Assembly (NCBI RefSeq): GCF_000155595.1
Contig: NZ_DS989904.1
Span: 4,519,987 to 4,583,986 of the forward strand
DNA length: 64,000 nucleotides
DNA from: Synechococcus sp. PCC 7335
GTDB lineage: Bacteria > Cyanobacteriota > Cyanobacteriia > Phormidesmidales > Phormidesmidaceae
Direction of reading: 5' to 3'
Below are positions 1-64,000 of this stretch, piece after piece; position 1 is the stretch's first letter; each line of letters opens with the position of its first letter. The notes below the pieces were generated by a model that saw nothing but the letters and a program-made list of their open reading frames with translations, did no database searches and was not told where the DNA came from. The position numbers and the translations under genes are program-made.

Positions 1-653
1 TCATAAGTGCTTGGCTCAGAGTCAAGATCTAATTCTCTGGAGTCAAAAGTAGTGGGATCGTCAGCTGATAAATCATCAGCTAACTTTGGGTTTGGCAAAG
101 GAGAAGAGTCAGAATCAGCCGTAGCCAAATCAGCTGTAGTCAAATTAGCCGTAGCTACTGTCTGTTGATCGGATAATTCCGTTTCTAGATCATCGTCATG
201 CGCGACAAAAATCGGTACCTCGTCTGTAGTAGGCGATGCCAAACTAGGCGCAGTAGACTGACTGGCAAGATCAGGAGTTGCCTGACTAGAAGCTGAGTTT
301 GGCGCAATACGAGTCAGCCGAGTAGTCGCACTATCTTCGGTCTTTGAGCTTCCAAACTTCGAATTCTGGGCAACTCTAGGGATAGAGGGAATAGAGTCAA
401 CGGTAAACTGCTGAGAGATTTCGATACCTTTTAGTCCAAGCGTCTCAGCATAGCGACGGATAAAGCCCTGGACAAAGATAGGTTCTGGGAGCAAGTCAGG
501 ATTGCCCGTCTCGATACCCGTCAGTAGCTGCGGCCTAATATAGGTACTAACGGCAATATCCTGCAAAGACTTTCCCTGTTGCTCACGATTCTCGCGCAAG
601 AAAGCACCGATCTGCGCTAGTTGACTTTGTTGTGAGCCACTAAATTTAGTCAC
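1..653 (-). CDS. RodZ-like helix-turn-helix protein, 3' end outside window
   Basis: The frame runs off the left edge, so the C-terminus is missing. I chose the GTG at 651-653 because a GGAG lies a few bases upstream and the protein then begins TKFSGSQQSQLAQIGAFLRE, the usual opening of cyanobacterial RodZ-like proteins. Residues 10-80 form a Cro/C1-type HTH_25 domain (dIAVSTYIRPQLL, then FVQGFIRRYAETLGL). After it comes a long Ser/Thr/Ala/Asp-rich linker containing short repeats of the type TADLATAD. In the family a transmembrane helix and a periplasmic domain follow, and RodZ links MreB to the elongation machinery; those parts are not visible here. The lytic transglycosylase on the same strand upstream fits a cell-wall role. 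The family call is firm for the HTH domain; the RodZ function is inferred. Confidence 0.75.
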   Translation of the reverse strand, partial: MTKFSGSQQSQLAQIGAFLRENREQQGKSLQDIAVSTYIRPQLLTGIETGNPDLLPEPIFVQGFIRRYAETLGLKGIEISQQFTVDSIPSIPRVAQNSKFGSSKTEDSATTRLTRIAPNSASSQATPDLASQSTAPSLASPTTDEVPIFVAHDDDLETELSDQQTVATANLTTADLATADSDSSPLPNPKLADDLSADDPTTFDSRELDLDSEPSTY

Positions 654-941
654 GATACTCCATGGAAACCAACGACTGCTGAGGACCCAGATGTATGTAG
701 CATTGACTACGCCGTCTTGGGTAATCCTTCAGGTAGCTTAAACTAGATAGGTAAAGCTGCAATACCAAAAGAAACTCTAGCGCTAAAGAGGCAAAGTAGC
801 GAGCGAATATGTCTACTCATTTGTATCAATCTGCGTAGTATCGCTGTATTGGCCTTCGTTAAATTTTAACGTATCGATGTTCGACCGGATGGGACGGAAG
901 ACTTTGAGGACGCTACTCTTAAAAGCGCTACGACGAAAGCG

Positions 942-3257
942 CTATAAAGCGGCAACTTTAGCAGCAATTTCGGGGTTGTAGATTCTTAGATAGTTCCAAT
1001 AGCCACCGAAAACTGACTCTACATAGCCTTGAGTTTCAGGGTAGGGAATGATTTCGACAAACTCATCGGCATTAGCAAAATCTTTTTCAGCTACCCAGCT
1101 AGAAACCGCGCCGGGGCCTGCATTGTAGCTAGCCACTGCAAATAGAGAGTTGTCGGCGAACTGACGATGCGTGTAGTCGAGGTACCATGTACCAAATTTG
1201 ACGTTATCTTTGGGGTCAAACAAGCGGTAGTCTGCCTGGTTAATCTGTTGGCTGATCCATTCGCCAGTAGCAGGCATAACCTGCATCAAGCCCACTGCAC
1301 CTACAACCGATGTGATGTCAGGTTCAAATCTCGATTCTTGTCGAACCAAAGCAGTGACTAACAGCGGATTGAGATTGTTATCCTCAGCGCGACCTGATAT
1401 CAGCTCAGAAAAAGGAAAAGGATAGATCGCCTGACTATAGGTTGAGGTCTGCTTAAGACGCTGATAGTCGGTAATTTCAGCAGGGCGATCGCGCCAGCCC
1501 AAACTAGAGACCATGAAAATGCCGTCCAGGTTATCTCCAATTCCTAATCGCAAAACGCCATCAGTAAATTGCTCAGCAACTGTTGGCATCTGTCTACTAT
1601 CAAACTCACTCTGCCACTGACTCCATGCCGTTTGGTCATGCCCGAGTAAATACAGCTCTTGAAGCGCATCAGAGCCAGCGGGCAACTGCTGCCTTCGTCG
1701 GGGCAAAACAATCTTTGGACGCAAGGTACGCACCGTATCGAAATCGCCAACGTTCCAACCAAGATGCACAGCTGAGCGCCAAGCGTAGTAGGACTCTGGG
1801 TGATTGACAATCACGTTTTCGAAGGCCTTTCTCGCCTGGTCAACCTGATCCTGCTGAGAGTGCCATTTACCTAGCCAAAATCCTGCTTCGGCAGCTCGCT
1901 CACCGCTAGGAGCCGCGTCCACTAGCTGCTGCGCCCAGCTGATAGCGCCGGTAAGATTATTCGCCTTCGCATTTTCCTTAGCTCGCTTCAGACGGATCTG
2001 GGCCGCTGCCTTAGAGCCTGAATACTCAGATAAAATAGAATCCTGCGCTTGTTTAGCAACCTCAGCGCTGCCTAAGCTTTCCAATAAAGTAGCGCGATCG
2101 GCGATCGCCTCAGCCGCTTTATCAGGAAAACTATTAGAGAAGCGTCCAACCACTTCGTCCAAAGTCGCCAAAGCAGACTGCCCCTTCTGAAGTCCCGCTA
2201 GATTTAGCAGGCCATCAGCGGTTTCAGGCTCAGCTGGGAAAGCCTTGTCTAGCATTTGGTAAAGAACAATGGCTTCTTTATCTTTGTCACCGCGTTCTTT
2301 TCCGCGAGCAGCACGGTACAAATTGAGCGGCGTCCGGGGTGCTTTAGCGTAGGCATCTCCGGCTTCAGCATAGTTTTGCGTTTCCCAGTAACCAAAACCA
2401 ATAGCTGCCCAGTCCTCGGCAGTGAGTTCGTCGTTATATTCGCTAGTCAGACGGGTTAGTGCAGCCGTATATTCAGGGTGCTGATGACCGTGGTAGGCAA
2501 TTAGCTTGAGCAGGGAAAAGGTATCCGCAAGTGGGGAAGCGGCAGAGTTGGCTTTAGTCGCGGGAGTAGCCTGCTGCGCAGTGAGCTGATAGAAGGCTAC
2601 TGCAGTGCTAAGAGGATGGGCTGGATACTGAGTGATCAAAGTGTTCCAGTAAGTCGAAGAGGGGCTGGTGGCAGGTTGACTATCATTGGTTTGATTGGCA
2701 CTAGCTTGACTGGTACTGGTTTGATTGGCACTGGCTTGATTGGCACTGACTTGATCTATGCTAGGTTGGCCTAGTAGATAAAGCGCCTCAGCCGTAGCCG
2801 TGCTTTCAGGATACTTTTTAATTAGACGGGTCCAAGTGGCGATTGCACTCTCCTGGTCTCTCGTTGCCGCTTGTGCTTGAGCCTGCCTTAGCAGCACATA
2901 GGGGGCTAGCACCTGATAGCTTTTTTCTAGATTTCTTAAGAGTGGCAAAGCCTGATCCGCTTGCTGCTGATTGATCAGATCGGTAGCGAGCATATAGCGG
3001 GCGCGATCACGATCAATCCCCGCTGTGCCATTCGCCATTACCGACAAATCCACCGCTCTTTCTGCCGGCTGTAATAGGGCCAGATTCAGCGCTGAAGAAG
3101 TTTCCACCGAGTCGACCACTTGTAGCCCCTCGGCCTGATTAGTCTTTTGCTTCTCAAAGGCTGCCGTATTTAATAGTGCGACTACCAGGCCAATAGACAA
3201 AGTGCTAGTAGCAATCAAGGCCACTAGCAGCCATTTGCGCTTGAGTATTTTCAGCAT
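942..3257 (-). CDS. Soluble lytic murein transglycosylase, Slt70-like
   Basis: A 771-residue protein that should cleave the MurNAc-GlcNAc bond of peptidoglycan with 1,6-anhydro product formation. The N-terminus has a basic stretch (KILKRKW) and a hydrophobic helix at about 9-30, a signal anchor or signal peptide. Residues about 80-560 are helical TPR-like repeats, as in the superhelical part of Slt70. The C-terminal SLT domain starts at about 629; the catalytic Glu is in ALVRQESRF (about 641), followed by GLMQVMPATG and the ASYNAGPG motif. A low-complexity insert of five-residue repeats (SANQT/SANQA) lies at about 166-190 between TPR units and is encoded by 15-bp tandem repeats. The next gene on the strand is the RodZ-like protein. 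The enzyme class is secure; the exact physiological role is not. Confidence 0.92.
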   Translation of the reverse strand: MLKILKRKWLLVALIATSTLSIGLVVALLNTAAFEKQKTNQAEGLQVVDSVETSSALNLALLQPAERAVDLSVMANGTAGIDRDRARYMLATDLINQQQADQALPLLRNLEKSYQVLAPYVLLRQAQAQAATRDQESAIATWTRLIKKYPESTATAEALYLLGQPSIDQVSANQASANQTSTSQASANQTNDSQPATSPSSTYWNTLITQYPAHPLSTAVAFYQLTAQQATPATKANSAASPLADTFSLLKLIAYHGHQHPEYTAALTRLTSEYNDELTAEDWAAIGFGYWETQNYAEAGDAYAKAPRTPLNLYRAARGKERGDKDKEAIVLYQMLDKAFPAEPETADGLLNLAGLQKGQSALATLDEVVGRFSNSFPDKAAEAIADRATLLESLGSAEVAKQAQDSILSEYSGSKAAAQIRLKRAKENAKANNLTGAISWAQQLVDAAPSGERAAEAGFWLGKWHSQQDQVDQARKAFENVIVNHPESYYAWRSAVHLGWNVGDFDTVRTLRPKIVLPRRRQQLPAGSDALQELYLLGHDQTAWSQWQSEFDSRQMPTVAEQFTDGVLRLGIGDNLDGIFMVSSLGWRDRPAEITDYQRLKQTSTYSQAIYPFPFSELISGRAEDNNLNPLLVTALVRQESRFEPDITSVVGAVGLMQVMPATGEWISQQINQADYRLFDPKDNVKFGTWYLDYTHRQFADNSLFAVASYNAGPGAVSSWVAEKDFANADEFVEIIPYPETQGYVESVFGGYWNYLRIYNPEIAAKVAAL
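2686..2760. repeat. 15-bp in-frame tandem repeat inside the transglycosylase gene
   Basis: Five consecutive 15-bp units of the form ctggtttgattggca, the last one degenerate. Read on the minus strand they encode five-residue repeats of the type SANQT. The unit length keeps the reading frame. Confidence 0.85.
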
Positions 3258-3387
3258 ATCTTCCAGAAATCAGGTAGTCAGCAAACAGGTCAATGAGCAG
3301 AGCAGCAAGAAAGAGGGCAGCAGGGGGTTTGGCTACAAAGTCCTTTTGCGGGCATCCTTGTGAAGTTCTACCAAAAAATCCTGATCA

Positions 3388-3497
3388 ATGAGAAGTGGGG
3401 AACAACTTAATATCCCAATTATCGTCGGTGCGGCGTCGGTGGTGCAGCGGCCTACTACTTAGCCAAACTACGGCAGCGCGTTCTACTCATCGAGTAG
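3388..3497 (+). pseudogene. N-terminal fragment of an FAD-dependent oxidoreductase
   Basis: An ATG at 3388 opens a frame reading MRSGEQLNIPIIVGA, the beta strand and glycine turn of a Rossmann FAD-binding site. After about 3432 the continuation GVGGAAAYYLAKLRQRVLLIE is found one frame over, ending at a TAG (3495-3497). Restoring one G near 3432 rebuilds the expected GAGVGGAAAYYLAK dinucleotide-binding motif, so a one-base deletion is the simple explanation. The fragment stops after the second strand of the fold and is joined directly to the broken rfbA. The motif is typical of geranylgeranyl-reductase or amine-oxidase type flavoproteins; the subfamily cannot be told from 35 residues. Confidence 0.6.
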
Positions 3498-3518
3498 TTT
3501 ACTAAATTCATCAGTGGG

Positions 3519-4498
3519 TACGGCACTGAGCAGATTGTTGCCGCTAGTACTACCGATGCATTGCCGATATTGGTATTGTAATCAGTCCAGAGACGGGTGA
3601 CGAGATTTGTGCTGTGACCGGCGATGGCAGTCGCTTTGGCTATCGGATTACCTATATTTCGCAAACTAGCCCAGATGGATTAGCTCATGCCGTAAAGATT
3701 GCTCAACCCTTCCTAGAAGATTCTCCCTTTCTCATGTATCTAGGCGACAATCTGATTCAAGACAGTTTGATGGGATTCGTGCAAGAGTTTCTTCAGCGAC
3801 AGCTCGATGCCATGATCTTGCTAAAGCACGTTCCCAACCCAGCAGCCTTTGGGGTCGCCGAGCTAGATAACGATGGCAAAGTAGTCCGTTTAATCGAGAA
3901 GCCCAAAAATCCTCCCTCAAACTTTGCCTTAGTTGGCGTGTATTTATTTGCTCCCGCTATGCATCAAATCATCGCTCACCTGCAGCCTTCGGCGCGGGGC
4001 GAATTAGAAATCACGGATGCCATTCAATCTCTAGTAGATATCGGCAAAACAGTAACAGCTCAACAACTCAAAGGATGGTGGTTGGATACGGGGAAGAAAG
4101 ATGATCTATTAGAAGCTAACCAAATCATTTTGGATGCCACCCTATCCAGTGAGATTTTAGGTGATGTAGACGATATGACAAAAATCAGTGGGCGAGTTCG
4201 GATCGGGAAAGGGTCCAGGCTAATAAACTCTAGTATTCGCGGCCCAGCCGTGATCGGTGAGAATTGTCACATCGAAAACTGTTTTATCGGATCTTATAGC
4301 AGTATCGCTGATAGCGTAAAACTAATTGATGTAGAGGTAGATCACAGTGTTGTTTTAGAGGGCGCGGTCATTCAACAACTTCATCAACGTATTGTTGATA
4401 GCCTTATCGGGCGTAGGGCCAGGCTCGTCAACAGCCCTCAACGTCCCAAAGCCTTACGCTTTATGATCGGAGACGACTGTCAAATAGAGCTTATCTAG
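3519..4498 (+). pseudogene. rfbA: Decayed glucose-1-phosphate thymidylyltransferase, long form
   Basis: The long open part from the GTG at 3614 (294 codons) matches the long RfbA type: a nucleotidyltransferase core (GDGSRFGYRITYI, GLAHAVKIAQ, LGDNLIQ, GELEITDAIQ, GWWLDTGKKDDLLEAN) and a left-handed beta-helix tail ending RFMIGDDCQIEL. Normal proteins are about 355 residues and begin with the GGxGTRLxPLT nucleotide-binding loop. That loop is absent. Upstream, YGTEQIVAA at 3519-3545 continues the protein leftwards in another frame; 11 bases at 3558-3568 shift TD out of frame with IGIVIS. Further left the sequence switches to a flavoprotein scrap. Without the glycine-rich loop the product should not make dTDP-glucose. 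It sits just upstream of rfbB. A second rfbA elsewhere in the genome would be expected. Confidence 0.85.
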
Positions 4499-4586
4499 AT
4501 CTGAAGGGGTTTGTGTTTGCACAGCTAGTCTAAATTGATTGCGTTGTTTTAACTATGTTGTTTGAAGCATACATGTAGGAGTGGTT

Positions 4587-5618
4587 TTGGCAGATACTGT
4601 TTTAGTTACGGGTGCTGCGGGGTTTATTGGTTCGAATTTTGTCCGTCTCTTATATAAGAACAAAAAGTCTATTCAGATAGTTGTTCTTGATGCTCTTACC
4701 TATGCGGGCAATCGAGCTAATATCGCCGATCTAGAAGATTCAGATAGGTTTACTTTAGTCGAGGGTGATATCTGTGACGCTCAGCTAGTTGCCAAACTTC
4801 TAAGAGACTACGCTGCTGACACGCTGATTCACTTTGCGGCTGAATCTCATGTTGATCGCTCTATATCAGGTCCTGCTGCGTTTGTTCAGACAAATGTAGT
4901 AGGGACGTTTACCTTGCTTGAGGCGTTTCGCAATCATTGGGAAGCCAAAGGAAAGCCTGAGCATTTTCGTTTTCTCCACGTTTCGACCGATGAAGTGTTT
5001 GGCAGTTTAGACCCTGGTGACCCAGCCTTCAGTGAAACGACTCCCTATGCGCCTAACAGTCCGTACTCTGCCTCAAAAGCAGGCAGCGATCATCTGGTGA
5101 GGGCCTATTTTCATACCTATGGACTACCTACTCTAATTACGAACTGCTCTAACAATTACGGCCCCTACCAGTTTCCTGAAAAGCTGATTCCGCTGATGTG
5201 TTTGAACATTCTGCTAGGTAAGCCGTTGCCTGTTTATGGTGATGGTCAAAATATTCGAGATTGGCTACATGTAGAGGATCACTGTAGTGCGATCGCAACC
5301 ATTCTACAAAAGGCTGTACCCGGAGACACCTATAATATAGGCGGCAACAACCAAGTCAAAAATATTGACATCGTTGAGCAACTTTGCGACCTAATGGATG
5401 AGCTAGTAGAAGCACTCCCTGTCTCCCCTGCCAGACAGCTCATCACCTTTATCCCTGACCGACCAGGTCACGACCGTCGCTATGCTATGGATATTACCAA
5501 GATTCAGCGGGAGCTAGGCTGGCAACCCAATTATGACTTTGCCACTGGCCTGAGGCAAACGGTCCAGTGGTATCTGGCCCATCGCGATTGGTGGCAGCCC
5601 CTACTGTCTAAGGAATAG
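4587..5618 (+). CDS. rfbB: dTDP-glucose 4,6-dehydratase
   Basis: Converts dTDP-glucose to dTDP-4-keto-6-deoxyglucose, the second step towards dTDP-rhamnose. Extended SDR fold: NAD-binding [11 protein letters not shown] near the N-terminus, [11 protein letters not shown], the active-site pair TDEVFG, the catalytic YSASKAG (Tyr/Lys), and [17 protein letters not shown], all diagnostic of RmlB. Length is about 343 residues, normal for the family. The frame is open from a GTG at 4581, but AGGAG at 4577-4581 overlaps that codon and is five bases from the TTG at 4587, which gives [13 protein letters not shown] prefer the TTG. The gene appears intact while the adjacent rfbA is not. No rfbC or rfbD follows, so the pathway is completed elsewhere or the locus is a remnant. 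Confidence 0.93.
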
Positions 5619-5746
5619 CAGCGCTACTGCGCAGATTCATACGACAAATCTCCGGTAGCCGACCGGTAGCGTATTCTAAATACACCACACCTACTCAACG
5701 TTCATACAGTCCTCGTTGAACCGCTGCCCAACCCATCGGTATCATA

Positions 5747-5780
5747 TCCAGCAGGATGTAGGCTCCAGCAGGATGTAGGC
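5747..5780. repeat. Two 17-bp perfect tandem units, intergenic
   Basis: The unit tccagcaggatgtaggc occurs twice in a row between rfbB and the convergent sulfotransferase gene. Confidence 0.85.
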
Positions 5781-5795
5781 TTCGATTCTTCAAGA

Positions 5796-6710
5796 TTACA
5801 TGGCAACAACGGGCTCGTTCCCATGTATTGCGTTCGTTGAATACAGATCTGCCTTAGTTGTTGTCCACTCTCTTAGCTCTCTACCCATCAGTCTCTCAAT
5901 CTCAACCACATCGAGCATGACCAAATCGCGTATGATCTGTTCTATCTTCTCAGTCACAACAGGTTTGTCTTCTATTTTTCTTCGACCCGGTTTACGAATT
6001 GCATCAGAAACTGGCTTCGCTATATACTCTGGCACAAAGAACCTTACGCCCTGTGCAATTGGACTTTGCAAAATTTTATCGACTTTAGCACTATTTTTAT
6101 ATTCACCAACTGACTTATTAGCGTGAACGTCATCGACATGATCGGAAAAAGAAGAGTCTATCCCTAGGAAATCAAATACTTTGCTCAAAGAAGATCTTCT
6201 ATTGGAGATAAGTTCTTCAAAGGTTAATAGTAAAACTTGTTCTTTACCAAAGCGTTCTATATATGGTTTTATTTGCACATAGTAACGAGAGATATTGATA
6301 TATTTAGGACGGTTCAAAATCTCTTTCTCAAAGGAGTCTTCAAAAGTTGTTCCCCTTCCGCGTTTATGTACATATTGAGAAACTATTCTATCAATAGGAT
6401 CTCTCATAATGTATATTAGCTTCATATTCGGGTTGAAGTCATAAAGTGCTTGACAAGGATCTATGCCAAAACTTGGATAGAAAGTGTAGGTTGTGGATGC
6501 TTCTCCACAGATTTGATTACTTGAAGGATTATACAGTTTCTTATATTCTTCGATACGTTCCTGCCAGTTAGAGACTTTGCTAAAGAAATGAGGCTCTTTC
6601 TTATCACAAAAACAGACTTCAGGATGCATTGATAAAATTGTAGACAGACTAGTTGTCCCACTCTTCATAGCACCTACTATCACGAAATCTACAAAAGACA
6701 TAGCGCGCAC
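5796..6710 (-). CDS. PAPS-dependent sulfotransferase (heparan-sulfate type)
   Basis: Should transfer sulfate from PAPS to a sugar hydroxyl or amine. The 5'-phosphosulfate loop is at residues 10-22 (VIVGAMKSGTTSL), followed by LSMHPEVCFCDKKEPHFFS, in which KEPHFF is typical of the Sulfotransfer_1/NDST-like group. The 3'-phosphate binding stretch is LIYIMRDPIDRIVSQYVH, and GKEQVLLLTFEELI is the usual following strand. Length 304 residues is normal. There is no signal peptide, so it acts in the cytoplasm. The start could also be the ATG three codons in (6701), giving MSFVDF. First of four sulfotransferase genes in about 8 kb, separated by a glycosyltransferase; together they suggest a sulfated surface glycan. 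Confidence 0.88.
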   Translation of the reverse strand: MRAMSFVDFVIVGAMKSGTTSLSTILSMHPEVCFCDKKEPHFFSKVSNWQERIEEYKKLYNPSSNQICGEASTTYTFYPSFGIDPCQALYDFNPNMKLIYIMRDPIDRIVSQYVHKRGRGTTFEDSFEKEILNRPKYINISRYYVQIKPYIERFGKEQVLLLTFEELISNRRSSLSKVFDFLGIDSSFSDHVDDVHANKSVGEYKNSAKVDKILQSPIAQGVRFFVPEYIAKPVSDAIRKPGRRKIEDKPVVTEKIEQIIRDLVMLDVVEIERLMGRELREWTTTKADLYSTNAIHGNEPVVAM

Positions 6711-6962
6711 TCCTAAACTTCTTGCCTACAACAATAGTATCCTCATAATGGTTTATTAGTTGAACAAAGGTGGTATCTGCGTATACGCCTCACTTTAGAC
6801 ACTTTTACACGTTCACATCTCTAGACCAAGCGGCAAGACTGCTTAGCGGCCAGACCTATCTAAAGCGTATAGCTAAGGGCTTACAAGAGGTTACCTATTC
6901 CTCTTAGCAACCACTATGAACTTGCTTGCGAGCTCTATATCTACAGATAGCACCTCTCGACA

Positions 6963-8120
6963 TCATGCCCTCTCTACACAGCTTCGATATACATCTAGGG
7001 TCATTTGCGCTACGGTTTCCCAGCTCCATTCCGCAGCTAGTTGGTAATTATGCTCACCCATATCAGGCAAATCATGTGTTCTGTGCAGTACATTCTCCAA
7101 AGCGTGAGCTAAGCCATCACTGCTACTAGGATCGTAAAGAAAACTACCTGTTTCATCTAGCACCTCTTCCATACAGCCGAGCTTCGGCGCAACACAGGCT
7201 CGACGAAATGACATTGCTAATATTAAAGCACCCGATGTAAGCGATTTTCGATAGGGAAATAGCACTACATCACTGGCGTTCATGTAGGTTTGGACTTCTT
7301 CTTCTGGGATGAAACCCAACACTTGCTTAATATTTTTGTTACCCTTCACTTTCTCTTGAATAAGATTTTCCAAACCTTTGTCCTTGTTTCTAAACCTTCC
7401 GGCAATCACTAGATAGGCATCCTTAGAACGCAATTTTTGAAAGGCATCAATCAGTTCCGGCACGCCCTTGTACCAGCGAATCATACCAAAGAACAAAAAA
7501 ACTACACTCGATTCAGGAATTTCTAACTGTTTGCGTGCTTCTTGTCGACTTATCCTATTGTCATAAGCTTCGACATAGTTTCCGTGAGGAACGACAAAAA
7601 CCTTTTCAGTATTTTTGATATGAAATGTTTGACAAAGCTCGGATTTTGCAGCATAGGAGTGGGCTATAATCGCATCGGCTAGCTTACTCACTGACAAAGT
7701 ACATATTCTGTCTGAAAGTGGGTATAAGTTTTCGTGGTTTTTGAGATTATGTGCTGTCCAGACAATCTTGGTTCCTCTAAGCTTTAATATAGTCAATCCA
7801 CTAAGAAACCTAACTAATTTCAGAAGCGAACCAATTGCACTTTCCGCACGAAAGTATGCATGTAGCCAATGCAAATGCAGAATATCTGTATCCCCTCGCT
7901 TGATTATGGTTGGCAAGAAGATTTTTCGGCGATCTATTCCTTCTAATGTGATTCCCGACTGCTCTAACTTTTCATACAGTTGTTTCTGGTAGGGATTGTT
8001 TTTACTGAAATCCGGTGCATAGCTTGCCTTAATGAAACGCTTCTGAGTAAGTTCACTCTCGCTGAAATCATTCAAGGACTGAGTCTTCTGCTTTCCTGTA
8101 TATGTCGATGAATTACTCAT
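6963..8120 (-). CDS. Glycosyltransferase, GT4-like (GT-B fold)
   Basis: A 385-residue protein with a GT-B layout. The N-terminal half contains ILHLHWLHAYF and TKIVWTAHNLKNHE. The C-terminal half has the nucleotide-sugar half-site typical of Glycos_transf_1: VFLFFGMIRWYKGVPELIDAF, YLVIAGRF, then MNASDVVLFPYRKSLTSGAL, in which the Glu normally present is shifted or replaced, and FLYDPSSSDGLAHAL. The donor and acceptor sugar cannot be deduced. The long basic-polar N-terminus has no membrane segment. It lies between two sulfotransferase genes on the same strand, so a role in building the glycan they sulfate is a reasonable inference. Confidence 0.85.
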   Translation of the reverse strand: MSNSSTYTGKQKTQSLNDFSESELTQKRFIKASYAPDFSKNNPYQKQLYEKLEQSGITLEGIDRRKIFLPTIIKRGDTDILHLHWLHAYFRAESAIGSLLKLVRFLSGLTILKLRGTKIVWTAHNLKNHENLYPLSDRICTLSVSKLADAIIAHSYAAKSELCQTFHIKNTEKVFVVPHGNYVEAYDNRISRQEARKQLEIPESSVVFLFFGMIRWYKGVPELIDAFQKLRSKDAYLVIAGRFRNKDKGLENLIQEKVKGNKNIKQVLGFIPEEEVQTYMNASDVVLFPYRKSLTSGALILAMSFRRACVAPKLGCMEEVLDETGSFLYDPSSSDGLAHALENVLHRTHDLPDMGEHNYQLAAEWSWETVAQMTLDVYRSCVERA

Positions 8121-8464
8121 GCTTACCTTATTGTTTCAACCTTGAGCCATAAGCTGGGCATTATGATTATACTGACATAGTTAAGAACGGAGCTTTTTTA
8201 TATTCGTTTCATTCTTTGTAGCGAATAACACAACTATCTTCTCATAACTCTGATGAGTGCCTTAGCAGATGAATGCCTTAGTAGGTTGTCTCTGATAGAT
8301 ATTGTTCTAGAAGAAACGTTCTTGATCTGGCTTACTAAGCTTTGTCCAGAAATGTCTTAGGCTATATGATTAAAGCTCTATGTACGCGCAAACTAGAACA
8401 GCGCTATCAACCCGATAGATTCTCCCAACATCTCCCTATACTATTCTCCACACAATAAAATTTT
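8121..8464. other. Intergenic, 344 bp
   Basis: No gene, RNA or clear hairpin seen. It should hold the promoter of the glycosyltransferase gene and the end of the next sulfotransferase transcript. Confidence 0.5.
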
Positions 8465-9658
8465 CTAAATCGAAGAAATTTCAGAACCTAGTGCTCTGAG
8501 CAAAAACATCTGTATTTTTTTCGTAATCTCGCCTTCTGGGATAGATAGAGTAGTTAGATAGAAACTAGAACGGCCTTTCAGCCGTCGGCGAGCTAAACAA
8601 AGGAACAACGATATTGTTCTAGATATCTGTTCTTGTATCGATTTCCCTGACTCGGGCAAACTACAGAAGACAAAGTCTTCATCTGAGCTAATATGATTGC
8701 TTAACTTATGGTTAAAAGTAGAAATTCGTTTATCGCTACTTGCTGCATTGATAAATAGATATTCGTTTTTTTCAACAAAGTTCCTATTTATTTTGTATAA
8801 AAATACAGTTGATTTTGGCTTTGATATGAAATCGTATCCAAAAGCTTCGATACCAGACTGACAAGCATAAGTTGCGGGTTTATAGAGGTAGTTAGGTAAG
8901 TTTTTCTTCCAAGCATATAGCCGGCTTGGATCTAGCGGCTGAGAGACCTGCAATTTCCAAGGTTCTTTCGGTGTAATGACATTGTGGGCGGACTTTGAAG
9001 TATCCATCATTGAAGGCTCAAAAGTCCTGTGAATATGGTTGCACACTTTTCTCAACGTAGCCTCCGGTTCTAGAACTAGATCTTCATATCGAATAGTTAA
9101 AGTTCCTTTATCATCCTCGCAAAAATCATGACTTTGATTAAACCATTCGCTCCAGAGATAGCAATTGGCCAATACTGATTGACTAGCCCATGGGAGTTTT
9201 CTCATTGATACTGCAGAGTCTCTTGGATCTCGGATAATTCGAACAATGAAAGCTTGGGGAAAAGCCTTGCGGATTGTCGGCAAATGCAGCAAGTGATTAG
9301 GAGTTTTTTCAACCCAGCACTTCTTGTCTTTCTTTTGGGCATGTTGTAGAGTAAGCGACTCTAACATATTTGTTATCGAAGGCGACCTACAGGTAAGATA
9401 TTCATCTATCTCACCGGGTGTAAGCTCGAAGAGCTCATAGACCGGCTGCCTCGACAGTTTGAGAGACAAAATCTCGTTGACAGCCTTTTTGGGCCAATCA
9501 ACCTCCTCGATTGCGCTTCTCAATTTGTTAGGATTTAATCTTCTGAAAAAATGAGTTTCTGGTCCACAAGCAATCTCACTGTGATTTGCTAAAAAAGCAG
9601 AAAGAAGAGTGGTACCAGAACGAGGCGCTCCGACTATAAACACAGGTTGGTCTAGCAT
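8465..9658 (-). CDS. Sulfotransferase with a C-terminal extension
   Basis: A 397-residue sulfotransferase. The PAPS loop is at residues 6-20 (VFIVGAPRSGTTLLSAF), followed by HSEIACGPETHFFRRL. The 3'-phosphate site is FIVRIIRDPRDSAVSMRKLPW, and WVEKTPNHL and LTIRYEDLVLEPEATLRKVC are characteristic of the Sulfotransfer_3 group. The catalytic domain ends near 275 with YACQSGIEAFGYDF. The remaining roughly 120 residues (VFLYKINRNFVEKNEYLFIN onward) match no domain I recognise and include a predicted helical, basic tail. Surroundings are long AT-richer intergenic regions on both sides, typical of transferred surface-polysaccharide genes. Confidence 0.85.
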   Translation of the reverse strand: MLDQPVFIVGAPRSGTTLLSAFLANHSEIACGPETHFFRRLNPNKLRSAIEEVDWPKKAVNEILSLKLSRQPVYELFELTPGEIDEYLTCRSPSITNMLESLTLQHAQKKDKKCWVEKTPNHLLHLPTIRKAFPQAFIVRIIRDPRDSAVSMRKLPWASQSVLANCYLWSEWFNQSHDFCEDDKGTLTIRYEDLVLEPEATLRKVCNHIHRTFEPSMMDTSKSAHNVITPKEPWKLQVSQPLDPSRLYAWKKNLPNYLYKPATYACQSGIEAFGYDFISKPKSTVFLYKINRNFVEKNEYLFINAASSDKRISTFNHKLSNHISSDEDFVFCSLPESGKSIQEQISRTISLFLCLARRRLKGRSSFYLTTLSIPEGEITKKIQMFLLRALGSEISSI

Positions 9659-10265
9659 GTTTCAGTTATTACTAGTAATGGCTTTGTTACACGAACAAAC
9701 CATGGGAAGATGCAGTGGTTAGAAAGGTGATGCTGGTAGGCGCTTCTGCACGTATTAAGTTATCTTCAGGGCTGCCAGATTCGCTATAGTTATCAATAGT
9801 TCCTTACTTATTCAAGAAATTACCAATCAAAAATGAGACTCTCTTTTCGTACAAGATCTGACCTTCAAGGTATCTCTACAAGACGCTAAGAAAGCTAGCT
9901 GCTTTGTCCTTCATAACATCTGGCGATTAGAAAAAATTATTAAATACATATTGCCTACCCTACAGTTCGCCTCTTAAACCCGTATCATGATGGTTTACTA
10001 GTCAGACATAGGCTGTATATAAGGCTACTGCCTACTTATCATCGCTGAGTGAAAGTGTAGCTTTCCTAGTTACTAGTTCTTTCTTGACTAGTCAGTTCTG
10101 ACACAGCATATGTCGATCCTAAGGGATATTCAGTTTCGACTACAGTCAAAAATCATTTTCGCTTTGGACTTCGGTATTACTAAGGCGACTATCACTAAGG
10201 CGACACATTCGACTACTTAAGATATCTTGGAAGCAGTCTTGTAGATGATATCCCACATGATGAGT
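9659..10265. other. Intergenic, 607 bp
   Basis: Nothing codes convincingly on either strand. No tRNA-like structure or long inverted repeat seen. Unusually large for a gap between two co-directional genes, which is consistent with deletions or relocations in this region. Confidence 0.5.
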
Positions 10266-11144
10266 TCAGTCGTTGTAGGTATAGTTTTGCAAGAATGGAA
10301 AGGACTGCATTTTAGTCGCTACATAATCTATTAGCTCCGCTGACCATTCTGTAGAATGACGACTATTACTAGGCGATCGATAAACAACTTTGGCGCAGTC
10401 AGCTAAATAAGACTCTATTGGCTCTACACCCAAGAAAGTACACAGCTGCTGAAGATACGCTCGTGGATCATCGATAAAGTCTTCATGCCCAAACTCGAAG
10501 ATTTCATCAGCTGATAGGCTTTCTTTAACGTCAGAACTCGCTTTGCACAGAAAGAAATAGTAGTCGATGCTCCGTTTGAGATCACCTTTGAGATGAGGCG
10601 TTTTTTTAGCAAGTGTACTAATGTTATCGTAAGTGTTTCTATAAACGTGGACAAACTTAAGGTCGACATCGAGTATCTTTCTTAGGTTTGACAAGGGTTT
10701 AGGGCTAGCCGCAATTCTAAGGGTCGTACCACCGCCTTTCTTATCTCCAAGCACCTTCAGTTGCTCAGTACGCCCTTGCCATTGATTAGGTACATAATAG
10801 TTGTAGCCGCCGCCTATCTTATGAGATGGATCGGCAGACCGCTGGGATAGTTCCAGAATAAGCTCATAGATTTGATATCTGCTGTAGCCCGCATGAGCAT
10901 ACTTTAAGATGTCTGCTTCATGGGAAATAGCTATGTGGGGATGAGCATTCAAAAGCGACCCTACCAAGGTATGACCGCTTCTGGGATACCCTAGGAACAA
11001 GCAAAACGTTTCTACATCTTGCCAGAGCTCACTATGAACAAATCCGCTGTAGGCTAGAGGAATATAGCGTTTCGCGATCTCTGCCAGCTGAGGAAGTCTT
11101 CCTTGTGTGCGGGACGCGGTTAACCAATTTGAAGTTTTACTCAT
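10266..11144 (-). CDS. Sulfotransferase family protein, third type
   Basis: A 292-residue protein. The PAPS loop lies further in than in its neighbours, at about 47-63 (FCLFLGYPRSGHTLVGSLL), followed by NAHPHIAISHEADILKY. The expected 3'-phosphate strand is FVHVYRNTYDNISTLAKK. The GHTL form of the loop (His in place of the usual second Thr/Ser) and the preceding 45 residues put it in a subfamily different from the two genes downstream on this strand. The acceptor is unknown. Its divergent neighbour is pepA, 319 bp away. Confidence 0.8.
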   Translation of the reverse strand: MSKTSNWLTASRTQGRLPQLAEIAKRYIPLAYSGFVHSELWQDVETFCLFLGYPRSGHTLVGSLLNAHPHIAISHEADILKYAHAGYSRYQIYELILELSQRSADPSHKIGGGYNYYVPNQWQGRTEQLKVLGDKKGGGTTLRIAASPKPLSNLRKILDVDLKFVHVYRNTYDNISTLAKKTPHLKGDLKRSIDYYFFLCKASSDVKESLSADEIFEFGHEDFIDDPRAYLQQLCTFLGVEPIESYLADCAKVVYRSPSNSRHSTEWSAELIDYVATKMQSFPFLQNYTYND

Positions 11145-11463
11145 AAAGCCGTACGCTCCATAGATTTGGTCCGTATTTTTGAGGGTATCTGTGTCTTTAA
11201 TGAGGATACTTTAGACGGTTATCGAGGACAGCGCCATTGCTGCCTGTTAAACAACGTATCTAGATATCTTCAAAAACCACTTAAACTTCAGGAGGTTAGT
11301 GCTAGCAAGTCCTTTTGAGATTGGAGGATGACCTGCCGAGTGACCAAGCGATCGCGCTCACTTCAGCAAAATTCAAGATCCAAGAAGTTACCACCAAAAG
11401 CACAAAAAATCATCGAATTCAGTAGATACTATAAGACTAGAACTTAATAGAAGCGAATAGGGA
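11145..11463. other. Divergent promoter region, 319 bp
   Basis: Lies between the divergent sulfotransferase and pepA genes and should carry both promoters. I see no distinct operator or hairpin. Confidence 0.4.
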
Positions 11464-12951
11464 ATGGATTTTATAGCGTCGGGTAAATCTTGTTTGGAAT
11501 GGCAGGGAGATTGCTTAGTTGTTGGTCTTTCGGAAGAGTCATTGCCCCTAACAGGCATCCTATCAGACCTGAACGATCAATCTGGCGGCTTACTACAGAT
11601 GCTGATTGACGAAGAGGCTTTCAAGGGAAAGGCCGGATCGACCGCCGTTACCCGGCTCGCCCCTGATTCAAACATCAAAAAGATCGGCCTTGTAGGCTTA
11701 GGTAGCTCTGATTCTATGGGGCTTGAAAGCCTAAGAAAAGGAGCTGCTGCGGCTGCTCGACTTGCCCAAAAGGCAAAGTGTCCTATCCTAGGCGTCAGCT
11801 TTCCAGTCTGGAATAACAACCCGAGCTTAACCGCACAAGCCCTTGTCGAGGGTATAGCCTTGGCGCTAAACCAAGACAACCGCTTCAAATCTGAGCTAGA
11901 GACCGACAAAACAGAGCTCTCAGCGGTTCATCTGCTGTCTTTTGAAGGTCAAGAGGCAGCTGTAGAAACGGCTAAAACCGTTTGCGAGGGCGTGATCTTA
12001 GCTAGAGAACTTGTCTCCGCTCCGCCGAACGTTGTTACCCCAGAAAAGCTAGCCGACACTGCCGCCGAGATCGCTCGTGACTTTGGCCTCCAGTTAGAGG
12101 TTCTAGAGCGTGATGACTGTGAAGCTTTGGGTATGGGCGCATACCTAGGTGTCGCCCAAGCCTCTGACTTACCGCCTAAGTTTATCCATCTTACCTATGC
12201 ACCCGAGAATCCTAAGCGCAAGCTCGCCATCATCGGCAAAGGGCTGACGTTTGATTCGGGCGGATTAAACCTAAAGCCCAGCGGCTCGGGCATCGAGATG
12301 ATGAAGATAGATATGGGAGGCGCGGCGGCTGTACTAGGAGCTGCTAGGGCGATCGCTCAGCTTAAGCCCGATGTAGAAGTTCACTTTATTAGCGCTGCCG
12401 CCGAAAATATGGTGAGCGGTCACGCTATGCGTCCCGGCGATATATTAACAGCTGGCAACGGAAAGACGATTGAAGTCAACAACACCGACGCTGAAGGCCG
12501 CTTGACCCTAGCCGACGCGTTAATCTTTGCAGACAAGCTCGGCGTCGATGCCATGATTGACCTAGCGACTCTTACAGGTGCCTGTGTCGTGGCCCTAGGC
12601 GATGATATTGCAGCCCTCTTCAGCCCAGATGAACAGCTTGCGCAGTCCCTATCTTCTGCGGCTGAACTTTCTGGCGAGAAGCTATGGCGAATGCCGATGG
12701 AAGAAAAATACTTTGAAGGGTTGAAATCTGTTGTCGCAGATATGAAGAACACTGGCCCTAGAGCAGGTGGATCGATTACAGCAGCACTCTTCTTGAAGCA
12801 GTTCGTCAAAGAGACGCCGTGGGCACATATCGATATCGCTGGGCCAGTCTGGACTGAGAAAGAAGCGGGATACAACAGCGCCGGGGCCACTGGATACGGC
12901 GTACGAATGCTAGTGCAGTGGGTACAAGGAGACTATTCTCAAGGCAGCTAG
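11464..12951 (+). CDS. pepA: Leucyl aminopeptidase, M17 family
   Basis: Cytosolic dinuclear-metal aminopeptidase removing N-terminal residues from peptides. The C-terminal catalytic domain shows the M17 signature NTDAEGRL at about 340-347, the metal and substrate site [30 protein letters not shown], and the downstream [14 protein letters not shown]. Length of 495 residues is normal. The ATG at 11464 yields [21 protein letters not shown], which fits cyanobacterial homologues. A housekeeping gene embedded among polysaccharide genes. Its last four bases overlap the end of the convergent zinc-ribbon gene. Confidence 0.96.
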
Positions 12952-13157
12952 TTAAGAGCAGTTTGAACATCAGATATGGCTTCTAGATTGTCGGATTTAG
13001 AAGCTCGTTTATTAGCGCTGACGATGGGTTTAAACGCAGGGATTTCCTGTCGGCAGGAAGGACAGAACCAGCTTATCTCGTGCTGTCGAAACTGCCTTAG
13101 CAATCTGTCATTACAAATGGTGCATCGGTATAGCGGGCGCTCTTTATGGGGAATCAT
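12948..13157 (-). CDS. Small zinc-ribbon protein
   Basis: A 69-residue protein with two CxxC knuckles, CTIC at about 15-18 and CPSC at about 33-36, spaced as in one zinc ribbon, with aromatic [12 protein letters not shown] between. Small proteins of this shape occur widely in cyanobacteria and have no assigned function. The stop codon overlaps the end of pepA on the other strand. The frame opposite to it on the + strand carries no motif. Real gene likely because of the intact cysteine pattern. Confidence 0.7.
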
Positions 13158-13680
13158 GAATGATATATCGCCAGTTATTAAGTAAGCTGTTTCTCAAACT
13201 GTACAGGCACAAGTATTACTGTGTCCTCTGATACAGGAGGTGACTGGTTGGTATTTATACAGATCTTTCGGCATAGATTAAGCTTCTATTGCGTCTGACT
13301 TTCTGCTTCCTTAGGCGCTTTCACCCTACGAGTTTCCTGCTGTCAATAGCGACAATTCTGACCAGACCCTATGAGATTACTTAATCACTTCTTTGTGTCT
13401 GAGTGTGGTCAATCATATATATCGTTGAGCGTCTCGGTGAATAATCTATCAGTGCGGCTTTACAAGCGGTTCGGGTTTTAGATTGTAAGCAGGAGCGATA
13501 AATTAATCATTAATGAAACGAAACTAGAATGAAATCAGTGACAGGTTAACAGTTCACATACAGCGGATCACGAAAGCTATTAATTCTGTAGTTTCTATGT
13601 TATCTGCCACTACTAATTCGAACCTCCACGCCTGTCGAGCTTGGGAGCTGTAGCTTGTGCGCAATAGGGCTTAGTACAAA
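13158..13680. other. Intergenic, 523 bp
   Basis: No supported gene. Upstream of the broken Stf0 gene the strand is AT-rich. No tRNA, riboswitch or long palindrome seen. Confidence 0.45.
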
Positions 13681-13983
13681 ATGTATTTATACCAAGATCA
13701 ATTTTCTGAAGAGCATGACTTCCCAAAGAGAAATCGGCCTACAAAGGTTCTAATAATCGCGTCTACACCCCGTTGTGGTAGCCATATGCTAGAGCATGCC
13801 TTATACAGGACAAATAGTTTTGGCTTTCCGCTAGAGTATGCCAATCCTCATAATCCTGTTGAATGGAACAGACGCTTTAATACAGATAGCTTACCTAGAG
13901 CTTTAGCTGAGATACAGCAACGAAGAACTTCTCCCAATGGCGTTTTTTCAATCAAAGTTCATTACTCACATATCAAACAATGA
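13681..13983 (+). pseudogene. Truncated Stf0-type sulfotransferase
   Basis: The 100 codons cover only the N-terminal part of an Stf0/NodH-like sulfotransferase: VLIIASTPRCGSHMLEHAL (PAPS loop), SFGFPLEYANP, then GVFSIKVHYSHIKQ and a stop. Stf0 family members are about 250 residues and use the strand after this point for 3'-phosphate binding and catalysis, so this product should be inactive. The sequence changes abruptly after the stop to a GC-rich stretch with a short hairpin, which suggests an insertion or deletion junction rather than a point mutation. Fourth sulfotransferase in the region. Confidence 0.75.
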
Positions 13984-14021
13984 CGACGAGCCGCGCAGCG
14001 TGTGAGCGTCGAGAAGTGATA

Positions 14022-14042
14022 CTCCGTCCGCTTGCGGCGGAG
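14022..14042. repeat. GC-rich hairpin after the truncated Stf0 gene
   Basis: Left arm ctccgtccgc and right arm gcggcggag pair with a two-base loop and one bulged T. It lies in a 60-bp GC-rich patch (about 13983-14042) unlike the flanks. There is no T run, so it is not a convincing intrinsic terminator. Confidence 0.5.
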
Positions 14043-14109
14043 ATGTTCATTGGCAAAGTAAAAGCTAAACTGAGTAAAATACTCCATTCATAACAGAATA
14101 GGACAAAAT

Positions 14110-15597
14110 TTAGTCAATCCAGTTCTTAGCTCTCTCTACTGCTTTTTGCCAGACAGCAAAATCAGCTTGTGCTTTCTTAGCGTTCTCCGACGGCTCAAAA
14201 ACGCGGTCAATCTGACGGCTTTCGACCAGCTTATGATAGTCATCCCAAAGGCCAACGGCTAAACCTGCGGCAAAAGCAGCGCCCTGAGCAGTTGCATCGA
14301 GCACGGCAGGCCGTTCCACCGGGATACCTAGTACATCTGCCTGATATTGCATTAGAAAATCGTTCTTGCAAGCACCGCCGTCTACCTTGAGCTGCTTGAT
14401 CGGGGTGCCAGCATCTTGATTAACGGCTTCGACGACTTCTCTAGCCTGATTCGCGATCGCTTCCAACACCGCCCGCACCATATGGGCCTTCGATGCCCCA
14501 CGGGTAATACCCAAAAATGCCCCCCGAGCCCCCATGTCCCAATGTGGCGCTCCCAATCCGCTAAGGGCAGGGACAAAATACACACCACCGTTATCTTCGA
14601 CCTGAGTGGCTAAGTCCTCGGTCTCAGCCGCATCGTCAATGATCTTGAGCCCGTCTCGTAGCCACTGAACGCAGGCCCCCGCCGTGAACATGCTGCCTTC
14701 TAGCGCATAGCCTAGCGTGTAGTCATCGCTATCGGGCTTGGCCGTTGTCCAGGCCACTGTAGAAAGCAGCTGGTTTTGCGATCGCTCCCTTTTCTCACCC
14801 GTGCTTGCAACCAAAAAGCAGCCTGTGCCGTAAGTGCATTTGAGTAGGCCAGGGCGATCACATCCGTGGGCGAACAAAGCTGACTGTTGGTCACCAAAGA
14901 TTGCCGCGATCGGCACCTCTATTCCCAGCAGTTCAGGATCACTGTGGCCGAATATCCCTTGACTAGGCCTAATCTCCGGCAATATCTGTCTAGGAATATC
15001 AAACAGCTTTAGCATCGACTCATCCCACTGCTGAACATCCAAATTCATCAGCATCGTGCGACTAGCGTTGCTGTGATCAGTCGCATGAACCTTACCACCC
15101 GTCAAATTCCAGAGTGCCCAGCTATCGACTGTACCGGCTAGCACATTGTCTATATCAACAGTATCAACGTGGTTTAGCAGCCAGTTGATCTTGGTGGCCG
15201 AGAAATACGCATCTAGAAACAACCCTGTCTTCTCGTAGATTTCTTTCCGGGAAGGCTCAACTGATTTACAAAAATCTGCTGTCCGCCGATCTTGCCAAAC
15301 GATGGCCTTATGCAGAGGTTTACCTGTTGTCTTGTCCCACAGCAAGCAGGTTTCTCTTTGTACCGTCAGCCCGATTGCCGCTAGATCTTTGGCCTCAATC
15401 CCAGCCTCTTCTAGCGCTGCGCCCATTGCCCATTTCACCGCCTCCCAGATCTCTGTAGCGTCGTGCTCTACCCAACCAGGCTGAGGGTAGTACTGGGTCA
15501 GCTCTCGGTAAGCTTGGCCAACAATGCTGCCGGATTTATCGAAGATGATGGCGCGGTTGCCAGTAGTGCCGAGGTCGAGAGAAAGGATATGAGGCAT
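14110..15597 (-). CDS. glpK: Glycerol kinase
   Basis: ATP-dependent phosphorylation of glycerol to glycerol 3-phosphate. FGGY kinase: N-terminal LSLDLGTTGNRAIIF phosphate loop, GQAYRELTQYYPQPGWVEHDA, TCLLWDKTTGKPLHKAIVWQDRRT, the central IFGDQQSALFAHGC and TYGTGCFLVASTG, and the C-terminal PALSGLGAPHWD followed by LKVDGGACKNDFLMQYQAD. Length of 495 residues is normal and all family motifs are present. The 46-bp gap to the VOC gene on the same strand allows co-transcription. Convergent with the broken Stf0 gene. Confidence 0.96.
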   Translation of the reverse strand: MPHILSLDLGTTGNRAIIFDKSGSIVGQAYRELTQYYPQPGWVEHDATEIWEAVKWAMGAALEEAGIEAKDLAAIGLTVQRETCLLWDKTTGKPLHKAIVWQDRRTADFCKSVEPSRKEIYEKTGLFLDAYFSATKINWLLNHVDTVDIDNVLAGTVDSWALWNLTGGKVHATDHSNASRTMLMNLDVQQWDESMLKLFDIPRQILPEIRPSQGIFGHSDPELLGIEVPIAAIFGDQQSALFAHGCDRPGLLKCTYGTGCFLVASTGEKRERSQNQLLSTVAWTTAKPDSDDYTLGYALEGSMFTAGACVQWLRDGLKIIDDAAETEDLATQVEDNGGVYFVPALSGLGAPHWDMGARGAFLGITRGASKAHMVRAVLEAIANQAREVVEAVNQDAGTPIKQLKVDGGACKNDFLMQYQADVLGIPVERPAVLDATAQGAAFAAGLAVGLWDDYHKLVESRQIDRVFEPSENAKKAQADFAVWQKAVERAKNWID

Positions 15598-15642
15598 GGG
15601 AAAGGATGAGTGTGGAGGGAAGAAAGGAAAAAGATTAAGGAA

Positions 15643-16041
15643 CTACATCATTGCTTCAAACAGGCCAATGAGGTTACCTGCAGGATCTCTGAAGTAGGCA
15701 ACCTTAAGAGAAAATTCGTTGTTTTGTGTAGGCGGCTCATCAAAGCTGACACCCGCTTGGCGAAGTTCGTGATAGATATCGTCTAGGTTATGAACATTGA
15801 GAATAAGGCAAACTTTGTCTTGGACATTTTCGGCCACGGGGCGATCGCTAGTCCGCAAAATTTCAGCCATCTCGCGCTGACAAAAGAGCGAAATCCACAT
15901 GTTCTCAGTAATTTCAAACTCGGCGTAGCCTTTCTCAACTTGCAATGTACGTGGCTTAAACTTGAGAACGTCTTTATAGAACTGAGCACAAGCGGCAACA
16001 TCATCGACAAATAAACGGGTATGAGCGGTTCGAACTTCCAT
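15643..16041 (-). CDS. VOC (glyoxalase/bleomycin-resistance) family protein
   Basis: A 132-residue single-domain VOC protein with paired beta-alpha-beta-beta-beta modules. It opens EVRTAHTRLFVDDVAACAQFYKDVL and closes VAYFRDPAGNLIGLFEA. His at about 7 and Glu near the end of the last strand are in the usual metal positions, although VOC members differ widely in metal use. Substrate cannot be inferred. It lies upstream of glpK on the same strand and may be co-transcribed. Confidence 0.85.
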   Translation of the reverse strand: MEVRTAHTRLFVDDVAACAQFYKDVLKFKPRTLQVEKGYAEFEITENMWISLFCQREMAEILRTSDRPVAENVQDKVCLILNVHNLDDIYHELRQAGVSFDEPPTQNNEFSLKVAYFRDPAGNLIGLFEAMM

Positions 16042-16464
16042 GTCACTCGAGCTTTCTCTCCAAAGGGTGCCTTGATTATTTCTCGATTCTGAGACGCTAA
16101 GGGGTTGAGTTTGAGGAACTTAATATAGACTCGCAAAAAAGCTTTGGGCAAGACACAGTTTCACCGACTGTATTGGGATAGGGTTATAACGTCAGAGCCA
16201 AGTAGTCAGAACTTCAATTAATTCTTTCTCAAGAGGCTTCTCGCGTTCAAGTCTCGCCCCTTGAAAGAGGTTCTATCCATTCTATCCAGGTAGAGCAGCA
16301 CCAACACCCACTCAGAGCTAAGGGGGGAATAAACAAAAATGCTCAGTACAGCTTGGCGGCATGACTGAGCGATGATAGATATTTAAATTTTTGGAAATCG
16401 GAACAATGGCGGTTTCAATCAACGCAGGAAAGAACGATTCTTACAACGTCCTTCACCTAGCAAC
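16042..16464. other. Intergenic, 423 bp
   Basis: Between two co-directional minus-strand genes. No supported gene or RNA. It should contain the VOC-glpK promoter. Confidence 0.45.
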
Positions 16465-16851
16465 TTATCCTCTTCCAAACAGACGCTTCAGTGGATTCGA
16501 AGCGATCTGTCCGATCGATGGAGACATCTTCTTTTTGGCAGCTTGAACGGGGTCTGCATCTGTAAGAATCTGAGCCGCTCGCTCGCTAATATCCGTACTG
16601 CGCTCCCGGCTGGTCGAAGAGACAAGTGTTGCTTTTGGCCCACTATCACCATTCGCATCAGATAAAGCGGTTTGATAGGCCTGGTTTAGGCTAGGAATGC
16701 TTGCTGCGATCGCAGGCAACTCCATTACCCGAGCCTCAAGATTCTGTCCAATAGAGGTTAGCTGTGCCTGCAGCCCAGCCGGTAAAGAGTCCTCTTGTTC
16801 ACTAAGAGCCGTTAAAAAGGCGGTTAAATTTTTCTCTTGTTGCTCGTTCAT
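16465..16851 (-). CDS. Hypothetical protein, 128 aa
   Basis: I do not recognise the family. The sequence is mostly helical and acidic at the start (MNEQQEKNLTAFLTALSEQE), then alanine-rich (MELPAIAASIPSLNQAYQTAL), with a Ser/Thr-rich linker and a basic end (LKRLFGRG). No signal peptide or membrane segment. Codon use looks like that of neighbouring genes. It starts 653 bp from the divergent bicA gene. Confidence 0.6.
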   Translation of the reverse strand: MNEQQEKNLTAFLTALSEQEDSLPAGLQAQLTSIGQNLEARVMELPAIAASIPSLNQAYQTALSDANGDSGPKATLVSSTSRERSTDISERAAQILTDADPVQAAKKKMSPSIGQIASNPLKRLFGRG

Positions 16852-17504
16852 TAGTTATGTCCTGAGACTGCACAGTTAAGAATAGACATCAGACAATAAC
16901 GTTAGAAAGTTTACAAGTCTGCCTGTCTTTTGGGCTTATCCTTAGTAGGATTTAAATCATGCTATATGAGTAGAGAGCACCTAGCCTCTTTCTTGCGAAG
17001 GAATGAACAGTCAAGATTAATGAAGCAATCGAGGCCCTCTTTCTATCCTTTCAAGAACGGATTTTCTCTATTCTCTAACTCAACTGCATTAATCGACTTA
17101 GTCACTCTAGCAACCAGACCAAAGTTGAGGTTCACCTACCTGAAGCGCCACCAACGTTGTACTAATACTCTTACTAAACAACGCAATAGACCCATAGTTG
17201 TTGATGTCACTATTTACTACGCCAGACGCATCAACATTGACATAGAAGCACTAAGCTTTTATGAGTTTTTGGTCTTCTAAGTTTTTATCCTTTAAGAGTA
17301 TTCAGAAAAAATATTTACTCAACAGGGATTCCGACAGTAATCAAGTGATGATAGACTAGGCTCTATGAGAAAATATAGTTCATAGAGCCTAGTCTATCTT
17401 ATTCAAAAGACATTCGAAATACATTAGGACTCCAGGTTTTTTCCACAGATATCTGAGGCCGATCACTCTCTCAATACATCTGCTAATCGAATACCTTTTT
17501 AAGC
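16852..17504. other. Intergenic, 653 bp, upstream of bicA
   Basis: Divergent promoter region of bicA and the 128-aa gene. It holds a perfect 18-bp palindrome (17351-17397). An open frame at 16930-17280 has no recognisable protein features and I do not call it. Confidence 0.55.
17351..17397. repeat. Perfect 18-bp inverted repeat upstream of bicA
   Basis: Left arm atagactaggctctatga (17351-17368) and right arm tcatagagcctagtctat (17380-17397) are exact complements around an 11-base AT-rich loop. It ends about 107 bp before the bicA start. No T run follows, so it could be an RNA leader hairpin, a regulator site or a small insertion-sequence relic. Confidence 0.9.
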
Positions 17505-19214
17505 ATGCAAATTACTAATCGGATAAACTTTCGGCATCTGCGTGGAGATGTCTTCGGCGGTGTAACTGCCGCCGTCATCGCCCTACCAATGGCCCTAGCT
17601 TTCGGTGTTGCCTCGGGAGCTGGCCCTGTTGCTGGTCTTTGGGGTGCAGTCTTAGTCGGCTTCTTCGCAGCCTTATTTGGCGGCACACCTACGCTTATCT
17701 CTGAGCCTACTGGCCCGATGACAGTAGTGATGACTGCAGTCATTGCCAACTTGACAGCAGCAGATCCTGAAAATGGTCTCGCCATGGCCTTTACTGTCGT
17801 GATGATGGCCGGCCTTTTTCAAATTATCCTTGGCACGCTGAGATTAGGGAAATACGTCACTATGATGCCCTACACCGTAATCTCAGGCTTTATGTCGGGT
17901 ATCGGTATCATTCTGGTGATCTTACAGCTGGCGCCTTTTTTAGGCCAGGCGAGTCCAGCAGGTGGAGTTATTGGAACGCTCCGGTCAATTCCTGAGCTAG
18001 TAACCAACATCCAGCCTGCTGAAACCATTTTGGCGACTATTTCAGTTGCCATCATTTGGTTTATGCCCTCTAAGTTCAAGAAGGTCATTCCCCCTCAGCT
18101 AATTGCACTAATTGCGGGAACAATTATCTCTTTGATCTTTTTCTCCAACGTAGATATTCGCCGCATTGGTGAAATTCCAATGGGCTTCCCAGCCCTGCAA
18201 GTTCCAACCTTCAGCGCTTCTCAATTACAGCTCATGGTAGTCGATGCAATTGTCCTTGGCATGTTGGGCTGTATCGACGCTCTGCTCACTTCTGTGGTAG
18301 CAGATAGTCTGACTCGAACCGAACACGACTCGAACAAAGAGCTAATTGGTCAGGGTCTAGGTAATATCGCCTCTGGTTTGTTCGGTGGTATTGCAGGTGC
18401 TGGTGCCACGATGGGAACTGTTGTTAACATTCAATCCGGTGGTAGAACGGCGCTTTCTGGTTTAACTCGCGCGGCTGTGCTGCTAGTTGTCATTTTGGGT
18501 GCAGCTAATCTAGCAGCAGCAATTCCTCTAGCGGTATTAGCTGGAATCGCCTTGAAAGTAGGTATCGATATTATCGACTGGAGTTTCTTGAAGCGGGCCC
18601 ACAAAGTCTCTTTGAAAGGTGCGCTGATTATGTACGCCGTGATTGCACTCACCGTACTAGTCGATCTAATTGTAGCGGTCGGTGTGGGGGTCTTCATCGC
18701 CAATATTTTGACCATCGAGCGGATGAGCTTGCTCCAATCTAAGTCCGTCAAGACTATCACCGATGATGATGATGCTATTCTACTGAACTCTAACGAACAG
18801 CGTTGGCTAAATGAGGCTAATGATCGCGTTCTGCTGTTCCATCTAAGCGGTCCGATGATCTTTGGTGTGGCCAAGGCAATCACCCGAGAGCACAATGCAA
18901 TCAAAGAGTGTGACGCAGTTGTGTTTGACTTAGCTGATGTTCCTCACCTAGGCGTTACGGCTTCTCTGACTATTGAGAATGCGATCAAAGAAGCACTTGA
19001 AAAAGGTCGTCAAGTTTTCCTCGTAGGTGCGCAGGCTCAAACCTTGAAACGACTTAAGAATCTCGATGTTTTGAAGTTATTGCCACCTAACTGCATCTTC
19101 GACAGCCGAGAAGAAGCTTTGAGATATGCGGCGCAGGCAGTCTCTCCAAGGCTATCAGAGCAATCAGCATCTGTTGAGCCTTTAGACTATGGAGCATCAC
19201 CATCGCCTAGCTGA
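17505..19214 (+). CDS. bicA: Low-affinity, high-flux bicarbonate transporter, SulP family
   Basis: Sodium-dependent HCO3- uptake across the plasma membrane for the CO2-concentrating mechanism. The sequence follows characterised cyanobacterial BicA very closely: HLRGDVFGGVTAAVIALPMAL at the start, GGTPTLISEPTGPMTVVMTA, MPYTVISGFMSGIGIILV, LGCIDALLTSVVADSLTRTEH, and GAGATMGTVVNIQSGGRTAL. About 12 to 14 membrane segments precede a cytoplasmic STAS domain (about 430-545) containing DVPHLGVTASLTIENA. Length of 569 residues agrees with the family. The ATG at 17505 gives MQITNRINFRHLRGD, identical in layout to known BicA starts. A long upstream region with a perfect palindrome may regulate it. Confidence 0.95.
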   Translation: MQITNRINFRHLRGDVFGGVTAAVIALPMALAFGVASGAGPVAGLWGAVLVGFFAALFGGTPTLISEPTGPMTVVMTAVIANLTAADPENGLAMAFTVVMMAGLFQIILGTLRLGKYVTMMPYTVISGFMSGIGIILVILQLAPFLGQASPAGGVIGTLRSIPELVTNIQPAETILATISVAIIWFMPSKFKKVIPPQLIALIAGTIISLIFFSNVDIRRIGEIPMGFPALQVPTFSASQLQLMVVDAIVLGMLGCIDALLTSVVADSLTRTEHDSNKELIGQGLGNIASGLFGGIAGAGATMGTVVNIQSGGRTALSGLTRAAVLLVVILGAANLAAAIPLAVLAGIALKVGIDIIDWSFLKRAHKVSLKGALIMYAVIALTVLVDLIVAVGVGVFIANILTIERMSLLQSKSVKTITDDDDAILLNSNEQRWLNEANDRVLLFHLSGPMIFGVAKAITREHNAIKECDAVVFDLADVPHLGVTASLTIENAIKEALEKGRQVFLVGAQAQTLKRLKNLDVLKLLPPNCIFDSREEALRYAAQAVSPRLSEQSASVEPLDYGASPSPS

Positions 19215-19445
19215 TTTACAACAACTCATCTGTGACCTTATCTATCAAGATCTGCATTCAGCCTGCTTCACCACCCAAAGCTGTATAAGCCCAAAGCTGT
19301 AACCATTGATAGGCAAAATGACAGACGCTATATTCATACTCAAAGCTGGCGTAGAACCACTCATGACGTTGTTGTATCTATCAAGTTAGTTACGAACAGT
19401 TGTGATACCCCTTAAGAGTCTTAAGCAACAACCGCGAATCCAACC

Positions 19446-19490
19446 AGCAGAGAAGATATTTAAGACTATCCTTCTCTGCTATATCTTCTC
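19446..19490. terminator. Overlapping hairpins between convergent bicA and ABC exporter genes
   Basis: agcagagaag (19446-19455) pairs with cttctctgct (19471-19480), and gagaagatat (from 19450) pairs with atatcttctc (19481-19490). The two stems share bases and exclude each other. The right arm enters the last codons of the ABC exporter gene. Probably the termination region of one or both genes. Confidence 0.5.
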
Positions 19491-21251
19491 ACCCGTTTGC
19501 ACCTTCCATAAGCCCGCATAAATGCCGTCTTTTGCAAGCAAATGCTCATGAGTATCACTTTCAATCAGCTTGCCTTGTTCCATGACATAGATGCAATGAG
19601 CATTGCGAACCGTTGACAAACGATGCGCGATCGCAATAACAGTTCTCTCTTGAGTAATTTTCTCAAGTGACTTTTGAATTGCTGCTTCAGTTTCATTATC
19701 GACTGCCGAAGTTGCTTCATCTAGAACCAAAATCGGTGGGTTTTTTAGCAAAGCTCTTGCAATTGCCAGCCGTTGCCGCTGGCCGCCCGACAACTTTTGA
19801 CCTCGTTCGCCCACTATTGTGTCATATCCATTCGGCAGCGCCGCGATAAAATCATGAGCTTCAGCGACATTCGCCGCTCTTGTGATCTCATCTAGAGTCG
19901 CATTGAAGCTACCGTAGGCAATGTTTTCAGCCACTGTGCCATGGAACAGAAATACATCTTGGCTCACTAGTCCGATCGACCTTCTCAAATCTTTAAGCGA
20001 TAGAGACTGCAGATCTAGGCCATCTAGAAAAATTTGACCAGCATTCACCTCATAGAAGCGCAGTAATAGCTTGACTAAAGTACTTTTGCCTGAGCCGGTA
20101 GATCCGACAATTGCAGTTGTTTTTCCAGCTGGAATTTTAAGAGAGAGGTTTTTGAGAATAGGCTGCCGCTCGTGATAACTAAAAGAAACATCCTCAAAGA
20201 TCACTTCACCACTGACTTGCGCAGTGGGTAAAAGGGTTGTTCCCGGACGAATCGCTACAGGCGTATCTAACAGATTTAGCACTCTATGGGTTGAGGCCAT
20301 CGCTCGTTGATACTGATCGAGCGTTTCACCTAGCCTTGTTAAGGGCCAAAGCAAACGCTGTGTAAGAAAAACCAGCACCGTATAGGTACCTGCCTCTATA
20401 TTACCGGCAGCAGTTGCTAAGCCACCATAGAACAAAATTCCAGTAAATCCAATCAGAATAATGATCCGGATCAATGGAATAAAAGCAGCACTCAAGACAA
20501 TCGCTTGACGATTGCTAGTTTTATAAGCTTGGCTCTCACGCTCTAGCTGCGCTATTTCAAAGTCTTCAGATGTGAAGCTTTTGATAGTAGCAATGCCGGT
20601 GAGGTTGTTGATCAAGCGAGCGTTGATCACTCCGGCTTTATCTCGAACATCCGCATAGCGCGGAGCAAGGAATTTTTGAAAGGCGATCGCGCCCCCGACA
20701 ATCAGTGGCATCGGCACGATAGCCATCCAGGCCAGTCCCGGTGCCAGGACAAAAAACACAACGCCGATAATCAACACCGTTGCCGCCATCTGGATCAGCT
20801 GATTTGCGCCTCTATCTAGAAAGCGCTCTAGCTGATTGATGTCATCGTTCAGCATAGACATCAGCTGCCCGGTACTACGCTCTTCGAAGTAGGCCAACTC
20901 CAATCCCTGCACATGTCCATAAGCATCTATGCGCAGGTCGTGTTCTATCGACTGCGATAGGTTACGCCACAGCAGCTCATACGCATACTGAAAAGCAGAT
21001 TCTAGAATCCAAACGAGGAACGTCAAGGCGGAAAGTAAAATGAACTGCGATCGCAAGTCCACCACACCCCATCTGGCGAGGATGGAATTCTGCTGATCGA
21101 CCACAATATCAATCGCAACGCCAATCAACGCAGGAGGAGCTAGATCAAAAACTGTGTTGAGAAGCGAACAGAGACTTGCCAACCATGCTCTAGACCGATA
21201 CTTTCGGCCATAGGTTAGCAGACGCCTCAACGGATGCGTAGAAGAAGACAT
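19479..21251 (-). CDS. ABC exporter, fused permease and ATPase (MsbA/lipid-A-like type)
   Basis: A half-transporter that should work as a homodimer. Residues about 1-330 form six membrane helices (ABC_membrane). The nucleotide-binding domain has Walker [10 protein letters not shown] at about 381, the Q loop in [11 protein letters not shown], the signature [16 protein letters not shown] at about 484, Walker [11 protein letters not shown] at about 508 and the switch AHRLSTV. Full length at 590 residues. The substrate cannot be read from the sequence; such exporters handle lipids, peptides or drugs. It stands alone, convergent with bicA. Confidence 0.92.
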
Positions 21252-21429
21252 AGGAAATCAGCGAAAATCGCCAAGGAAGTAGGAGGCTTTCGCTAGGACT
21301 ATAGCAAAATAAATTAGCTGAGTATCCCCGCCAAATTATGCAGATATTGTTCAAATGGCTATAGTTGACCTGCTGTAATTCAGGCATCGATTCAACTACA
21401 GAAACTATGGCCTAAGCGTCTGCTGTTGC

Positions 21430-23640
21430 TCAAGCGATGATTGCTTTAGTCACTATAGAGGTAGCCGGAGAGTTGGCAGTCGCGCTAGGTGTCATCGGAT
21501 TAACTACCACAGGATCGGCAACGACAGAATCAGCAACGACAGAATCAGCAACGACAGGATCGGCAACGACAGGATCAGTAACGACAGAGTCAACAGCTGA
21601 ATTTGCAACTGTCTTTGCCTGATCGCTTTCTCCACTAGCAGCGACGGGAGCAGCTAGCCCTAGATCTTCCGAGATCCAATCAATCACCTGATCGAGAAAT
21701 AAATCAGTATCTGCTACCGGCAGCCGAACCGGAGCAATGTCATGGTTGTCGATCTCGTGTGTAAGGTGATTTTCGGAGGTCAGATTCTCTAGTGCTTGGT
21801 TAAAGTCATCTACCTCAATTTCAGGTGCAATCTTGCTCAAAGGCGGCACAGTACTTTCAGAGATCTCAAATTCCCCTAAGTCGTTGACCACACAGAATGA
21901 ATCTGGCTGCTTAGGCGTCTCCTCTGCTGCAAACATCACTTCAAAAGAGCCTGCAGATTCTACGATCTCAATACCTTTAGCGTCGGCGGTTTCGAGATTC
22001 TCAGCAGCGCTCTTCTTAACCTGAGCCTTGCTGCCAAGATTCGATAGAGAAATGATTTGCGGTTGAGACTTTACAGGATCGGCGCTGTAGCCTTTAGTAG
22101 GACGACTGCTATGACCTTTACCAAGAGGACGATTAGCAGGGCGATTAGCTGCGTGACTGGTCGGAAATATTTCGAGAATTCTCTTTCCTAGCAAAGCCGC
22201 TTTCTTCTCTGCTCTGCGGTGCGACGCTGCTGCAACCGTACTTGCCGCGAGCGCAATCCCTAACAAAGTCTTGGCAACGCTACCGTTTGGAAGTAGCGGT
22301 AATAGGCTTTGCCCAGCTACCAATTGAGCATGATGTGTCGGGATACCACTAACCGCCAGAGCGGCTTCTGGCGAAGTAGCCAAAATGAGATCGCGCTCTG
22401 ATTGATAGCTGTCTAATACGCTCTGCTGGGAAAGCAGCTCACGCTGGAGGCGTTCGTATTCGCCTATATTTCTAGATAAGCGCTGCTGACGACCAATTAG
22501 TGAGGTCTCAAGTGCGGCGAGCTTTCGCTGGCGAAGCTGTTGAACTTTTTGCTGGTGAGTTTCAACTAGCAAAGCGCTGAACGCTTCTGTAGCAGCCTCT
22601 GTAAAATAAGTAGTCCCTAGAGTTTGGCTTCCACCAGCTAGCAGATAGCGGTTGAGTGCTTCTCCAGCAGCAACATGAGTTTTCCCAAGCAACGCTTGAT
22701 ACTCGGCATAGAGCTGGTTGAGTGCGGTGCCATCAGCATTGACTCGGCTATATTCTGTTTGAATGTTCTCTTCTACCGTTGATAGCTGAACCCACAACGC
22801 CTGATAGATTGCATCTTCGGCCAAGATCTGCTCAGCGATATCGACCTCCACATCTGCAAAGGACAGCTGGGTCTTGAGCTGTTCAGCTCGTAGGCGGGTT
22901 TGGTCTAATTCAATATCAAGCTGCCGCTCCTGGCTAGCAACTTCTGTGATTCGATCAGCTAGAGCCTTTTTGTAGGCACTAATATCTCCTTGTCCGTGCT
23001 GCCGCGAAAAATCTTTAAGCTGCTCTTCTAAACGCCCGACTCTAGCAGCCGCAATAGGAAGCTGCGAGCGAATATAGGTCAGTCGGCGACAGCTGTCGGT
23101 CACACAAGCTTTTGCCCGTGCGGTATCAGAAGCTACCTTAGCAACAACAGATTGGACAGCGCTGTTAACTTGCGTGGTATTTGCCTGAGTAGCATAGGAA
23201 AGAGACCAGCTGTAGTCTGCATTAACAGTAGCTGACGGTTGTTGGCTAGCCGACGCTAGGTCGTGGCTATCACTAAAAGCAACAGGTGTCGATGGTTCAA
23301 CCAAGGAAGAGAGTACCTTCGCCTGATTAGAGACAACCCCCAGAGGAATTTGAGCTAGCTGCGTTTGTGAGGACTGCGTTTGTGGGAGCCGCGTTTGTTG
23401 CGAGACTAACTGATGTGAGGTTGCAGACGAATTAACAAACGAGTTCGCAAACGCAGCTTCACCAACGAACGGAACTAGCACCGAAGCTGACGCAATTGCA
23501 ACTGCACGTGATAGGGCATTCTTACCTCTCTTCTGCCAATTGCTTCGAGCCGACAGGCGCTTAAAGGCTTGTCTAACAAAAAAATTGACGGAAGAGAAAT
23601 TGTTGTGAGTGCAGCTAGCTTTTTGCATCGAGATATCCAA
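21430..23640 (-). CDS. Large coiled-coil envelope protein, unknown function
   Basis: Not a family I can name. The first 70 residues contain a basic stretch and a hydrophobic segment ending FVGEAAFA, an unusually long signal-peptide-like region. Residues about 150-420 are charged helices typical of coiled coil (RLEEQLKDFSRQHGQ, RQRKLAALETSLIGRQQRLS). A second hydrophobic segment follows at about 445-470 (LLPNGSVAKTLLGIALAAS), then a basic patch and a long acidic C-terminus ending in five-residue VVADP/VVADS repeats. This layout suggests an anchored envelope or chromosome-organising protein, but that is inference. Start could also be the ATG four codons in. Confidence 0.7.
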   Translation of the reverse strand: MDISMQKASCTHNNFSSVNFFVRQAFKRLSARSNWQKRGKNALSRAVAIASASVLVPFVGEAAFANSFVNSSATSHQLVSQQTRLPQTQSSQTQLAQIPLGVVSNQAKVLSSLVEPSTPVAFSDSHDLASASQQPSATVNADYSWSLSYATQANTTQVNSAVQSVVAKVASDTARAKACVTDSCRRLTYIRSQLPIAAARVGRLEEQLKDFSRQHGQGDISAYKKALADRITEVASQERQLDIELDQTRLRAEQLKTQLSFADVEVDIAEQILAEDAIYQALWVQLSTVEENIQTEYSRVNADGTALNQLYAEYQALLGKTHVAAGEALNRYLLAGGSQTLGTTYFTEAATEAFSALLVETHQQKVQQLRQRKLAALETSLIGRQQRLSRNIGEYERLQRELLSQQSVLDSYQSERDLILATSPEAALAVSGIPTHHAQLVAGQSLLPLLPNGSVAKTLLGIALAASTVAAASHRRAEKKAALLGKRILEIFPTSHAANRPANRPLGKGHSSRPTKGYSADPVKSQPQIISLSNLGSKAQVKKSAAENLETADAKGIEIVESAGSFEVMFAAEETPKQPDSFCVVNDLGEFEISESTVPPLSKIAPEIEVDDFNQALENLTSENHLTHEIDNHDIAPVRLPVADTDLFLDQVIDWISEDLGLAAPVAASGESDQAKTVANSAVDSVVTDPVVADPVVADSVVADSVVADPVVVNPMTPSATANSPATSIVTKAIIA
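21511..21600. repeat. 15-bp in-frame tandem repeat at the 3' end of the coiled-coil gene
   Basis: Five near-identical 15-bp units of the form agaatcagcaacgac, plus a degenerate sixth. On the minus strand they encode VVADP/VVADS repeats. Confidence 0.9.
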
Positions 23641-24003
23641 CTAATTATTTAGCGGGCCTTGTTATTTAGCGGGCCTTGGTACAGATTGCCTGTAAGTATG
23701 TAGCTCTGGCGCAAATCATTAGACTTACAGCACGTTTGCTAAGTTACTCTACAAAGCGAGAAGGAACAGAGCCCATGACATGCTCTAGGTACTCTAAGGG
23801 GCACTGCATCTTTCTTATCTAACGGAGACACCGCTGAAAGACATAGAACCTGCGAGATAGTGACCTAATATTACTGGTTATTGACTGATGTTACCGATTA
23901 TATAGTTACACAGTACCCGGAATGGTCGGTTGTAGAACAGTCTACATAGAGACTTCATGGTTTCTAAAAGCGGGCTACTTAGTCCCTTTATGTAAAAGAA
24001 GAA
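23641..24003. other. Divergent intergenic region, 363 bp
   Basis: Separates the coiled-coil gene from the AGE-family gene and should carry both promoters. It includes two perfect 17-bp tandem units (23645-23678). Nothing else recognised. Confidence 0.5.
23645..23678. repeat. Two 17-bp perfect tandem units
   Basis: ttatttagcgggccttg occurs twice in succession just upstream of the coiled-coil gene start. Confidence 0.9.
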
Positions 24004-25215
24004 ATGATTGATAGCTATCGCAATTTAGCAGACTTATATCGAAGCACGTTGTTTGACAACGTTATTCCTTTTTGGGAAAAGCACTCGGTCGATACTCGAT
24101 ACGGTGGCTACTTTACTTGTCTCAATTCTGAAGGCGTAGTCTATGACACTGACAAATTTGTCTGGCTACAGAACAGACAGGTTTGGACATTTTCTATGCT
24201 CTACAACGCGCTCTACAACGTCAAGAAGCAAACAACAAAGCAGGATAGATGGCTAAACCTGGCCAAAGCTGGCGTAGATTTTCTGGCTAAACACGGTAGA
24301 GACCCAGAAGGAAACTGGTTTTTCTCATTAACTCAGCAAGGAGAACCGTTGATTCAGCCGTACAACGTTTTCTCGGACTGCTTCGCGGCTATGGCATTTA
24401 GTCAGTACGCTCTAGCATCTGGGAGTGAGGCCGCTAAAGAGATTTCGCTTCAGGCTTACCAAAACGTTCTGCGTAGGCAGACCAATCCAAAAGGAAAATA
24501 CAACAAGGCATATCCAGGCACCCGGGTGCTAAAGTCACTAGCGGTGCCGATGATTCTGGCGAACCTATCTTTGGAGATGGACTGGTTGATAGCCGATACG
24601 CAGCTAGATGAAGTGCTAGCTAGAACAGTTCATGAGGTGATGAGTGATTTTCTTGACGAAGAGCGTGGGCTGCTATGCGAGCATGTGGCCGCCGATGGCT
24701 CGCACGTAGATTGCTACGAAGGGCGGCTGATTAATCCTGGGCACGGGATTGAAGCAATGTGGTTCATGATGGCGATCGCCCAGCGACAGCAGAATACACA
24801 TCTTATCGATCAGGCCGTAGAGGTTATCCTTAGCATCCTCGATTTTGCCTGGGACAAGCAGTATGGCGGCCTATACTACTTTATGGATGCGGCAGGGCAC
24901 CCGCCACAGCAGCTAGAGTGGGATCAAAAGCTATGGTGGGTACATCTAGAGACGTTAGTAGCGTTAGCGATGGCATACCGACTGACAGGCCAACAAGACT
25001 GCTGGAGCTGGTATCTAAGGGTACACGACTACGCCTGGAGCCATTTCCCCGATGCTAAGCACGGTGAATGGTATGGCTATCTCAACCGCCGTGGAGAGGT
25101 GCTGCTACCGCTAAAGGGGGGTAAATGGAAAGGGTGTTTTCATGTCCCTAGAGCAATGTACCTCTGCTGGCAAGAGTTTGAGCAGCTAAGTAAGCACCCA
25201 CAGCAAAGTCCATAG
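24004..25215 (+). CDS. N-acylglucosamine 2-epimerase (AGE) family protein
   Basis: AGE-fold (alpha/alpha)6 barrel, expected to interconvert GlcNAc and ManNAc or act on a related sugar. Visible family features are [37 protein letters not shown], the barrel-core [15 protein letters not shown] with conserved His and Glu, and the C-terminal [21 protein letters not shown] and [12 protein letters not shown]. Length 403 residues agrees with cyanobacterial AGE homologues, one of which is a characterised GlcNAc 2-epimerase. Cytoplasmic. It lies 13 bp from arfB and near a NahK-like kinase gene 4 kb downstream, so an amino-sugar role is plausible but not shown. Confidence 0.85.
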
Positions 25216-25228
25216 CCACTGACAAATC

Positions 25229-25645
25229 ATGCTAAGAATTTCCCATATGGTGTCGATTCCAGATAGCGAGATAGCGATCAGCGCAGTTCGTTCTCAAGGC
25301 GCAGGTGGCCAAAACGTCAATAAGGTAGCAACAGCAGTACATCTGCGTTTTGATGTAGGCGCGTCTTCTCTACCAGACTTCTACAAGCGGCGGCTGTTAG
25401 CACTTCGAGACAAACGACTGACCAAAGACGGCGTGATCGTGATCAAGTCGCAAGAGCACCGTACTCAGGCTCGAAATAAAGAAGAAGCGCTGATGAGATT
25501 ACAGCAAATGGTGAAGTCAGTCGCGATATTACCGAAGACTCGGCGAGTGACTAAACCGAGTCGGAATGCTAAACGGCGGCGGCTAGAAAACAAGGCAAGG
25601 CGATCGCAGCTAAAAGTTTCCCGTAAGAAAGTCGATCTTGATTAG
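25229..25645 (+). CDS. arfB: Alternative ribosome-rescue factor B (YaeJ), peptidyl-tRNA hydrolase
   Basis: Releases stalled ribosomes by hydrolysing peptidyl-tRNA in a codon-independent way. The catalytic GGQ sits in SQGAGGQNVNKVATAVHLRFD, followed by VIKSQEHRTQARNKEEAL and a basic C-terminal tail (RRVTKPSRNAKRRRLENK) that in ArfB inserts into the mRNA channel. Length of 138 residues is right for ArfB rather than a full release factor. The start may be the ATG at 25229 or the one six codons later (25247). It follows the AGE gene by 13 bp, so co-transcription is likely, though no functional link is known. Confidence 0.92.
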   Translation: MLRISHMVSIPDSEIAISAVRSQGAGGQNVNKVATAVHLRFDVGASSLPDFYKRRLLALRDKRLTKDGVIVIKSQEHRTQARNKEEALMRLQQMVKSVAILPKTRRVTKPSRNAKRRRLENKARRSQLKVSRKKVDLD

Positions 25646-25862
25646 GACATTATGACCAGAACCTCTGAGTGTTTGGAGCTATTGTTCAACGCGACTAGCC
25701 AAACAAGCGTTCTACTGGCCATCTCAGACTCCTTTACAAGAGGATGACTCAGTAGATTTCTTAAGCATCAGTAGACTTCTTGAACATAGGTAGACTACCG
25801 TCAGGTGAATCGACATCAAACAAGCTTCTTAACTCTCGATAAGCAAGACAATTGCACGCTAG

Positions 25863-26810
25863 ATGATGCCAACCAAACCACTGCTAGCTCGGCTAAAGCC
25901 TTATCTACGCTGGGTAATCTTAGGCGGCACGCTCTTTTTCATTGCCAAAACGCTTAAAGATCATTGGCAAGAAGTCGTCGAGATCCAGTTCACAAGTCAA
26001 GCCTGGCTAATGGTGATCCTAGCGTTCATCGTCACCCTGATGGCTCATATTTGGTCGGGCTGGGTTTGGCACTGGATTTTGCGCCTGTTTGACCAGCCGC
26101 TAAGCGGGTTGTGGAGTACACCGATTTATCTTAAGACCAACGTCGCGAAGTATCTGCCTGGCAATGTCTGGCACTTTTTTGGCCGTGTCCGCGCATTGCA
26201 ATCAGTTGGCGCATCTACAGGGACTGCTATCGTCAGCGTAGTGATGGAACCGCTGCTGATGGCAGTAGCCGCAATCATCATCGCTTGTCTAGCCGGTAGT
26301 CAGCTCTCGGGAATTGAAGGGCTGCTTGGCAGCCGACTTGGGCAAATAGCGGTGTTGAGCTTTGCGATCGCCAGTGTGCATCCCCGTGTGCTCAACCCTA
26401 TCCTCCAAACATTAGGCCGAGCCAAAGCAAAAGCACAGAAGCTAGACTTTTCCACAGATAAAAAGATGCTCAGGGCTTACCCAGGCCGAGCACTGCTTGG
26501 CGAAATCGGGTTTGTACTGCTGCGATCGCTTGGATTCATCGCTATCGTTTCAGCCTTTCAACCGCTAAGCTTCGCCGATGGTCAGCCTCTTTTGGCCGCG
26601 TTTAGCTTAGCCTGGCTATTCGGCTTGGTCGTACCGGGCGCACCAGGTGGAATAGGGGTCTTTGAAGCCACTGCCATTTCGCTCCTAGATGCTCAGTATC
26701 CAGTAGCTATCATCCTTAGCAGCGTGGCTGTTTATCGGCTGATTAGCGTACTAACAGAAGTAAGCGCTGCAGGTATCGTTTGGATTCTAGAGCTGCGTAC
26801 AGAACCTTAG
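25863..26810 (+). CDS. YbhN/UPF0104-like integral membrane protein
   Basis: A 315-residue protein with about seven to eight hydrophobic helices. Motifs of the LPG_synthase_TM/UPF0104 family are present: KYLPGNVWHFFGRVRALQSVG, in which KYLPG and the following aromatic-basic pattern are characteristic, and the C-terminal GLVVPGAPGGIGVFEA. Related proteins include the membrane part of lysyl-phosphatidylglycerol synthases and putative lipid-linked sugar flippases. No aminoacyl-transfer domain is attached here. The next gene is a polyprenyl-phosphate glycosyltransferase of GT2 type, a common partner, so a role in moving or using a lipid-linked sugar is an inference. Confidence 0.8.
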   Translation: MMPTKPLLARLKPYLRWVILGGTLFFIAKTLKDHWQEVVEIQFTSQAWLMVILAFIVTLMAHIWSGWVWHWILRLFDQPLSGLWSTPIYLKTNVAKYLPGNVWHFFGRVRALQSVGASTGTAIVSVVMEPLLMAVAAIIIACLAGSQLSGIEGLLGSRLGQIAVLSFAIASVHPRVLNPILQTLGRAKAKAQKLDFSTDKKMLRAYPGRALLGEIGFVLLRSLGFIAIVSAFQPLSFADGQPLLAAFSLAWLFGLVVPGAPGGIGVFEATAISLLDAQYPVAIILSSVAVYRLISVLTEVSAAGIVWILELRTEP

Positions 26811-26993
26811 CGATACAAACCATTGAGAAAGGACTAGAAATTCCTCAATTTGCAAGGACAGGATAAATTTATGAATAAAGTTCATTGATCTTGTGCCTAG
26901 AGTGTCTATTTTTAGTAAGGATTATCGGTAGTTTAGAAGTTAACTTGGCTAGGTCTACCCTCTGTGACTGCCCTATTGTCTTAAATCATCGCC

Positions 26994-28046
26994 ATGATTA
27001 ACGCTTCACTTGAACTGTCGCCCGCTCCCTTATCGCCCAATACTACAGAAGGCGAGGTTGCTCCTCAAAGCTTTAATAGACCAAATCTTTCTATCGTCGT
27101 TCCGATCTACAACGAAGTAGAAACCATCCCTTCGCTAGTATCACGGATTACCAAAGTATTAGAGGAGATGGACGTCACCTATGAGTTTATTTGTGTAGAC
27201 GACGGCTCTACTGACGGCTCAGTCGCACTGCTAAGAGAAATTGCCCAAAAACAGATGGCATCTGGCGATTTTCGAGCAGTTTTGCTGCGGCGTAACTACG
27301 GTCAGTCAGCAGCGATGTCAGCCGGATTTCATCAAGCCAGGGGTAAAGTGATCGTGACGCTAGATGGCGATTTACAAAATGAGCCGGCTGATATCGCAAC
27401 TGTGTATTACAAGCTGCTAGAAGGCTATGACCTTGTGAGCGGCTGGAGAAAAAATCGCCAGGACGATGCGGTCACTCGCCTACTTCCTTCTAAAATCGCC
27501 AATAGTCTGATCGCTAGGGTTACTGGCGTACGGCTGCATGACTATGGCTGCTCACTCAAAGCATACCGGGCAGAAGTGCTAAGTGATATGCATCTTTACG
27601 GAGAGCTGCATCGCTTTTTACCAGCACTAGCTTATATCGAAGGGGCACGAATTACTGAGATTCCGGTCCGGCATCATGCTAGGCAATTCGGTCAAAGTAA
27701 ATATGGCTTGGGACGCACGTTGCGAGTCGTGATGGATTTGTTGACCATCTATTTTATGAAGACGTTTCTTACCCGGCCAATGCACGTGTTTGGACCATTT
27801 GGGATTGTTTCAATCTCGATTGGGTTTGCAATTGGTTTGTACTTGACCTTCGTAAAGCTATTTTTGAATGAGTCAATTGGTAACCGGCCTTTGCTATTGC
27901 TTGCGGTACTCTTATTGCTTTCAGGGATTCAGCTATTTAGCTTTGGGTTACTAGCTGAGCTGAACATGCGAACCTACCACGAGTCACAGCGGCGGCCTAT
28001 CTACCGGGTTCGTGAGGTGCTAGGCGCTTCGGCTAAGAACAGCTAA
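26994..28046 (+). CDS. GT2 glycosyltransferase, polyprenyl-phosphate sugar transferase type
   Basis: GT-A enzyme of the DPM1/GtrB/ArnC group. Visible: LSIVVPIYNEVETIPSLV, the nucleotide-sugar site FICVDDGSTDGSVALLR, NYGQSAAMSAGFHQARG, the metal-binding VIVTLDGDLQNEPADI, and VSGWRKNRQDD. The C-terminus has two hydrophobic helices at about 260-325 that embed it in the membrane. It should load a sugar on undecaprenyl phosphate. The donor is unknown. Preceded by the YbhN-like membrane protein gene with a 183-bp gap. Confidence 0.92.
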   Translation: MINASLELSPAPLSPNTTEGEVAPQSFNRPNLSIVVPIYNEVETIPSLVSRITKVLEEMDVTYEFICVDDGSTDGSVALLREIAQKQMASGDFRAVLLRRNYGQSAAMSAGFHQARGKVIVTLDGDLQNEPADIATVYYKLLEGYDLVSGWRKNRQDDAVTRLLPSKIANSLIARVTGVRLHDYGCSLKAYRAEVLSDMHLYGELHRFLPALAYIEGARITEIPVRHHARQFGQSKYGLGRTLRVVMDLLTIYFMKTFLTRPMHVFGPFGIVSISIGFAIGLYLTFVKLFLNESIGNRPLLLLAVLLLLSGIQLFSFGLLAELNMRTYHESQRRPIYRVREVLGASAKNS

Positions 28047-28380
28047 CCAATTCTTGCGACTTAATCTAAGTCTGGGCTTCTCTGTATAAAAAATGCTAGA
28101 AAGCGTCAGGATCAGCTCATGGTTAATCCACCATGATAGATTTGCTCATAGCTATTTGCTCATAGCTATTTGCTCATAGCTAACTGAGCGTGGCAAGCTG
28201 TATGGGAACTCTCGTGTTACTTGGGACACTTTTATCGACGGATACTGTTGAGATACCGTAGGCAACACAACTTGCAAACGGTTTAATATCAAGACGTTTG
28301 CTATATCAGCAGCTCAGGGCAACGCTGGGTTGTACCATGACCAGTGGGACTAGACCGTCTTTGTTAGGACAGCTTCATCT
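28047..28380. other. Intergenic, 334 bp, upstream of cysH
   Basis: Contains three perfect 14-bp tandem units (28141-28182) and a possible 15-codon leader frame coupled to cysH. Otherwise nothing recognised. Confidence 0.5.
28141..28182. repeat. Three perfect 14-bp tandem units upstream of cysH
   Basis: tttgctcatagcta occurs three times with no mismatch, about 200 bp before cysH. Confidence 0.95.
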
Positions 28381-28384
28381 ATGA
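28337..28384 (+). CDS. Possible 15-codon leader peptide coupled to cysH
   Basis: An ATG at 28337 opens [15 protein letters not shown] and stops at a TGA (28382-28384) that overlaps the cysH start in an ATGA arrangement. The leader and cysH both begin ATG ACC AGT G. It has no Cys or Met beyond the start, so a classical amino-acid attenuator is not indicated. It may be chance. Confidence 0.25.
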
Positions 28385-29208
28385 CCAGTGCTTTGCCGCG
28401 CCTTCAACGTTCGAGTGAGGGCAATCCACAGAATCCACCGCTGAGTAATCAATCCCAGCTCGGCCCTAAACTTACGCCTAAGCAGCTAAAGACGCTCAAT
28501 CAAAGATTCGATCGGGCTAAGGCGACTGAGCTAATCGAGTGGGGCGTTAAAACGTTTGGTGACACGCTGGTCATGAGCACTAGCTTTGGAATTCAGTCAG
28601 CAGTGATGTTGGGCTTAGTTACAGAGGTAATTCCTGAGATTCCGGTAGTCTGGGTAGATACAGGCTATCTTCCAGCAGAAACCTATCGTTTTGCCGAGGC
28701 GCTAACGCAGCGATTGTCGCTGAATTTAAAGGTATATCAGTCGCCGCTAAGTCCGGCGCGGATGGAAGCGCTATATGGACGCTTGTGGGAGGAAGGCACG
28801 GTAGAAGCGTTCAATCAATATGACACGATTCGTAAGGTTGAGCCGATGAATCGTGCGCTTGAAGAACTAGGGGCACGTGCTTGGCTAACAGGACTGCGAT
28901 CGCAACAGACAGACCACCGCAAAACGCTCAATCGGATTGATGAACAAGCAGGGCGCTACAAGCTACTGCCGATCTTGCACTGGCATTCTAAAGATGTATA
29001 CGACTACCTAAAAACGCACAATTTGCCGTATCATCCCTTCTTTGAAGAAGGGTATGTCAGTGTAGGTGACTGGCATTCTAGCCGGCCGCTCACCGCTGAT
29101 GACACAGATGCTCGGGCAACTCGGTTTAATGGACTCAAGCAAGAATGTGGCATCCATATCCCACAAACCCCTGAAGAAGCAGAGAGTTTAAATTCTAGTT
29201 CTCTGTAA
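28381..29208 (+). CDS. cysH: Phosphoadenylyl-sulfate (PAPS) reductase
   Basis: Reduces PAPS to sulfite and PAP with thioredoxin, in assimilatory sulfate reduction. Residues about 50-90 have the PP-loop region [17 protein letters not shown] and [33 protein letters not shown] and [19 protein letters not shown] are standard. The C-terminus has the single catalytic cysteine in GLKQECGIH. The CC pairs that bind a 4Fe-4S cluster in APS reductases are absent, which indicates PAPS as substrate. Length 275 residues includes an N-terminal extension of about 25. The sulfotransferases at 5.8-14 kb compete for the same PAPS pool. Confidence 0.93.
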
Positions 29209-29355
29209 TCTAGTTCCCTGTAGTGTAGTTCGCTATAAGAAATGCGCCCCTCAAGAGCGTCTAAACTCCACTTGGATAACGAACATTTCTTTCTATCAAC
29301 AACGATGTAGAAGCTCAGCAGACTGCGCCTTTACGAGATAAATCCCAGATAATAG

Positions 29356-30507
29356 ATGTCTGATCTACGAACGCTAGCGTCTCAATTTGTGGCAGAAGGT
29401 GAAGTGGCTGCGGTCGAACCTTTGGGAAAAGGTAACATCAACAGCACTTTTTTGGTAACTGTGGATTTAGTAACAGCAGAAGGGAAATCACAATCGCGAT
29501 TTGTGCTGCAAAGAATCAACGCGCAGGTGTTCCGGCGACCTGAGCAGGTGATTCAAAACATGGTGGTGCTCGGTGAGCATCTGCGCAATCGTGAAAAGAT
29601 ACAAACCGATGGGCGATCGCCTCATTGGCAAACGCCCCAGATCATTCCAACCACAGACGGGAACCACTTTTGGCAAGACGAAGCTAGAGACTATTGGCGG
29701 GCAATTAGCTTCATTGAGAACTCCCAAGTCCTCGAGACGATTGAAACTCACACCCATGCGCGAGAAGTAGGCTACGGACTAGCCATGTTTCATCGTCTAA
29801 TCAGCAACTTACCCGTCGAAAACCTAGCTGATACGATAGAAGGCTTTCACATTACGCCTACCTACCTAACGCACTACCAGACAGTCCTAAAAGAGTATCA
29901 GACAGGTCATCACCTGGCTGTCCACTCAAACAATCACCTGATCGCCGATCCGAAGACGATTCGCTATTGTATGGAGTTTGTAGAAGCTAGGCGGCAGTGG
30001 GCATCCGTTCTAGAACGGGCCAAAGCAGAGGGCCATCTTCAGCTACGCCCTATCCACGGCGATCCAAAAGTCAACAACATCATGCTCAATCAAGACGGAC
30101 AAGCCGTCAGCTTAATTGATCTAGACACGCTAAAACCCGGTCTAGTTCACTATGACATCGGAGACTGTTTGCGATCGAGCTGCAATCGTCTGGGCGAAGA
30201 AACGGAAGACTGGAAGCAGGTCACTTTCGATACATCGCTAGCAAAAGCCATGTTGGAGGGTTATTTTTCCCTGGCTCATGACTTTCTTACTGAGTACGAC
30301 TACTTGTACATATACGATGCAATTAGGCTAATTGCCTTTGAGCTAGGGCTGAGGTTTTTTACTGATTACTTAGTAGGCAATGTTTACTTCAAAGTAGAGC
30401 ATCCAACCCACAACCTGATGAGGGCGTTGGTGCAGTTTAAGCTCACTGAAAGCATTGAGACTCAGGCCGAAGAGATCGTAGGCATCATTGAGGCCCTCCG
30501 GCAATGA
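29356..30507 (+). CDS. APH-fold sugar kinase, N-acetylhexosamine kinase-like
   Basis: A 383-residue aminoglycoside-phosphotransferase-fold kinase. The N-lobe has VEPLGKGNINSTFLV and RFVLQRINAQVF with the ATP-contacting Lys replaced by Gln-Arg, as is common in this branch. The catalytic loop is RPIHGDPKVNNIML with Asp and Asn in place, and the metal loop is LIDLDTLKPGLVHYDIGDC. This set of motifs is that of the NahK-like group, which phosphorylates GlcNAc or GalNAc at C1. Substrate not proved. The next gene overlaps it by four bases (ATGA), so the two are translated together. Confidence 0.82.
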   Translation: MSDLRTLASQFVAEGEVAAVEPLGKGNINSTFLVTVDLVTAEGKSQSRFVLQRINAQVFRRPEQVIQNMVVLGEHLRNREKIQTDGRSPHWQTPQIIPTTDGNHFWQDEARDYWRAISFIENSQVLETIETHTHAREVGYGLAMFHRLISNLPVENLADTIEGFHITPTYLTHYQTVLKEYQTGHHLAVHSNNHLIADPKTIRYCMEFVEARRQWASVLERAKAEGHLQLRPIHGDPKVNNIMLNQDGQAVSLIDLDTLKPGLVHYDIGDCLRSSCNRLGEETEDWKQVTFDTSLAKAMLEGYFSLAHDFLTEYDYLYIYDAIRLIAFELGLRFFTDYLVGNVYFKVEHPTHNLMRALVQFKLTESIETQAEEIVGIIEALRQ

Positions 30508-31100
30508 GGACCAAGGTATTCTACTTGCGACCCTTCGCAGCGCTTCCTGAGAACATATCCTTATCAATCAGTGGCAGGGTGACATTGGAAGAGACCTGGC
30601 TCACGATTGCTTACTCGCTCAGTGGTGATTGGGAGCAAGCTGTGATCCTACCTTCAAGATCACAGCCCTCAAGATCACAGCCTTCAAGATCCAAAAGAGA
30701 GCTAGAAGGGGCCAGACGCGATCGCCTTTGGGAACAGACCTGCTTTGAGTTCTTCTTAGCCTGGGGGTCCAAACCAACTATCCATACCCCCTATTGGGAA
30801 TTCAATCTTTCACCCTCTGGAGACTGGAATGTCTTTTCGCTAGAGAGCTATCGGCAAGGCCCAAAGGAAGAAGCAGCTATTTCTCATCTACCTCTTGAAG
30901 TAGAAAGAAAATCGAAGAGCTTCCGTTTGAATCTACATCGCACGGATGTCAGTAGTTTGGTGAGTGCTAATCAACCGTTGTGGCTGGGGGTAAGCGCAGT
31001 TGTCCTCCTCGAAACGGGCAGACAAACGTTTTGGGCGATCGCTCATCCTGCCCCAGAACCAGACTTTCATCATCCTGGCAGCTTCGTCCTAGCGCTATGA
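30504..31100 (+). CDS. DOMON-like domain protein
   Basis: A 198-residue beta-rich protein that I assign to the DOMON-like group: RRDRLWEQTCFEFFLAWG, YWEFNLSPSGDWNVFSL and FWAIAHPAPEPDFHHPGSF are the recurrent pieces. DOMON-like domains bind carbohydrate or heme, but no heme ligands stand out and there is no signal peptide. Translation is coupled to the kinase gene by an ATGA overlap. The Ser-Arg-Ser-Gln-Pro repeats near residue 50 come from 15-bp tandem units and interrupt the domain. Confidence 0.72.
   Translation: MRTKVFYLRPFAALPENISLSISGRVTLEETWLTIAYSLSGDWEQAVILPSRSQPSRSQPSRSKRELEGARRDRLWEQTCFEFFLAWGSKPTIHTPYWEFNLSPSGDWNVFSLESYRQGPKEEAAISHLPLEVERKSKSFRLNLHRTDVSSLVSANQPLWLGVSAVVLLETGRQTFWAIAHPAPEPDFHHPGSFVLAL
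30651..30695. repeat. Three 15-bp in-frame tandem units
   Basis: ccttcaagatcacag repeated three times, the last copy degenerate, encoding PSRSQ repeats in the DOMON-like protein. Confidence 0.9.
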
Positions 31101-31166
31101 CGACAGTAAAGACTATTGTTAAAGACACCCTCTTTTAATACATAGCCTTTCAAAATAAAACTAGCC

Positions 31167-31439
31167 ATGCCTGTCCCCTATCAAGGTCAATCGGTGGCCA
31201 AAACTATCTTCCTGCTATCGTCTGCCGTAGGCTGGCTGATCGTGGGAGCCTCGCTAATCTATTTAGTTCCCACAGCGATTGATCGGATCAGCCCTTCCCC
31301 CACCTCACAAATCTGGATGGAAACCTTAGGCCGCAGTGGCTACAATCCTCAGCTAGCTATCGTAGCAGGGGGTATAGCATTTGTGGTCACAGTAGCTGGC
31401 AATGCCTTTTGGTACTATAAATTCGAAGGTAAGTTTTGA
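31167..31439 (+). CDS. Small membrane protein, 90 aa
   Basis: Two hydrophobic helices at about 11-32 (FLLSSAVGWLIVGASLIYLV) and 61-80 (LAIVAGGIAFVVTVAGNAFW) with a short loop. Family not recognised. It follows the DOMON-like gene by 66 bp and precedes the racemase gene by 12 bp on the same strand, so it probably belongs to the same transcript. Confidence 0.65.
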   Translation: MPVPYQGQSVAKTIFLLSSAVGWLIVGASLIYLVPTAIDRISPSPTSQIWMETLGRSGYNPQLAIVAGGIAFVVTVAGNAFWYYKFEGKF

Positions 31440-31451
31440 ACAGCAGCTTTA

Positions 31452-32165
31452 ATGAAGACCATCGGCTTGCTCGGCGGCATGAGTTGGGAATCGACCATCG
31501 AATATTATCGCTTGCTAAACGAGATCGTAAGAACTGAGCTAGGTGGGCTACATTCGGCCAAGATCCTAATGTACTCGGTCGATTTTGAAGAGCTAGTGGC
31601 GCTAAAGCATAAGGACGCCTGGCCTGAGATCGCTAACCTGTTAGCCACCGCAGCAGCTCAGCTAGAAGGCGCTGGCGCAGAGTGCATACTCCTAGCAACT
31701 AACACAATGCATAAAGTGGCAGAGGCGATCACACTTTCTACGACCATTCCTCTTATTCATATTGCTGATGCCACCGCTGATGAAATCAAACGGCATGCCA
31801 TTCAACGAGTAGGGCTTTTGGGTACCCGATTCACAATGGAAGAGTCTTTCTACAAAGGTAGGCTAGTCAATCAGCACGGACTAACCGTACAGGTTCCAAA
31901 CGAAATAGAGCGTCATGCTATTCATGACATCATCTACAATGAGCTTTGTTTAGGGCAAACCCGACCAGCATCGCGCGATCAGTTCCGTGCAGTCATCTCG
32001 AATCTAGTCGATTCCGGCGCAGAGGCGATTATTTTAGGTTGTACAGAGATTGGATTACTTATCAAAAAAGAAGATAGCACTGTGCCACTATTCGACACTA
32101 CCGCTATTCATGCCAAAGCTGCCGCTCAATGGGCGATTAAGTCAGATCACCGCATCAAAAGCTGA
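31452..32165 (+). CDS. Aspartate/glutamate racemase family protein
   Basis: PLP-independent racemase fold. The two catalytic-cysteine regions are ILLATNTMHKVAEA, where the usual Cys is replaced by Thr, and IILGCTEIGLLI with the Cys intact. This Thr/Cys arrangement is seen in the YgeA-like branch that acts on other amino acids. It opens MKTIGLLGGMSWESTIEYYR as the family does; 237 residues is normal. Cytoplasmic. Twelve bases separate it from the small membrane-protein gene. Confidence 0.85.
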   Translation: MKTIGLLGGMSWESTIEYYRLLNEIVRTELGGLHSAKILMYSVDFEELVALKHKDAWPEIANLLATAAAQLEGAGAECILLATNTMHKVAEAITLSTTIPLIHIADATADEIKRHAIQRVGLLGTRFTMEESFYKGRLVNQHGLTVQVPNEIERHAIHDIIYNELCLGQTRPASRDQFRAVISNLVDSGAEAIILGCTEIGLLIKKEDSTVPLFDTTAIHAKAAAQWAIKSDHRIKS

Positions 32166-33537
32166 GTTGGCATCAAGTACTAACCGAAATGTCTATTGAG
32201 CATATTGACATTGAGCATACTGACTAAGTGTGAACTCTGAAGACTTCTTAAGGTTTCTAATTTTGGTTAAGCAAGCATGCTAGGTTCTACTATGATATGT
32301 ATAGCGTATATCTACTTTCCGGCCCCCGAAGGCGATGTGTCTTCCCCAACAACACTAGATTCTGCATCGTATACAGCCCCATTTGAATAGTTAGAGGCTG
32401 ATAATCCTCTAACTCACTCAGAATTACAATGTCATACAGATAATCCTTCTCATTGGGAACTGCCCCTTCCTAGGGTTGATGTTTGAACTTGCGAAAGTAT
32501 CTAGTATCTATCTTCAACGGACTTGAAAACGGACTTGAATGGGTAGTGAATGCCTTTTGCTATCTAATTGTCTAAAGGCAAAAGATAAAAAGGGCTAGAA
32601 GTAGAGATTGAACAATATATCCAAAAGTGGATATGTTGATTGTGCCTATTTTCGTACTTACCTATTTCGGCTTACTTCCCCAATAGTGCGCCTTTATCCT
32701 GTTTAAACTTATGTATCTGAGCCTACAGAAGCCTTACCAAGAGTGAACTTGACTAGTGAAAACCAGGTAAGCTAGCCGCTTATCTTGGTAGGAGATAGCT
32801 GATCAGGTCTCCTGACAGATGTTTGCTTACCCAGTTGAGTCTTACTGTGTTGTAGGTGCATTCTTAGACAAGTCTATTCTCGGAAGTATCTAGTCGATGA
32901 GACTAGCCTAATGACTCTTCTTCCGTTCTACTACTTGTCATGCGTTTTATGAAACATGTTTTATGACAATGTTCGGTGATTACACCGTGAAACTACCACC
33001 AAGTTGCTATCTAGATTTTGGCATTATATGAAAGCATCTAAAGCGAAGACAAGGCCAATTGCACAAAGGCTCTCAGCTGTTTCTAACTTTGAACTCAGGG
33101 TTTTCTCTAGCTGTGTTGTTACGCTAGTCAAAAGTATTTGGTAAAAAGTATCTGACATTAGCCCCTTTTCCAAATCTTCTTAGCCGCTCTAGTAAGTCAA
33201 GTCAGCAGGCTGGAAAATTACTAAACCAAAGTAGATGTTTGAAGTTGATGTAAAAAAGCCAGTGTAGAAGTTACTGCAACCGACAGTAATTACAAACTAC
33301 CTTTCATCAGCTTACTTCAAATTAATCAGAGGACGGTAAGTCTCACGCCAAAAAGACTTAAAAAATGCTAATCTAAACTCATAACGATTACGAGTAAGCG
33401 GTTTACTCATTACCTGTTGTCAGCGGTAGTCAGCAGACGTAACTTTCTACAGTAGAGCGAGCAGAAAAGTGTTGGTTGTCTGCTTTGCCCTTTAGTTTGA
33501 ACGTAAGAAATTCTTTCATTGATAGAGGCCCCGGAAC
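32166..33537. other. Gene-free region, 1372 bp, upstream of the sigma factor
   Basis: I find no protein gene or tRNA. A 15-bp unit repeats twice at 32196-32225 and a 12-bp unit near 32505-32535. A small palindrome, gagtaa then ttactc, is at about 33392-33408. It is large enough to contain a small RNA or a long sigma-factor leader; neither is shown by the sequence. Confidence 0.5.
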
Positions 33538-34710
33538 ATGGCTAAGGACACAGAAAAAATCAAAGCAACCCAGGGCGTTGACAACATGCAGCTGCAGCAT
33601 GCTACTAGCACACTAGCCGTTCAGGAGAAGAGTATGACTGACGTAAAACAAACGGCAACTAAAGTTAAGAGAACAACTAAAGCGAAGAAAACTACCACAA
33701 AGAAGGCTGCTACTAAGAAATCTACTTCCACAAAGACCAAGCCAGTATATACAACAGACGCTGTACGCTCCTATCTTCACGAAATTGGTCGGGTGCCGCT
33801 GCTTAGTCACGAAGATGAGATCGTATTGGGTAAGCAGGTACAGAAAATGATGGCTTTATTAGCTATCAAAGAAGAGTTAGCTGCCAAGCTATCTGAAGCT
33901 GAAGGTGAAGAGGCCGAAGTTTCTAACGCTGACTGGGCTGCCGCGGCGAGCATTCCAGAGTCTGAGTTGGATCATCATATGCGCCGTGGTCAGCGCTCAA
34001 AGCGTAAAATGATTGAAGCCAATCTGCGGTTAGTGGTTGCGGTGGCTAAGAAGTACCAGAAGCGTAATTTAGAGTTTCTAGACCTTATTCAGGAAGGGAC
34101 TTTGGGCCTAGAGCGTGGGGTAGAAAAGTTTGACCCGATGAAGGGATACAAATTCTCAACCTATGCCTACTGGTGGATTCGTCAGGCAATTACTCGGGCG
34201 ATCGCTCAGCAAGCTCGTACCATCCGCCTGCCAATTCACATCACCGAAAAGCTCAACAAGATCAAACGCGTTCAGCGTGAGCTCTCTCAAAAGCTAGGTC
34301 GTAGCCCAAATGCGGCTGAGATCGGCCAGGAACTAGAGCTAGAGCCCAAGCAAGTTCGAGAGTATCTCTCTATTGCTAGGCAGCCAATCTCCCTTGATGT
34401 TCGCATTGGTGACAACCAGGATACTGAGCTTCAAGATCTGTTGGAAGATGATGGTGCCTCACCAGAAGATTACACAGTGCAGCAGTCGCTTCGCTCTGAT
34501 ATCTTCAGGATGCTCTCAGAGCTGACTTCCCAGCAGCAAGAGGTGATCAATCTACGCTTTGGGTTAGCAGATGGGAATCCCCTTTCTCTGGCAAAAGTCG
34601 GTCAGCGTATGGGTATCAGTCGTGAGCGCGTCCGTCAGCTAGAGCAGCAGGCACTTAAGCACTTACGTCGTCGCAAGGCGAGTATCAACGGCTACCTAGC
34701 CGCTGGCTAG
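33538..34710 (+). CDS. Group 2 sigma-70 factor (SigB/C/D/E type)
   Basis: RNA polymerase sigma subunit of the RpoD family. Region 1.2 is YTTDAVRSYLHEIGRVPLL. Regions 2.1-2.4 run from about 160 (LRLVVAVAKKYQKRNLEFLD, then TYAYWWIRQAITRAIAQQ). Region 3 includes LPIHITEKLNKIKRVQRELS. Region 4 ends GISRERVRQLEQQALKHLRR. DVRIGDNQDTELQDLLED and HITEKLNKIK are the forms used by group 2 factors; the group 1 SigA forms differ. It is therefore an alternative, stress- or carbon/nitrogen-responsive type, but I cannot choose the letter. The first 60 residues are an unusual Lys/Thr/Ala-rich tail (KAKKTTTKKAATKKST). A 1.37 kb gene-free region precedes it. Confidence 0.9.
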   Translation: MAKDTEKIKATQGVDNMQLQHATSTLAVQEKSMTDVKQTATKVKRTTKAKKTTTKKAATKKSTSTKTKPVYTTDAVRSYLHEIGRVPLLSHEDEIVLGKQVQKMMALLAIKEELAAKLSEAEGEEAEVSNADWAAAASIPESELDHHMRRGQRSKRKMIEANLRLVVAVAKKYQKRNLEFLDLIQEGTLGLERGVEKFDPMKGYKFSTYAYWWIRQAITRAIAQQARTIRLPIHITEKLNKIKRVQRELSQKLGRSPNAAEIGQELELEPKQVREYLSIARQPISLDVRIGDNQDTELQDLLEDDGASPEDYTVQQSLRSDIFRMLSELTSQQQEVINLRFGLADGNPLSLAKVGQRMGISRERVRQLEQQALKHLRRRKASINGYLAAG

Positions 34711-34717
34711 TGAATAG

Positions 34718-34741
34718 ACGCTTACTGGACAAGCGTTTTTC
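34718..34741 (+). terminator. Intrinsic terminator of the sigma factor gene
   Basis: acgctt (34718-34723) pairs with aagcgt (34731-34736) and is followed directly by a run of T. It lies 8 bp after the stop codon. Confidence 0.6.
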
Positions 34742-34775
34742 TAACCTTTTGAAGTAAAACGACCGCAAGCAAATG

Positions 34776-34809
34776 GAAGCGGATAGAAGTACACTCTTCT
34801 ATCCGCTTC
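34776..34809. terminator. Perfect 14-bp hairpin between convergent genes
   Basis: gaagcggatagaag (34776-34789) and cttctatccgcttc (34796-34809) are exact complements around a six-base loop. Located between the sigma factor and the PHP gene, so a bidirectional terminator is likely. Confidence 0.75.
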
Positions 34810-34830
34810 TGTATTCTTAATCACCAGTGA

Positions 34831-35667
34831 CTATGCATAAATTTCTTTGAGGCTGCTGGCTGCTAGCTTAATCGGTGTGAGTAAATCGAGTGGTAGCGCT
34901 AAAGCGTTCAGGTCTTTAAAATCTGGATGCTTCTCTTTCTTAGGTCCGTGATAATCGCTGCCACCAGTTACCAGTAAATTGTGAGCTTGACAGTATTCTT
35001 CTAGTTTGCGAGTTTGGCTGACGCTGTGTGTTGGATGGTAGACCTCTATACCCATTAACCCAGCTTCTATTAGCTCAGGCAAAACAGTTTCAACAGTACC
35101 GCCTCGAAAGATCCAAGGATGTGCCCAGACCGGAACCGCCCCACAGCTCAGCAAAAGTTCGATGCCTTCTTGAGCGGTGAACTTTTCGTATGGAACATAG
35201 GCCGGACCGTCATCCTTAAGGAAGCGATCAAAGGCTTCTCTGTGCGAGCTAACGTGACCTGCTTGTCTAAGAGCCGTCGCGATATGGGGGCGTCCAGGAG
35301 CCATTGCGCTTGACATATCGAGAAGTTCGATAGGATAGCCCAGCTCAGCGAGCTTATCAGCCATTTTGCGAGCCCGACGCTTACGGCCTTCGACCCGTTC
35401 TTGCAGGGGGGCGGCTAGGCGATCTGGGTCTGGATAGAAGCCAAGAATATGCAGCGATCGCCCGTTGTACACAGTGCTCAGCTCTAGCCCCGGAACAATC
35501 TCTAAATCAAATGGCCTTGCGGCTTCTGTAGCCTCTACCCAACCTGCCATCGTGTCGTGATCGGTAATAGCTAGCGCTTTCACGCCCTGTTCGGCAGCGA
35601 AATTCACTAGCTCTGTAGGCGTCAGGCTACCGTCTGAACAAGTGGTGTGGCTATGAAGTTCGAGCAT
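34831..35667 (-). CDS. PHP-domain phosphoesterase, RNase AM/YciV-like
   Basis: Metal-dependent phosphoesterase. The N-terminus ELHSHTTCSDGSLTPTELV carries the HxH pair of the PHP active site, then ALAITDHDTMAGW, VPGLELSTVY, VWAHPWIF and VTGGSDYHGPKK near the C-terminus supply the remaining metal ligands. Length 278 residues fits the TrpH/YciV group, where the enzyme is a 5'-3' exonuclease or 3',5'-nucleotide bisphosphate phosphatase. Such enzymes can remove PAP, a by-product of CysH and sulfotransferases; whether this one does is unknown. Confidence 0.9.
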   Translation of the reverse strand: MLELHSHTTCSDGSLTPTELVNFAAEQGVKALAITDHDTMAGWVEATEAARPFDLEIVPGLELSTVYNGRSLHILGFYPDPDRLAAPLQERVEGRKRRARKMADKLAELGYPIELLDMSSAMAPGRPHIATALRQAGHVSSHREAFDRFLKDDGPAYVPYEKFTAQEGIELLLSCGAVPVWAHPWIFRGGTVETVLPELIEAGLMGIEVYHPTHSVSQTRKLEEYCQAHNLLVTGGSDYHGPKKEKHPDFKDLNALALPLDLLTPIKLAASSLKEIYA

Positions 35668-35750
35668 GTTCGAAGAAAGAAAAGGAAAAAGGCATAAACC
35701 GCGCTGCTAAGATTGCTGCTGTATGATTTAGCTGTGAATCGCTGTTTACC

Positions 35751-36239
35751 ATGATACAAGGAATACAGGAAATACAGCCGTGGCTGAGTGAGGCAACAGA
35801 ACGCCTACGACTCGAGTTCGATCCTGAGAAAATTATCCTGTTTGGTTCCTGGGCATGTGGAGATGCCACTCGGCGTTCTGACATCGATCTGTTTATGGTG
35901 TGGCGATGTGAAATCGGCCCTTTAGACCGGATTGGGAAAGTGTTAGATCTGCTATCAGACGCGCCTAGAACAGTAGATGCAATCGTGTATACGCCATCAG
36001 AGCTATTGCGCTGTCAACACAGACCCTTTATTGCCCAGCTGCTAAAGGAGGGCAAGATTTTGTATGAGCGGAGCGAAGCGGCACTAGATAAACTCTATAT
36101 CCCTACTCGCTACCCTGATGCCTTAGCTGAGCTTACGCCTGCTGAAGCTTTTACTCAGCGGGAGGCAAAAGCTGCGATCACATCTGCACAGAAGATTATC
36201 AGCCGCGTCGAAGCGCGTATTCATGGCATCACCTCATAG
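35751..36239 (+). CDS. Minimal nucleotidyltransferase with a leftover HEPN tail
   Basis: Residues about 15-110 form an MNT-type nucleotidyltransferase: LRLEFDPEKIILFGSWACGDAT followed by RRSDIDLFMVW, with the GSxAxGxxxxxSDIDL signature and two catalytic Asp. After the usual MNT ending (LLKEGKILYER) the protein continues LDKLYIPTRYPDALAELTPAEAF and a helix, which is the C-terminal tail of a HEPN toxin, not of an MNT. The HEPN core with its Rx4-6H motif is missing. This looks like an in-frame deletion that fused the antitoxin MNT gene to the end of its HEPN partner. The MNT domain may still be active. Confidence 0.75.
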   Translation: MIQGIQEIQPWLSEATERLRLEFDPEKIILFGSWACGDATRRSDIDLFMVWRCEIGPLDRIGKVLDLLSDAPRTVDAIVYTPSELLRCQHRPFIAQLLKEGKILYERSEAALDKLYIPTRYPDALAELTPAEAFTQREAKAAITSAQKIISRVEARIHGITS

Positions 36240-37062
36240 CCGCAATATCAGCCTCTCGAAGCTCAACAATAGGTGCGAGATAGGCCGCTTCTTTTTCGCT
36301 TCCGACTTTGCAGGCAAGCTGATCAACCGCTAACAGGTCGTTTCCCCATATCACTTGACCAATCTCAAAGCTGTCACCTTTATCGGGCCTGTAGTCGTGG
36401 CTGATGAACTTGCGATCACAGTCCACAACTCCACCGTCAAACAAATGCCCAACACTGAAATACACATCTTGCAGAACCAACGGCACAGACGGACGATGTA
36501 GCTGACCGCGCGAATGGGGACTGCGAGCCCTATATTTCTCTCTAGGAAACAGGCCGTAGAGATTTTTGAGCGAGGCAGAGATCAGATCTCTACCTTTCAA
36601 ACTAGTTTTTTTGAAAGCGCTCACAGAAATTCGACAATCTACCTCCTGTAGCAGCTTCGGTGCCCACATTGTCTTGAAGCGAATAGGCTCAGGTAGTCGA
36701 TTAGGATATTCAATGCACTCTAATTCGTCTGCGTTAAGTAGCCGAACGCCTTCGGTTAGCATAGGCGACAAACCATTTTTGACAGCAATATCAGCTAGCG
36801 AAACTTTAGAACAAACGCCTTCGACAATGAGAATTTCGGCAGTGGGGTTAGCACTTCGCAGCCCTGCTATTACTTTTCTCAAGACCGTCATACTGACCGT
36901 TACCGGTGGCCCCACAGGATAGCCAAGATTGGGTTTCACAAGAATTCGCTTCGCCGCTTTGGCATTAGGGGGTGGCGAATAGATAAAATTTGCTGTAGCA
37001 GCCGTTTGAGTGATGGCTTGAGCAGTGTTTTGAAGCGGGTGAGATTGAGCGATGGCTTTCAA
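36229..37062 (-). CDS. DUF362 family protein
   Basis: DUF362 proteins of unknown enzymatic role, often near iron-sulfur or cofactor genes. Seen here: RILVKPNLGYPVGPPVTVS, the long central block around ILIVEGVCSKVSLADIA, CRISVSAFKKTSLKGRDLIS, SASLKNLYGLFPREKYR, and VVDCDRKFISHDYRPDKGDS. The frame stays open to an ATG at 37242, which would overlap folP by about 190 bases. I prefer the TTG at 37062, giving (M)KAIAQSHPLQN, the form I expect for cyanobacterial members. Even so its start overlaps the divergent folP start by 11 bases. No cluster-binding cysteine motif is attached. Confidence 0.75.
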   Translation of the reverse strand: MKAIAQSHPLQNTAQAITQTAATANFIYSPPPNAKAAKRILVKPNLGYPVGPPVTVSMTVLRKVIAGLRSANPTAEILIVEGVCSKVSLADIAVKNGLSPMLTEGVRLLNADELECIEYPNRLPEPIRFKTMWAPKLLQEVDCRISVSAFKKTSLKGRDLISASLKNLYGLFPREKYRARSPHSRGQLHRPSVPLVLQDVYFSVGHLFDGGVVDCDRKFISHDYRPDKGDSFEIGQVIWGNDLLAVDQLACKVGSEKEAAYLAPIVELREADIAAMR

Positions 37063-38149
37063 GGTAGTGACATCTGGATATGAAGAGACCTTTGAACGGT
37101 GGACAGATGCCTTAGAGCAGGCAAATTCGATGAAGTCGTCGCTCAAAAGCTGGTTCAAAGATATTCGTATTTTAGAAGACGGTAGACCGGTGTGGGTGTA
37201 TGGTCGGGGGCGATCGCACCCTGAATACCTTGGTCCTGGCACCTACGACCGACTAGCGAGATTGTTCATGGCCGAAGGCCAAGCCGCAGCGCAGGCAGCG
37301 ACAATGTGGCAGATTCGCGATCATCAATTTGTCTGGGGTGAGCGCACCTATCTGATGGGGGTGCTAAACGTGACACCCGATAGCTTTAGCGATGGCGGCG
37401 AATTTAATACGATTGAAACGGCACTCGCTCAGGCAAAAGCGCTAGTAGAAGCGGATATGGATATTCTAGATATCGGCGGACAGTCAAGCCGTCCTGGCTC
37501 AAAACCGACCACACTAGAAGAAGAGTGTGATCGCGTCCTGCCGATCATCAAGGCTATCCGCACCAATCATCACCATAGACTACAAAACATTCCTATCTCG
37601 ATCGATACTACCCGCGCCAAAGTTGCCAAAGCTGCACTAGAACTGGGTGCAGACATCGTTAACGATATCTCTGCAGGCACCTACGAGCCCAGCATATTAG
37701 AGGTCACAGCCAACGCGGGTGCGCCCATTATCCTGATGCATCTGCGGGGTACACCTGAAACCATGCAGCAGATGACAGACTACGATGACCTGATGCGAGA
37801 GATCGTTTTGTTTCTAGCAGGCCAGGCAGACAAGGCCGTGGAGGCTGGCATCGATCCGAAGAAAATCGCGGTCGATCCTGGCATCGGGTTTGCTAAAACC
37901 ATCTCTCAAAACATCACAATCTTGCAGGAGCTTGAAGCGCTAAAAGCGCTGAACTGTCCGATTCTAGTGGGAACGTCGCGTAAAAGCTTTATCGGGAAGA
38001 TTCTAGATCAGCCCAAAGCAAAAGATCGGGTATGGGGAACAGCGGCAACGGTAGATTGTGCGATCGCTCACGGTGCAGATATCATCCGCGTACACGATGG
38101 CCCTCAAATGCGAGATGTTTGTCGCATGGCCGATCGCCTTTGGCGCTAA
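37052..38149 (+). CDS. folP: Dihydropteroate synthase with an N-terminal extension
   Basis: Condenses 6-hydroxymethyl-dihydropterin diphosphate with p-aminobenzoate in folate synthesis. The TIM barrel starts near 95; LMGVLNVTPDSFSDGG is at about 101, then DILDIGGQSSRPGSK, ISIDTTRAKVAKAALE, DIVNDISAG, APIILMHLRGTPETMQ, IAVDPGIGFAKT and ILVGTSRKSFIG, a complete set. The roughly 90 residues before it are not part of the standard enzyme; they have no stop or second clear start and read like a compact domain (TFERWTDALEQANSM, PVWVYGRGRSHPEYLGPGTY). An internal ATG at about residue 86 could give a standard-length enzyme. Confidence 0.9.
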   Translation: MAFKVVTSGYEETFERWTDALEQANSMKSSLKSWFKDIRILEDGRPVWVYGRGRSHPEYLGPGTYDRLARLFMAEGQAAAQAATMWQIRDHQFVWGERTYLMGVLNVTPDSFSDGGEFNTIETALAQAKALVEADMDILDIGGQSSRPGSKPTTLEEECDRVLPIIKAIRTNHHHRLQNIPISIDTTRAKVAKAALELGADIVNDISAGTYEPSILEVTANAGAPIILMHLRGTPETMQQMTDYDDLMREIVLFLAGQADKAVEAGIDPKKIAVDPGIGFAKTISQNITILQELEALKALNCPILVGTSRKSFIGKILDQPKAKDRVWGTAATVDCAIAHGADIIRVHDGPQMRDVCRMADRLWR

Positions 38150-38266
38150 GTTCTAATCGCTGCTGACCTAGCTCTACTCCCATTTCTCTCTTTCAGGGCA
38201 TTTGAGAACCGGACATGCTGATTTACACTAAAAGACGCACTCCATAGATCGATCCCGAGGTTTCCC

Positions 38267-38848
38267 ATGAGACGATACAAAGCCATCGTTGGTGTTCTAC
38301 TAGCTGCGATCGCCACCTTCTTGGTGAGCTGTGGCGGTAGCCCCGAAGCGGTAGCCCCTACCTATACCCCCGAAAAGATCGCTCAGATAACAAACTACGT
38401 TCGCCGACTAGAATCATCTCGTAATCGCTTTCCTGAACTGCTGAACTACATCGAGAAAGATAACTGGGTCAACGTCGATAACTTCACGCACGGTCCACTG
38501 GGTCAGCTCCGCGCTGAACTGCTACGGTTGTCCGGCCAGCTACTGCCAGAAGATCAGCCCAAAGCAAAAGCACTTTCAGAAGAAATCCTAGGACATTTAG
38601 AGAACTTAGATGCAGCTTCTGAAGAACGTAACTATGGCGAGGCGCTTACTCAATACCGCGAGTTTGTAGGCGATTTTGAAGCTTTGCTGAGTATTGTTCC
38701 TGAAGGCGCGCGTCAAGACGCTATCGATCAAGCAGAGAAAGAAGCTGACGTGTACGAGATGACCACCACCTTTCCAGATGAAAAAGAAATTCGCGCAGCA
38801 GAAGAAGATATGGTTCGGACCCCAGTTCTGCTAGATGGAGACACTTAG
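38267..38848 (+). CDS. psbQ: Photosystem II lipoprotein PsbQ
   Basis: Luminal extrinsic protein that stabilises the oxygen-evolving complex. A lipoprotein signal runs to the lipobox FLVSCGG, so Cys at about 22 is the lipid anchor. The mature part is the PsbQ four-helix bundle: TYTPEKIAQITNYVRRLESS, NWVNVDNFTHGPLGQLRAEL and LLPEDQPKAKALSEEILGHL match cyanobacterial PsbQ closely. The C-terminus after about 150 is an acidic extension longer than I expect (193 residues total). Stands alone; folP is upstream by 117 bp on the same strand. Confidence 0.93.
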   Translation: MRRYKAIVGVLLAAIATFLVSCGGSPEAVAPTYTPEKIAQITNYVRRLESSRNRFPELLNYIEKDNWVNVDNFTHGPLGQLRAELLRLSGQLLPEDQPKAKALSEEILGHLENLDAASEERNYGEALTQYREFVGDFEALLSIVPEGARQDAIDQAEKEADVYEMTTTFPDEKEIRAAEEDMVRTPVLLDGDT

Positions 38849-39022
38849 AGATACGATGGAAGCGGTAGTTGGGGACGCGAAAAATCTAGGTGGCGATGCC
38901 TAAGTCAAAACCGTTTAGCGTCAAGCGTAGACTGCTGTAGATTTTTGTGAGTAGTTTGTAAGTAGACAGGGGGTGGAATATCATCCTCTGTTTTTTATTC
39001 GACATCCTTCTAATGAAACCGC

Positions 39023-40147
39023 ATGAGACCTAAAGTTGTTGTTGTTGGCTGTGGCGTTGTTGGCGCTATGATCGCTTACGAACTCAGTCTCCATGTAGCG
39101 GCAGACATTTACGTTATCGATCAGCATCAACCTGCGCAAGGCTCTACCGGCGCCGCGCTTGGCGTTTTGATGGGCGTGATCAGCCGCAAGGTAAAAGGAC
39201 GAACTTGGCAGTTAAGAGAAACAAGTATTTGTCGCTATCGTTCGCTAGTTCGCGAGCTACACCAGCAAGGTTATCCTGTTCCTTTTAATACGCAAGGAAT
39301 ACTTAGCCTGTGTTTCAACGAAGATCAGCTACCTCGATGGCATGCCTTGAAGAAGAAACGAGCCGAACAGGGATGGCCTTTAGACATCTGGAGGCCAGGA
39401 GAGTTAGCAGAAAAGTGTCCCCATATTGAGCTAGAAAACGAGTTTAAGAATGAGAGCGGTGATCGTGTGCTTCAATCTGTAGCCGCAGCCATCTACTCGC
39501 CTGCCGACGCTCAGGTGCACCCAGCTCAATTGACCCAGGCGCTAGTATCAGCTTCTAAAAAGCGAGGGGTGCGTTTTCTTTTTGATACAGAAGTCACTGG
39601 TTTAGAAATCCGAGGAACCAGATGCAACAGCATACAAACAAAGAACGAAGTGATTGTTGCAGATTGGGTAGTTTTATCAGCTGGACTAGGAGCGGCTAAT
39701 CTATCCAGGATATCAGCTGAGCCTCTAGAGCTAATACCGGTATTGGGTCAGGCGATGGAGATTGAGTTGAGCACTGAAGTCGGCGATCGCACTTTTCAAC
39801 CTGTGATCAATGGTGACGATATTCAGTTTGTTCCACTCGGAGGCAAGCGCTATTGGTTAGGCGCGACGGTAGAATTTCCTGAAGGCAACCTCCCATTGAG
39901 TGCAAAGGCTAATGGATTGAAAGATTTGCAGCAGGCGGCAGCGCGATTTTGTAGTGTGATCGCCCAGGCCAACATCCTTGATACCTGGAGCGGCCTACGC
40001 CCTCGCCCAGTAGGACAACCAGCCCCTGTGATTAAGCCTTTGGGTGATATAGAAAACGTCATACTAGCCACAGGCCACTATCGCAATGGTGTATTACTCG
40101 CGCCTGCTACCGCCAAAGCAGTATGCCAACATCTAGAAGCTATGTAA
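39023..40147 (+). CDS. FAD-dependent oxidoreductase, DAO/glycine-oxidase type
   Basis: N-terminal dinucleotide site VVVVGCGVVGAMIAYELSL, Glu/Asp at the strand end (YVIDQHQP), then GSTGAALGVLMGVI typical of DAO flavoproteins, and the C-terminal VILATGHYRNGVLLAPATAK, which closes the FAD site. Members oxidise amine groups, for example glycine oxidase ThiO. Many cyanobacteria carry ThiO fused to ThiG; this one is single-domain, 374 residues, so ThiO identity is uncertain. The next small gene begins 25 bp downstream and may be co-transcribed. Confidence 0.85.
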   Translation: MRPKVVVVGCGVVGAMIAYELSLHVAADIYVIDQHQPAQGSTGAALGVLMGVISRKVKGRTWQLRETSICRYRSLVRELHQQGYPVPFNTQGILSLCFNEDQLPRWHALKKKRAEQGWPLDIWRPGELAEKCPHIELENEFKNESGDRVLQSVAAAIYSPADAQVHPAQLTQALVSASKKRGVRFLFDTEVTGLEIRGTRCNSIQTKNEVIVADWVVLSAGLGAANLSRISAEPLELIPVLGQAMEIELSTEVGDRTFQPVINGDDIQFVPLGGKRYWLGATVEFPEGNLPLSAKANGLKDLQQAAARFCSVIAQANILDTWSGLRPRPVGQPAPVIKPLGDIENVILATGHYRNGVLLAPATAKAVCQHLEAM

Positions 40148-40172
40148 TTCAACTTAAAGCAGCGAACGCTAT

Positions 40173-40412
40173 ATGTTCTCTAAAGAAAACTGGTACATCG
40201 TCAAACAAGATTCCCAAGCATGCAAAATTGTGTCTGAACAAGAGCTAGAAGCATTGACCGAAACAGACGGCGAAACAGCATCGCCTGCTGGAGCGCCTAC
40301 ATCTGGGGCACCTGAAGCGCCTATACAATGGGGGCCGTTCGAAACACAAGAGCAGGCCATTGCGAAACGCATTGGCCTAATCAGGGCTGGAAAATGTCAG
40401 CCCGTGATCTGA
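40173..40412 (+). CDS. Small conserved cyanobacterial protein, 79 aa
   Basis: A short protein of two conserved ends, NWYIVKQDSQACKIVSEQEL and WGPFETQEQAIAKRIGLIRA followed by GKCQP, joined by an Ala/Gly/Pro/Thr linker. Small proteins with this WYIV...WGPF...AIAKRIGLIRAGKCxP layout occur in many cyanobacteria without known function. No signal or membrane helix. Confidence 0.78.
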   Translation: MFSKENWYIVKQDSQACKIVSEQELEALTETDGETASPAGAPTSGAPEAPIQWGPFETQEQAIAKRIGLIRAGKCQPVI

Positions 40413-40444
40413 GCTGATCAATTATTGTGCAATTACTGCCACGC

Positions 40445-41743
40445 CTAGCGATCTGCAGCGCCAGCACTGCTTGCAGACTGACGCTGCAAACGAACTTCGT
40501 CCGTTAAAACTTTCACGGCTTCTGCATACTGCGGATCGTCCAAAGTACCAACTTTGTCGCGATCTTCTACCAGTGCCTCACGCTCTTCATCGCTCAGCTC
40601 TACGATGTAGTCAGGCTCGATGCCTAGCTTATTGATATCTCGCCCAGAAGGCGTTAGATATTTGGCAATGGTCACAGCGATTCCAGACCCATCCGTCAGC
40701 CCTCTTACTGATTGCACCAGCCCTTTACCAAACGTTTGCGTCCCTACGAGCGTCGCTCGCTGATTGTCTTGCAATGCACCGGAGAGAATTTCACTCGCGC
40801 TAGCAGACCCACCATCTACCAAAACAACTAGAGGCTTGTCTGTTAAAGCTTCGCTATGGGCGACTTCTTCATTACTTGTCGAATTTCGATCCACCGTAGA
40901 GACAATCGTGCCTTCTTCAATCCACATCTTAGCAATCTCAATACTAGAGAATAGTAATCCTCCTGGATTGGATCTAAGATCTAAGACATAGCCAGTCACC
41001 TTTCGCTCTTCTAATGATTCGATCGCGTCTTTCATCTCCTCAGCAGCGTTACTACTAAACTGAGTGAGTCTGATGTAGCCAATAGATCCTTGTGGACTGT
41101 CCTTGACAGAGAAGCGAACAGGATGAATTTCAATACGGGCACGAGTAAGCTCGAACTCTAGCGCTCTGCCATCTCTATCAATTGAAAGAACGACATCAGA
41201 GTTTACTGGACCTCGAATCAAGCTAACGGCATCGTTTAGCTCCATGCCTTCTGTACTATTGCCATCGATCGAGGTAATGACATCCCCTGACAGCAAGCCA
41301 GCCTCGAAGGCAGGAGTAGCTTCGATCGGAGAGACAACGACAATATTGTCAGTCTCTTCTTCCTTAGAAATTTGGATACCAACCCCGGTAAGTTCTCCCG
41401 AGGTTTCGATCTGCATATTGTTGAATTCCTCGGGATCCATAAACCGCGTGTATGGATCGTCGAGCTGCTCTAGCATTTCGCGCACGGCTACGTACGCAGA
41501 CTCTTTATCGGTGTAGGTACGATTAAGATACTCTAGACGTACGTCATTCCAATCTAGCGAGTTGAAGGATTCGTCAACGTACTGGTTATCGATGAGGTTC
41601 CACACTTCATCGACTATCTCTTTGGGACCGTCTTTGAAGAAAGCTTGACCGTCAGATAGTTGAATACCTGTACCTGTTATGACTAAAGCTGCGCTTGCCA
41701 GCGCAGTCGCTCCCAAGATAAAACCGCGCTTGTTGACTGTCAT
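40445..41743 (-). CDS. C-terminal processing serine protease, S41 family
   Basis: PDZ-containing protease exported to the lumen or periplasm. N-terminal signal (RGFILGATALASAALVITG) is at about 5-25. The PDZ domain lies at about 120-205 (ELTGVGIQISKEEE, IEATPAFEAGLLSGDVITSI). The catalytic Ser is in VDGGSASASEILSGAL (about 313), the general-base Lys in TFGKGLVQSV (about 339). Cyanobacteria have three paralogues (CtpA, CtpB, CtpC); one, CtpA, trims the D1 precursor. I cannot decide which one this is. Confidence 0.9.
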   Translation of the reverse strand: MTVNKRGFILGATALASAALVITGTGIQLSDGQAFFKDGPKEIVDEVWNLIDNQYVDESFNSLDWNDVRLEYLNRTYTDKESAYVAVREMLEQLDDPYTRFMDPEEFNNMQIETSGELTGVGIQISKEEETDNIVVVSPIEATPAFEAGLLSGDVITSIDGNSTEGMELNDAVSLIRGPVNSDVVLSIDRDGRALEFELTRARIEIHPVRFSVKDSPQGSIGYIRLTQFSSNAAEEMKDAIESLEERKVTGYVLDLRSNPGGLLFSSIEIAKMWIEEGTIVSTVDRNSTSNEEVAHSEALTDKPLVVLVDGGSASASEILSGALQDNQRATLVGTQTFGKGLVQSVRGLTDGSGIAVTIAKYLTPSGRDINKLGIEPDYIVELSDEEREALVEDRDKVGTLDDPQYAEAVKVLTDEVRLQRQSASSAGAADR

Positions 41744-42038
41744 AGAGAATTAGAATCCTGCGTGGAGGACGTTGTGAGTACGCCCAATTTAACACAACCC
41801 ATTTATTTGTAGCCTGAGCTTAGGCTGAGAACACTTCTCTACTGAGCAAGCTTCATACTAGAAAGTGCATTTAAGAAGAGTTCTTGAGAAAAGTAGAAAA
41901 AGCACAGGGTTAGTATGGTGGCAAGTAGACCACTTTCTTAAGCGTTTACCATTTGCAGAGCTAGCCTAAAGCTGAACTCGTGTAGTGCTAAACACGTGTC
42001 GTGCTAAATACCAAAGATACCGAATGCCTTTGCGATCA

Positions 42039-43289
42039 CTAACTCACATCGGGTTCTACCCAGCGGCCATCTGACTTAATCAAGTTAATCAACTCTTCTA
42101 CACCATTCTCTTCAGGGACCCGTTTGATTTCTTCGCGGCCTCTATACAAAGCGATGGTGTTCGCTTGTTTACCGACATAGCCGTAGTCTGCATCGGCCAT
42201 TTCACCTGGCCCATTGACGATACAGCCCATCACCGCAATGTCTAATCCCGTCAGATGACTTGTCGCTTCTCTGACCTTGTGCAAAACATCTTCTAGATTA
42301 AATAGCGTACGTCCACAAGAAGGACAAGCAACGTATTCCACCATGGTTTTACGCAAGCCCAGTGCCTGTAGGATGCTGTAGCACACAGGGATCTCTTTTT
42401 CTGGAGCTTCTGTTAAGGAGACGCGAATGGTATCGCCAATGCCCATGGCCAGCAATGTGGCAATTCCCGCAGTAGACTTGATTCGTCCATATTCACCGTC
42501 ACCAGCTTCAGTGACACCTAGGTGCAGCGGATAGCTCATGCCTAGCTCGTCCATGCGCTGAACCATCAGTCTGTAGGCAGCTAGCATAACCGGCACTCGT
42601 GAAGCCTTGAGCGACAAAACAATATTGCGGAAGTTCAGAGATTCGCAGATACGGATGAATTCTAGGGCCGATTCGACCATACCTTCGGGGGTATCACCGT
42701 AGGTAAAAAGCATTCGCTCAGCAAGAGAGCCGTGGTTGACACCAATTCGCATCGCCTTGTTTTGATCGCGTAAGGAAATGACAAGCGGCTCTAAGGTTTC
42801 TCGGATTTTCTCGCCGATGGCATCGAATTCAGCCTGAGTATATTCGGTGCGATCGCTCTCTGCTTTCTCAAATACGTACAGACCGGGATTAATCCGCACC
42901 TTGTCAACATGCTTAGCGACTTCGAGCGCGATCTTCATGCCGTTGTGATGCACATCAGCCACCAACGGTACTGGTTGATACGTTTTTGCTAGCCGATCTT
43001 TAATCTCTGATAGCGCCCGGGCATGCGCCATACTAGGCACCGTCACTCGAACAATTTCGCAGCCAACTTCATGCAGCCGGCGAATAGCTGCTACCGAACC
43101 CTCAATGTCTAATGTATCTTCGTTGATCATAGACTGCACTACGACCGGATGCCCGCCACCAATTGTGATATCTCCTACTTTGACTGGCCTAGTTTTGCGG
43201 CGATGAATTGTCGTGTCAAAGGCGACTTCAGCAGGCGCACTAGTTGTCGTAGGCTTAGGTTTAGCAGCGGGAGAAGACAGAGTTTGCAT
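42039..43289 (-). CDS. ispG: 4-hydroxy-3-methylbut-2-enyl diphosphate synthase
   Basis: MEP-pathway iron-sulfur enzyme that makes HMBPP, the isoprenoid precursor. The N-terminal TIM barrel has [20 protein letters not shown] and [20 protein letters not shown]. The cluster-binding cysteines are in CPSCGRTLF and [17 protein letters not shown]. Length 416 residues is the cyanobacterial size. The N-terminal 30 residues are Pro/Thr/Ala-rich and may not be needed. Minus-strand neighbours are the TPR gene 59 bp upstream and the ExbD set. Confidence 0.95.
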
Positions 43290-43348
43290 GGTTAGAGATA
43301 GAGTTTAATGCGATCTAGTTAAAGCGATCTAGCGACAGCGGCTTGTTT

Positions 43349-43819
43349 CTATCCTAGCTTTGCGGTGCATTCTAAGATCAAGCGCTGGTTAACAAGTGCA
43401 TAAGGCTGAACAGCAAGCGCCTGACGAAAAGACTCAATCGCGGCAGTGTAGTTGCCCACGGCGCTATGACTAAGACCTAGCCCATGAAGCGCACCAAAGT
43501 GGTAGGGGACGAGTGCAACCACTTTTTGGCAGGCGGCGATCGCACGCCAATAATCCCCTTGGGTATAGTGCAAAACCGCCAGTCGATTCCAGGCTTCAGC
43601 AAAATCAGGCTGCGCTTCGACAATATCACCCAGTAAGGCTTCAGACTGAGTCATCTTCCCAGCTTGAAGTAAAGTTTGCGCTTCCATGAGCTGCTGAGCA
43701 CCGTAGACACCCTTTTGATGAAACCAAGCATGCCAAAACAAAGAAGAGGCGCGATCACGTACTTCAGCGTCTGGCCGCTTGAGATCTTCGAGCAAGCGAT
43801 TAACGCGATCTAAATCCAT
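43349..43819 (-). CDS. TPR-repeat protein
   Basis: A 156-residue protein with about three TPR units between 60 and 150 (FAEAWNRLAVLHYTQGDYWRA, AIAACQKVVALVPYHFGALH, GLGLSHSAVGNYTAAIESFR, and so on). TPR proteins are docking factors; no partner can be named. No signal peptide. Ends 59 bp from ispG and begins 90 bp from the exbD gene on the same strand. Confidence 0.85.
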   Translation of the reverse strand: MDLDRVNRLLEDLKRPDAEVRDRASSLFWHAWFHQKGVYGAQQLMEAQTLLQAGKMTQSEALLGDIVEAQPDFAEAWNRLAVLHYTQGDYWRAIAACQKVVALVPYHFGALHGLGLSHSAVGNYTAAIESFRQALAVQPYALVNQRLILECTAKLG

Positions 43820-43909
43820 TAACTGAAACGTTCCTTGTCACAAAGCGCCTTCAAACGAACGATTTAACCAACGGTGGATTAGACAATAGACTACACAAAT
43901 ATCACCCTA

Positions 43910-44329
43910 CTATTCTACGGCTAACGAGACTCGGCGACCGCCACTTCCTCTCAGTTCATCTAGGAGATTGGCAATATCATCATAGGGTAGAGTCCGATCC
44001 GCCTTGAGCAAGATCGTTCCATCAGGATTCTCCTGAAAATAAGTCCTTAGCCTAGGTGATAGATTTCGTAGCTGAATGATTTCATCATCTAAGATCAGCT
44101 CCTTTTGAGCCGTCAGACCAATTACAAAAGGCGGCGACTCGTCTGCGCTGCCGCTGATAATTTCATCAGTACTATTAACAGAGCGGGGCAGGGTGACGCC
44201 GTTGATCTCGACACCGGTTAGGCCCATAGAGATGACAACGAAGAAGATCAGCACCGTCATTAGTACATCCATCATCGGCACAAGGTTGACTTCAGGAATC
44301 CGGCTAGGACGACGATGACGAGTACGCAT
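43910..44329 (-). CDS. ExbD/TolR-family biopolymer transport protein, second paralogue
   Basis: One membrane helix after a basic N-terminus: SRIPEVNLVPMMDVLMTVLI with the conserved Asp in the helix (MMDVLM), which carries protons in ExbD/TolR. The C-terminal periplasmic domain includes LILDDEIIQLRNLSP, ILLKADRTLPYDDIANLLDE and RGSGGRRVSLAVE. The frame is open further to 44434, but the ATG at 44327-44329 gives the family start MRTRHRRPSR. It is the second of two ExbD genes in tandem, clearly diverged from the first. Confidence 0.88.
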   Translation of the reverse strand: MRTRHRRPSRIPEVNLVPMMDVLMTVLIFFVVISMGLTGVEINGVTLPRSVNSTDEIISGSADESPPFVIGLTAQKELILDDEIIQLRNLSPRLRTYFQENPDGTILLKADRTLPYDDIANLLDELRGSGGRRVSLAVE

Positions 44330-44375
44330 AGGACAAAAGTTAAGCAGTAGGAAAGTGCAGGTTGAAAGACATCGC

Positions 44376-44798
44376 TTAGGACGCTTCTCTGATAGCCAAA
44401 GAAACTCGCTTGCCGCCGACAGCTCGCATATCACCGAGAAACTGAACTACTTGCTCATAAGGAAGTTCGCGGCTAGGAATCAAATAAACAATCCTGTCGG
44501 TATCTTGAGCTAGGTAAGACTCTATTTCGATAGCCAGCGGCTCAGGCGCAATAGGGTTCCCGTTGAGTAGTCTCTGGCCAGTCCCGTCCATTTCAACCAC
44601 AAACGGATCTCGAACGAGGTCTGCTTCCTCACCAGGTTCCTCGGTTTGCTCAGGAGGCAGGTCTACCTGAATTAGCTCCTCACGACCTAGCGAGATAGAG
44701 ATCACCACAAAGAAAGCTAGAACCCCCATCATCACCGTCAGCATGGGAATGAGATCTATTGTCGGAATGCTATTGTCTTCGGTGTGTCGAAAGCGCAT
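44376..44798 (-). CDS. ExbD/TolR-family biopolymer transport protein, first paralogue
   Basis: Same layout as the next gene: MRFRHTEDNSIPTIDLIPML and the helix MLTVMMGVLAFFVVISISLG, but the in-helix Asp of ExbD is replaced, the position carrying Thr in MLTVMMG, which is unusual. The C-terminal domain has IVYLIPSRELPYEQVVQFLG and GGKRVSLAI. The longer frame begins at a TTG (44816); I use the ATG at 44796-44798. If the Asp really is missing, this subunit would not carry protons and its partner would have to. Confidence 0.85.
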   Translation of the reverse strand: MRFRHTEDNSIPTIDLIPMLTVMMGVLAFFVVISISLGREELIQVDLPPEQTEEPGEEADLVRDPFVVEMDGTGQRLLNGNPIAPEPLAIEIESYLAQDTDRIVYLIPSRELPYEQVVQFLGDMRAVGGKRVSLAIREAS

Positions 44799-44938
44799 TT
44801 TGAGAAGGGGAAACAAGCGTTCTGTAGACTGGAGTTCAGACTAGAACTTCTAGTAAATAGAAGTCAATTTAGTAGGCTAAGGATCAAGCCAAAGCTCAGC
44901 GAGTACGTGAGCCACAAGGGCTTTAGACAGAAGGGGCT

Positions 44939-45682
44939 TTAGAAAGTGGGCTGCTGAAAGGTGGGGGGCGGTGGCAAACTCTCTTCTGGGTGAGTAATCT
45001 CTAGGCTGTTTGCCGGGTCTACAACTGCCAGCTTACCTCTTTGCGCTCGATCCGCTTCATACCAGTATTGGCGATAGATCAGCTCTAGTTCGTTTCCTGC
45101 CTCCGAAAAGTAGTCCATTTGCTGAGCTTGTAGCGTCACCATTACTCGCAGCACAAGCAGTGCCAGAATCGCAACCACCATTCCAGCCGCTGTTGTAATT
45201 AAAGCTTCGCCGATACCGCCCGCAGCTTCTGTCGCACCGATAGCACCATCACTACCGCCAATATTTAAGTTCTCAAACGTTCTAATCAGTCCTATGACAG
45301 TGCCCAGTAGTCCCAACAGAGGAGCAACAGCGACAACGGTCTCTAGTAGCTTGTCACCTTTTCTCATTTTGACAAACTCTTTGTCCGCAGCATTTTCTAG
45401 CGCTAGACGAAAGGAGTCTGGAGAGGGGTTGTGCAGATTCAGCGGAGCGATCAGAAAACGGCCAATCGGTAAATCTCGCGATCGCGCCGCAATCGCAGCA
45501 GCCTCATCTAAACTGGTTCGGGCCTTATCTAATACCTCATTGACGACCTTGGCTTCTCGCCGTAGCAAATCCGTCCAAAAGGTCGCTCTTTCTAACGCGC
45601 AAGCCACTGTCAAGACAGACGCGCCCACAATAGGCACCATGACCGGGCCACCTCTTGCTAAGAAATCAAATACGGTTGCCAT
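44939..45682 (-). CDS. ExbB/TolQ/MotA-family proton channel protein
   Basis: Three membrane helices: GGPVMVPIVGASVLTVACAL near the N-terminus, then ETVVAVAPLLGLLGTVIGLI and EALITTAAGMVVAILALLVL. The APLLGLLGTVIG and GIGEALITTAAGMVVAI motifs are the ExbB/TolQ signature. It lies upstream of two ExbD genes and should form the energiser complex that draws on the proton gradient for a TonB- or Tol-like function. No TonB gene is nearby. The Pro-rich C-terminal tail (EESLPPPPTFQQP) is cytoplasmic. Confidence 0.92.
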   Translation of the reverse strand: MATVFDFLARGGPVMVPIVGASVLTVACALERATFWTDLLRREAKVVNEVLDKARTSLDEAAAIAARSRDLPIGRFLIAPLNLHNPSPDSFRLALENAADKEFVKMRKGDKLLETVVAVAPLLGLLGTVIGLIRTFENLNIGGSDGAIGATEAAGGIGEALITTAAGMVVAILALLVLRVMVTLQAQQMDYFSEAGNELELIYRQYWYEADRAQRGKLAVVDPANSLEITHPEESLPPPPTFQQPTF

Positions 45683-45852
45683 ATCATCAGCGATAAAAAA
45701 AAAAGGAGGAATACCTGCAGCCTAAGCCGCAGGTAGATACTGCAAAAACTATAGTGTCCGGTCTTTAGTCACAAGTAAACAGAAGATTAATGAAGATGCC
45801 CTACATAAGACCAGTGGATCATAAAGACTAACGGAAAACTAACGGGCCAAAG

Positions 45853-46227
45853 CTATATCAAGCCCCTCTCCCTCATAATACTCAATAGCCAGTTCGCCAT
45901 CGTGGCCCTGCGGGTTAGCCTAGGGACTAGCTGGTCAACTGAGTAGCCCTTGAAACCTAAAACAGTTTTGAGTAGCTGTTTGTTTTCTTTGGGGATTGCT
46001 CTAGTCAGCTGCACTGTCGCTGGCCTGCTTTCGATAAAGTTGGGTGGTTCAGGATACTTCTCGGCCCAGAGCTTGTCTACATTTTGGGTTTGCCACGTCT
46101 GGGTATCCATGCAATAGGTATAGCCCAGGGTTTGCCAGACTAGCTGATTAACCGTATCGTCGGCTAGATCACCATTGAGGATAGCCCATAGCGTCTCAGT
46201 TGTTAGATCAGGAAGGTCAGTCATCAT
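45853..46227 (-). CDS. DUF1823 family protein
   Basis: A short cyanobacterial/plastid family with unknown function. Visible conserved pieces are LTTETLWAILNGDLADDTVN, WQTLGYTYC, YPEPPNFIESRPATVQLTRA and IPKENKQLLKTVLGFKGY, then RRATMANWLLSIMRERG. The frame is open to a TTG at 46248; the ATG at 46225-46227 (or 46222-46224) is more plausible. Divergent from birA. Confidence 0.85.
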   Translation of the reverse strand: MMTDLPDLTTETLWAILNGDLADDTVNQLVWQTLGYTYCMDTQTWQTQNVDKLWAEKYPEPPNFIESRPATVQLTRAIPKENKQLLKTVLGFKGYSVDQLVPRLTRRATMANWLLSIMRERGLI

Positions 46228-46318
46228 AGAACCGATAATACCAACCAATCTGAGTCCAATTCATCCCCTAACAGCGAGTCGTCAAATTAATCACGAGAAG
46301 ATCCAGACAGCGCTAGCC

Positions 46319-47287
46319 ATGAAGGGGACTGAGCTAGGAATCTACCCAGAATTTAGCCGAATTCGTCCAAAATTTGACATCCATCTGTTTGAAACCCTGA
46401 CCTCGACGAATACTCATCTGTGGGAGATGCTGAAGGCTAGCAACCAGTCTCAGGCTAAAGCTGGAACAGTCGTAATCGCAGCGCAGCAGTCTTCAGGTCG
46501 TGGACAGCGCGATCGCATCTGGCAATCAGATCCAGGTGGCCTGTACCTTTCGCTTGCGCTAGAGCCAGACTGGCCGATAGCCTATAGCGCTCAGCTTACC
46601 TGCATTAGCGCCTGGGGAATTGCGATCGCCCTAAACAACCTTGGCATTCCAATTCAGATAAAGTGGCCCAACGATCTCTTCTATCAAGGACAGAAGCTAG
46701 GCGGCATTCTGACCGAGACTAAGCTGTCACAGCCGAGCGCTATCCCTTCAAACCCGCTAATAGAAAGACATAAACTGGACTCTACTGCTCGCATTCGTCA
46801 GGCCGTAATCGGTGTAGGACTGAATTGGCACAACCTAGTCCCACAATCTGGAATCACTCTGACAAAAATATTAGAGAGCGGACTCTACCGTCACGCCCAA
46901 ACCAAAATAGATTGTTTGGAGACACTAATTGTCGTTGTCCTCAGGGGAATCCTGCAAGGGTACTTCTATCAACAGCGAGTCGGTAGTCAAGTTTTCATGA
47001 AGACCTACCAGAAATTACTCACACAAGTCGGTAAACCTGTTTCATTAAAAAACGGTACGCTCAAAGTGCTATCGATATCAGATCTTGAAGTCGACTCTAG
47101 AAGGGTATACGGAAGGGTAATTGGAGTCTCCGAAGAAGGCTATTTGCAAGTCGCTATGCAAAAGCAGGGGGCTAGCCTTACATCTAAAGGTTCCTCTGCA
47201 AGGGCAAAACTACATACGGCTAATCAGAATGCAGCCAATCAGAGCGAGCGGATTCTACTGATAAGGCCCAGCGAAATTCACATATAG
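46319..47287 (+). CDS. birA: Biotin-[acetyl-CoA carboxylase] ligase
   Basis: Adds biotin to the carboxylase carrier protein. LFETLTSTNTHLWEML and the ATP/biotin loop SSGRGQRDRIWQSDPGGLYL correspond to the BirA catalytic GRGR motif, here GRGQRDR. QIKWPNDLFYQGQKLGGILTE and AVIGVGLNWHN follow, and the C-terminal SH3-like region is present. The open frame extends left to a TTG at 46175 and would overlap the divergent DUF1823 gene; the ATG at 46319 avoids that. No N-terminal DNA-binding domain, so it is a class I ligase. Confidence 0.88.
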   Translation: MKGTELGIYPEFSRIRPKFDIHLFETLTSTNTHLWEMLKASNQSQAKAGTVVIAAQQSSGRGQRDRIWQSDPGGLYLSLALEPDWPIAYSAQLTCISAWGIAIALNNLGIPIQIKWPNDLFYQGQKLGGILTETKLSQPSAIPSNPLIERHKLDSTARIRQAVIGVGLNWHNLVPQSGITLTKILESGLYRHAQTKIDCLETLIVVVLRGILQGYFYQQRVGSQVFMKTYQKLLTQVGKPVSLKNGTLKVLSISDLEVDSRRVYGRVIGVSEEGYLQVAMQKQGASLTSKGSSARAKLHTANQNAANQSERILLIRPSEIHI

Positions 47288-47317
47288 TTAGTACTGGTTA
47301 GGGTTAATTTTAGGTTG

Positions 47318-49084
47318 ATGACTATGACAGCTTCCAAGCAAACTCTCAATTCTAAAGTGGCGGATAGTGTGGCAGATACCAATGTCACCAGCCCTTCAGA
47401 GGGCTATCAGCATAGTGGCTTGTCAATAGGTCAAAAGCTACGCAGAGCTTGGCTAGTTACTTTTGGGTTGATCAGTAGCTGTGGCCTGGTCACTAGCCAG
47501 ATCAACTTTGCTAAAGCGCAAAGCGATCATATTGAAGGTAATTACGCAGCAGAAGGCAATTACGCAGTAGAAGCCCACCACCTAAACGATCCTGACTCAC
47601 CTCTATCAGTTGGGTTAGACTCTGCTTCACCGATTGCTCAGCCTACGGTTGCAGCCGGAGCTTCGCCTACTTTTTCCGCACCCAAGACTGCACTCAAACA
47701 AGGCGTCTCCTCCCATCCGCTCGTCGGTATGATTGAACCGGGGATAGTGGCTGCGCCTATAGTCGACTATGTCAATACGCCCGCTTCAGCAACGGCCTAC
47801 GATGTTGCTGCATCTCCAGGTATAGAGGAGGTTATACCAGTACCCGCTTCTAGCCCCGCTGTGGAAGTTGGTCCTGAGTCATCTGCTCCAATATCTGCAC
47901 CTACAATATCTGCACCTGCGTCAGTTGCTGAACCAGTATCCGAGCCTGTGGTAACTTCAGCTGAGCCCATAGTCGAGATCTCACCAGAAGTTACACCGGA
48001 GGCTGCGCCGGTCTTCACACCAGCACCGAGCACTGAGCAGGTAGTACCCGCTGAGATTACACCAGTTGCGCTACCAGAGGAAATTGCCCGACCAGGCGAG
48101 TACGATAATATCTTTGTCGATCCTACGGACTACAGTGTTGGCGCGACCGAGACGCCTGATGTGGTAGTCGCTGAGCAGTCTACAGGTTGTGAATTTACAG
48201 TGTCTCAGGGGCAGGGCGTACCCGCAGGGGCTTGCGGAACAGCAGCCCTTGCTACAGCTGCGTCTTCTGGTGAATCAGCCAACGGTAGCACTACTGGGTC
48301 GACTGCTAATGCGACTATGCCTACTAGCTATTCTCAGCCTGCACCGGTTGCTAGTGCTTCGGCGGTCAATGTCGGACCTGTAAGCTTCAGCGAATCCGGT
48401 ATTCGACTATCAACTAGCGCAGCAGGCCGCGCTTATCTCAATCGCTCAGTCCGCCCGGTGGTGAATCTACAAGCCGCGGCGAAGTTCATATTCCCACTAT
48501 CAGCACCAGCACCGATTAGCTCTTTGTTCGGTTTTCGGGTGCATCCAATCTTTGGTGACCATCGCTTCCATGCTGGTACCGATATTGCCGCTCCCCAAGG
48601 CACCCCGGTATTAGCGGCCCAAGACGGCGTAGTTGCAGCAGCCGGAGAAGCCGGTGGCTATGGCCTGATGGTAGTACTAGAGCACGAGCTGGAAGAGGCC
48701 ACGCTAGAAAGCCGATATGCTCACCTATCAGAGATTTTTGTAGCGTCCGGAAAAGCTGTCAAGAAAGGGGAGGTCGTCGGGTTAGTGGGCAGTACCGGCA
48801 ACTCTACAGGACCGCACCTACACTTTGAGATGCGAGAGCTAACAGCGGATGGCTGGGTGCTGGTCAATCCTGATAGCATGGTACAGGATTCTTTGGCAAG
48901 GCTAGTCCAGGCATTAAACAATCCGAGTCAGACCATCAGCTTTAGTCTAGATGACTTTAAATTGAAGAACTTAAAATTGAAGAACTTAGGCGTAAACAAA
49001 ACAGCGGCGGATACAGAAGATACAGAACTGTTACCTGGACGAAACGGTCTGCCTTACCGCCCAGCTCAGCCAAACGCTAGCTGA
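47318..49084 (+). CDS. M23/LytM-type peptidoglycan peptidase
   Basis: Zinc endopeptidase of the envelope. A signal-anchor helix lies at about 45-65 (AWLVTFGLISSCGLVTSQI). A long Ala/Pro/Val/Glu-rich linker, about 300 residues, leads to the LytM domain at about 390-510: FGFRVHPIFGDHRFHAGTDI supplies the first His and Asp, ESRYAHLSEIFVASGKAVKK and GNSTGPHLHFEMRE supply the second HxH. All metal ligands are present. Start is the ATG at 47318, with an alternative six bases on. Two units of an 18-bp repeat (47534-47569), two of a 15-bp repeat (47889-47918) and two of another (48959-48988) lie inside it. The linker resembles cell-wall-spanning segments. Confidence 0.9.
   Translation: MTMTASKQTLNSKVADSVADTNVTSPSEGYQHSGLSIGQKLRRAWLVTFGLISSCGLVTSQINFAKAQSDHIEGNYAAEGNYAVEAHHLNDPDSPLSVGLDSASPIAQPTVAAGASPTFSAPKTALKQGVSSHPLVGMIEPGIVAAPIVDYVNTPASATAYDVAASPGIEEVIPVPASSPAVEVGPESSAPISAPTISAPASVAEPVSEPVVTSAEPIVEISPEVTPEAAPVFTPAPSTEQVVPAEITPVALPEEIARPGEYDNIFVDPTDYSVGATETPDVVVAEQSTGCEFTVSQGQGVPAGACGTAALATAASSGESANGSTTGSTANATMPTSYSQPAPVASASAVNVGPVSFSESGIRLSTSAAGRAYLNRSVRPVVNLQAAAKFIFPLSAPAPISSLFGFRVHPIFGDHRFHAGTDIAAPQGTPVLAAQDGVVAAAGEAGGYGLMVVLEHELEEATLESRYAHLSEIFVASGKAVKKGEVVGLVGSTGNSTGPHLHFEMRELTADGWVLVNPDSMVQDSLARLVQALNNPSQTISFSLDDFKLKNLKLKNLGVNKTAADTEDTELLPGRNGLPYRPAQPNAS
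48959..48988. repeat. Two perfect 15-bp in-frame units in the M23 gene
   Basis: aaattgaagaactta twice in succession, encoding KLKNL repeats after the LytM domain. Confidence 0.9.
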
Positions 49085-49109
49085 CATAGCCTTGAGCAAG
49101 GTCTTAGCA

Positions 49110-49622
49110 ATGACCTTTCGATACTATCGAACGATTCGTTTTCACGAAACCGATGCAGCCGGGGTGGTTTACTTCGCTAATATACTGACGTTTTGTCATG
49201 AGGCATATGAGGCAGCACTAAGCGAAATTCCGATAGACCAGGCTCTGTTTTTTTCTGTATCGAACCTGTATCCAATTCCGATAGTCCATGCCGAAGCAGA
49301 TTATTTTAAGCCGCTGCTGTGTGGGGACAAAATCACCATTACGTTAGTGCCAGTGCAGCTTTCTGCCTACAGTTACGAAGTTCGCTATACGTTCAACTAT
49401 CAGCAGGCCGAACTATCGACTAGCTCACTATCAACTAGCTCACTATCAACTAGCCTATTAAATCAGCCATCAGCAGACAGTCAGTCAACAAGTGAACCGC
49501 TTGCGATCGCCCTTACCAGGCACGCATGTATCGACAAAACGACGCGCAAGAAGCATCCTATTGACCGTCAATTGACTGACTGGCTGACGAATCAAACAGC
49601 ATTTTCAGGAGCTGATGATTAA
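49110..49622 (+). CDS. Hot-dog thioesterase, probable DHNA-CoA hydrolase
   Basis: 4HBT-type hot-dog protein: YYRTIRFHETDAAGVVYFAN with the catalytic Asp in the usual motif, FCHEAYEAALSEI and HAEADYFKPLLCGDKITITL. The neighbouring menE, menC and menA make it the probable 1,4-dihydroxy-2-naphthoyl-CoA thioesterase of phylloquinone synthesis; this is inference from context plus family. Start is the ATG at 49110 (the frame opens at a TTG, 49092). A Ser/Thr/Leu-rich insert from 15-bp repeats (49413-49457) lengthens it to 170 residues. Its 3' end overlaps the convergent menE by 65 bases. Confidence 0.82.
   Translation: MTFRYYRTIRFHETDAAGVVYFANILTFCHEAYEAALSEIPIDQALFFSVSNLYPIPIVHAEADYFKPLLCGDKITITLVPVQLSAYSYEVRYTFNYQQAELSTSSLSTSSLSTSLLNQPSADSQSTSEPLAIALTRHACIDKTTRKKHPIDRQLTDWLTNQTAFSGADD
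49413..49457. repeat. Three 15-bp in-frame units in the thioesterase gene
   Basis: ctatcaactagctca in three copies with one or two changes, encoding LSTSS repeats. Confidence 0.9.
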
Positions 49623-51045
49623 TTTTTCCCTGCGCGTTTCTGGGGATACTCTCTAGCGCGAGCCATCGCTTTGGATACTTGTACCGGCTAATCTGCCCAT
49701 TTTTGTCTAGCGCTAGTTTTAGGCTAGCAATAGAAACATTGGGATGAAGCGGAACATACGCAGCGCTCACCACTTCACCCCAAACAGCATCAGGTAAGCC
49801 CACCACACAGACATCGAGAAGCTGACCAGTACTACGCAATGCACTCTCTACTTCAGAGGAGAAAATGTTCTCGCCGCCACTGATGATCTGGCTGCTAGCA
49901 CGTCCGGTGATATGCAGTTGGCCGTCGCTATCTAAATAGCCCAAATCGTCCGTGTAAAAAGTTTGTCCTTTAAAGCTTGATGAAGGCAGATTGTGATAGC
50001 CGTGAGCAATCGCGCTCGACGTTACAACGACTCGTCCGACTTCTCCAGTAGACAACTGTCTGCTGCTATCCTCAATCTGAATTGTCGCGTGAGGCATTGG
50101 CCATCCACTAGAGGGACGGTCACTGACAACGCTTTGCAAAAAGTCTTGCGATCGCATCGCCGTCACCATCGCGCCTGTCTCAGTCATGCCATAAGTTAGG
50201 CAGATAGGAATTTGATGTTTTATCGCCTGGTTGAGCAAAGCGGTCCAAGTGGGAGCACCCCCGAGAAGAACTGTATGAAACTGTCGAAGCCAGGAAAATC
50301 TTTCGGCAGCAACCAAACGAGCGAGCTGAGTAGGAACAAGAGATAGGTATGTGTATGGAGGCAGACACGCAGACGCTAACTGAGAAGAAAGTGGGTTTTG
50401 AGAAGAGACATCCTTGAAAGGGGCAATTACCATCTGACCACCTGTGAGCCAAGTTCGCATGACCTGCATAAGTCCGCTGACATGATAGAGCGGCAGGACA
50501 CAGTAGGAATTGATAGGTGCGTTGTCAGACTGAAAATGGCGCCGGAAGCCATGAACGGCGGCGGTGAGGGTTGCCCAGGTATGACAGGCGAATTTGAGCT
50601 GACCGGCAGTACCGCCAGTCGGAATCAGGATGAATGGAGCGGTTTGTAGTGGGCGAGTAGGTGAGTGGATGAGCGGGCGAATGGGCGAACAGGTTGAGCA
50701 AGGGGAACTCCATATGGTGTCGGGGTTGATTTGATCAGTGACAGACTGCCATTCTTGTTTTGCCCAGTTTGGGTTAGCAAGAGCCACTGTCCAGCCAGCT
50801 AAGACACCTGCCCAGAAACCAGCCAAAAAATCCATCGGCTCAGCATCGGCGACTATGACAATCAGCGCCGCCGAGTCTTGACGATTATGCCTACCCTGTT
50901 CTAGAGCATAGGCTTCGAGCTGGGTACGCCGGGTTGTCACCAGCTCAAACCAAGCATCCAAGTCCTTTCCTATCTCTCGATCTTTCCACTTTCCTAATTC
51001 ACACCAGTCCCGTCTCAACCCTGCCCACACTACCTCTGGTGTCAT
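49558..51045 (-). CDS. menE: o-succinylbenzoate-CoA ligase
   Basis: Acyl-adenylating enzyme of phylloquinone synthesis that activates o-succinylbenzoate. AMP-binding core: FILIPTGGTAGQLKFACHTW (phosphate loop), PICLTYGMTETGAMVTAMRS, YTDDLGYLDSDGQLHITGRA and ISGGENIFSSEVESALRS, and the C-terminal IPRNAQGKINHQLL with the catalytic Lys. Start: an ATG at 51043-51045 overlaps the menC stop in an ATGA pair, which I prefer to the longer frame from 51072. Context of menC and menA supports MenE over other acyl-CoA ligases. The insert CSTCSPIRPLIHSPTRPL before the phosphate loop is repeat-derived and unusual. Confidence 0.9.
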   Translation of the reverse strand: MTPEVVWAGLRRDWCELGKWKDREIGKDLDAWFELVTTRRTQLEAYALEQGRHNRQDSAALIVIVADAEPMDFLAGFWAGVLAGWTVALANPNWAKQEWQSVTDQINPDTIWSSPCSTCSPIRPLIHSPTRPLQTAPFILIPTGGTAGQLKFACHTWATLTAAVHGFRRHFQSDNAPINSYCVLPLYHVSGLMQVMRTWLTGGQMVIAPFKDVSSQNPLSSQLASACLPPYTYLSLVPTQLARLVAAERFSWLRQFHTVLLGGAPTWTALLNQAIKHQIPICLTYGMTETGAMVTAMRSQDFLQSVVSDRPSSGWPMPHATIQIEDSSRQLSTGEVGRVVVTSSAIAHGYHNLPSSSFKGQTFYTDDLGYLDSDGQLHITGRASSQIISGGENIFSSEVESALRSTGQLLDVCVVGLPDAVWGEVVSAAYVPLHPNVSIASLKLALDKNGQISRYKYPKRWLALESIPRNAQGKINHQLLKMLFDSSASQSIDGQ

Positions 51046-52049
51046 TCCAACTGCTGCCACAGAGCCTCCCAATCAGGATCATCTAGTCCGTCATGCGGCA
51101 GCCATTGCTGCGTGCCCATCCCTAATGCGCGATGAGGCTTAGAGAACGAGCTGTTTTGCAGCTCTATCGCTAGATCAATGAGTGCCTGACGGCCTATGTC
51201 AGTTTCAAAGACAGAGGAAACTACTAAGTCGATAGAATAGTCTTCGCAAAACTGTTGGAGTCGGTTGAGAGAGCCAAGGACAGCGGGTTTGACTACATAG
51301 ATACCGCGCCAACCTCTATAGTAGTGAGCCTTCAGCTGGTCTAGGGTGGTCACCGACTCGTCAAGGGCAATAGGGGTCTGGTAGCGACGGGTAAGTTTGA
51401 TTAGCTCAGCGAAGCAGTTAGGAGGTAGAGGCTGCTCGATAAATTCGATGCGATGGCCAAGGCGATCGCATCGATCTAACCAATGATGGGCAGCTATCTC
51501 ACAAAGTCCTCCATTGGCATCTAGTCGCAGCTGAGCGCCTAAAGGCAGTCGTTCCATCAGCTGTGAGAGCCAAGCTAGCTCGACTGAAACAGGGGCAACG
51601 CCGATTTTCCACTTGAAAGTGCGGTGACCCATAGCCCACAGCGCACTCCAGGCATCTAAGGCGGCCTCACCCGTGGGCAATAGAGCGCTGTAGTGATGGA
51701 TAGCCAGATCAGCGCAGTGGATATCTTTCGTCAAGTTCCTATAGGCTAGCTCAAAGCCAAACTGGCAGGCAGGCAGCGTCGGCAAAATAGAAAAATCATC
51801 GCCGATAGAGAGTCTAGATGGAATACGCTGGCAGAATGCGATCGCCTGCGATTGCGTTTCAGTGCCAAACCAAGGGAGCGGTGCAACTTCTCCAAAACCA
51901 ATGCGGCCCTGATGATCGCTGAGCTTGAGAATAATACCTTCACGATGTTTCCAGATGCCATAATGGGTCTTAATCGGTCGTCGAAAAGCGCGACGATACG
52001 AACGAAACTCAAAAGTGGCCACCGCTGGCTTGTCGTTGACGTGATGCAT
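51042..52049 (-). CDS. menC: o-succinylbenzoate synthase
   Basis: Enolase-superfamily enzyme that dehydrates SHCHC to o-succinylbenzoate. TFEFRSYRRAFRRPIKTHYG opens the enzyme; FKWKIGVAPV carries the catalytic Lys, LRLDANGGL the first metal Asp, EFIEQPLPP the Glu, and PIALDESVTTL the Asp, followed by IYVVKPAVLGS with the second Lys. All active-site residues are visible. The frame begins at a TTG (52085) overlapping menA; the ATG at 52047-52049 starts 17 bases after the menA stop and is preferred. The stop overlaps the menE start. Confidence 0.93.
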   Translation of the reverse strand: MHHVNDKPAVATFEFRSYRRAFRRPIKTHYGIWKHREGIILKLSDHQGRIGFGEVAPLPWFGTETQSQAIAFCQRIPSRLSIGDDFSILPTLPACQFGFELAYRNLTKDIHCADLAIHHYSALLPTGEAALDAWSALWAMGHRTFKWKIGVAPVSVELAWLSQLMERLPLGAQLRLDANGGLCEIAAHHWLDRCDRLGHRIEFIEQPLPPNCFAELIKLTRRYQTPIALDESVTTLDQLKAHYYRGWRGIYVVKPAVLGSLNRLQQFCEDYSIDLVVSSVFETDIGRQALIDLAIELQNSSFSKPHRALGMGTQQWLPHDGLDDPDWEALWQQLE

Positions 52050-52065
52050 AGCCTGTGGGTGGCGA

Positions 52066-53079
52066 TTAAATCGCAGTAGAGGCAATCAGTCCAATCAGGA
52101 GCAGCGAACCACTCCAAAAGTGAAAATGAATCGCTAAGAACTTTGAATTTTTGACTCTCTCTGGCTGATTGTGAAAGGTCAGTACATGCAAACAAAGCTT
52201 GATGGCAGCAGGCAAACTGCCCAATATCAAAAGCGTACCCAAAGGAAGTCCACCCTGGGCGATCGCCGCTAAGGCCGTCAGCAGAACCGCGGTGCAGGCC
52301 GCCGGTAATAACTGCGCTCCTCTCTGGGTTCCTAATCTAGCAACTGGCGATCGTTTCCCTGCTTTCAAATCATCTTCTATCTGGTGAAAGTGTGAGCAGA
52401 ACAATACCAAAGTAGTCCCGATGCCCACGATGATAGCAGCAGGCAACAGCGGACTACTCAATTGCCAGCCCGCTAACCAGCCTGCTGGCCCCCAGCTTTG
52501 AGTTTGCGAATAGTAAGCAGCGCCTACTGCTAGCGGCCCAAAGCTGAGAAAACAAAGAATTTCGCCTATGCCCCGGTATCCTAGGCGAAAAGGAGGCCCT
52601 TGATAGAGATAGCCCAAAGCGCAACAGGCTAGAACCATAGCCAAAACCGTTGAATCGTGCTGGGTCAAAGAGATTGTCAAAACACCGGCAACGCCTAGTA
52701 GCAAACAAACATTGCCAATCCAGAAGATCAGCTGTCGGTTGGAAGTTAAATTAACCAACGAATGATGCTTGTTAACATCGATCCCAGTCTCTGCATCAAA
52801 GACATCATTGCTAAGGTTTTCCCATACCAGCAGCAAGATAGCTGATAGAGCAAACATCGAGAAAACGTCTGCTCTGAAACGACCAGTCTGGACATAAGCT
52901 ACCGCGCTACCCACACAAATAGGCATCACCGCCACACAATACATCGGCGGCTTCAGCGCTGCTAGCCAAAGCCGTTTTTGCGATCGCAATTGATCGTCGG
53001 CGCTATGAGCACTAGCGGAATGGACTAGATCAACCTGGTCGGCACAGACAGTCTCGGGTTTAACCGTTCTAGTAGTCAT
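52066..53079 (-). CDS. menA: 1,4-dihydroxy-2-naphthoate phytyltransferase
   Basis: UbiA-family membrane prenyltransferase that attaches the phytyl chain to DHNA for photosystem I phylloquinone. The first Asp-rich motif is NLSNDVFDAETGIDVNKHHS; the second lies in FHQIEDDLKAGKRSPVARLG. About eight membrane segments. Length 337 residues fits MenA. First gene of the menA-menC-menE set on the minus strand. Confidence 0.94.
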   Translation of the reverse strand: MTTRTVKPETVCADQVDLVHSASAHSADDQLRSQKRLWLAALKPPMYCVAVMPICVGSAVAYVQTGRFRADVFSMFALSAILLLVWENLSNDVFDAETGIDVNKHHSLVNLTSNRQLIFWIGNVCLLLGVAGVLTISLTQHDSTVLAMVLACCALGYLYQGPPFRLGYRGIGEILCFLSFGPLAVGAAYYSQTQSWGPAGWLAGWQLSSPLLPAAIIVGIGTTLVLFCSHFHQIEDDLKAGKRSPVARLGTQRGAQLLPAACTAVLLTALAAIAQGGLPLGTLLILGSLPAAIKLCLHVLTFHNQPERVKNSKFLAIHFHFWSGSLLLIGLIASTAI

Positions 53080-53437
53080 AGAGTCAAGAAGCGACAGCTA
53101 GCGCTTAGCATATCCTTATTGACTACAAGGGATTGACACACAGTAAAAAAACTCAAACTACCCACACTTTGAATTAGTCGGAAGTAACGTGATTATCCGG
53201 CCATTGGCTCGTTAACAGATGGCTTGTACTCGATTCAACCTGTACTCGACTTAGATAGGCTAGTTTGAGTCTAAAACAAAGTAAAAACTTTGACTTACTA
53301 AGTATTTTCCTAATCACTTTCATCAACTTCTTTGCTAGAGTGCATGGCGAACGTAGCCCGATTGAGCCAAGAACTAGCCAAAAACTAGGGTTTTCGTAAT
53401 TAGGGTTCTATGTATTTGACTAGCGGTTTAAACGACG
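53080..53437. other. Divergent intergenic region, 358 bp
   Basis: Separates menA from the DUF3352 gene and should hold both promoters. A degenerate repeat of tgtactcga-like sequence occurs near 53223-53252. No RNA seen. Confidence 0.45.
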
Positions 53438-55513
53438 ATGGCTAAAGAAACAGACCCTAAATCACAGAAAGATATAGCCGATCTGAGTCAAGAAACTACG
53501 CATATCCCCAACTCTCCCCGAGCTAATCTAGGCAAAGAATCCTGCTCAGATGAGCTTCTAGAAAGTAGCCAGAGTCCTCGGCTAGCACCAGACACTCAAG
53601 TCCAGACCAAGCCACCAGCCTTTTCAACAGATACTGCTAATCCTGAAGACCCAGGTCTGAAAGGTCGAGACCCAAAAAGCCTAGACCCAGAGAGCCTAAG
53701 CCAAAAAACAGTAAACCAAAAGGAAGTAGATCACTCTTCTAGCATTGCGCCAAAGTTGCCAAACGCACTGCCCAAGCTAGCTGGCGGTCTAGCCGCTGTA
53801 ATTCTATTAGGGGGAGGGATAATTGCCGCCCTAAATCTTTCTCAACGGCCGCCTCAAAGCCCTTCCCCGGTAGGTGCTCAGATTGTTCCTCAAGACGCCC
53901 TAGCAACCCTGACCGTTACTACCGACGAGGAGATCTGGACTAGGCTAAGGCAGTTTGGCACCGCCGAAAGCCAGACACAGTTCGATCAGCTTTTGACTAA
54001 CTGGAAAGATCGGCTATTCACGCTTAATGGATATCGTTTCAAGCGAGATATCAAACCCTGGATTGGCGATCGCATCACCCTAGCTTTGCTACCTGCCGCC
54101 GAGCAGCCAACTGGACCAACTAATCGGCCTCAGTTAGAGGGCATAGCCGCAGCTACTCAAAACATCGTGTTGATTGCGCCAATCGCCGATCCTAACAAAG
54201 CTAATGCTCTATTTGAAAGCGGTCCACAGCGCTCAGCTATCACCTGGGAAGATCGTAGTTACAAGAAAGTTCCCATCAAAACTATTCAAACGGCGACAGG
54301 ACAGGCTATGGAAGCTGCCGTTCTGGGCACTGATTGGCTTTTGCTGAGCAACACGGCCTCAGGTATTGAACGCGCAATTGATACCTACCGAGGCGATCGC
54401 TCTTTGCAAGATAATGACGGCTATCGTAGCGCTACAGCTGCTCTAGAAGAGTCTCGGCCTTTAGGTAACAATTTTGCCCAGCTCTATTTGAATATTCCTA
54501 TTGCTACCGAAGTACTAAAAGCACCAGTAGGCACCTCAGCTAGTCAGTCGGGGAGCCTAGTTCCTCTTCAAGGCTCGCAGGGCATTGTCGCCACGGCCCT
54601 AGTCGAATCAGAGGGCCTGCGCTTTCGAGGAACTAGCTGGCTACTTCCCGAGAACGATCTGGCCTACGAAGATCTAAACAACGAAGCAGATGATATGCTT
54701 CGCCGCCTGCCTGGCGATACGCTTTTAGCGCTATCAGGCAGCAATTTGCAGCAGACCTGGCAAGCCCTAAGCAAGGGCAATATCTCACCCCCATTCTTTC
54801 CAGATGCACGGAATCTACAAGCAGCTCTATTGACTCAAACAGGTCTAGATATCGAAGCAGACATTATGCCTTGGGCCAGCGGAGAGTTTGCACTCGGGCT
54901 ATTACCGCCTGAGGCCGAACCGACAAAAGAGAATGCGCCTGACAAGAATCAGGCTGAGACCGAAGCCAGTCAGAGCAGGACTGACAATAGCATCGCGATC
55001 TCCTCTCTAGCGCTGATGGTGCAAACCAATGACCGTGCCACCGCTGAGTCTGTTTGGGAGCAGATTGACAATGTTATGGTTGAGCGCTATCGCTACCGCG
55101 TAGAGACAACTGACTTGCCAGAGGGCTCAGTAACTAAGTGGTTTTCACCATTCCAAGGGGTGCAGTTTAGCCATGGTTGGCTGCCGGGCAATGTCACCTT
55201 CTTTACAGTAGGTAGTGACGCAACCGAGACGATTATCCCTGCTTCTAGTTCTTCACTTGTAGGCACCGACCTGTTTCAGACTTTGACTGGTGATGCGCCT
55301 GCACCAAACAACGGCCAGTTTTTTTTGGATCTGGCCCAGATTAACGATACAGACAGCGTATTTCCACTACCTCAGCTATCACAAGAGCTATCTACAGCCA
55401 AACCAACCTCAGCCATTCAAGCGATTGGTCTGACTTCTACAGTGGGCGATCGCACTATGGACTATGACTTGTACATCAAACTGTCTAAGGCAGCTAGACC
55501 AGGACCTATCTAG
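53438..55513 (+). CDS. DUF3352 family protein
   Basis: A 691-residue cyanobacterial protein. The first 110 residues are polar and low-complexity with short repeats (DPKSLDPESLSQK). A single membrane helix at about 112-130 (LAGGLAAVILLGGGIIAAL) anchors the large C-terminal region, which faces outward or the lumen. Conserved pieces there are RLFTLNGYRFKRDIKPWIGD, NDGYRSATAALEESRPLGNN and ALMVQTNDRATAESVWEQ. Function unknown. The next genes (FBP/SBPase, hemA) lie on the same strand but separate gaps make a single operon doubtful. Confidence 0.82.
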   Translation: MAKETDPKSQKDIADLSQETTHIPNSPRANLGKESCSDELLESSQSPRLAPDTQVQTKPPAFSTDTANPEDPGLKGRDPKSLDPESLSQKTVNQKEVDHSSSIAPKLPNALPKLAGGLAAVILLGGGIIAALNLSQRPPQSPSPVGAQIVPQDALATLTVTTDEEIWTRLRQFGTAESQTQFDQLLTNWKDRLFTLNGYRFKRDIKPWIGDRITLALLPAAEQPTGPTNRPQLEGIAAATQNIVLIAPIADPNKANALFESGPQRSAITWEDRSYKKVPIKTIQTATGQAMEAAVLGTDWLLLSNTASGIERAIDTYRGDRSLQDNDGYRSATAALEESRPLGNNFAQLYLNIPIATEVLKAPVGTSASQSGSLVPLQGSQGIVATALVESEGLRFRGTSWLLPENDLAYEDLNNEADDMLRRLPGDTLLALSGSNLQQTWQALSKGNISPPFFPDARNLQAALLTQTGLDIEADIMPWASGEFALGLLPPEAEPTKENAPDKNQAETEASQSRTDNSIAISSLALMVQTNDRATAESVWEQIDNVMVERYRYRVETTDLPEGSVTKWFSPFQGVQFSHGWLPGNVTFFTVGSDATETIIPASSSSLVGTDLFQTLTGDAPAPNNGQFFLDLAQINDTDSVFPLPQLSQELSTAKPTSAIQAIGLTSTVGDRTMDYDLYIKLSKAARPGPI

Positions 55514-55672
55514 GCATCGAGGGGGTAGTTCAGTCGGGGAACAAAGCAGCGCGGGGTTGATTGTCTGATAAACTCAAAGATGGCCATGTAGAGTTTTATA
55601 AACTCTTTTATGAAGCCCGTTTAAGATTGGCTAAAAGCGGCTAGATACGGCAGTTTGGAGGATAAATACCCC

Positions 55673-56710
55673 GTGGAAACCACCCTCGGTTTAGAGATTA
55701 TTGAAGTCGTCGAGCAGGCAGCGATCGCATCGGCCCGCTGGATGGGTAAAGGTGAAAAAGACATTGCTGATGAGGTTGCTGTAGAAGCAATGCGCGAGCG
55801 GATGAATAAAATCCACATGCGTGGCAAGATTGTGATCGGTGAAGGCGAGCGTGATGATGCGCCTATGCTCTACATCGGTGAGGAAGTCGGCATCTGCACG
55901 CAGCCTAATGCTGACGAAGTGTGTACTCCCGATGAGTTGATTGAAATCGACATCGCTGTTGATCCCTGCGAAGGTACTAATCTCTGCGCCTACGGTCAGC
56001 CCGGTTCGATGGCAGTCTTGGCTATCTCAGAAAAAGGCGGTTTGTTTGCAGCTCCCGACTTTTACATGAACAAACTAGCTGCGCCCCCTGCTGCTAAGGG
56101 CAAAGTAGATATCACTAAAAGTCCAACTGAGAACTTGAAGATCTTGGCTGAATGTCTAGATCGCTCGATCGATGAACTCGTGATCATCGTTATGAAGCGC
56201 GAGCGGCACAATGATTTGATCAAAGAGATTCGCGATGCCGGTGCCCGTGTGCGTTTGATTAGTGATGGCGACGTTTCTGCTGCTATCTCCTGTGGGTTTG
56301 AAGGCACCAATGTTCACGGTCTTATGGGAATTGGCGCGGCACCCGAGGGCGTCATTTCCGCAGCGGCTATGCGCTGTTTAGGGGGTCACTTCCAAGGCCA
56401 GCTAATTTACGATCCTGCGGTTGTAAAAACAGGCTTAATTGGCGAGAGCAAAGAAGCAAACCTAGAGCGTCTATCCTCTATGGGAATTGACGATCCTGAC
56501 AAAGTCTACACCGCTGAAGAACTGGCTAACGGTGAAAATGTGCTGTTTGCTGGCTGCGGTATTACACCTGGTACATTGATGAACGGTGTTCGCTTCTTCA
56601 ACGGCGGCTACCGTACTCAGAGTCTGGTTATTTCTAGCCAGTCTAAGACAGCTCGCTTTGTCGATACTGTCCATATGAAAGACAGTCCTAAGCGCGTTAG
56701 CTTGAACTAG
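55673..56710 (+). CDS. glpX: Class II fructose-1,6-/sedoheptulose-1,7-bisphosphatase
   Basis: Bifunctional Calvin-cycle phosphatase of cyanobacteria (GlpX type). [51 protein letters not shown] (metal and phosphate site), [19 protein letters not shown] and [20 protein letters not shown] match closely. The frame is open from a TTG at 55655, but known homologues begin just before TLGLEII, so I place the start at the GTG at 55673; GGAGG at 55657-55661 lies 11 bases ahead. About 345 residues. Followed by a strong terminator. Confidence 0.95.
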
Positions 56711-57051
56711 TCTGTAAGTGAACATATCTGCTTGGTGTGTAAATCAGCCGCGAGCGTGAGTTTTAGGGTCTACCCCACCCTGCCTTCTCGTTTCTTGGTG
56801 TGATGCAAGCAGGTATAGGTAGGCTAGCGCTGTAAAGTCAAAAGAAAAATAGCTCAGAACAAAAGGGACAAGGCTTAATTGCTTTTTTGTCCCTTTTTAG
56901 ATCCCATCGTTTGCCTCGTCTATCTCCCGTAAGATGGAGTTTTGTTTAGTTTTCTTGAGATGTTTCCCAGATATTTAATAATTTAAAGAGAGCCTTGCTG
57001 CTCATCCGATTATAAATAGAAGACTTTTCATAACAGATCTGAAGGAACCGA
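56711..57051. other. Intergenic, 341 bp
   Basis: Contains the FBP/SBPase terminator (56861-56900). The remainder should be the hemA promoter and leader. Confidence 0.5.
56861..56900 (+). terminator. Intrinsic terminator after the FBP/SBPase gene
   Basis: aaaagggacaa (56861-56871) pairs with ttgtccctttt (56887-56897), with an inner aagg/ctt pairing and a T tract. It ends transcription about 150 bp before hemA. Confidence 0.85.
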
Positions 57052-58353
57052 ATGAATATTGCTGTTGTTGGGCTTAGTCACCAGACTGCGCCAGTAGAAA
57101 TCCGAGAAAAGCTGAGCATTCCTTCTGCTCAAGTTGCTGATGCGATCGCTCACCTTGGCAATTCGCCCACCATCGAAGAAGTCTCTATTCTTAGCACCTG
57201 CAACCGCCTAGAAATCCATATCGTTGCCAACGAAATTGAAACGGGCGTCCGCGATGTGATGCGCTTTCTATGCGAGCACAGCGGTATTGAGCTAGCAGAG
57301 CTGCGGCCTCATCTGTTCGTTCTGCTTCAGCAAGATGCAGTGATGCATTTGATGCGCGTTGCTGCTGGCCTTGATAGCTTAGTCTTAGGAGAAGGTCAGA
57401 TTCTTTCTCAGGTAAAGCATGCTTTGAGCTTAGCCCAACAACACAAGGGTATTGGTCGGATTCTAGGTCGCCTGCTAAAAGATTCAATCAAAGCAGGTAA
57501 GCGGGTTCGGACGGAGACTAATTTGGGCACAGGTGCTGTTTCTATCAGCTCTGCTGCGGCTGAATTAGCACTGATGAAAGTCGAGAGCTTTGACAATTGT
57601 CATATCGCCATCCTGGGTGCAGGGAAGATGGCCCGCCTACTAGTACAGCACCTAGTGTCTAAACGAGCCAATAAAATTACGCTGTTGAATCGGACTATCG
57701 ATCGAGCGAACAATTTGGCCGGTCAGTTTGGAGATGTCGATATTCAAACGGGAACGCTCGACAGCATGCTAGAGGCTGTCGTTGCGGCTGACGTGGTGTT
57801 TACCTGTACTTCTTCAGTTGAGCCAATTTTACACCGAGAGAATCTAGAGCCTGTCTGCAACGGTAGCCAAATTTTGGTATTTGATATTGCGGTCCCTCGT
57901 AACGTTCATAGCAATATTGCTGAGATTGACACTGTCTTCGCGTTTAACGTAGACGATTTAAAGGCAGTGGTCGCGCAAAATCAGGAAAGTCGGAGACAGA
58001 TGGCGCTAGAGGCCGAGGCTCTATTGGATGAGGAAGTAGAAGCGTTTATGGACTGGTTGCGATCGCTCGATACCGTCCCTACCATCAGCAGCTTGCGTAG
58101 CAAAGTGGAGACCATTCGCGAGCAAGAGCTAGAAAAAGCCATGTCTCGTCTAGGTTCAGAATTTTCTGAGAAGCACCGTGGTGTCGTAGAAGCGCTGACT
58201 CGGGGCATTGTGAATAAGATTTTGCATGATCCAATGACTCAGTTACGATCGCAAAGGGATATGGAAGCGAGAGACCGGGCAATGGAAACATTGCAGATAT
58301 TGTTCAATCTAGAAACGGCTGCTCGTAATGGCGTCGCGGGTACCCGCCGCTAG
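57052..58353 (+). CDS. hemA: Glutamyl-tRNA reductase
   Basis: First committed enzyme of tetrapyrrole synthesis, producing glutamate-1-semialdehyde from Glu-tRNA. Start [20 protein letters not shown], catalytic Cys in [14 protein letters not shown] (about 49), [25 protein letters not shown] site [16 protein letters not shown], and the C-terminal dimerisation helix. 433 residues is the cyanobacterial length. Supplies haem and chlorophyll precursors. Confidence 0.97.
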
Positions 58354-58421
58354 CACCTATCGCGATCACCTGTTGCTAGAAGAATCGCTTCGACTATCTT
58401 CTCCAAAAAAACGATTGACAC

Positions 58422-58453
58422 AAGCTCTCCTAGGTTTTCGCTTAGGAGAGCTT
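58422..58453 (+). terminator. Hairpin downstream of hemA
   Basis: aagctctccta (58422-58432) pairs with taggagagctt (58443-58453) around a ten-base loop. The following T content is low, so termination efficiency is uncertain. Confidence 0.55.
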
Positions 58454-58515
58454 ATCTTTGATGAAACATAGCAAACGCAACACAAAGCCTCGCTCGTGAA
58501 CGGGGTGCTTTTCTC

Positions 58516-59796
58516 ATGTTCTCTAGATTTCGTCGCGCTATCGGTCGCTTCTTTAATCGGTCTCGTCGGATCAACCACAAGCCGATCAACAGATTCAGTT
58601 TGATCATCATCATTCTGGTTGATTTGTTCATCTTGTTCAATGTATTTGCTGGGTTAGACGATATTAGTCGGTGGCCACTTAGCCCAGAGAAAACATATCC
58701 CTGTCGTTCGGAATGGATCAGCTATCGTGAAGACACTGCAGAAGAGAAAGACTACCGTTTTATCAACCAGCTAGTCTCATCGGATAGTGATACCCAAAAC
58801 CCTAGGTTACCCGCCACGATTAATCAGTCATACTACCGAGGTAGCTACTATGGTAGCTATCAAGATCTCGGCAGAGGCCATCTAGGTGAAGTATCTGAGA
58901 TTTGCTTGCAATACGAATCTGCTCTTGAGGCTGTCGATAGTCTAGATAACAAAACAATTATCAGCCGCATCAACGACATTCAAGCCGAGATCAGTTCCTT
59001 TACGAGGCAGAACGCTGATATTCGTCAGCAATATGATTCAACGCTGCTAGAAGAGATTGCAGGCCAGCCACGAGAGCAATCAATCAACGCCGTAGAAGCA
59101 GCACAGGCAAGACGCGAGATCGAACAAAACGATCAGGCGATCGCTCAAAGAGAAGCCACCCTCGAAACGCTCAAAACAGAACTGATCTCTACACCAGAAA
59201 GCCAAACCTTTCTATCCCTACTTAGCGACGATACTAGATTCAACCAAATTGACAACGGCTATCAGCGAGCGAGCTTCTGGTATCCCAGCATTCAACTGTT
59301 CTTTCAAGGACTGTTCCTGCTGCCCCTTATCGTTGTTGCATCCGGTGTGAACCGCCTGGCCGAGCGAAGAGACTATGGCTATATATCACTAATTAGCTGG
59401 CATCTATTTGTCATCTTCTGTATTCCTCTGGTCTGGAAAATCTTTGAGTTTTTGCAATTTGGGTTCTTAATTGAGCTGTTAATAGAGTTCTTAGAATTTC
59501 TATTTGGTGGTCTCCGCTTCCTAATCAACTATCTGCAGATTCTGTTGATTCCAGCGATTGGATTTGGCGTCATCAAGTTCTTTCAAAGGTTTGTGTTTAA
59601 CACTCGCCTGCAGGCTGCCAACCGCGTACAAAGTGGGCGCTGCGTCAACTGCGCCAAGAAAATTCGCAAGCGTGACCTACACTGTCCTCACTGCAGCTAC
59701 TCTCAATATCAAGAATGCACAAACTGCCATAACCTCACCTATAGACACCTCCCCCACTGCAAACACTGCGGTACCGAGCAGACACTGGAACTGTAG
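58516..59796 (+). CDS. Membrane protein with C-terminal double zinc ribbon
   Basis: Not a named family to me. N-terminal basic stretch (RFRRAIGRFFNRSRR), a membrane helix at about 25-43, an extracytoplasmic or luminal segment with helical QNADIRQQYDSTLLEE, then membrane helices at about 255-345. The cytoplasmic C-terminus has a double zinc ribbon: CVNCAKKIRKRDLHCPHC and CTNCHNLTYRHLPHCKHC, four CxxC knuckles. Such ribbons bind protein or nucleic acid. Lies downstream of hemA without an obvious link. Confidence 0.72.
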   Translation: MFSRFRRAIGRFFNRSRRINHKPINRFSLIIIILVDLFILFNVFAGLDDISRWPLSPEKTYPCRSEWISYREDTAEEKDYRFINQLVSSDSDTQNPRLPATINQSYYRGSYYGSYQDLGRGHLGEVSEICLQYESALEAVDSLDNKTIISRINDIQAEISSFTRQNADIRQQYDSTLLEEIAGQPREQSINAVEAAQARREIEQNDQAIAQREATLETLKTELISTPESQTFLSLLSDDTRFNQIDNGYQRASFWYPSIQLFFQGLFLLPLIVVASGVNRLAERRDYGYISLISWHLFVIFCIPLVWKIFEFLQFGFLIELLIEFLEFLFGGLRFLINYLQILLIPAIGFGVIKFFQRFVFNTRLQAANRVQSGRCVNCAKKIRKRDLHCPHCSYSQYQECTNCHNLTYRHLPHCKHCGTEQTLEL

Positions 59797-59910
59797 CGCA
59801 AACCAGATGTTGGAAACAGAGTAATACAGCAGCGATATAGCACTTTTAGTTCAGACATCAATAGCAGTTTTCTTTTGCTACTGCCACCGATTCAATCGCT
59901 AACGATAGCG

Positions 59911-60909
59911 CTAACGTAGCGGCAGTTTCATACTATCGAGTTCTCTCCCCTGACGAAAGAACTGAATCAAAACGAATAATAAAATACCCAACGCCATAAT
60001 GAACTCGCAGTGTTCCTCATCAGAACTATGAAGAAAATTTACCTGATATTGGAAATTGGTGTAGTCAAACAGAATGTAAAAAACAACAATCGGGTAAAAG
60101 AAAGAAGAAATGGGCCAGTCAGGAATTAGATATCTAATATCGAGGGATTTTGTGTTGAGAGATTGTGGATTATGCCTTTTTGATTGCCATAAGCGCAATA
60201 TAAGCCAGCAAGAAGCGCCAATCAGACCAACAATTAAGAAGCCCAAGTGCAACCAGTTCTGAAAAACGTTAAGATTGTGAACTGTCAGCTCCGATTGAGC
60301 ATTGTTTTTGGACCAAAACTGAGGTTCCTCAAAGCCCAGCAGCTTTTGTCCCCAGCTTAGCTCTTCCATCCCAACAAAAAAGAAGCCCGCGCTCAGTAAG
60401 TAGTACAGCCAAGCGGCTACCTTTTGGCCCTGTTGATTAAAGGCCGCTGCCATACGGTAGGTAAACAGCGGCACGACCAGGTAAATTAGCGCTGTTCCGT
60501 ATTCCGAGAGACCGCCTTCGCTACCCATATAGCGCCATTCGTCGCTGGTGGGTCCTACGCGTAGCTTAATTACAATCAGCAAGGCAGTTATGAGAAAGGG
60601 CAACGCGTACAGATACTTACCAAAGCTGGCCTGACGGCTGCGTTTGGCAAAGGCTGCGATCGCCTGACCTAAGATCGATGGCGAGCTGACAAAAATGAGG
60701 ATAAGAGCGATCGCGCTAGCTGCTACTATGCTCAGCCCGACGCCCTCACCTGCCGCAATAGCCATCGCAGCTTGTACCAGCTGAACAATGAGTAAAATAA
60801 CACCCGCTAAGCGCAGCGTAATACCAAACACTTTGGTGCTAAAGGCTAGTCTATGCTGATAGTGGGTAACAGATGGAGAAGAAACAGGTGAGAGCGGTTT
60901 TTTAAGCAT
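59911..60909 (-). CDS. Polytopic membrane protein with EELSWGQ motif
   Basis: About eight hydrophobic helices. The conserved segment GMEELSWGQKLLGFEEPQFW followed by NLNVFQNWLHLG is a recurrent motif in uncharacterised membrane proteins, and SSDEEHCEFIMALGIL near the C-terminus is a second acidic motif. Function unknown. The open frame extends to 61005; the ATG at 60907-60909 gives MLKKPLSPVSS and avoids a cysteine-rich leader that looks non-native. Confidence 0.72.
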   Translation of the reverse strand: MLKKPLSPVSSPSVTHYQHRLAFSTKVFGITLRLAGVILLIVQLVQAAMAIAAGEGVGLSIVAASAIALILIFVSSPSILGQAIAAFAKRSRQASFGKYLYALPFLITALLIVIKLRVGPTSDEWRYMGSEGGLSEYGTALIYLVVPLFTYRMAAAFNQQGQKVAAWLYYLLSAGFFFVGMEELSWGQKLLGFEEPQFWSKNNAQSELTVHNLNVFQNWLHLGFLIVGLIGASCWLILRLWQSKRHNPQSLNTKSLDIRYLIPDWPISSFFYPIVVFYILFDYTNFQYQVNFLHSSDEEHCEFIMALGILLFVLIQFFRQGRELDSMKLPLR

Positions 60910-61059
60910 TCTCTTTATCCTACAGTTTCGCTGACGCTTACAGTTTTGCCAACGCTGTATACACGCTAAGCACTTTATCACAATGGGATATGGCCACACG
61001 ATCATAGGGCTACTAGAGAAGTAGAGTCCTCAAGTAACAATCGCGCCTAGACTTGCATA

Positions 61060-61395
61060 TGTGAATTGGCTAGTCACTGATGGCGATCGCTGTGCATATG
61101 GGTTACTAGCCCATGTGCTGTAGGCATACCCATGTGGCATAGTGGTCAAAGCTTTAGGATCGTCATGTATGATTTGGGGGCTACTTTCTTTGGCTATTAT
61201 CAGAAATTGCACCTAATTGTCTGATCAGCACAGACAACACCTGGAACAATAAAACCAACAATGAATGTTTCTAGTCTATTCACGCGCTTTCTTTTTCTCT
61301 GTCTAATACTGACGTTCACACTGGGCTGTACAGCCACGGCGGCTATCCCCACAGAAAGCAGCTCTGATGGCATCTATTTCCAAAAAAGCGTACAG
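61060..61395. repeat. Left copy of a ~300-bp direct duplication
   Basis: The stretch ending in the lipoprotein start is near-identical to 63650-63990: both contain a gtcatgta-gatttg-ggctact block, a cacagacaacac-tggaacaataaaacc-aaca block and the first 40 codons of the same signal peptide. Blocks are separated by small indels. It carries the promoter and leader of the methyltransferase-like gene at 63842. Confidence 0.8.
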
Positions 61396-61407
61396 AGAAG
61401 CATCTGA
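61261..61407 (+). pseudogene. Truncated copy of the lipoprotein leader of the methyltransferase-like gene
   Basis: 48 codons: MNVSSLFTRFLFLCLILTF then TLGCTATAAIP with the lipobox TLGC, identical over about 30 residues to the gene at 63842. After IYFQKS it leaves the homologous sequence and stops at a TGA (61405-61407). Only the lipid-anchored leader remains. The following small ORF begins inside this copy in another frame. Confidence 0.75.
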
Positions 61408-61639
61408 GTTCATTCACGGAAATTTCCACAAAATAGCAATTCTTCCGGAAAAAGTTGAGATTGATTTAGAGCTACTAAGCAAGTGGCTAGACTTAGTCGA
61501 AATAAATAAATTAATTACAGTTTTTGTATTGGCAGTCAGGTTCTCGAAAGATTTGAATGAGGAGGAATTTGGAAAGATAGAAGAAACGATGAAAGATGAG
61601 CTTGGTAGCATCGAACCATTTGCTCCTCTCTTTACATGA
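61367..61639 (+). CDS. Small acidic helical protein, 90 aa, next to the ATPase
   Basis: No family recognised. Sequence is helical and amphipathic, with SKWLDLVEINKLITVFVLAV in the middle and an acidic second half (DLNEEEFGKIEETMKDELG). The ATG at 61367 lies within the duplicated lipoprotein leader, out of its frame, so either this gene took over a start there or it is 5'-truncated. No other ATG, GTG or TTG is available early in the frame. It ends 53 bp before the ATPase gene and has the same lower GC content, which argues that the two are one unit. Confidence 0.55.
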   Translation: MASISKKAYREASEFIHGNFHKIAILPEKVEIDLELLSKWLDLVEINKLITVFVLAVRFSKDLNEEEFGKIEETMKDELGSIEPFAPLFT

Positions 61640-61692
61640 ATCAGCCTACAGTATGTATCTTCGGGTTCTAGACTATACAGGAAATAAAATAA

Positions 61693-63288
61693 ATGTCTGA
61701 CTTCAAACTACGTACCGAAAACATTAAACCCACGAAGATTCTTGATTACTATGTAGAAACTAAAGACGATAGAAAAATCGTAAATCAGTTGAAGTCTGAT
61801 GTACCTATTGTTTTAGTTGGAAGTCGTGGTGTAGGCAAGTCTTTTTTGTTACGGGTTGCAGAAGCGGAACTAAAAAAAGATGTGCAAGAAGAAAATGTGG
61901 TTCCTGTATATCTATCGTTTACGCAGGGATCTATGCTGCAGCTCGATGATGAGACTCAGTTCTATACATGGATGCTTGCTAAGATGTGCTCAGCATTTCT
62001 ACGAAGTATCAAGAAGTTAGGTGTTTACGCGCCGGCATCCATTCTTGCTTCTAAGTCGGGAGACGATGAAGAGAACTATTTAAACCGATTAATCGTGGAA
62101 TTTGAGCAGACATGGAAAGGTGGAACAATACAGACGAATACGGCAGATTTGCCGTCAGTTGACGAATTCAAAGAGACTATAGAAGATATCTGTGAAGAAG
62201 CCGGAATTGACTTCGTAAACTTTTTCGTTGATGAAGCCGCTCATATTTTAAGACCAGCACAACAGCGCCAATTCTTCAGTTTGTATCGGGACGTTAACAG
62301 TCCATACATAAATTGCAATGCTGCAATCTATCCAGGCGTCACTTCATTTGGGAGTAATTTCCAACCAATTCATGACGCTACCTTTGTAAACCTTGAAAGA
62401 GATGTTTCTAGTTCTGGCTATGTCAATTACATGCAAAACATTGTTGAAAAGCAGGCAGCTGCAAAAATACTGGCGAAGATTACTAAGAACAAATCGAACT
62501 TTGCAATTCTGGCTTACGCGGCTAACGGGAACCCAAGAATCCTCCTAAGGACACTAAGCCTAGCCCCAAACGTATCATCTAGAGAACTTAATACGGTTGT
62601 TAAAGAATTCTACAAAAGCAGTATTTGGGAAGAGCATACATTACTCGCTGAAAAATATTCAGGGTTTAAAGAATATATTGATTGGGGACGAGACTTTGTC
62701 GAAGATATGGTTTTGCCGGAACTAAAAAGTAAAAATGACGACTACCTGAACCGTGACAAGAAAACAACCCGCTATTTCTGGACTCACAAAGATGCCCCTG
62801 AGCGAGTAAAAAAGGCCTTAAACCTTCTCTGCTACACAGGCATAATTTCCACGCACACAGATGCGGTAAAAGCCACTCGAAGTGAAGTTGGTACAAGATA
62901 TAGCGTTAACATGGGATGCCTACTCTCTTTAGAGAATGTGCCTGCCAGAACGGGCCTTGACATTGTTCGAAACATAACAATAAAGAGAATGTCTGAGTAT
63001 GGAGCTAATCACGCTGCATACGATAGTCTAAACCCTAACATGACCGAATTTGATAATTCTGTAATTAACCAAGCTCTAAAACAACAGTTAGCAAAATCCG
63101 TTGAATTTTTGGCATTGCCTGAGTGGTTGATTGAAAGATTGAAAACGCTAGGCTTGGATCAAATCGGGAAGGTTTTAGACGCAACTGAAGAAAAAATTCA
63201 AGAAGCCTCCTATTATGTAGGAAAAGTTCGGTCTCGATACATCAAGAATGAAGCATTGTCAGCAGTATTTGAATATTTATCTGGATAG
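61693..63288 (+). CDS. P-loop ATPase, ORC/STAND-like, with C-terminal helix-hairpin-helix tail
   Basis: A 531-residue protein. Walker A is GSRGVGKSFLLR at about 43-54. Walker B is VNFFVDEAAHI at about 175-185 with a DE pair. Sensor-region text INCNAAIYPGVTSFGSNFQP and LAYAANGNPRILLRTLSLAP (sensor 2 with NPR) is typical of ORC/Cdc6-like and STAND ATPases. Residues about 330-460 look like a winged-helix and helical region. The last 60 residues (LPEWLIERLKTLGLDQIGKV, then ATEEKIQEASYYVGKVRSRY) resemble a helix-hairpin-helix or RNA-polymerase alpha-CTD-like fold. Possible roles are DNA-bound sensing or a defence module; neither is shown. It sits between the two copies of a duplicated block and is AT-richer than its neighbours. 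Confidence 0.85.
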   Translation: MSDFKLRTENIKPTKILDYYVETKDDRKIVNQLKSDVPIVLVGSRGVGKSFLLRVAEAELKKDVQEENVVPVYLSFTQGSMLQLDDETQFYTWMLAKMCSAFLRSIKKLGVYAPASILASKSGDDEENYLNRLIVEFEQTWKGGTIQTNTADLPSVDEFKETIEDICEEAGIDFVNFFVDEAAHILRPAQQRQFFSLYRDVNSPYINCNAAIYPGVTSFGSNFQPIHDATFVNLERDVSSSGYVNYMQNIVEKQAAAKILAKITKNKSNFAILAYAANGNPRILLRTLSLAPNVSSRELNTVVKEFYKSSIWEEHTLLAEKYSGFKEYIDWGRDFVEDMVLPELKSKNDDYLNRDKKTTRYFWTHKDAPERVKKALNLLCYTGIISTHTDAVKATRSEVGTRYSVNMGCLLSLENVPARTGLDIVRNITIKRMSEYGANHAAYDSLNPNMTEFDNSVINQALKQQLAKSVEFLALPEWLIERLKTLGLDQIGKVLDATEEKIQEASYYVGKVRSRYIKNEALSAVFEYLSG

Positions 63289-63302
63289 ACGCACCTTGCC
63301 TC

Positions 63303-63352
63303 CTAACACAGCCGCTGCACCCGACCTACTACAGGTGCAGCGGCTGTGTTAG
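63303..63352. repeat. Perfect 19-bp inverted repeat directly after the ATPase gene
   Basis: ctaacacagccgctgcacc (63303-63321) and ggtgcagcggctgtgttag (63334-63352) are exact complements around a 12-base loop. It starts 15 bp after the stop codon and has no T run. GTTGGAT follows at about 63372-63378. The layout resembles integron attC sites or a mobile-element end more than a plain terminator; identity unproved. Confidence 0.85.
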
Positions 63353-63360
63353 CACGGTCG

Positions 63361-63620
63361 GCAAACAAAACGTTGGATAGGTTGAGACGTCATTCGAGAC
63401 TTAAGGTCTGGTAGCGAATCCAGCTAGTTGAGCAGCGCTATCCCTTGTTCGACTACGCAGCCAAGTCCAATCGAAGTAACTGATAGCCAATTGAGCAGTC
63501 ACTTTAGTCTGTGCCCAAAGCTTGCCAAACCGGTTTCGTTGTCTATGCCAACGCCCTGCTTGCTGATAAACAATACCGTTCGCCGGCAACCAACATAAAT
63601 CTTCAATCGGTAAAACCTCT
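63361..63620 (-). mobile_element. Probable transposase 3'-end remnant
   Basis: On the minus strand a frame reads AGRWHRQRNRFGKLW, then KVTAQLAISYFDWTW and SAAQLAGFATRP before a stop. Shifting the frame just after it gives NDVSTYPT. The order basic helix, KVTAQL...YFxW, AAQxAG, then W/N-DLxTYPT is what I expect at the C-terminus of a cyanobacterial DDE transposase. The upstream catalytic domain is absent. Family not assigned. Confidence 0.4.
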
Positions 63621-63649
63621 GCTATATCTATATATAGAGCTATGGAGAA

Positions 63650-63990
63650 GGATGCGTTCCTACCTTACCAATCACGTTGGCTGCTATGTGTATAGGTTTC
63701 AGTCCATGTACTATACCTTGGCGTGGAAAACCAAAGCTCTAGGCTTGTCATGTACGATTTGAGGGCTACTTCCGGCTGTTGCTAAAATCATATTCAATCA
63801 TTTGAGCGACACAGACAACACTTGGAACAATAAAACCAACAATGAATGTTTCTAGCCTATTCACGCGCTTTCTTTTTCTCTGTTTGATACTGACGTTCAC
63901 ACTAGGTTGCACAGCAACAGCAGCTATTCCCATAGATAGCAGTGATAGCATCTACAGCTACAAGAAGCCTAGCTCTGACGGTATTGGCAA
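63650..63990. repeat. Right copy of the ~300-bp direct duplication
   Basis: Corresponds to 61060-61395. It leads directly into the longer lipoprotein-methyltransferase-like gene, so it is probably the original location. Confidence 0.8.
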
Positions 63991-64000
63991 GGTTTATTAC
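63842..64000 (+). CDS. Lipoprotein, probable SAM-dependent methyltransferase, 3' end outside window
   Basis: Starts with the same signal as the truncated copy (lipobox TLGC, Cys about 23) and continues DSSDSIYSYKKPSSDGIGKV. The SxDGIGKxY piece is what I recall from the N-terminus of a cyanobacterial lipid-anchored class I methyltransferase; the methyltransferase domain itself lies outside the window. The lipoprotein call is secure, the methyltransferase one is tentative. Confidence 0.6.
   Translation, partial: MNVSSLFTRFLFLCLILTFTLGCTATAAIPIDSSDSIYSYKKPSSDGIGKVYY

What the first reader, a model, noticed from the sequence alone, without database searches (positions are those of the whole stretch)
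61060..63990. Candidate mobile module carrying an ORC/STAND-like ATPase, between copies of a duplicated gene leader
A block of about 300 bp (promoter plus lipoprotein leader) is present on both sides of about 2.3 kb that holds only a small acidic gene, a P-loop ATPase, a perfect palindrome and a probable transposase remnant. The cargo is AT-richer than flanking genes. This is the arrangement expected of an insertion with target duplication by recombination or of a tandem duplication later invaded. Small-protein-plus-ATPase pairs with DNA-binding tails are a common form of undescribed phage-defence systems. Nothing shows function.
Basis: partly seen in the sequence, partly recalled or inferred. 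Interest (0 to 1): 0.75.

Follow-up and report, generated by a model that had tools for sequence, protein, structure and literature searches.

The report
Broken toxin–ATPase pair, probable integron cassette
This cyanobacterium carries a damaged copy of a widespread, apparently undescribed two-gene module, a predicted RNA-cutting toxin plus an ATP-driven sensor of the kind used against phages, and it was probably delivered as an integron gene cassette.

Summary
Most of the anatomy is real, but three readings change. (1) The "small acidic gene" (61367-61639) is the C-terminal third of a ~235-residue HEPN-like protein: it matches positions 144-234 of that family's 237-position profile, and no other match is found in the genome at E<=10. 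(2) That protein lies directly upstream of the ATPase in 75 of 75 genome loci whose ATPase is at least 33% identical, so the unit is a strict HEPN + ORC/STAND-ATPase pair. One copy sits inside an SspBCD phage-defence operon. (3) The "perfect palindrome" resembles attC sites of this genome's own chromosomal integron: a model of four host attC sites finds only this place in 64 kb (E 0.0078). In the closest relative, Hydrogenovibrio, the pair lies between attC sites beside an integron integrase. The repeated leader starts a lipoprotein-methyltransferase gene; its upstream copy breaks off where the HEPN remnant begins. The ATPase was not found in 94 of 94 relatives; four genus relatives carry other cargo here, one a type I restriction system. 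Best reading: a horizontally acquired abortive-infection-type module that lost most of its toxin to a deletion. Defence function is inferred. My paper searches found no description of the pair.

The parts
58516..59796 (+). Conserved left flank: membrane protein with C-terminal zinc ribbon, next to a hemA-like gene; synteny with the closest relative G002 ends with it
   Evidence: blastn to G002 ends at 59795; homologue in 6 of 7 genus genomes, own included
59911..61005 (-). Accessory membrane-protein gene (start may be 60909), part of the variable stretch
   Evidence: ORF list; in the genus only weak or partial matches at other places
61147..61382 (+). Upstream copy of promoter and lipoprotein leader of the methyltransferase gene, broken off where the HEPN remnant begins; leader ORF 61261-61407 runs out of frame into the remnant
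   Evidence: Repeats, alignment, synonymous-only differences in 30 codons
61367..61639 (+). C-terminal remnant (90 aa) of the HEPN-like partner; keeps the YRxxSxxxHG (R-x6-H) motif, lacks the first ~143 profile positions
   Evidence: Profile A4 matches positions 144-234 of 237 here, E 1.6e-19, no other match in the genome at E<=10; one search gives 61364-61633, positions 144-233
61693..63288 (+). Intact 531-aa ORC/CDC6-STAND ATPase with C-terminal RNA-polymerase-alpha-CTD-like domain
   Evidence: PF24389; Walker A and DEA motif invariant in 76 of 76 rows; fold; C-terminus
63301..63354 (+). attC-like hairpin starting 12 bases after the ATPase stop codon (the perfect palindrome)
   Evidence: Model of four host attC sites: only match in the window at E<=10, E 0.0078; exact 15-base match shared genome-wide only with the integrase-side attC
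63364..63580 (-). Degenerate end of an IS1-family-like transposase gene
   Evidence: 68% to C1:3406606-3406821 beside an IS1-like ORF (35 bits, cut-off 100); 58% over 57 aa by tblastx
63732..64000 (+). Second promoter and leader, start of the intact lipoprotein-methyltransferase gene (63842 to 64597, beyond the window)
   Evidence: L002 ORF 3828-4583; methyltransferase domain

Best explanation
The locus is a decayed copy of a two-gene conflict module. Intact versions encode a ~235-residue HEPN-like protein (predicted RNase effector) immediately followed by a ~536-residue ATPase of the ORC/CDC6-STAND clade whose tail resembles the DNA-binding C-terminal domain of RNA polymerase alpha. Likely mechanism (inferred): the ATPase, bound to DNA or to an invader product, assembles with ATP and releases or arranges HEPN dimers, which cut cellular RNA and stop phage growth (abortive infection). 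The module moved between bacteria, here probably as an integron gene cassette with its own attC, and settled between a zinc-ribbon gene and a lipoprotein-methyltransferase gene, a place that swaps cargo in this genus. A deletion later joined the start of an upstream copy of the lipoprotein gene to the last third of the HEPN gene, so this copy very probably has no working HEPN domain although its ATPase is intact. Shown: pairing, truncation, motifs, predicted folds, absence in the relatives searched, attC match, cassette setting in Hydrogenovibrio. Inferred: RNase activity, defence, route of arrival, order of events.
For: Partner directly upstream in 75 of 75 genome loci with ATPase identity >=33% (72 with >=200 of 237 profile positions in one piece), in 5 of 5 more distant genome loci and in 8 of 16 viral-contig loci (the profile holds 69 of these 75 itself, but loci outside it match too). 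R-x6-H in 74 of 76 partners, inside the HEPN Rx4-6H range (PMC3710099, passages). Partner model pLDDT 96; of the eight best VIA rows, Z 8.9-10.8, five are titled HEPN, the other three I recall as HEPN-like; next row 7.8. ATPase: Foldseek E 3.2e-6 to Cdc6/Orc1; VIA best 2qen Z 14.7, with CED-4, RdrA, TnsC and BrxC among the rows. Planktothrix copy lies directly behind SspB, SspC and SspD and before a helicase. Tree: window ATPase with Hydrogenovibrio and Methylobacter, 100/100. Not found in 94 of 94 relatives. Integron.
Against: No function was tested. The helical Z scores are under the level (about 13) that the tool advises for helical bundles, and Foldseek gave no hit at E<=0.001 for the partner. 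Among 144 nearest-neighbour ORFs no PADLOC family matched more than 2 and I ran no control, so a general defence-island link is not shown. No match in 50,697 phage records. The remnant has stayed open and is 47-51% identical to two relatives (56.5% between them), so strong decay is not visible. The hairpin lacks the unpaired spacers and bulged base of the array attC sites, lies about 0.8 Mb from the integrase, and no second attC is found in the window. The host integrase gene has an in-frame TAG.
Confidence: 0.68

Rival explanations
1. The 90-aa ORF is a working small protein: the C-terminal part of HEPN kept as an adaptor, regulator or antitoxin-like inhibitor for the ATPase or for other HEPN proteins.
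For: It is open, keeps Y-R-x6-H-G, and is 47-51% identical to two relatives over 85 residues.
Against: Of 75 loci the only other partners under 200 profile positions in one piece are one at a contig edge (L089), one split by an ISKra4 transposase (L107) and one lacking 45 positions (L153). The remnant would lack the first ~148 residues of the modelled fold, including part of its long central helix. Its start lies inside the out-of-frame leader ORF.
Confidence: 0.13
2. The hairpin is an ordinary transcription terminator or other palindrome and the module did not come as an integron cassette.
For: A perfect stem without attC spacers or bulge; distance from the integrase; most family members show no attC: 2 of 78 ATPase ends above the 99% level and 11 of 78 above the 95% level of 943 other ORF ends (0.8 and 3.9 expected); integron integrase in 1 of 101 loci.
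Against: Exact TAACA-N7-TGCACCCGAC match found genome-wide (up to 1 mismatch) only here and in the integrase-side attC, control 0 (the pattern was chosen after seeing both). The model of four host attC sites, built without it, hits only here in the window. Home-made score 15.5 exceeds all 943 control ends, maximum 12.4. The closest relative is in a cassette setting. No T-run follows.
Confidence: 0.22
3. The pair is a toxin-antitoxin or stress module (HEPN toxin held by the ATPase) without a role against phages.
For: HEPN proteins are common toxins (PMC3710099, passages); in Methylobacter L083 the pair stands among housekeeping-type genes; HEPN loss with the ATPase kept is seen twice in cyanobacteria (window, Nostoc L107).
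Against: Placement inside the Ssp operon of Planktothrix, presence on 8 viral contigs, ATPase clade shared with immune proteins, patchy horizontal spread.
Confidence: 0.2
4. One reading: insertion flanked by a target duplication of the leader, or a tandem duplication later invaded.
For: Two leader copies flank the module.
Against: The copies differ by 9 synonymous and 0 non-synonymous codons in the first 30, so they were not just duplicated at insertion; the codons after those 30 do differ in amino acid and by an indel. A tandem gene duplication followed by invasion and deletion remains possible and fits the best reading.
Confidence: 0.08

Closest known systems
HEPN superfamily (Anantharaman et al. 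2013, PMC3710099, passages read)
   Same: All-helical predicted fold, R-x6-H inside the Rx4-6H range, repeated coupling to NTPases and restriction systems
   Different: The representative partner L082 has no Pfam match at E<=0.1; 20 of 76 members match DUF5677 weakly (best 3.3e-5) and 1 of 76 HEPN_AbiA_CTD at 0.03; the window copy lacks most of the domain
PF24389 ORC-CDC6-like; NCBIfam NF047389 ATPase_Sll1717 and NF053860 DS41_1 anti-phage protein
   Same: N-terminal ATPase domain; PF24389 41.2 bits over its cut-off of 27
   Different: NF047389 30.1 of 75 bits and NF053860 36.6 of 370 bits, N-terminal part only; our ATPase adds an alpha-CTD-like tail and a fixed HEPN partner. What else DS-41 contains I could not see
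DUF499/Hma (BREX-related) HEPN-ATPases (PMC12839542, passages)
   Same: HEPN joined to an ORC/CDC6-STAND ATPase
   Different: There HEPN is fused to the ATPase and works with a methylase and a helicase; here two separate genes without fixed further partners
Ssp and Dnd-linked Orc/CDC6 systems (PMC10853773, passages)
   Same: One copy lies in an SspBCD operon; endoRNases as backup effectors are proposed there
   Different: The passages seen describe Orc/CDC6 with REase, HerA, KAP or TIR partners and HEPN separately, not this pair
Integron cassettes with phage-defence genes (Kieffer; Darracq; seen only as references in PMC13092281)
   Same: A conflict module carried between attC sites
   Different: A two-gene HEPN/ATPase cassette; the window copy sits alone, away from the integrase, with an atypical attC

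Membership tests
HEPN + ORC/STAND ATPase pair (this family) | Full-length HEPN-like gene directly upstream of the ATPase | tested here: not met
   Window: positions 144-234 of 237 only; relatives 75 of 75 have the partner
HEPN + ORC/STAND ATPase pair (this family) | ATPase intact with the family-invariant residues | tested here: met
   Walker A, DEA and GNPR columns identical in 76 of 76 rows including the window
HEPN superfamily | R-x4-6-H catalytic motif | tested here: met
   R155 and H162 in 74 of 76 partners, spacing six in 76; kept in the window remnant
HEPN superfamily | HEPN fold | tested here: inconclusive
   Eight best VIA rows Z 8.9-10.8 (five titled HEPN) against 7.8 for the next, but below the level advised for helical proteins; Foldseek no match at E<=0.001
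HEPN superfamily | RNase activity | not testable with these tools
   No experiment
ORC/CDC6-STAND ATPases | Clade-specific profile and fold | tested here: met
   PF24389 over cut-off; Cdc6/Orc1 E 3.2e-6; 2qen Z 14.7, rmsd 4.3, 310 residues
DS-41 anti-phage system (NF053860) | Equivalog cut-off of 370 bits | tested here: not met
   36.6 bits
PADLOC candidate PDC-S01 | Match over the whole model | tested here: inconclusive
   E 1.5e-5 but residues 28-98 against model 19-88 of 412 only; no cut-off given
Integron gene cassette (window copy) | attC at the 3' end of the gene in the right orientation | tested here: met
   Model R1, + strand, full length, E 0.0078, rough; caveat: perfect stem without spacers or bulge
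Integron gene cassette (window copy) | Located in an array beside attI and integrase | tested here: not met
   Integrase at C1:3781478-3782419, about 0.8 Mb away; no other attC in the window at E<=10
Integron gene cassette (Hydrogenovibrio copy) | attC on both sides and integron integrase | tested here: met
   TIGR02249 423.5 bits, cut-off 265; attC-type sites 6129-6242 (score 11.3) and 8596-8655 (score 7.5, reached by 2.3% of controls) recognised by eye, folding and score
Phage-defence system | Protection against phages | not testable with these tools
   No experiment; context only

The most novel reading that the evidence does not exclude
A previously undescribed two-gene immune system, spread over at least 12 bacterial phyla and viral contigs, in which an ORC/STAND ATPase with an RNA-polymerase-alpha-CTD-like DNA-binding tail senses invading DNA or transcription and unleashes a separate HEPN RNase; it travels among other ways as an integron cassette. 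In this cyanobacterium the effector was shed while the sensor stayed, and the cassette's attC became a perfect palindrome that integrase can no longer use, locking a disarmed sensor into the chromosome.
Probability: 0.35. Interest if true: 0.75.

Novelty: new variant of a known kind. Interest (0 to 1): 0.58.

Why it matters
If right, a widespread and very regular HEPN/ATPase pair is still outside the curated family libraries searched here and can be tested at once with intact relatives. It would also add a two-gene conflict module to the cargo of integrons, show one in a cyanobacterial chromosome, and give a natural case of effector loss with the sensor kept, useful for asking what such ATPases do alone.

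Tried and rejected
Rejected: fusion of the lipoprotein leader to the small ORF (different frame). A second HEPN piece elsewhere in the genome (none at E<=10). Other copies of the ATPase in the genome (none at E<=0.001). Other copies of the palindrome (only itself in reverse at E<=0.001). Transposon target duplication. Family searches of the small ORF (Pfam best E 0.086, PADLOC none up to 1).

Led nowhere or weak: single-sequence scans of genome and viral contigs found no relative; the six-sequence alignment did. Profile search of the PDB with the partner gave only chance-like hits. The host attC model found nothing in the 83 other loci scanned, not even the Hydrogenovibrio sites, so it is clade-specific and says nothing about them; it also found nothing at E<=1 in the seven loci of genus relatives. 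Two of the four host array sites fold no better than 31 and 12 of 200 shuffles. attC-like repeats in Bacteroidota loci L100, L129 and L137 are suggestive only: the home-made score has noise, and the stretches behind the ATPase fold with z -1.9 (L100), -0.8 (L129) and -1.0 (L137). The tallies of neighbours name families, not loci, show the first 25 families, and had no control. The transposase remnant itself has no NCBIfam hit at 0.01. The structure counted was drawn by me from the same four sites.

Dropped before counts: of 194 relatives in genome contigs the tool kept 80. The 76-partner alignment left out L098 (long start), L107 and L109 (short ORF calls), L089, L101 and L153 (no ORF called), and all loci below L066. 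The ATPase alignment left out the last three, and ORFs under 500 or over 570 aa; the tree added Planktothrix. L065 and L085 are the same contig stretch. One search used 78 loci with identity of at least 33% and enough sequence after the stop.
Full report
Setting. The window is G000:C1:4519987-4583986 of a 5.97-Mb genome in 11 contigs.

What is at the coordinates. A promoter-plus-leader block at about 61147-61382 recurs at about 63732-63962; a search of the genome with it gives these two places only. Read beyond the window, the second copy starts a complete 251-aa gene, a lipoprotein-type leader followed by a SAM-methyltransferase domain; DNA matches lie in 5 of 6 other genus genomes. The first copy stops at about 61382, where the small ORF's homology begins. 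In the first 30 codons the two copies differ in 9 codons, all synonymous, where 26-31% of random changes would be; the codons just after differ in amino acid and by an indel. The relative G002 is further away (64-66% against 85% over 106 nt). So both copies were under selection as leaders after they parted, which fits a second copy of the gene later cut by a deletion better than a target duplication.

The small gene is a fragment. In G166 (L065, the same stretch as L085) and on a Planktothrix agardhii plasmid the ATPase is preceded by a 252- and a 239-residue protein, and the window's 90-aa ORF aligns to their last third. With a profile of 76 such partners the own genome shows one match only, window 61364-61636, positions 144-234 of 237, E 1.6e-19; nothing else reached E 10. 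In 75 of 75 genome loci whose ATPase is at least 33% identical the partner is directly upstream, 72 with at least 200 of 237 positions in one piece; the three others are a contig edge (L089), a Nostoc gene split by an ISKra4 transposase (L107; 260.5 bits, cut-off 205) and L153, which lacks the first 45 positions. The profile was built from 69 of these 75 loci and 7 viral ones; loci outside it (for example L061, L098, L101, L109) match as well. All 5 more distant genome loci and 8 of 16 viral-contig loci also have it.

What the two proteins are. Partner: R-x6-H in 74 of 76, plus invariant R85, E89, W107, D113, W116, Y154, S158, H162 and G163; AlphaFold2 model of the Hydrogenovibrio member pLDDT 96.1, all helical. 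Foldseek gave no match at E<=0.001. In the VIA re-alignment the first eight rows have Z 8.9-10.8, then a drop to 7.8; 2hsb, 3o10, 4nqf, 1wol and 1o3u are titled HEPN, while 1ufb, 2q00 and 2jpu are not and I know them as HEPN-like only from memory. The tool warns that helical bundles can reach about 13 by arrangement alone. Motif and fold together make HEPN likely, not proven. ATPase: PF24389 ORC-CDC6-like 41.2 bits (cut-off 27), Walker A GSRGxGK[ST], DEA and GNPR in 76 of 76, model pLDDT 86.7, structural matches to Cdc6/Orc1, archaeal STAND-type ATPases, CED-4, plant NLRs, RdrA, TnsC and BrxC. Profile positions 466-520 resemble the C-terminal domain of RNA polymerase alpha, best E 1e-4.

Where the pair occurs. 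The tree of 77 ATPases names 12 bacterial phyla; the window row joins Hydrogenovibrio (69%) and Methylobacter (63%) with 100/100 support and not the other cyanobacterial rows, a pattern of horizontal transfer. Among 95 genomes (own plus 94 relatives; 80 of the 95 at least 90% complete with at most 5% contamination) only the own has a match. 4 of 72,556 plasmid records and 0 of 50,697 phage records match. On the Planktothrix plasmid the pair lies directly behind SspB (E 5.8e-118), SspC (E 0) and SspD (E 6.6e-115) and before a helicase (best PbeA, 2.7e-27) and further genes. Three proteobacterial plasmid relatives (24% identity) have a zinc-ribbon-like stretch in the ATPase and a 274-299-aa gene downstream instead, one with a weak RiboL-PSP-HEPN match (E 0.0012, below cut-off). 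For nearest neighbours in other loci (144 ORFs) no Pfam family occurs more than three times and no PADLOC family more than twice; YhcG, Fic, integrase, transposase and restriction genes appear once or twice. I had no control, so I claim no general defence-island association.

The place is a cargo site. Between the left flank (hemA and the zinc-ribbon gene) and the methyltransferase, G002 has a type I restriction system (HsdR, HsdM, HsdS), a MazE/PIN pair and a Schlafen-AlbA_2 gene, split over two contig ends whose adjacency is inferred; G003 an LRR-Roc-COR protein; G001 a C39-peptidase ABC transporter with neighbours; G006, where no zinc-ribbon gene was found, a glycosyltransferase that also matches the GT4-conflict family. 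In G005 the flanks are on different contigs and in G004 the methyltransferase was not found.

The integron link. In Hydrogenovibrio L082 an integron integrase (TIGR02249, 423.5 bits, cut-off 265) is followed by a short stretch that I take for a first cassette (its ORF was not confirmed by a call), an attC (6129-6242), the HEPN and ATPase genes and a second attC (8596-8655), recognised by eye, by folding and by score (11.3 and 7.5). The window's genome has its own integron integrase, 50% identical, with one in-frame TAG near its start (sequence), and on its cassette side four attC sites whose pairs covary (7 of 17 pairs with changes on both sides; 0 of 500 shuffles reach it; the structure was drawn from these sites). 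The palindrome after the window's ATPase shares TAACA-N7-TGCACCCGAC exactly with the first of them; in the whole genome only these two places match with up to one mismatch and the reversed control gives 0 (the pattern was chosen after seeing both). A covariance model built from the four array sites, without the window, gives one match in 64 kb at E<=10: 63301-63354, + strand, full length, 21 bits, E 0.0078, a value the tool calls rough. A home-made attC score puts it at 15.5, above all 943 other ORF ends (99% level 9.4, maximum 12.4) and like the host's four sites (11.0-15.3). Against: the stem is perfect and lacks the spacers and bulge seen in the array sites, it stands alone, and it is about 0.8 Mb from the integrase. 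A perfect palindrome made from an imperfect one by template switching is a known kind of mutation (recalled) that would inactivate the site; this is speculation. Across the family cassette carriage is a minority: integron integrase in 1 of 101 loci (three others had only distant recombinase matches), 11 of 78 ATPase ends above the 95% control level where about 4 are expected and 2 of 78 above the 99% level, with attC-like arrays in L100, L129 and L137 that I regard as suggestive only.

Mechanism. By analogy with STAND and ORC-like immune ATPases, the ATPase is taken as the sensor and switch and the HEPN protein as the RNA-cutting effector. None of this is tested. In this genome the effector is reduced to about 90 residues, so the copy is probably disarmed; the Nostoc case shows a second loss of the HEPN gene with an intact ATPase ORF.

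Literature. Searches (listings; one search failed) and passages of PMC10853773, PMC12839542, PMC3710099, PMC8195603 and PMC13092281 show Orc/CDC6 ATPases and HEPN domains in defence systems, also fused in DUF499 proteins, but not this pair. The library lacks most subscription papers and no supplement was read, so an earlier description elsewhere is possible; DS-41 in particular shares a related ATPase domain and I could not see its other parts. In NCBIfam (June 2026) no match of the family members scanned passed a cut-off that would name the pair, and PADLOC (2023) gave only weak partial matches for the window ATPase, the best PDC-S01.

Noticed in passing
L167 (G000:C1:3772000-3791000), integrase about 9479-10435, attC at 8095-8009, 7359-7275, 6718-6633, 5626-5541: Chromosomal integron in this cyanobacterium: integrase with an in-frame TAG near its start and four attC sites behind small genes (those genes were not family-searched).
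   Followed up: partly
L107 5107-6991 (Nostoc sp. CHAB 5824): HEPN gene split by an ISKra4 transposase while the ATPase ORF is intact: a second effector loss.
   Followed up: partly
L061 (Planktothrix agardhii plasmid p2, NZ_LR882954.1): HEPN-ATPase pair between SspBCD and helicase, MzaB-like, Cas4-like and PLD genes, as if it served as the effector part of an Ssp system.
   Followed up: partly
L062, L063, L064 and viral contigs L074, L076, L078, L080, L081: Distant subfamily: ATPase (zinc ribbon seen in the three plasmid ones) with a 270-299-aa gene directly downstream and, in two of the three plasmids, an N6-methylase gene shortly upstream.
   Followed up: partly
window 59797-63841 and the same place in L017/L029, L019, L030, L021: Variable cargo site between hemA/zinc-ribbon gene and a lipoprotein-methyltransferase gene: type I restriction, ROCO protein, C39 ABC transporter or glycosyltransferase in relatives.
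   Followed up: yes
L157 (Methanophagales archaeon MAG): An archaeal copy of the pair (27% ATPase identity) with the HEPN-like gene upstream and another 231-aa gene downstream.
   Followed up: no
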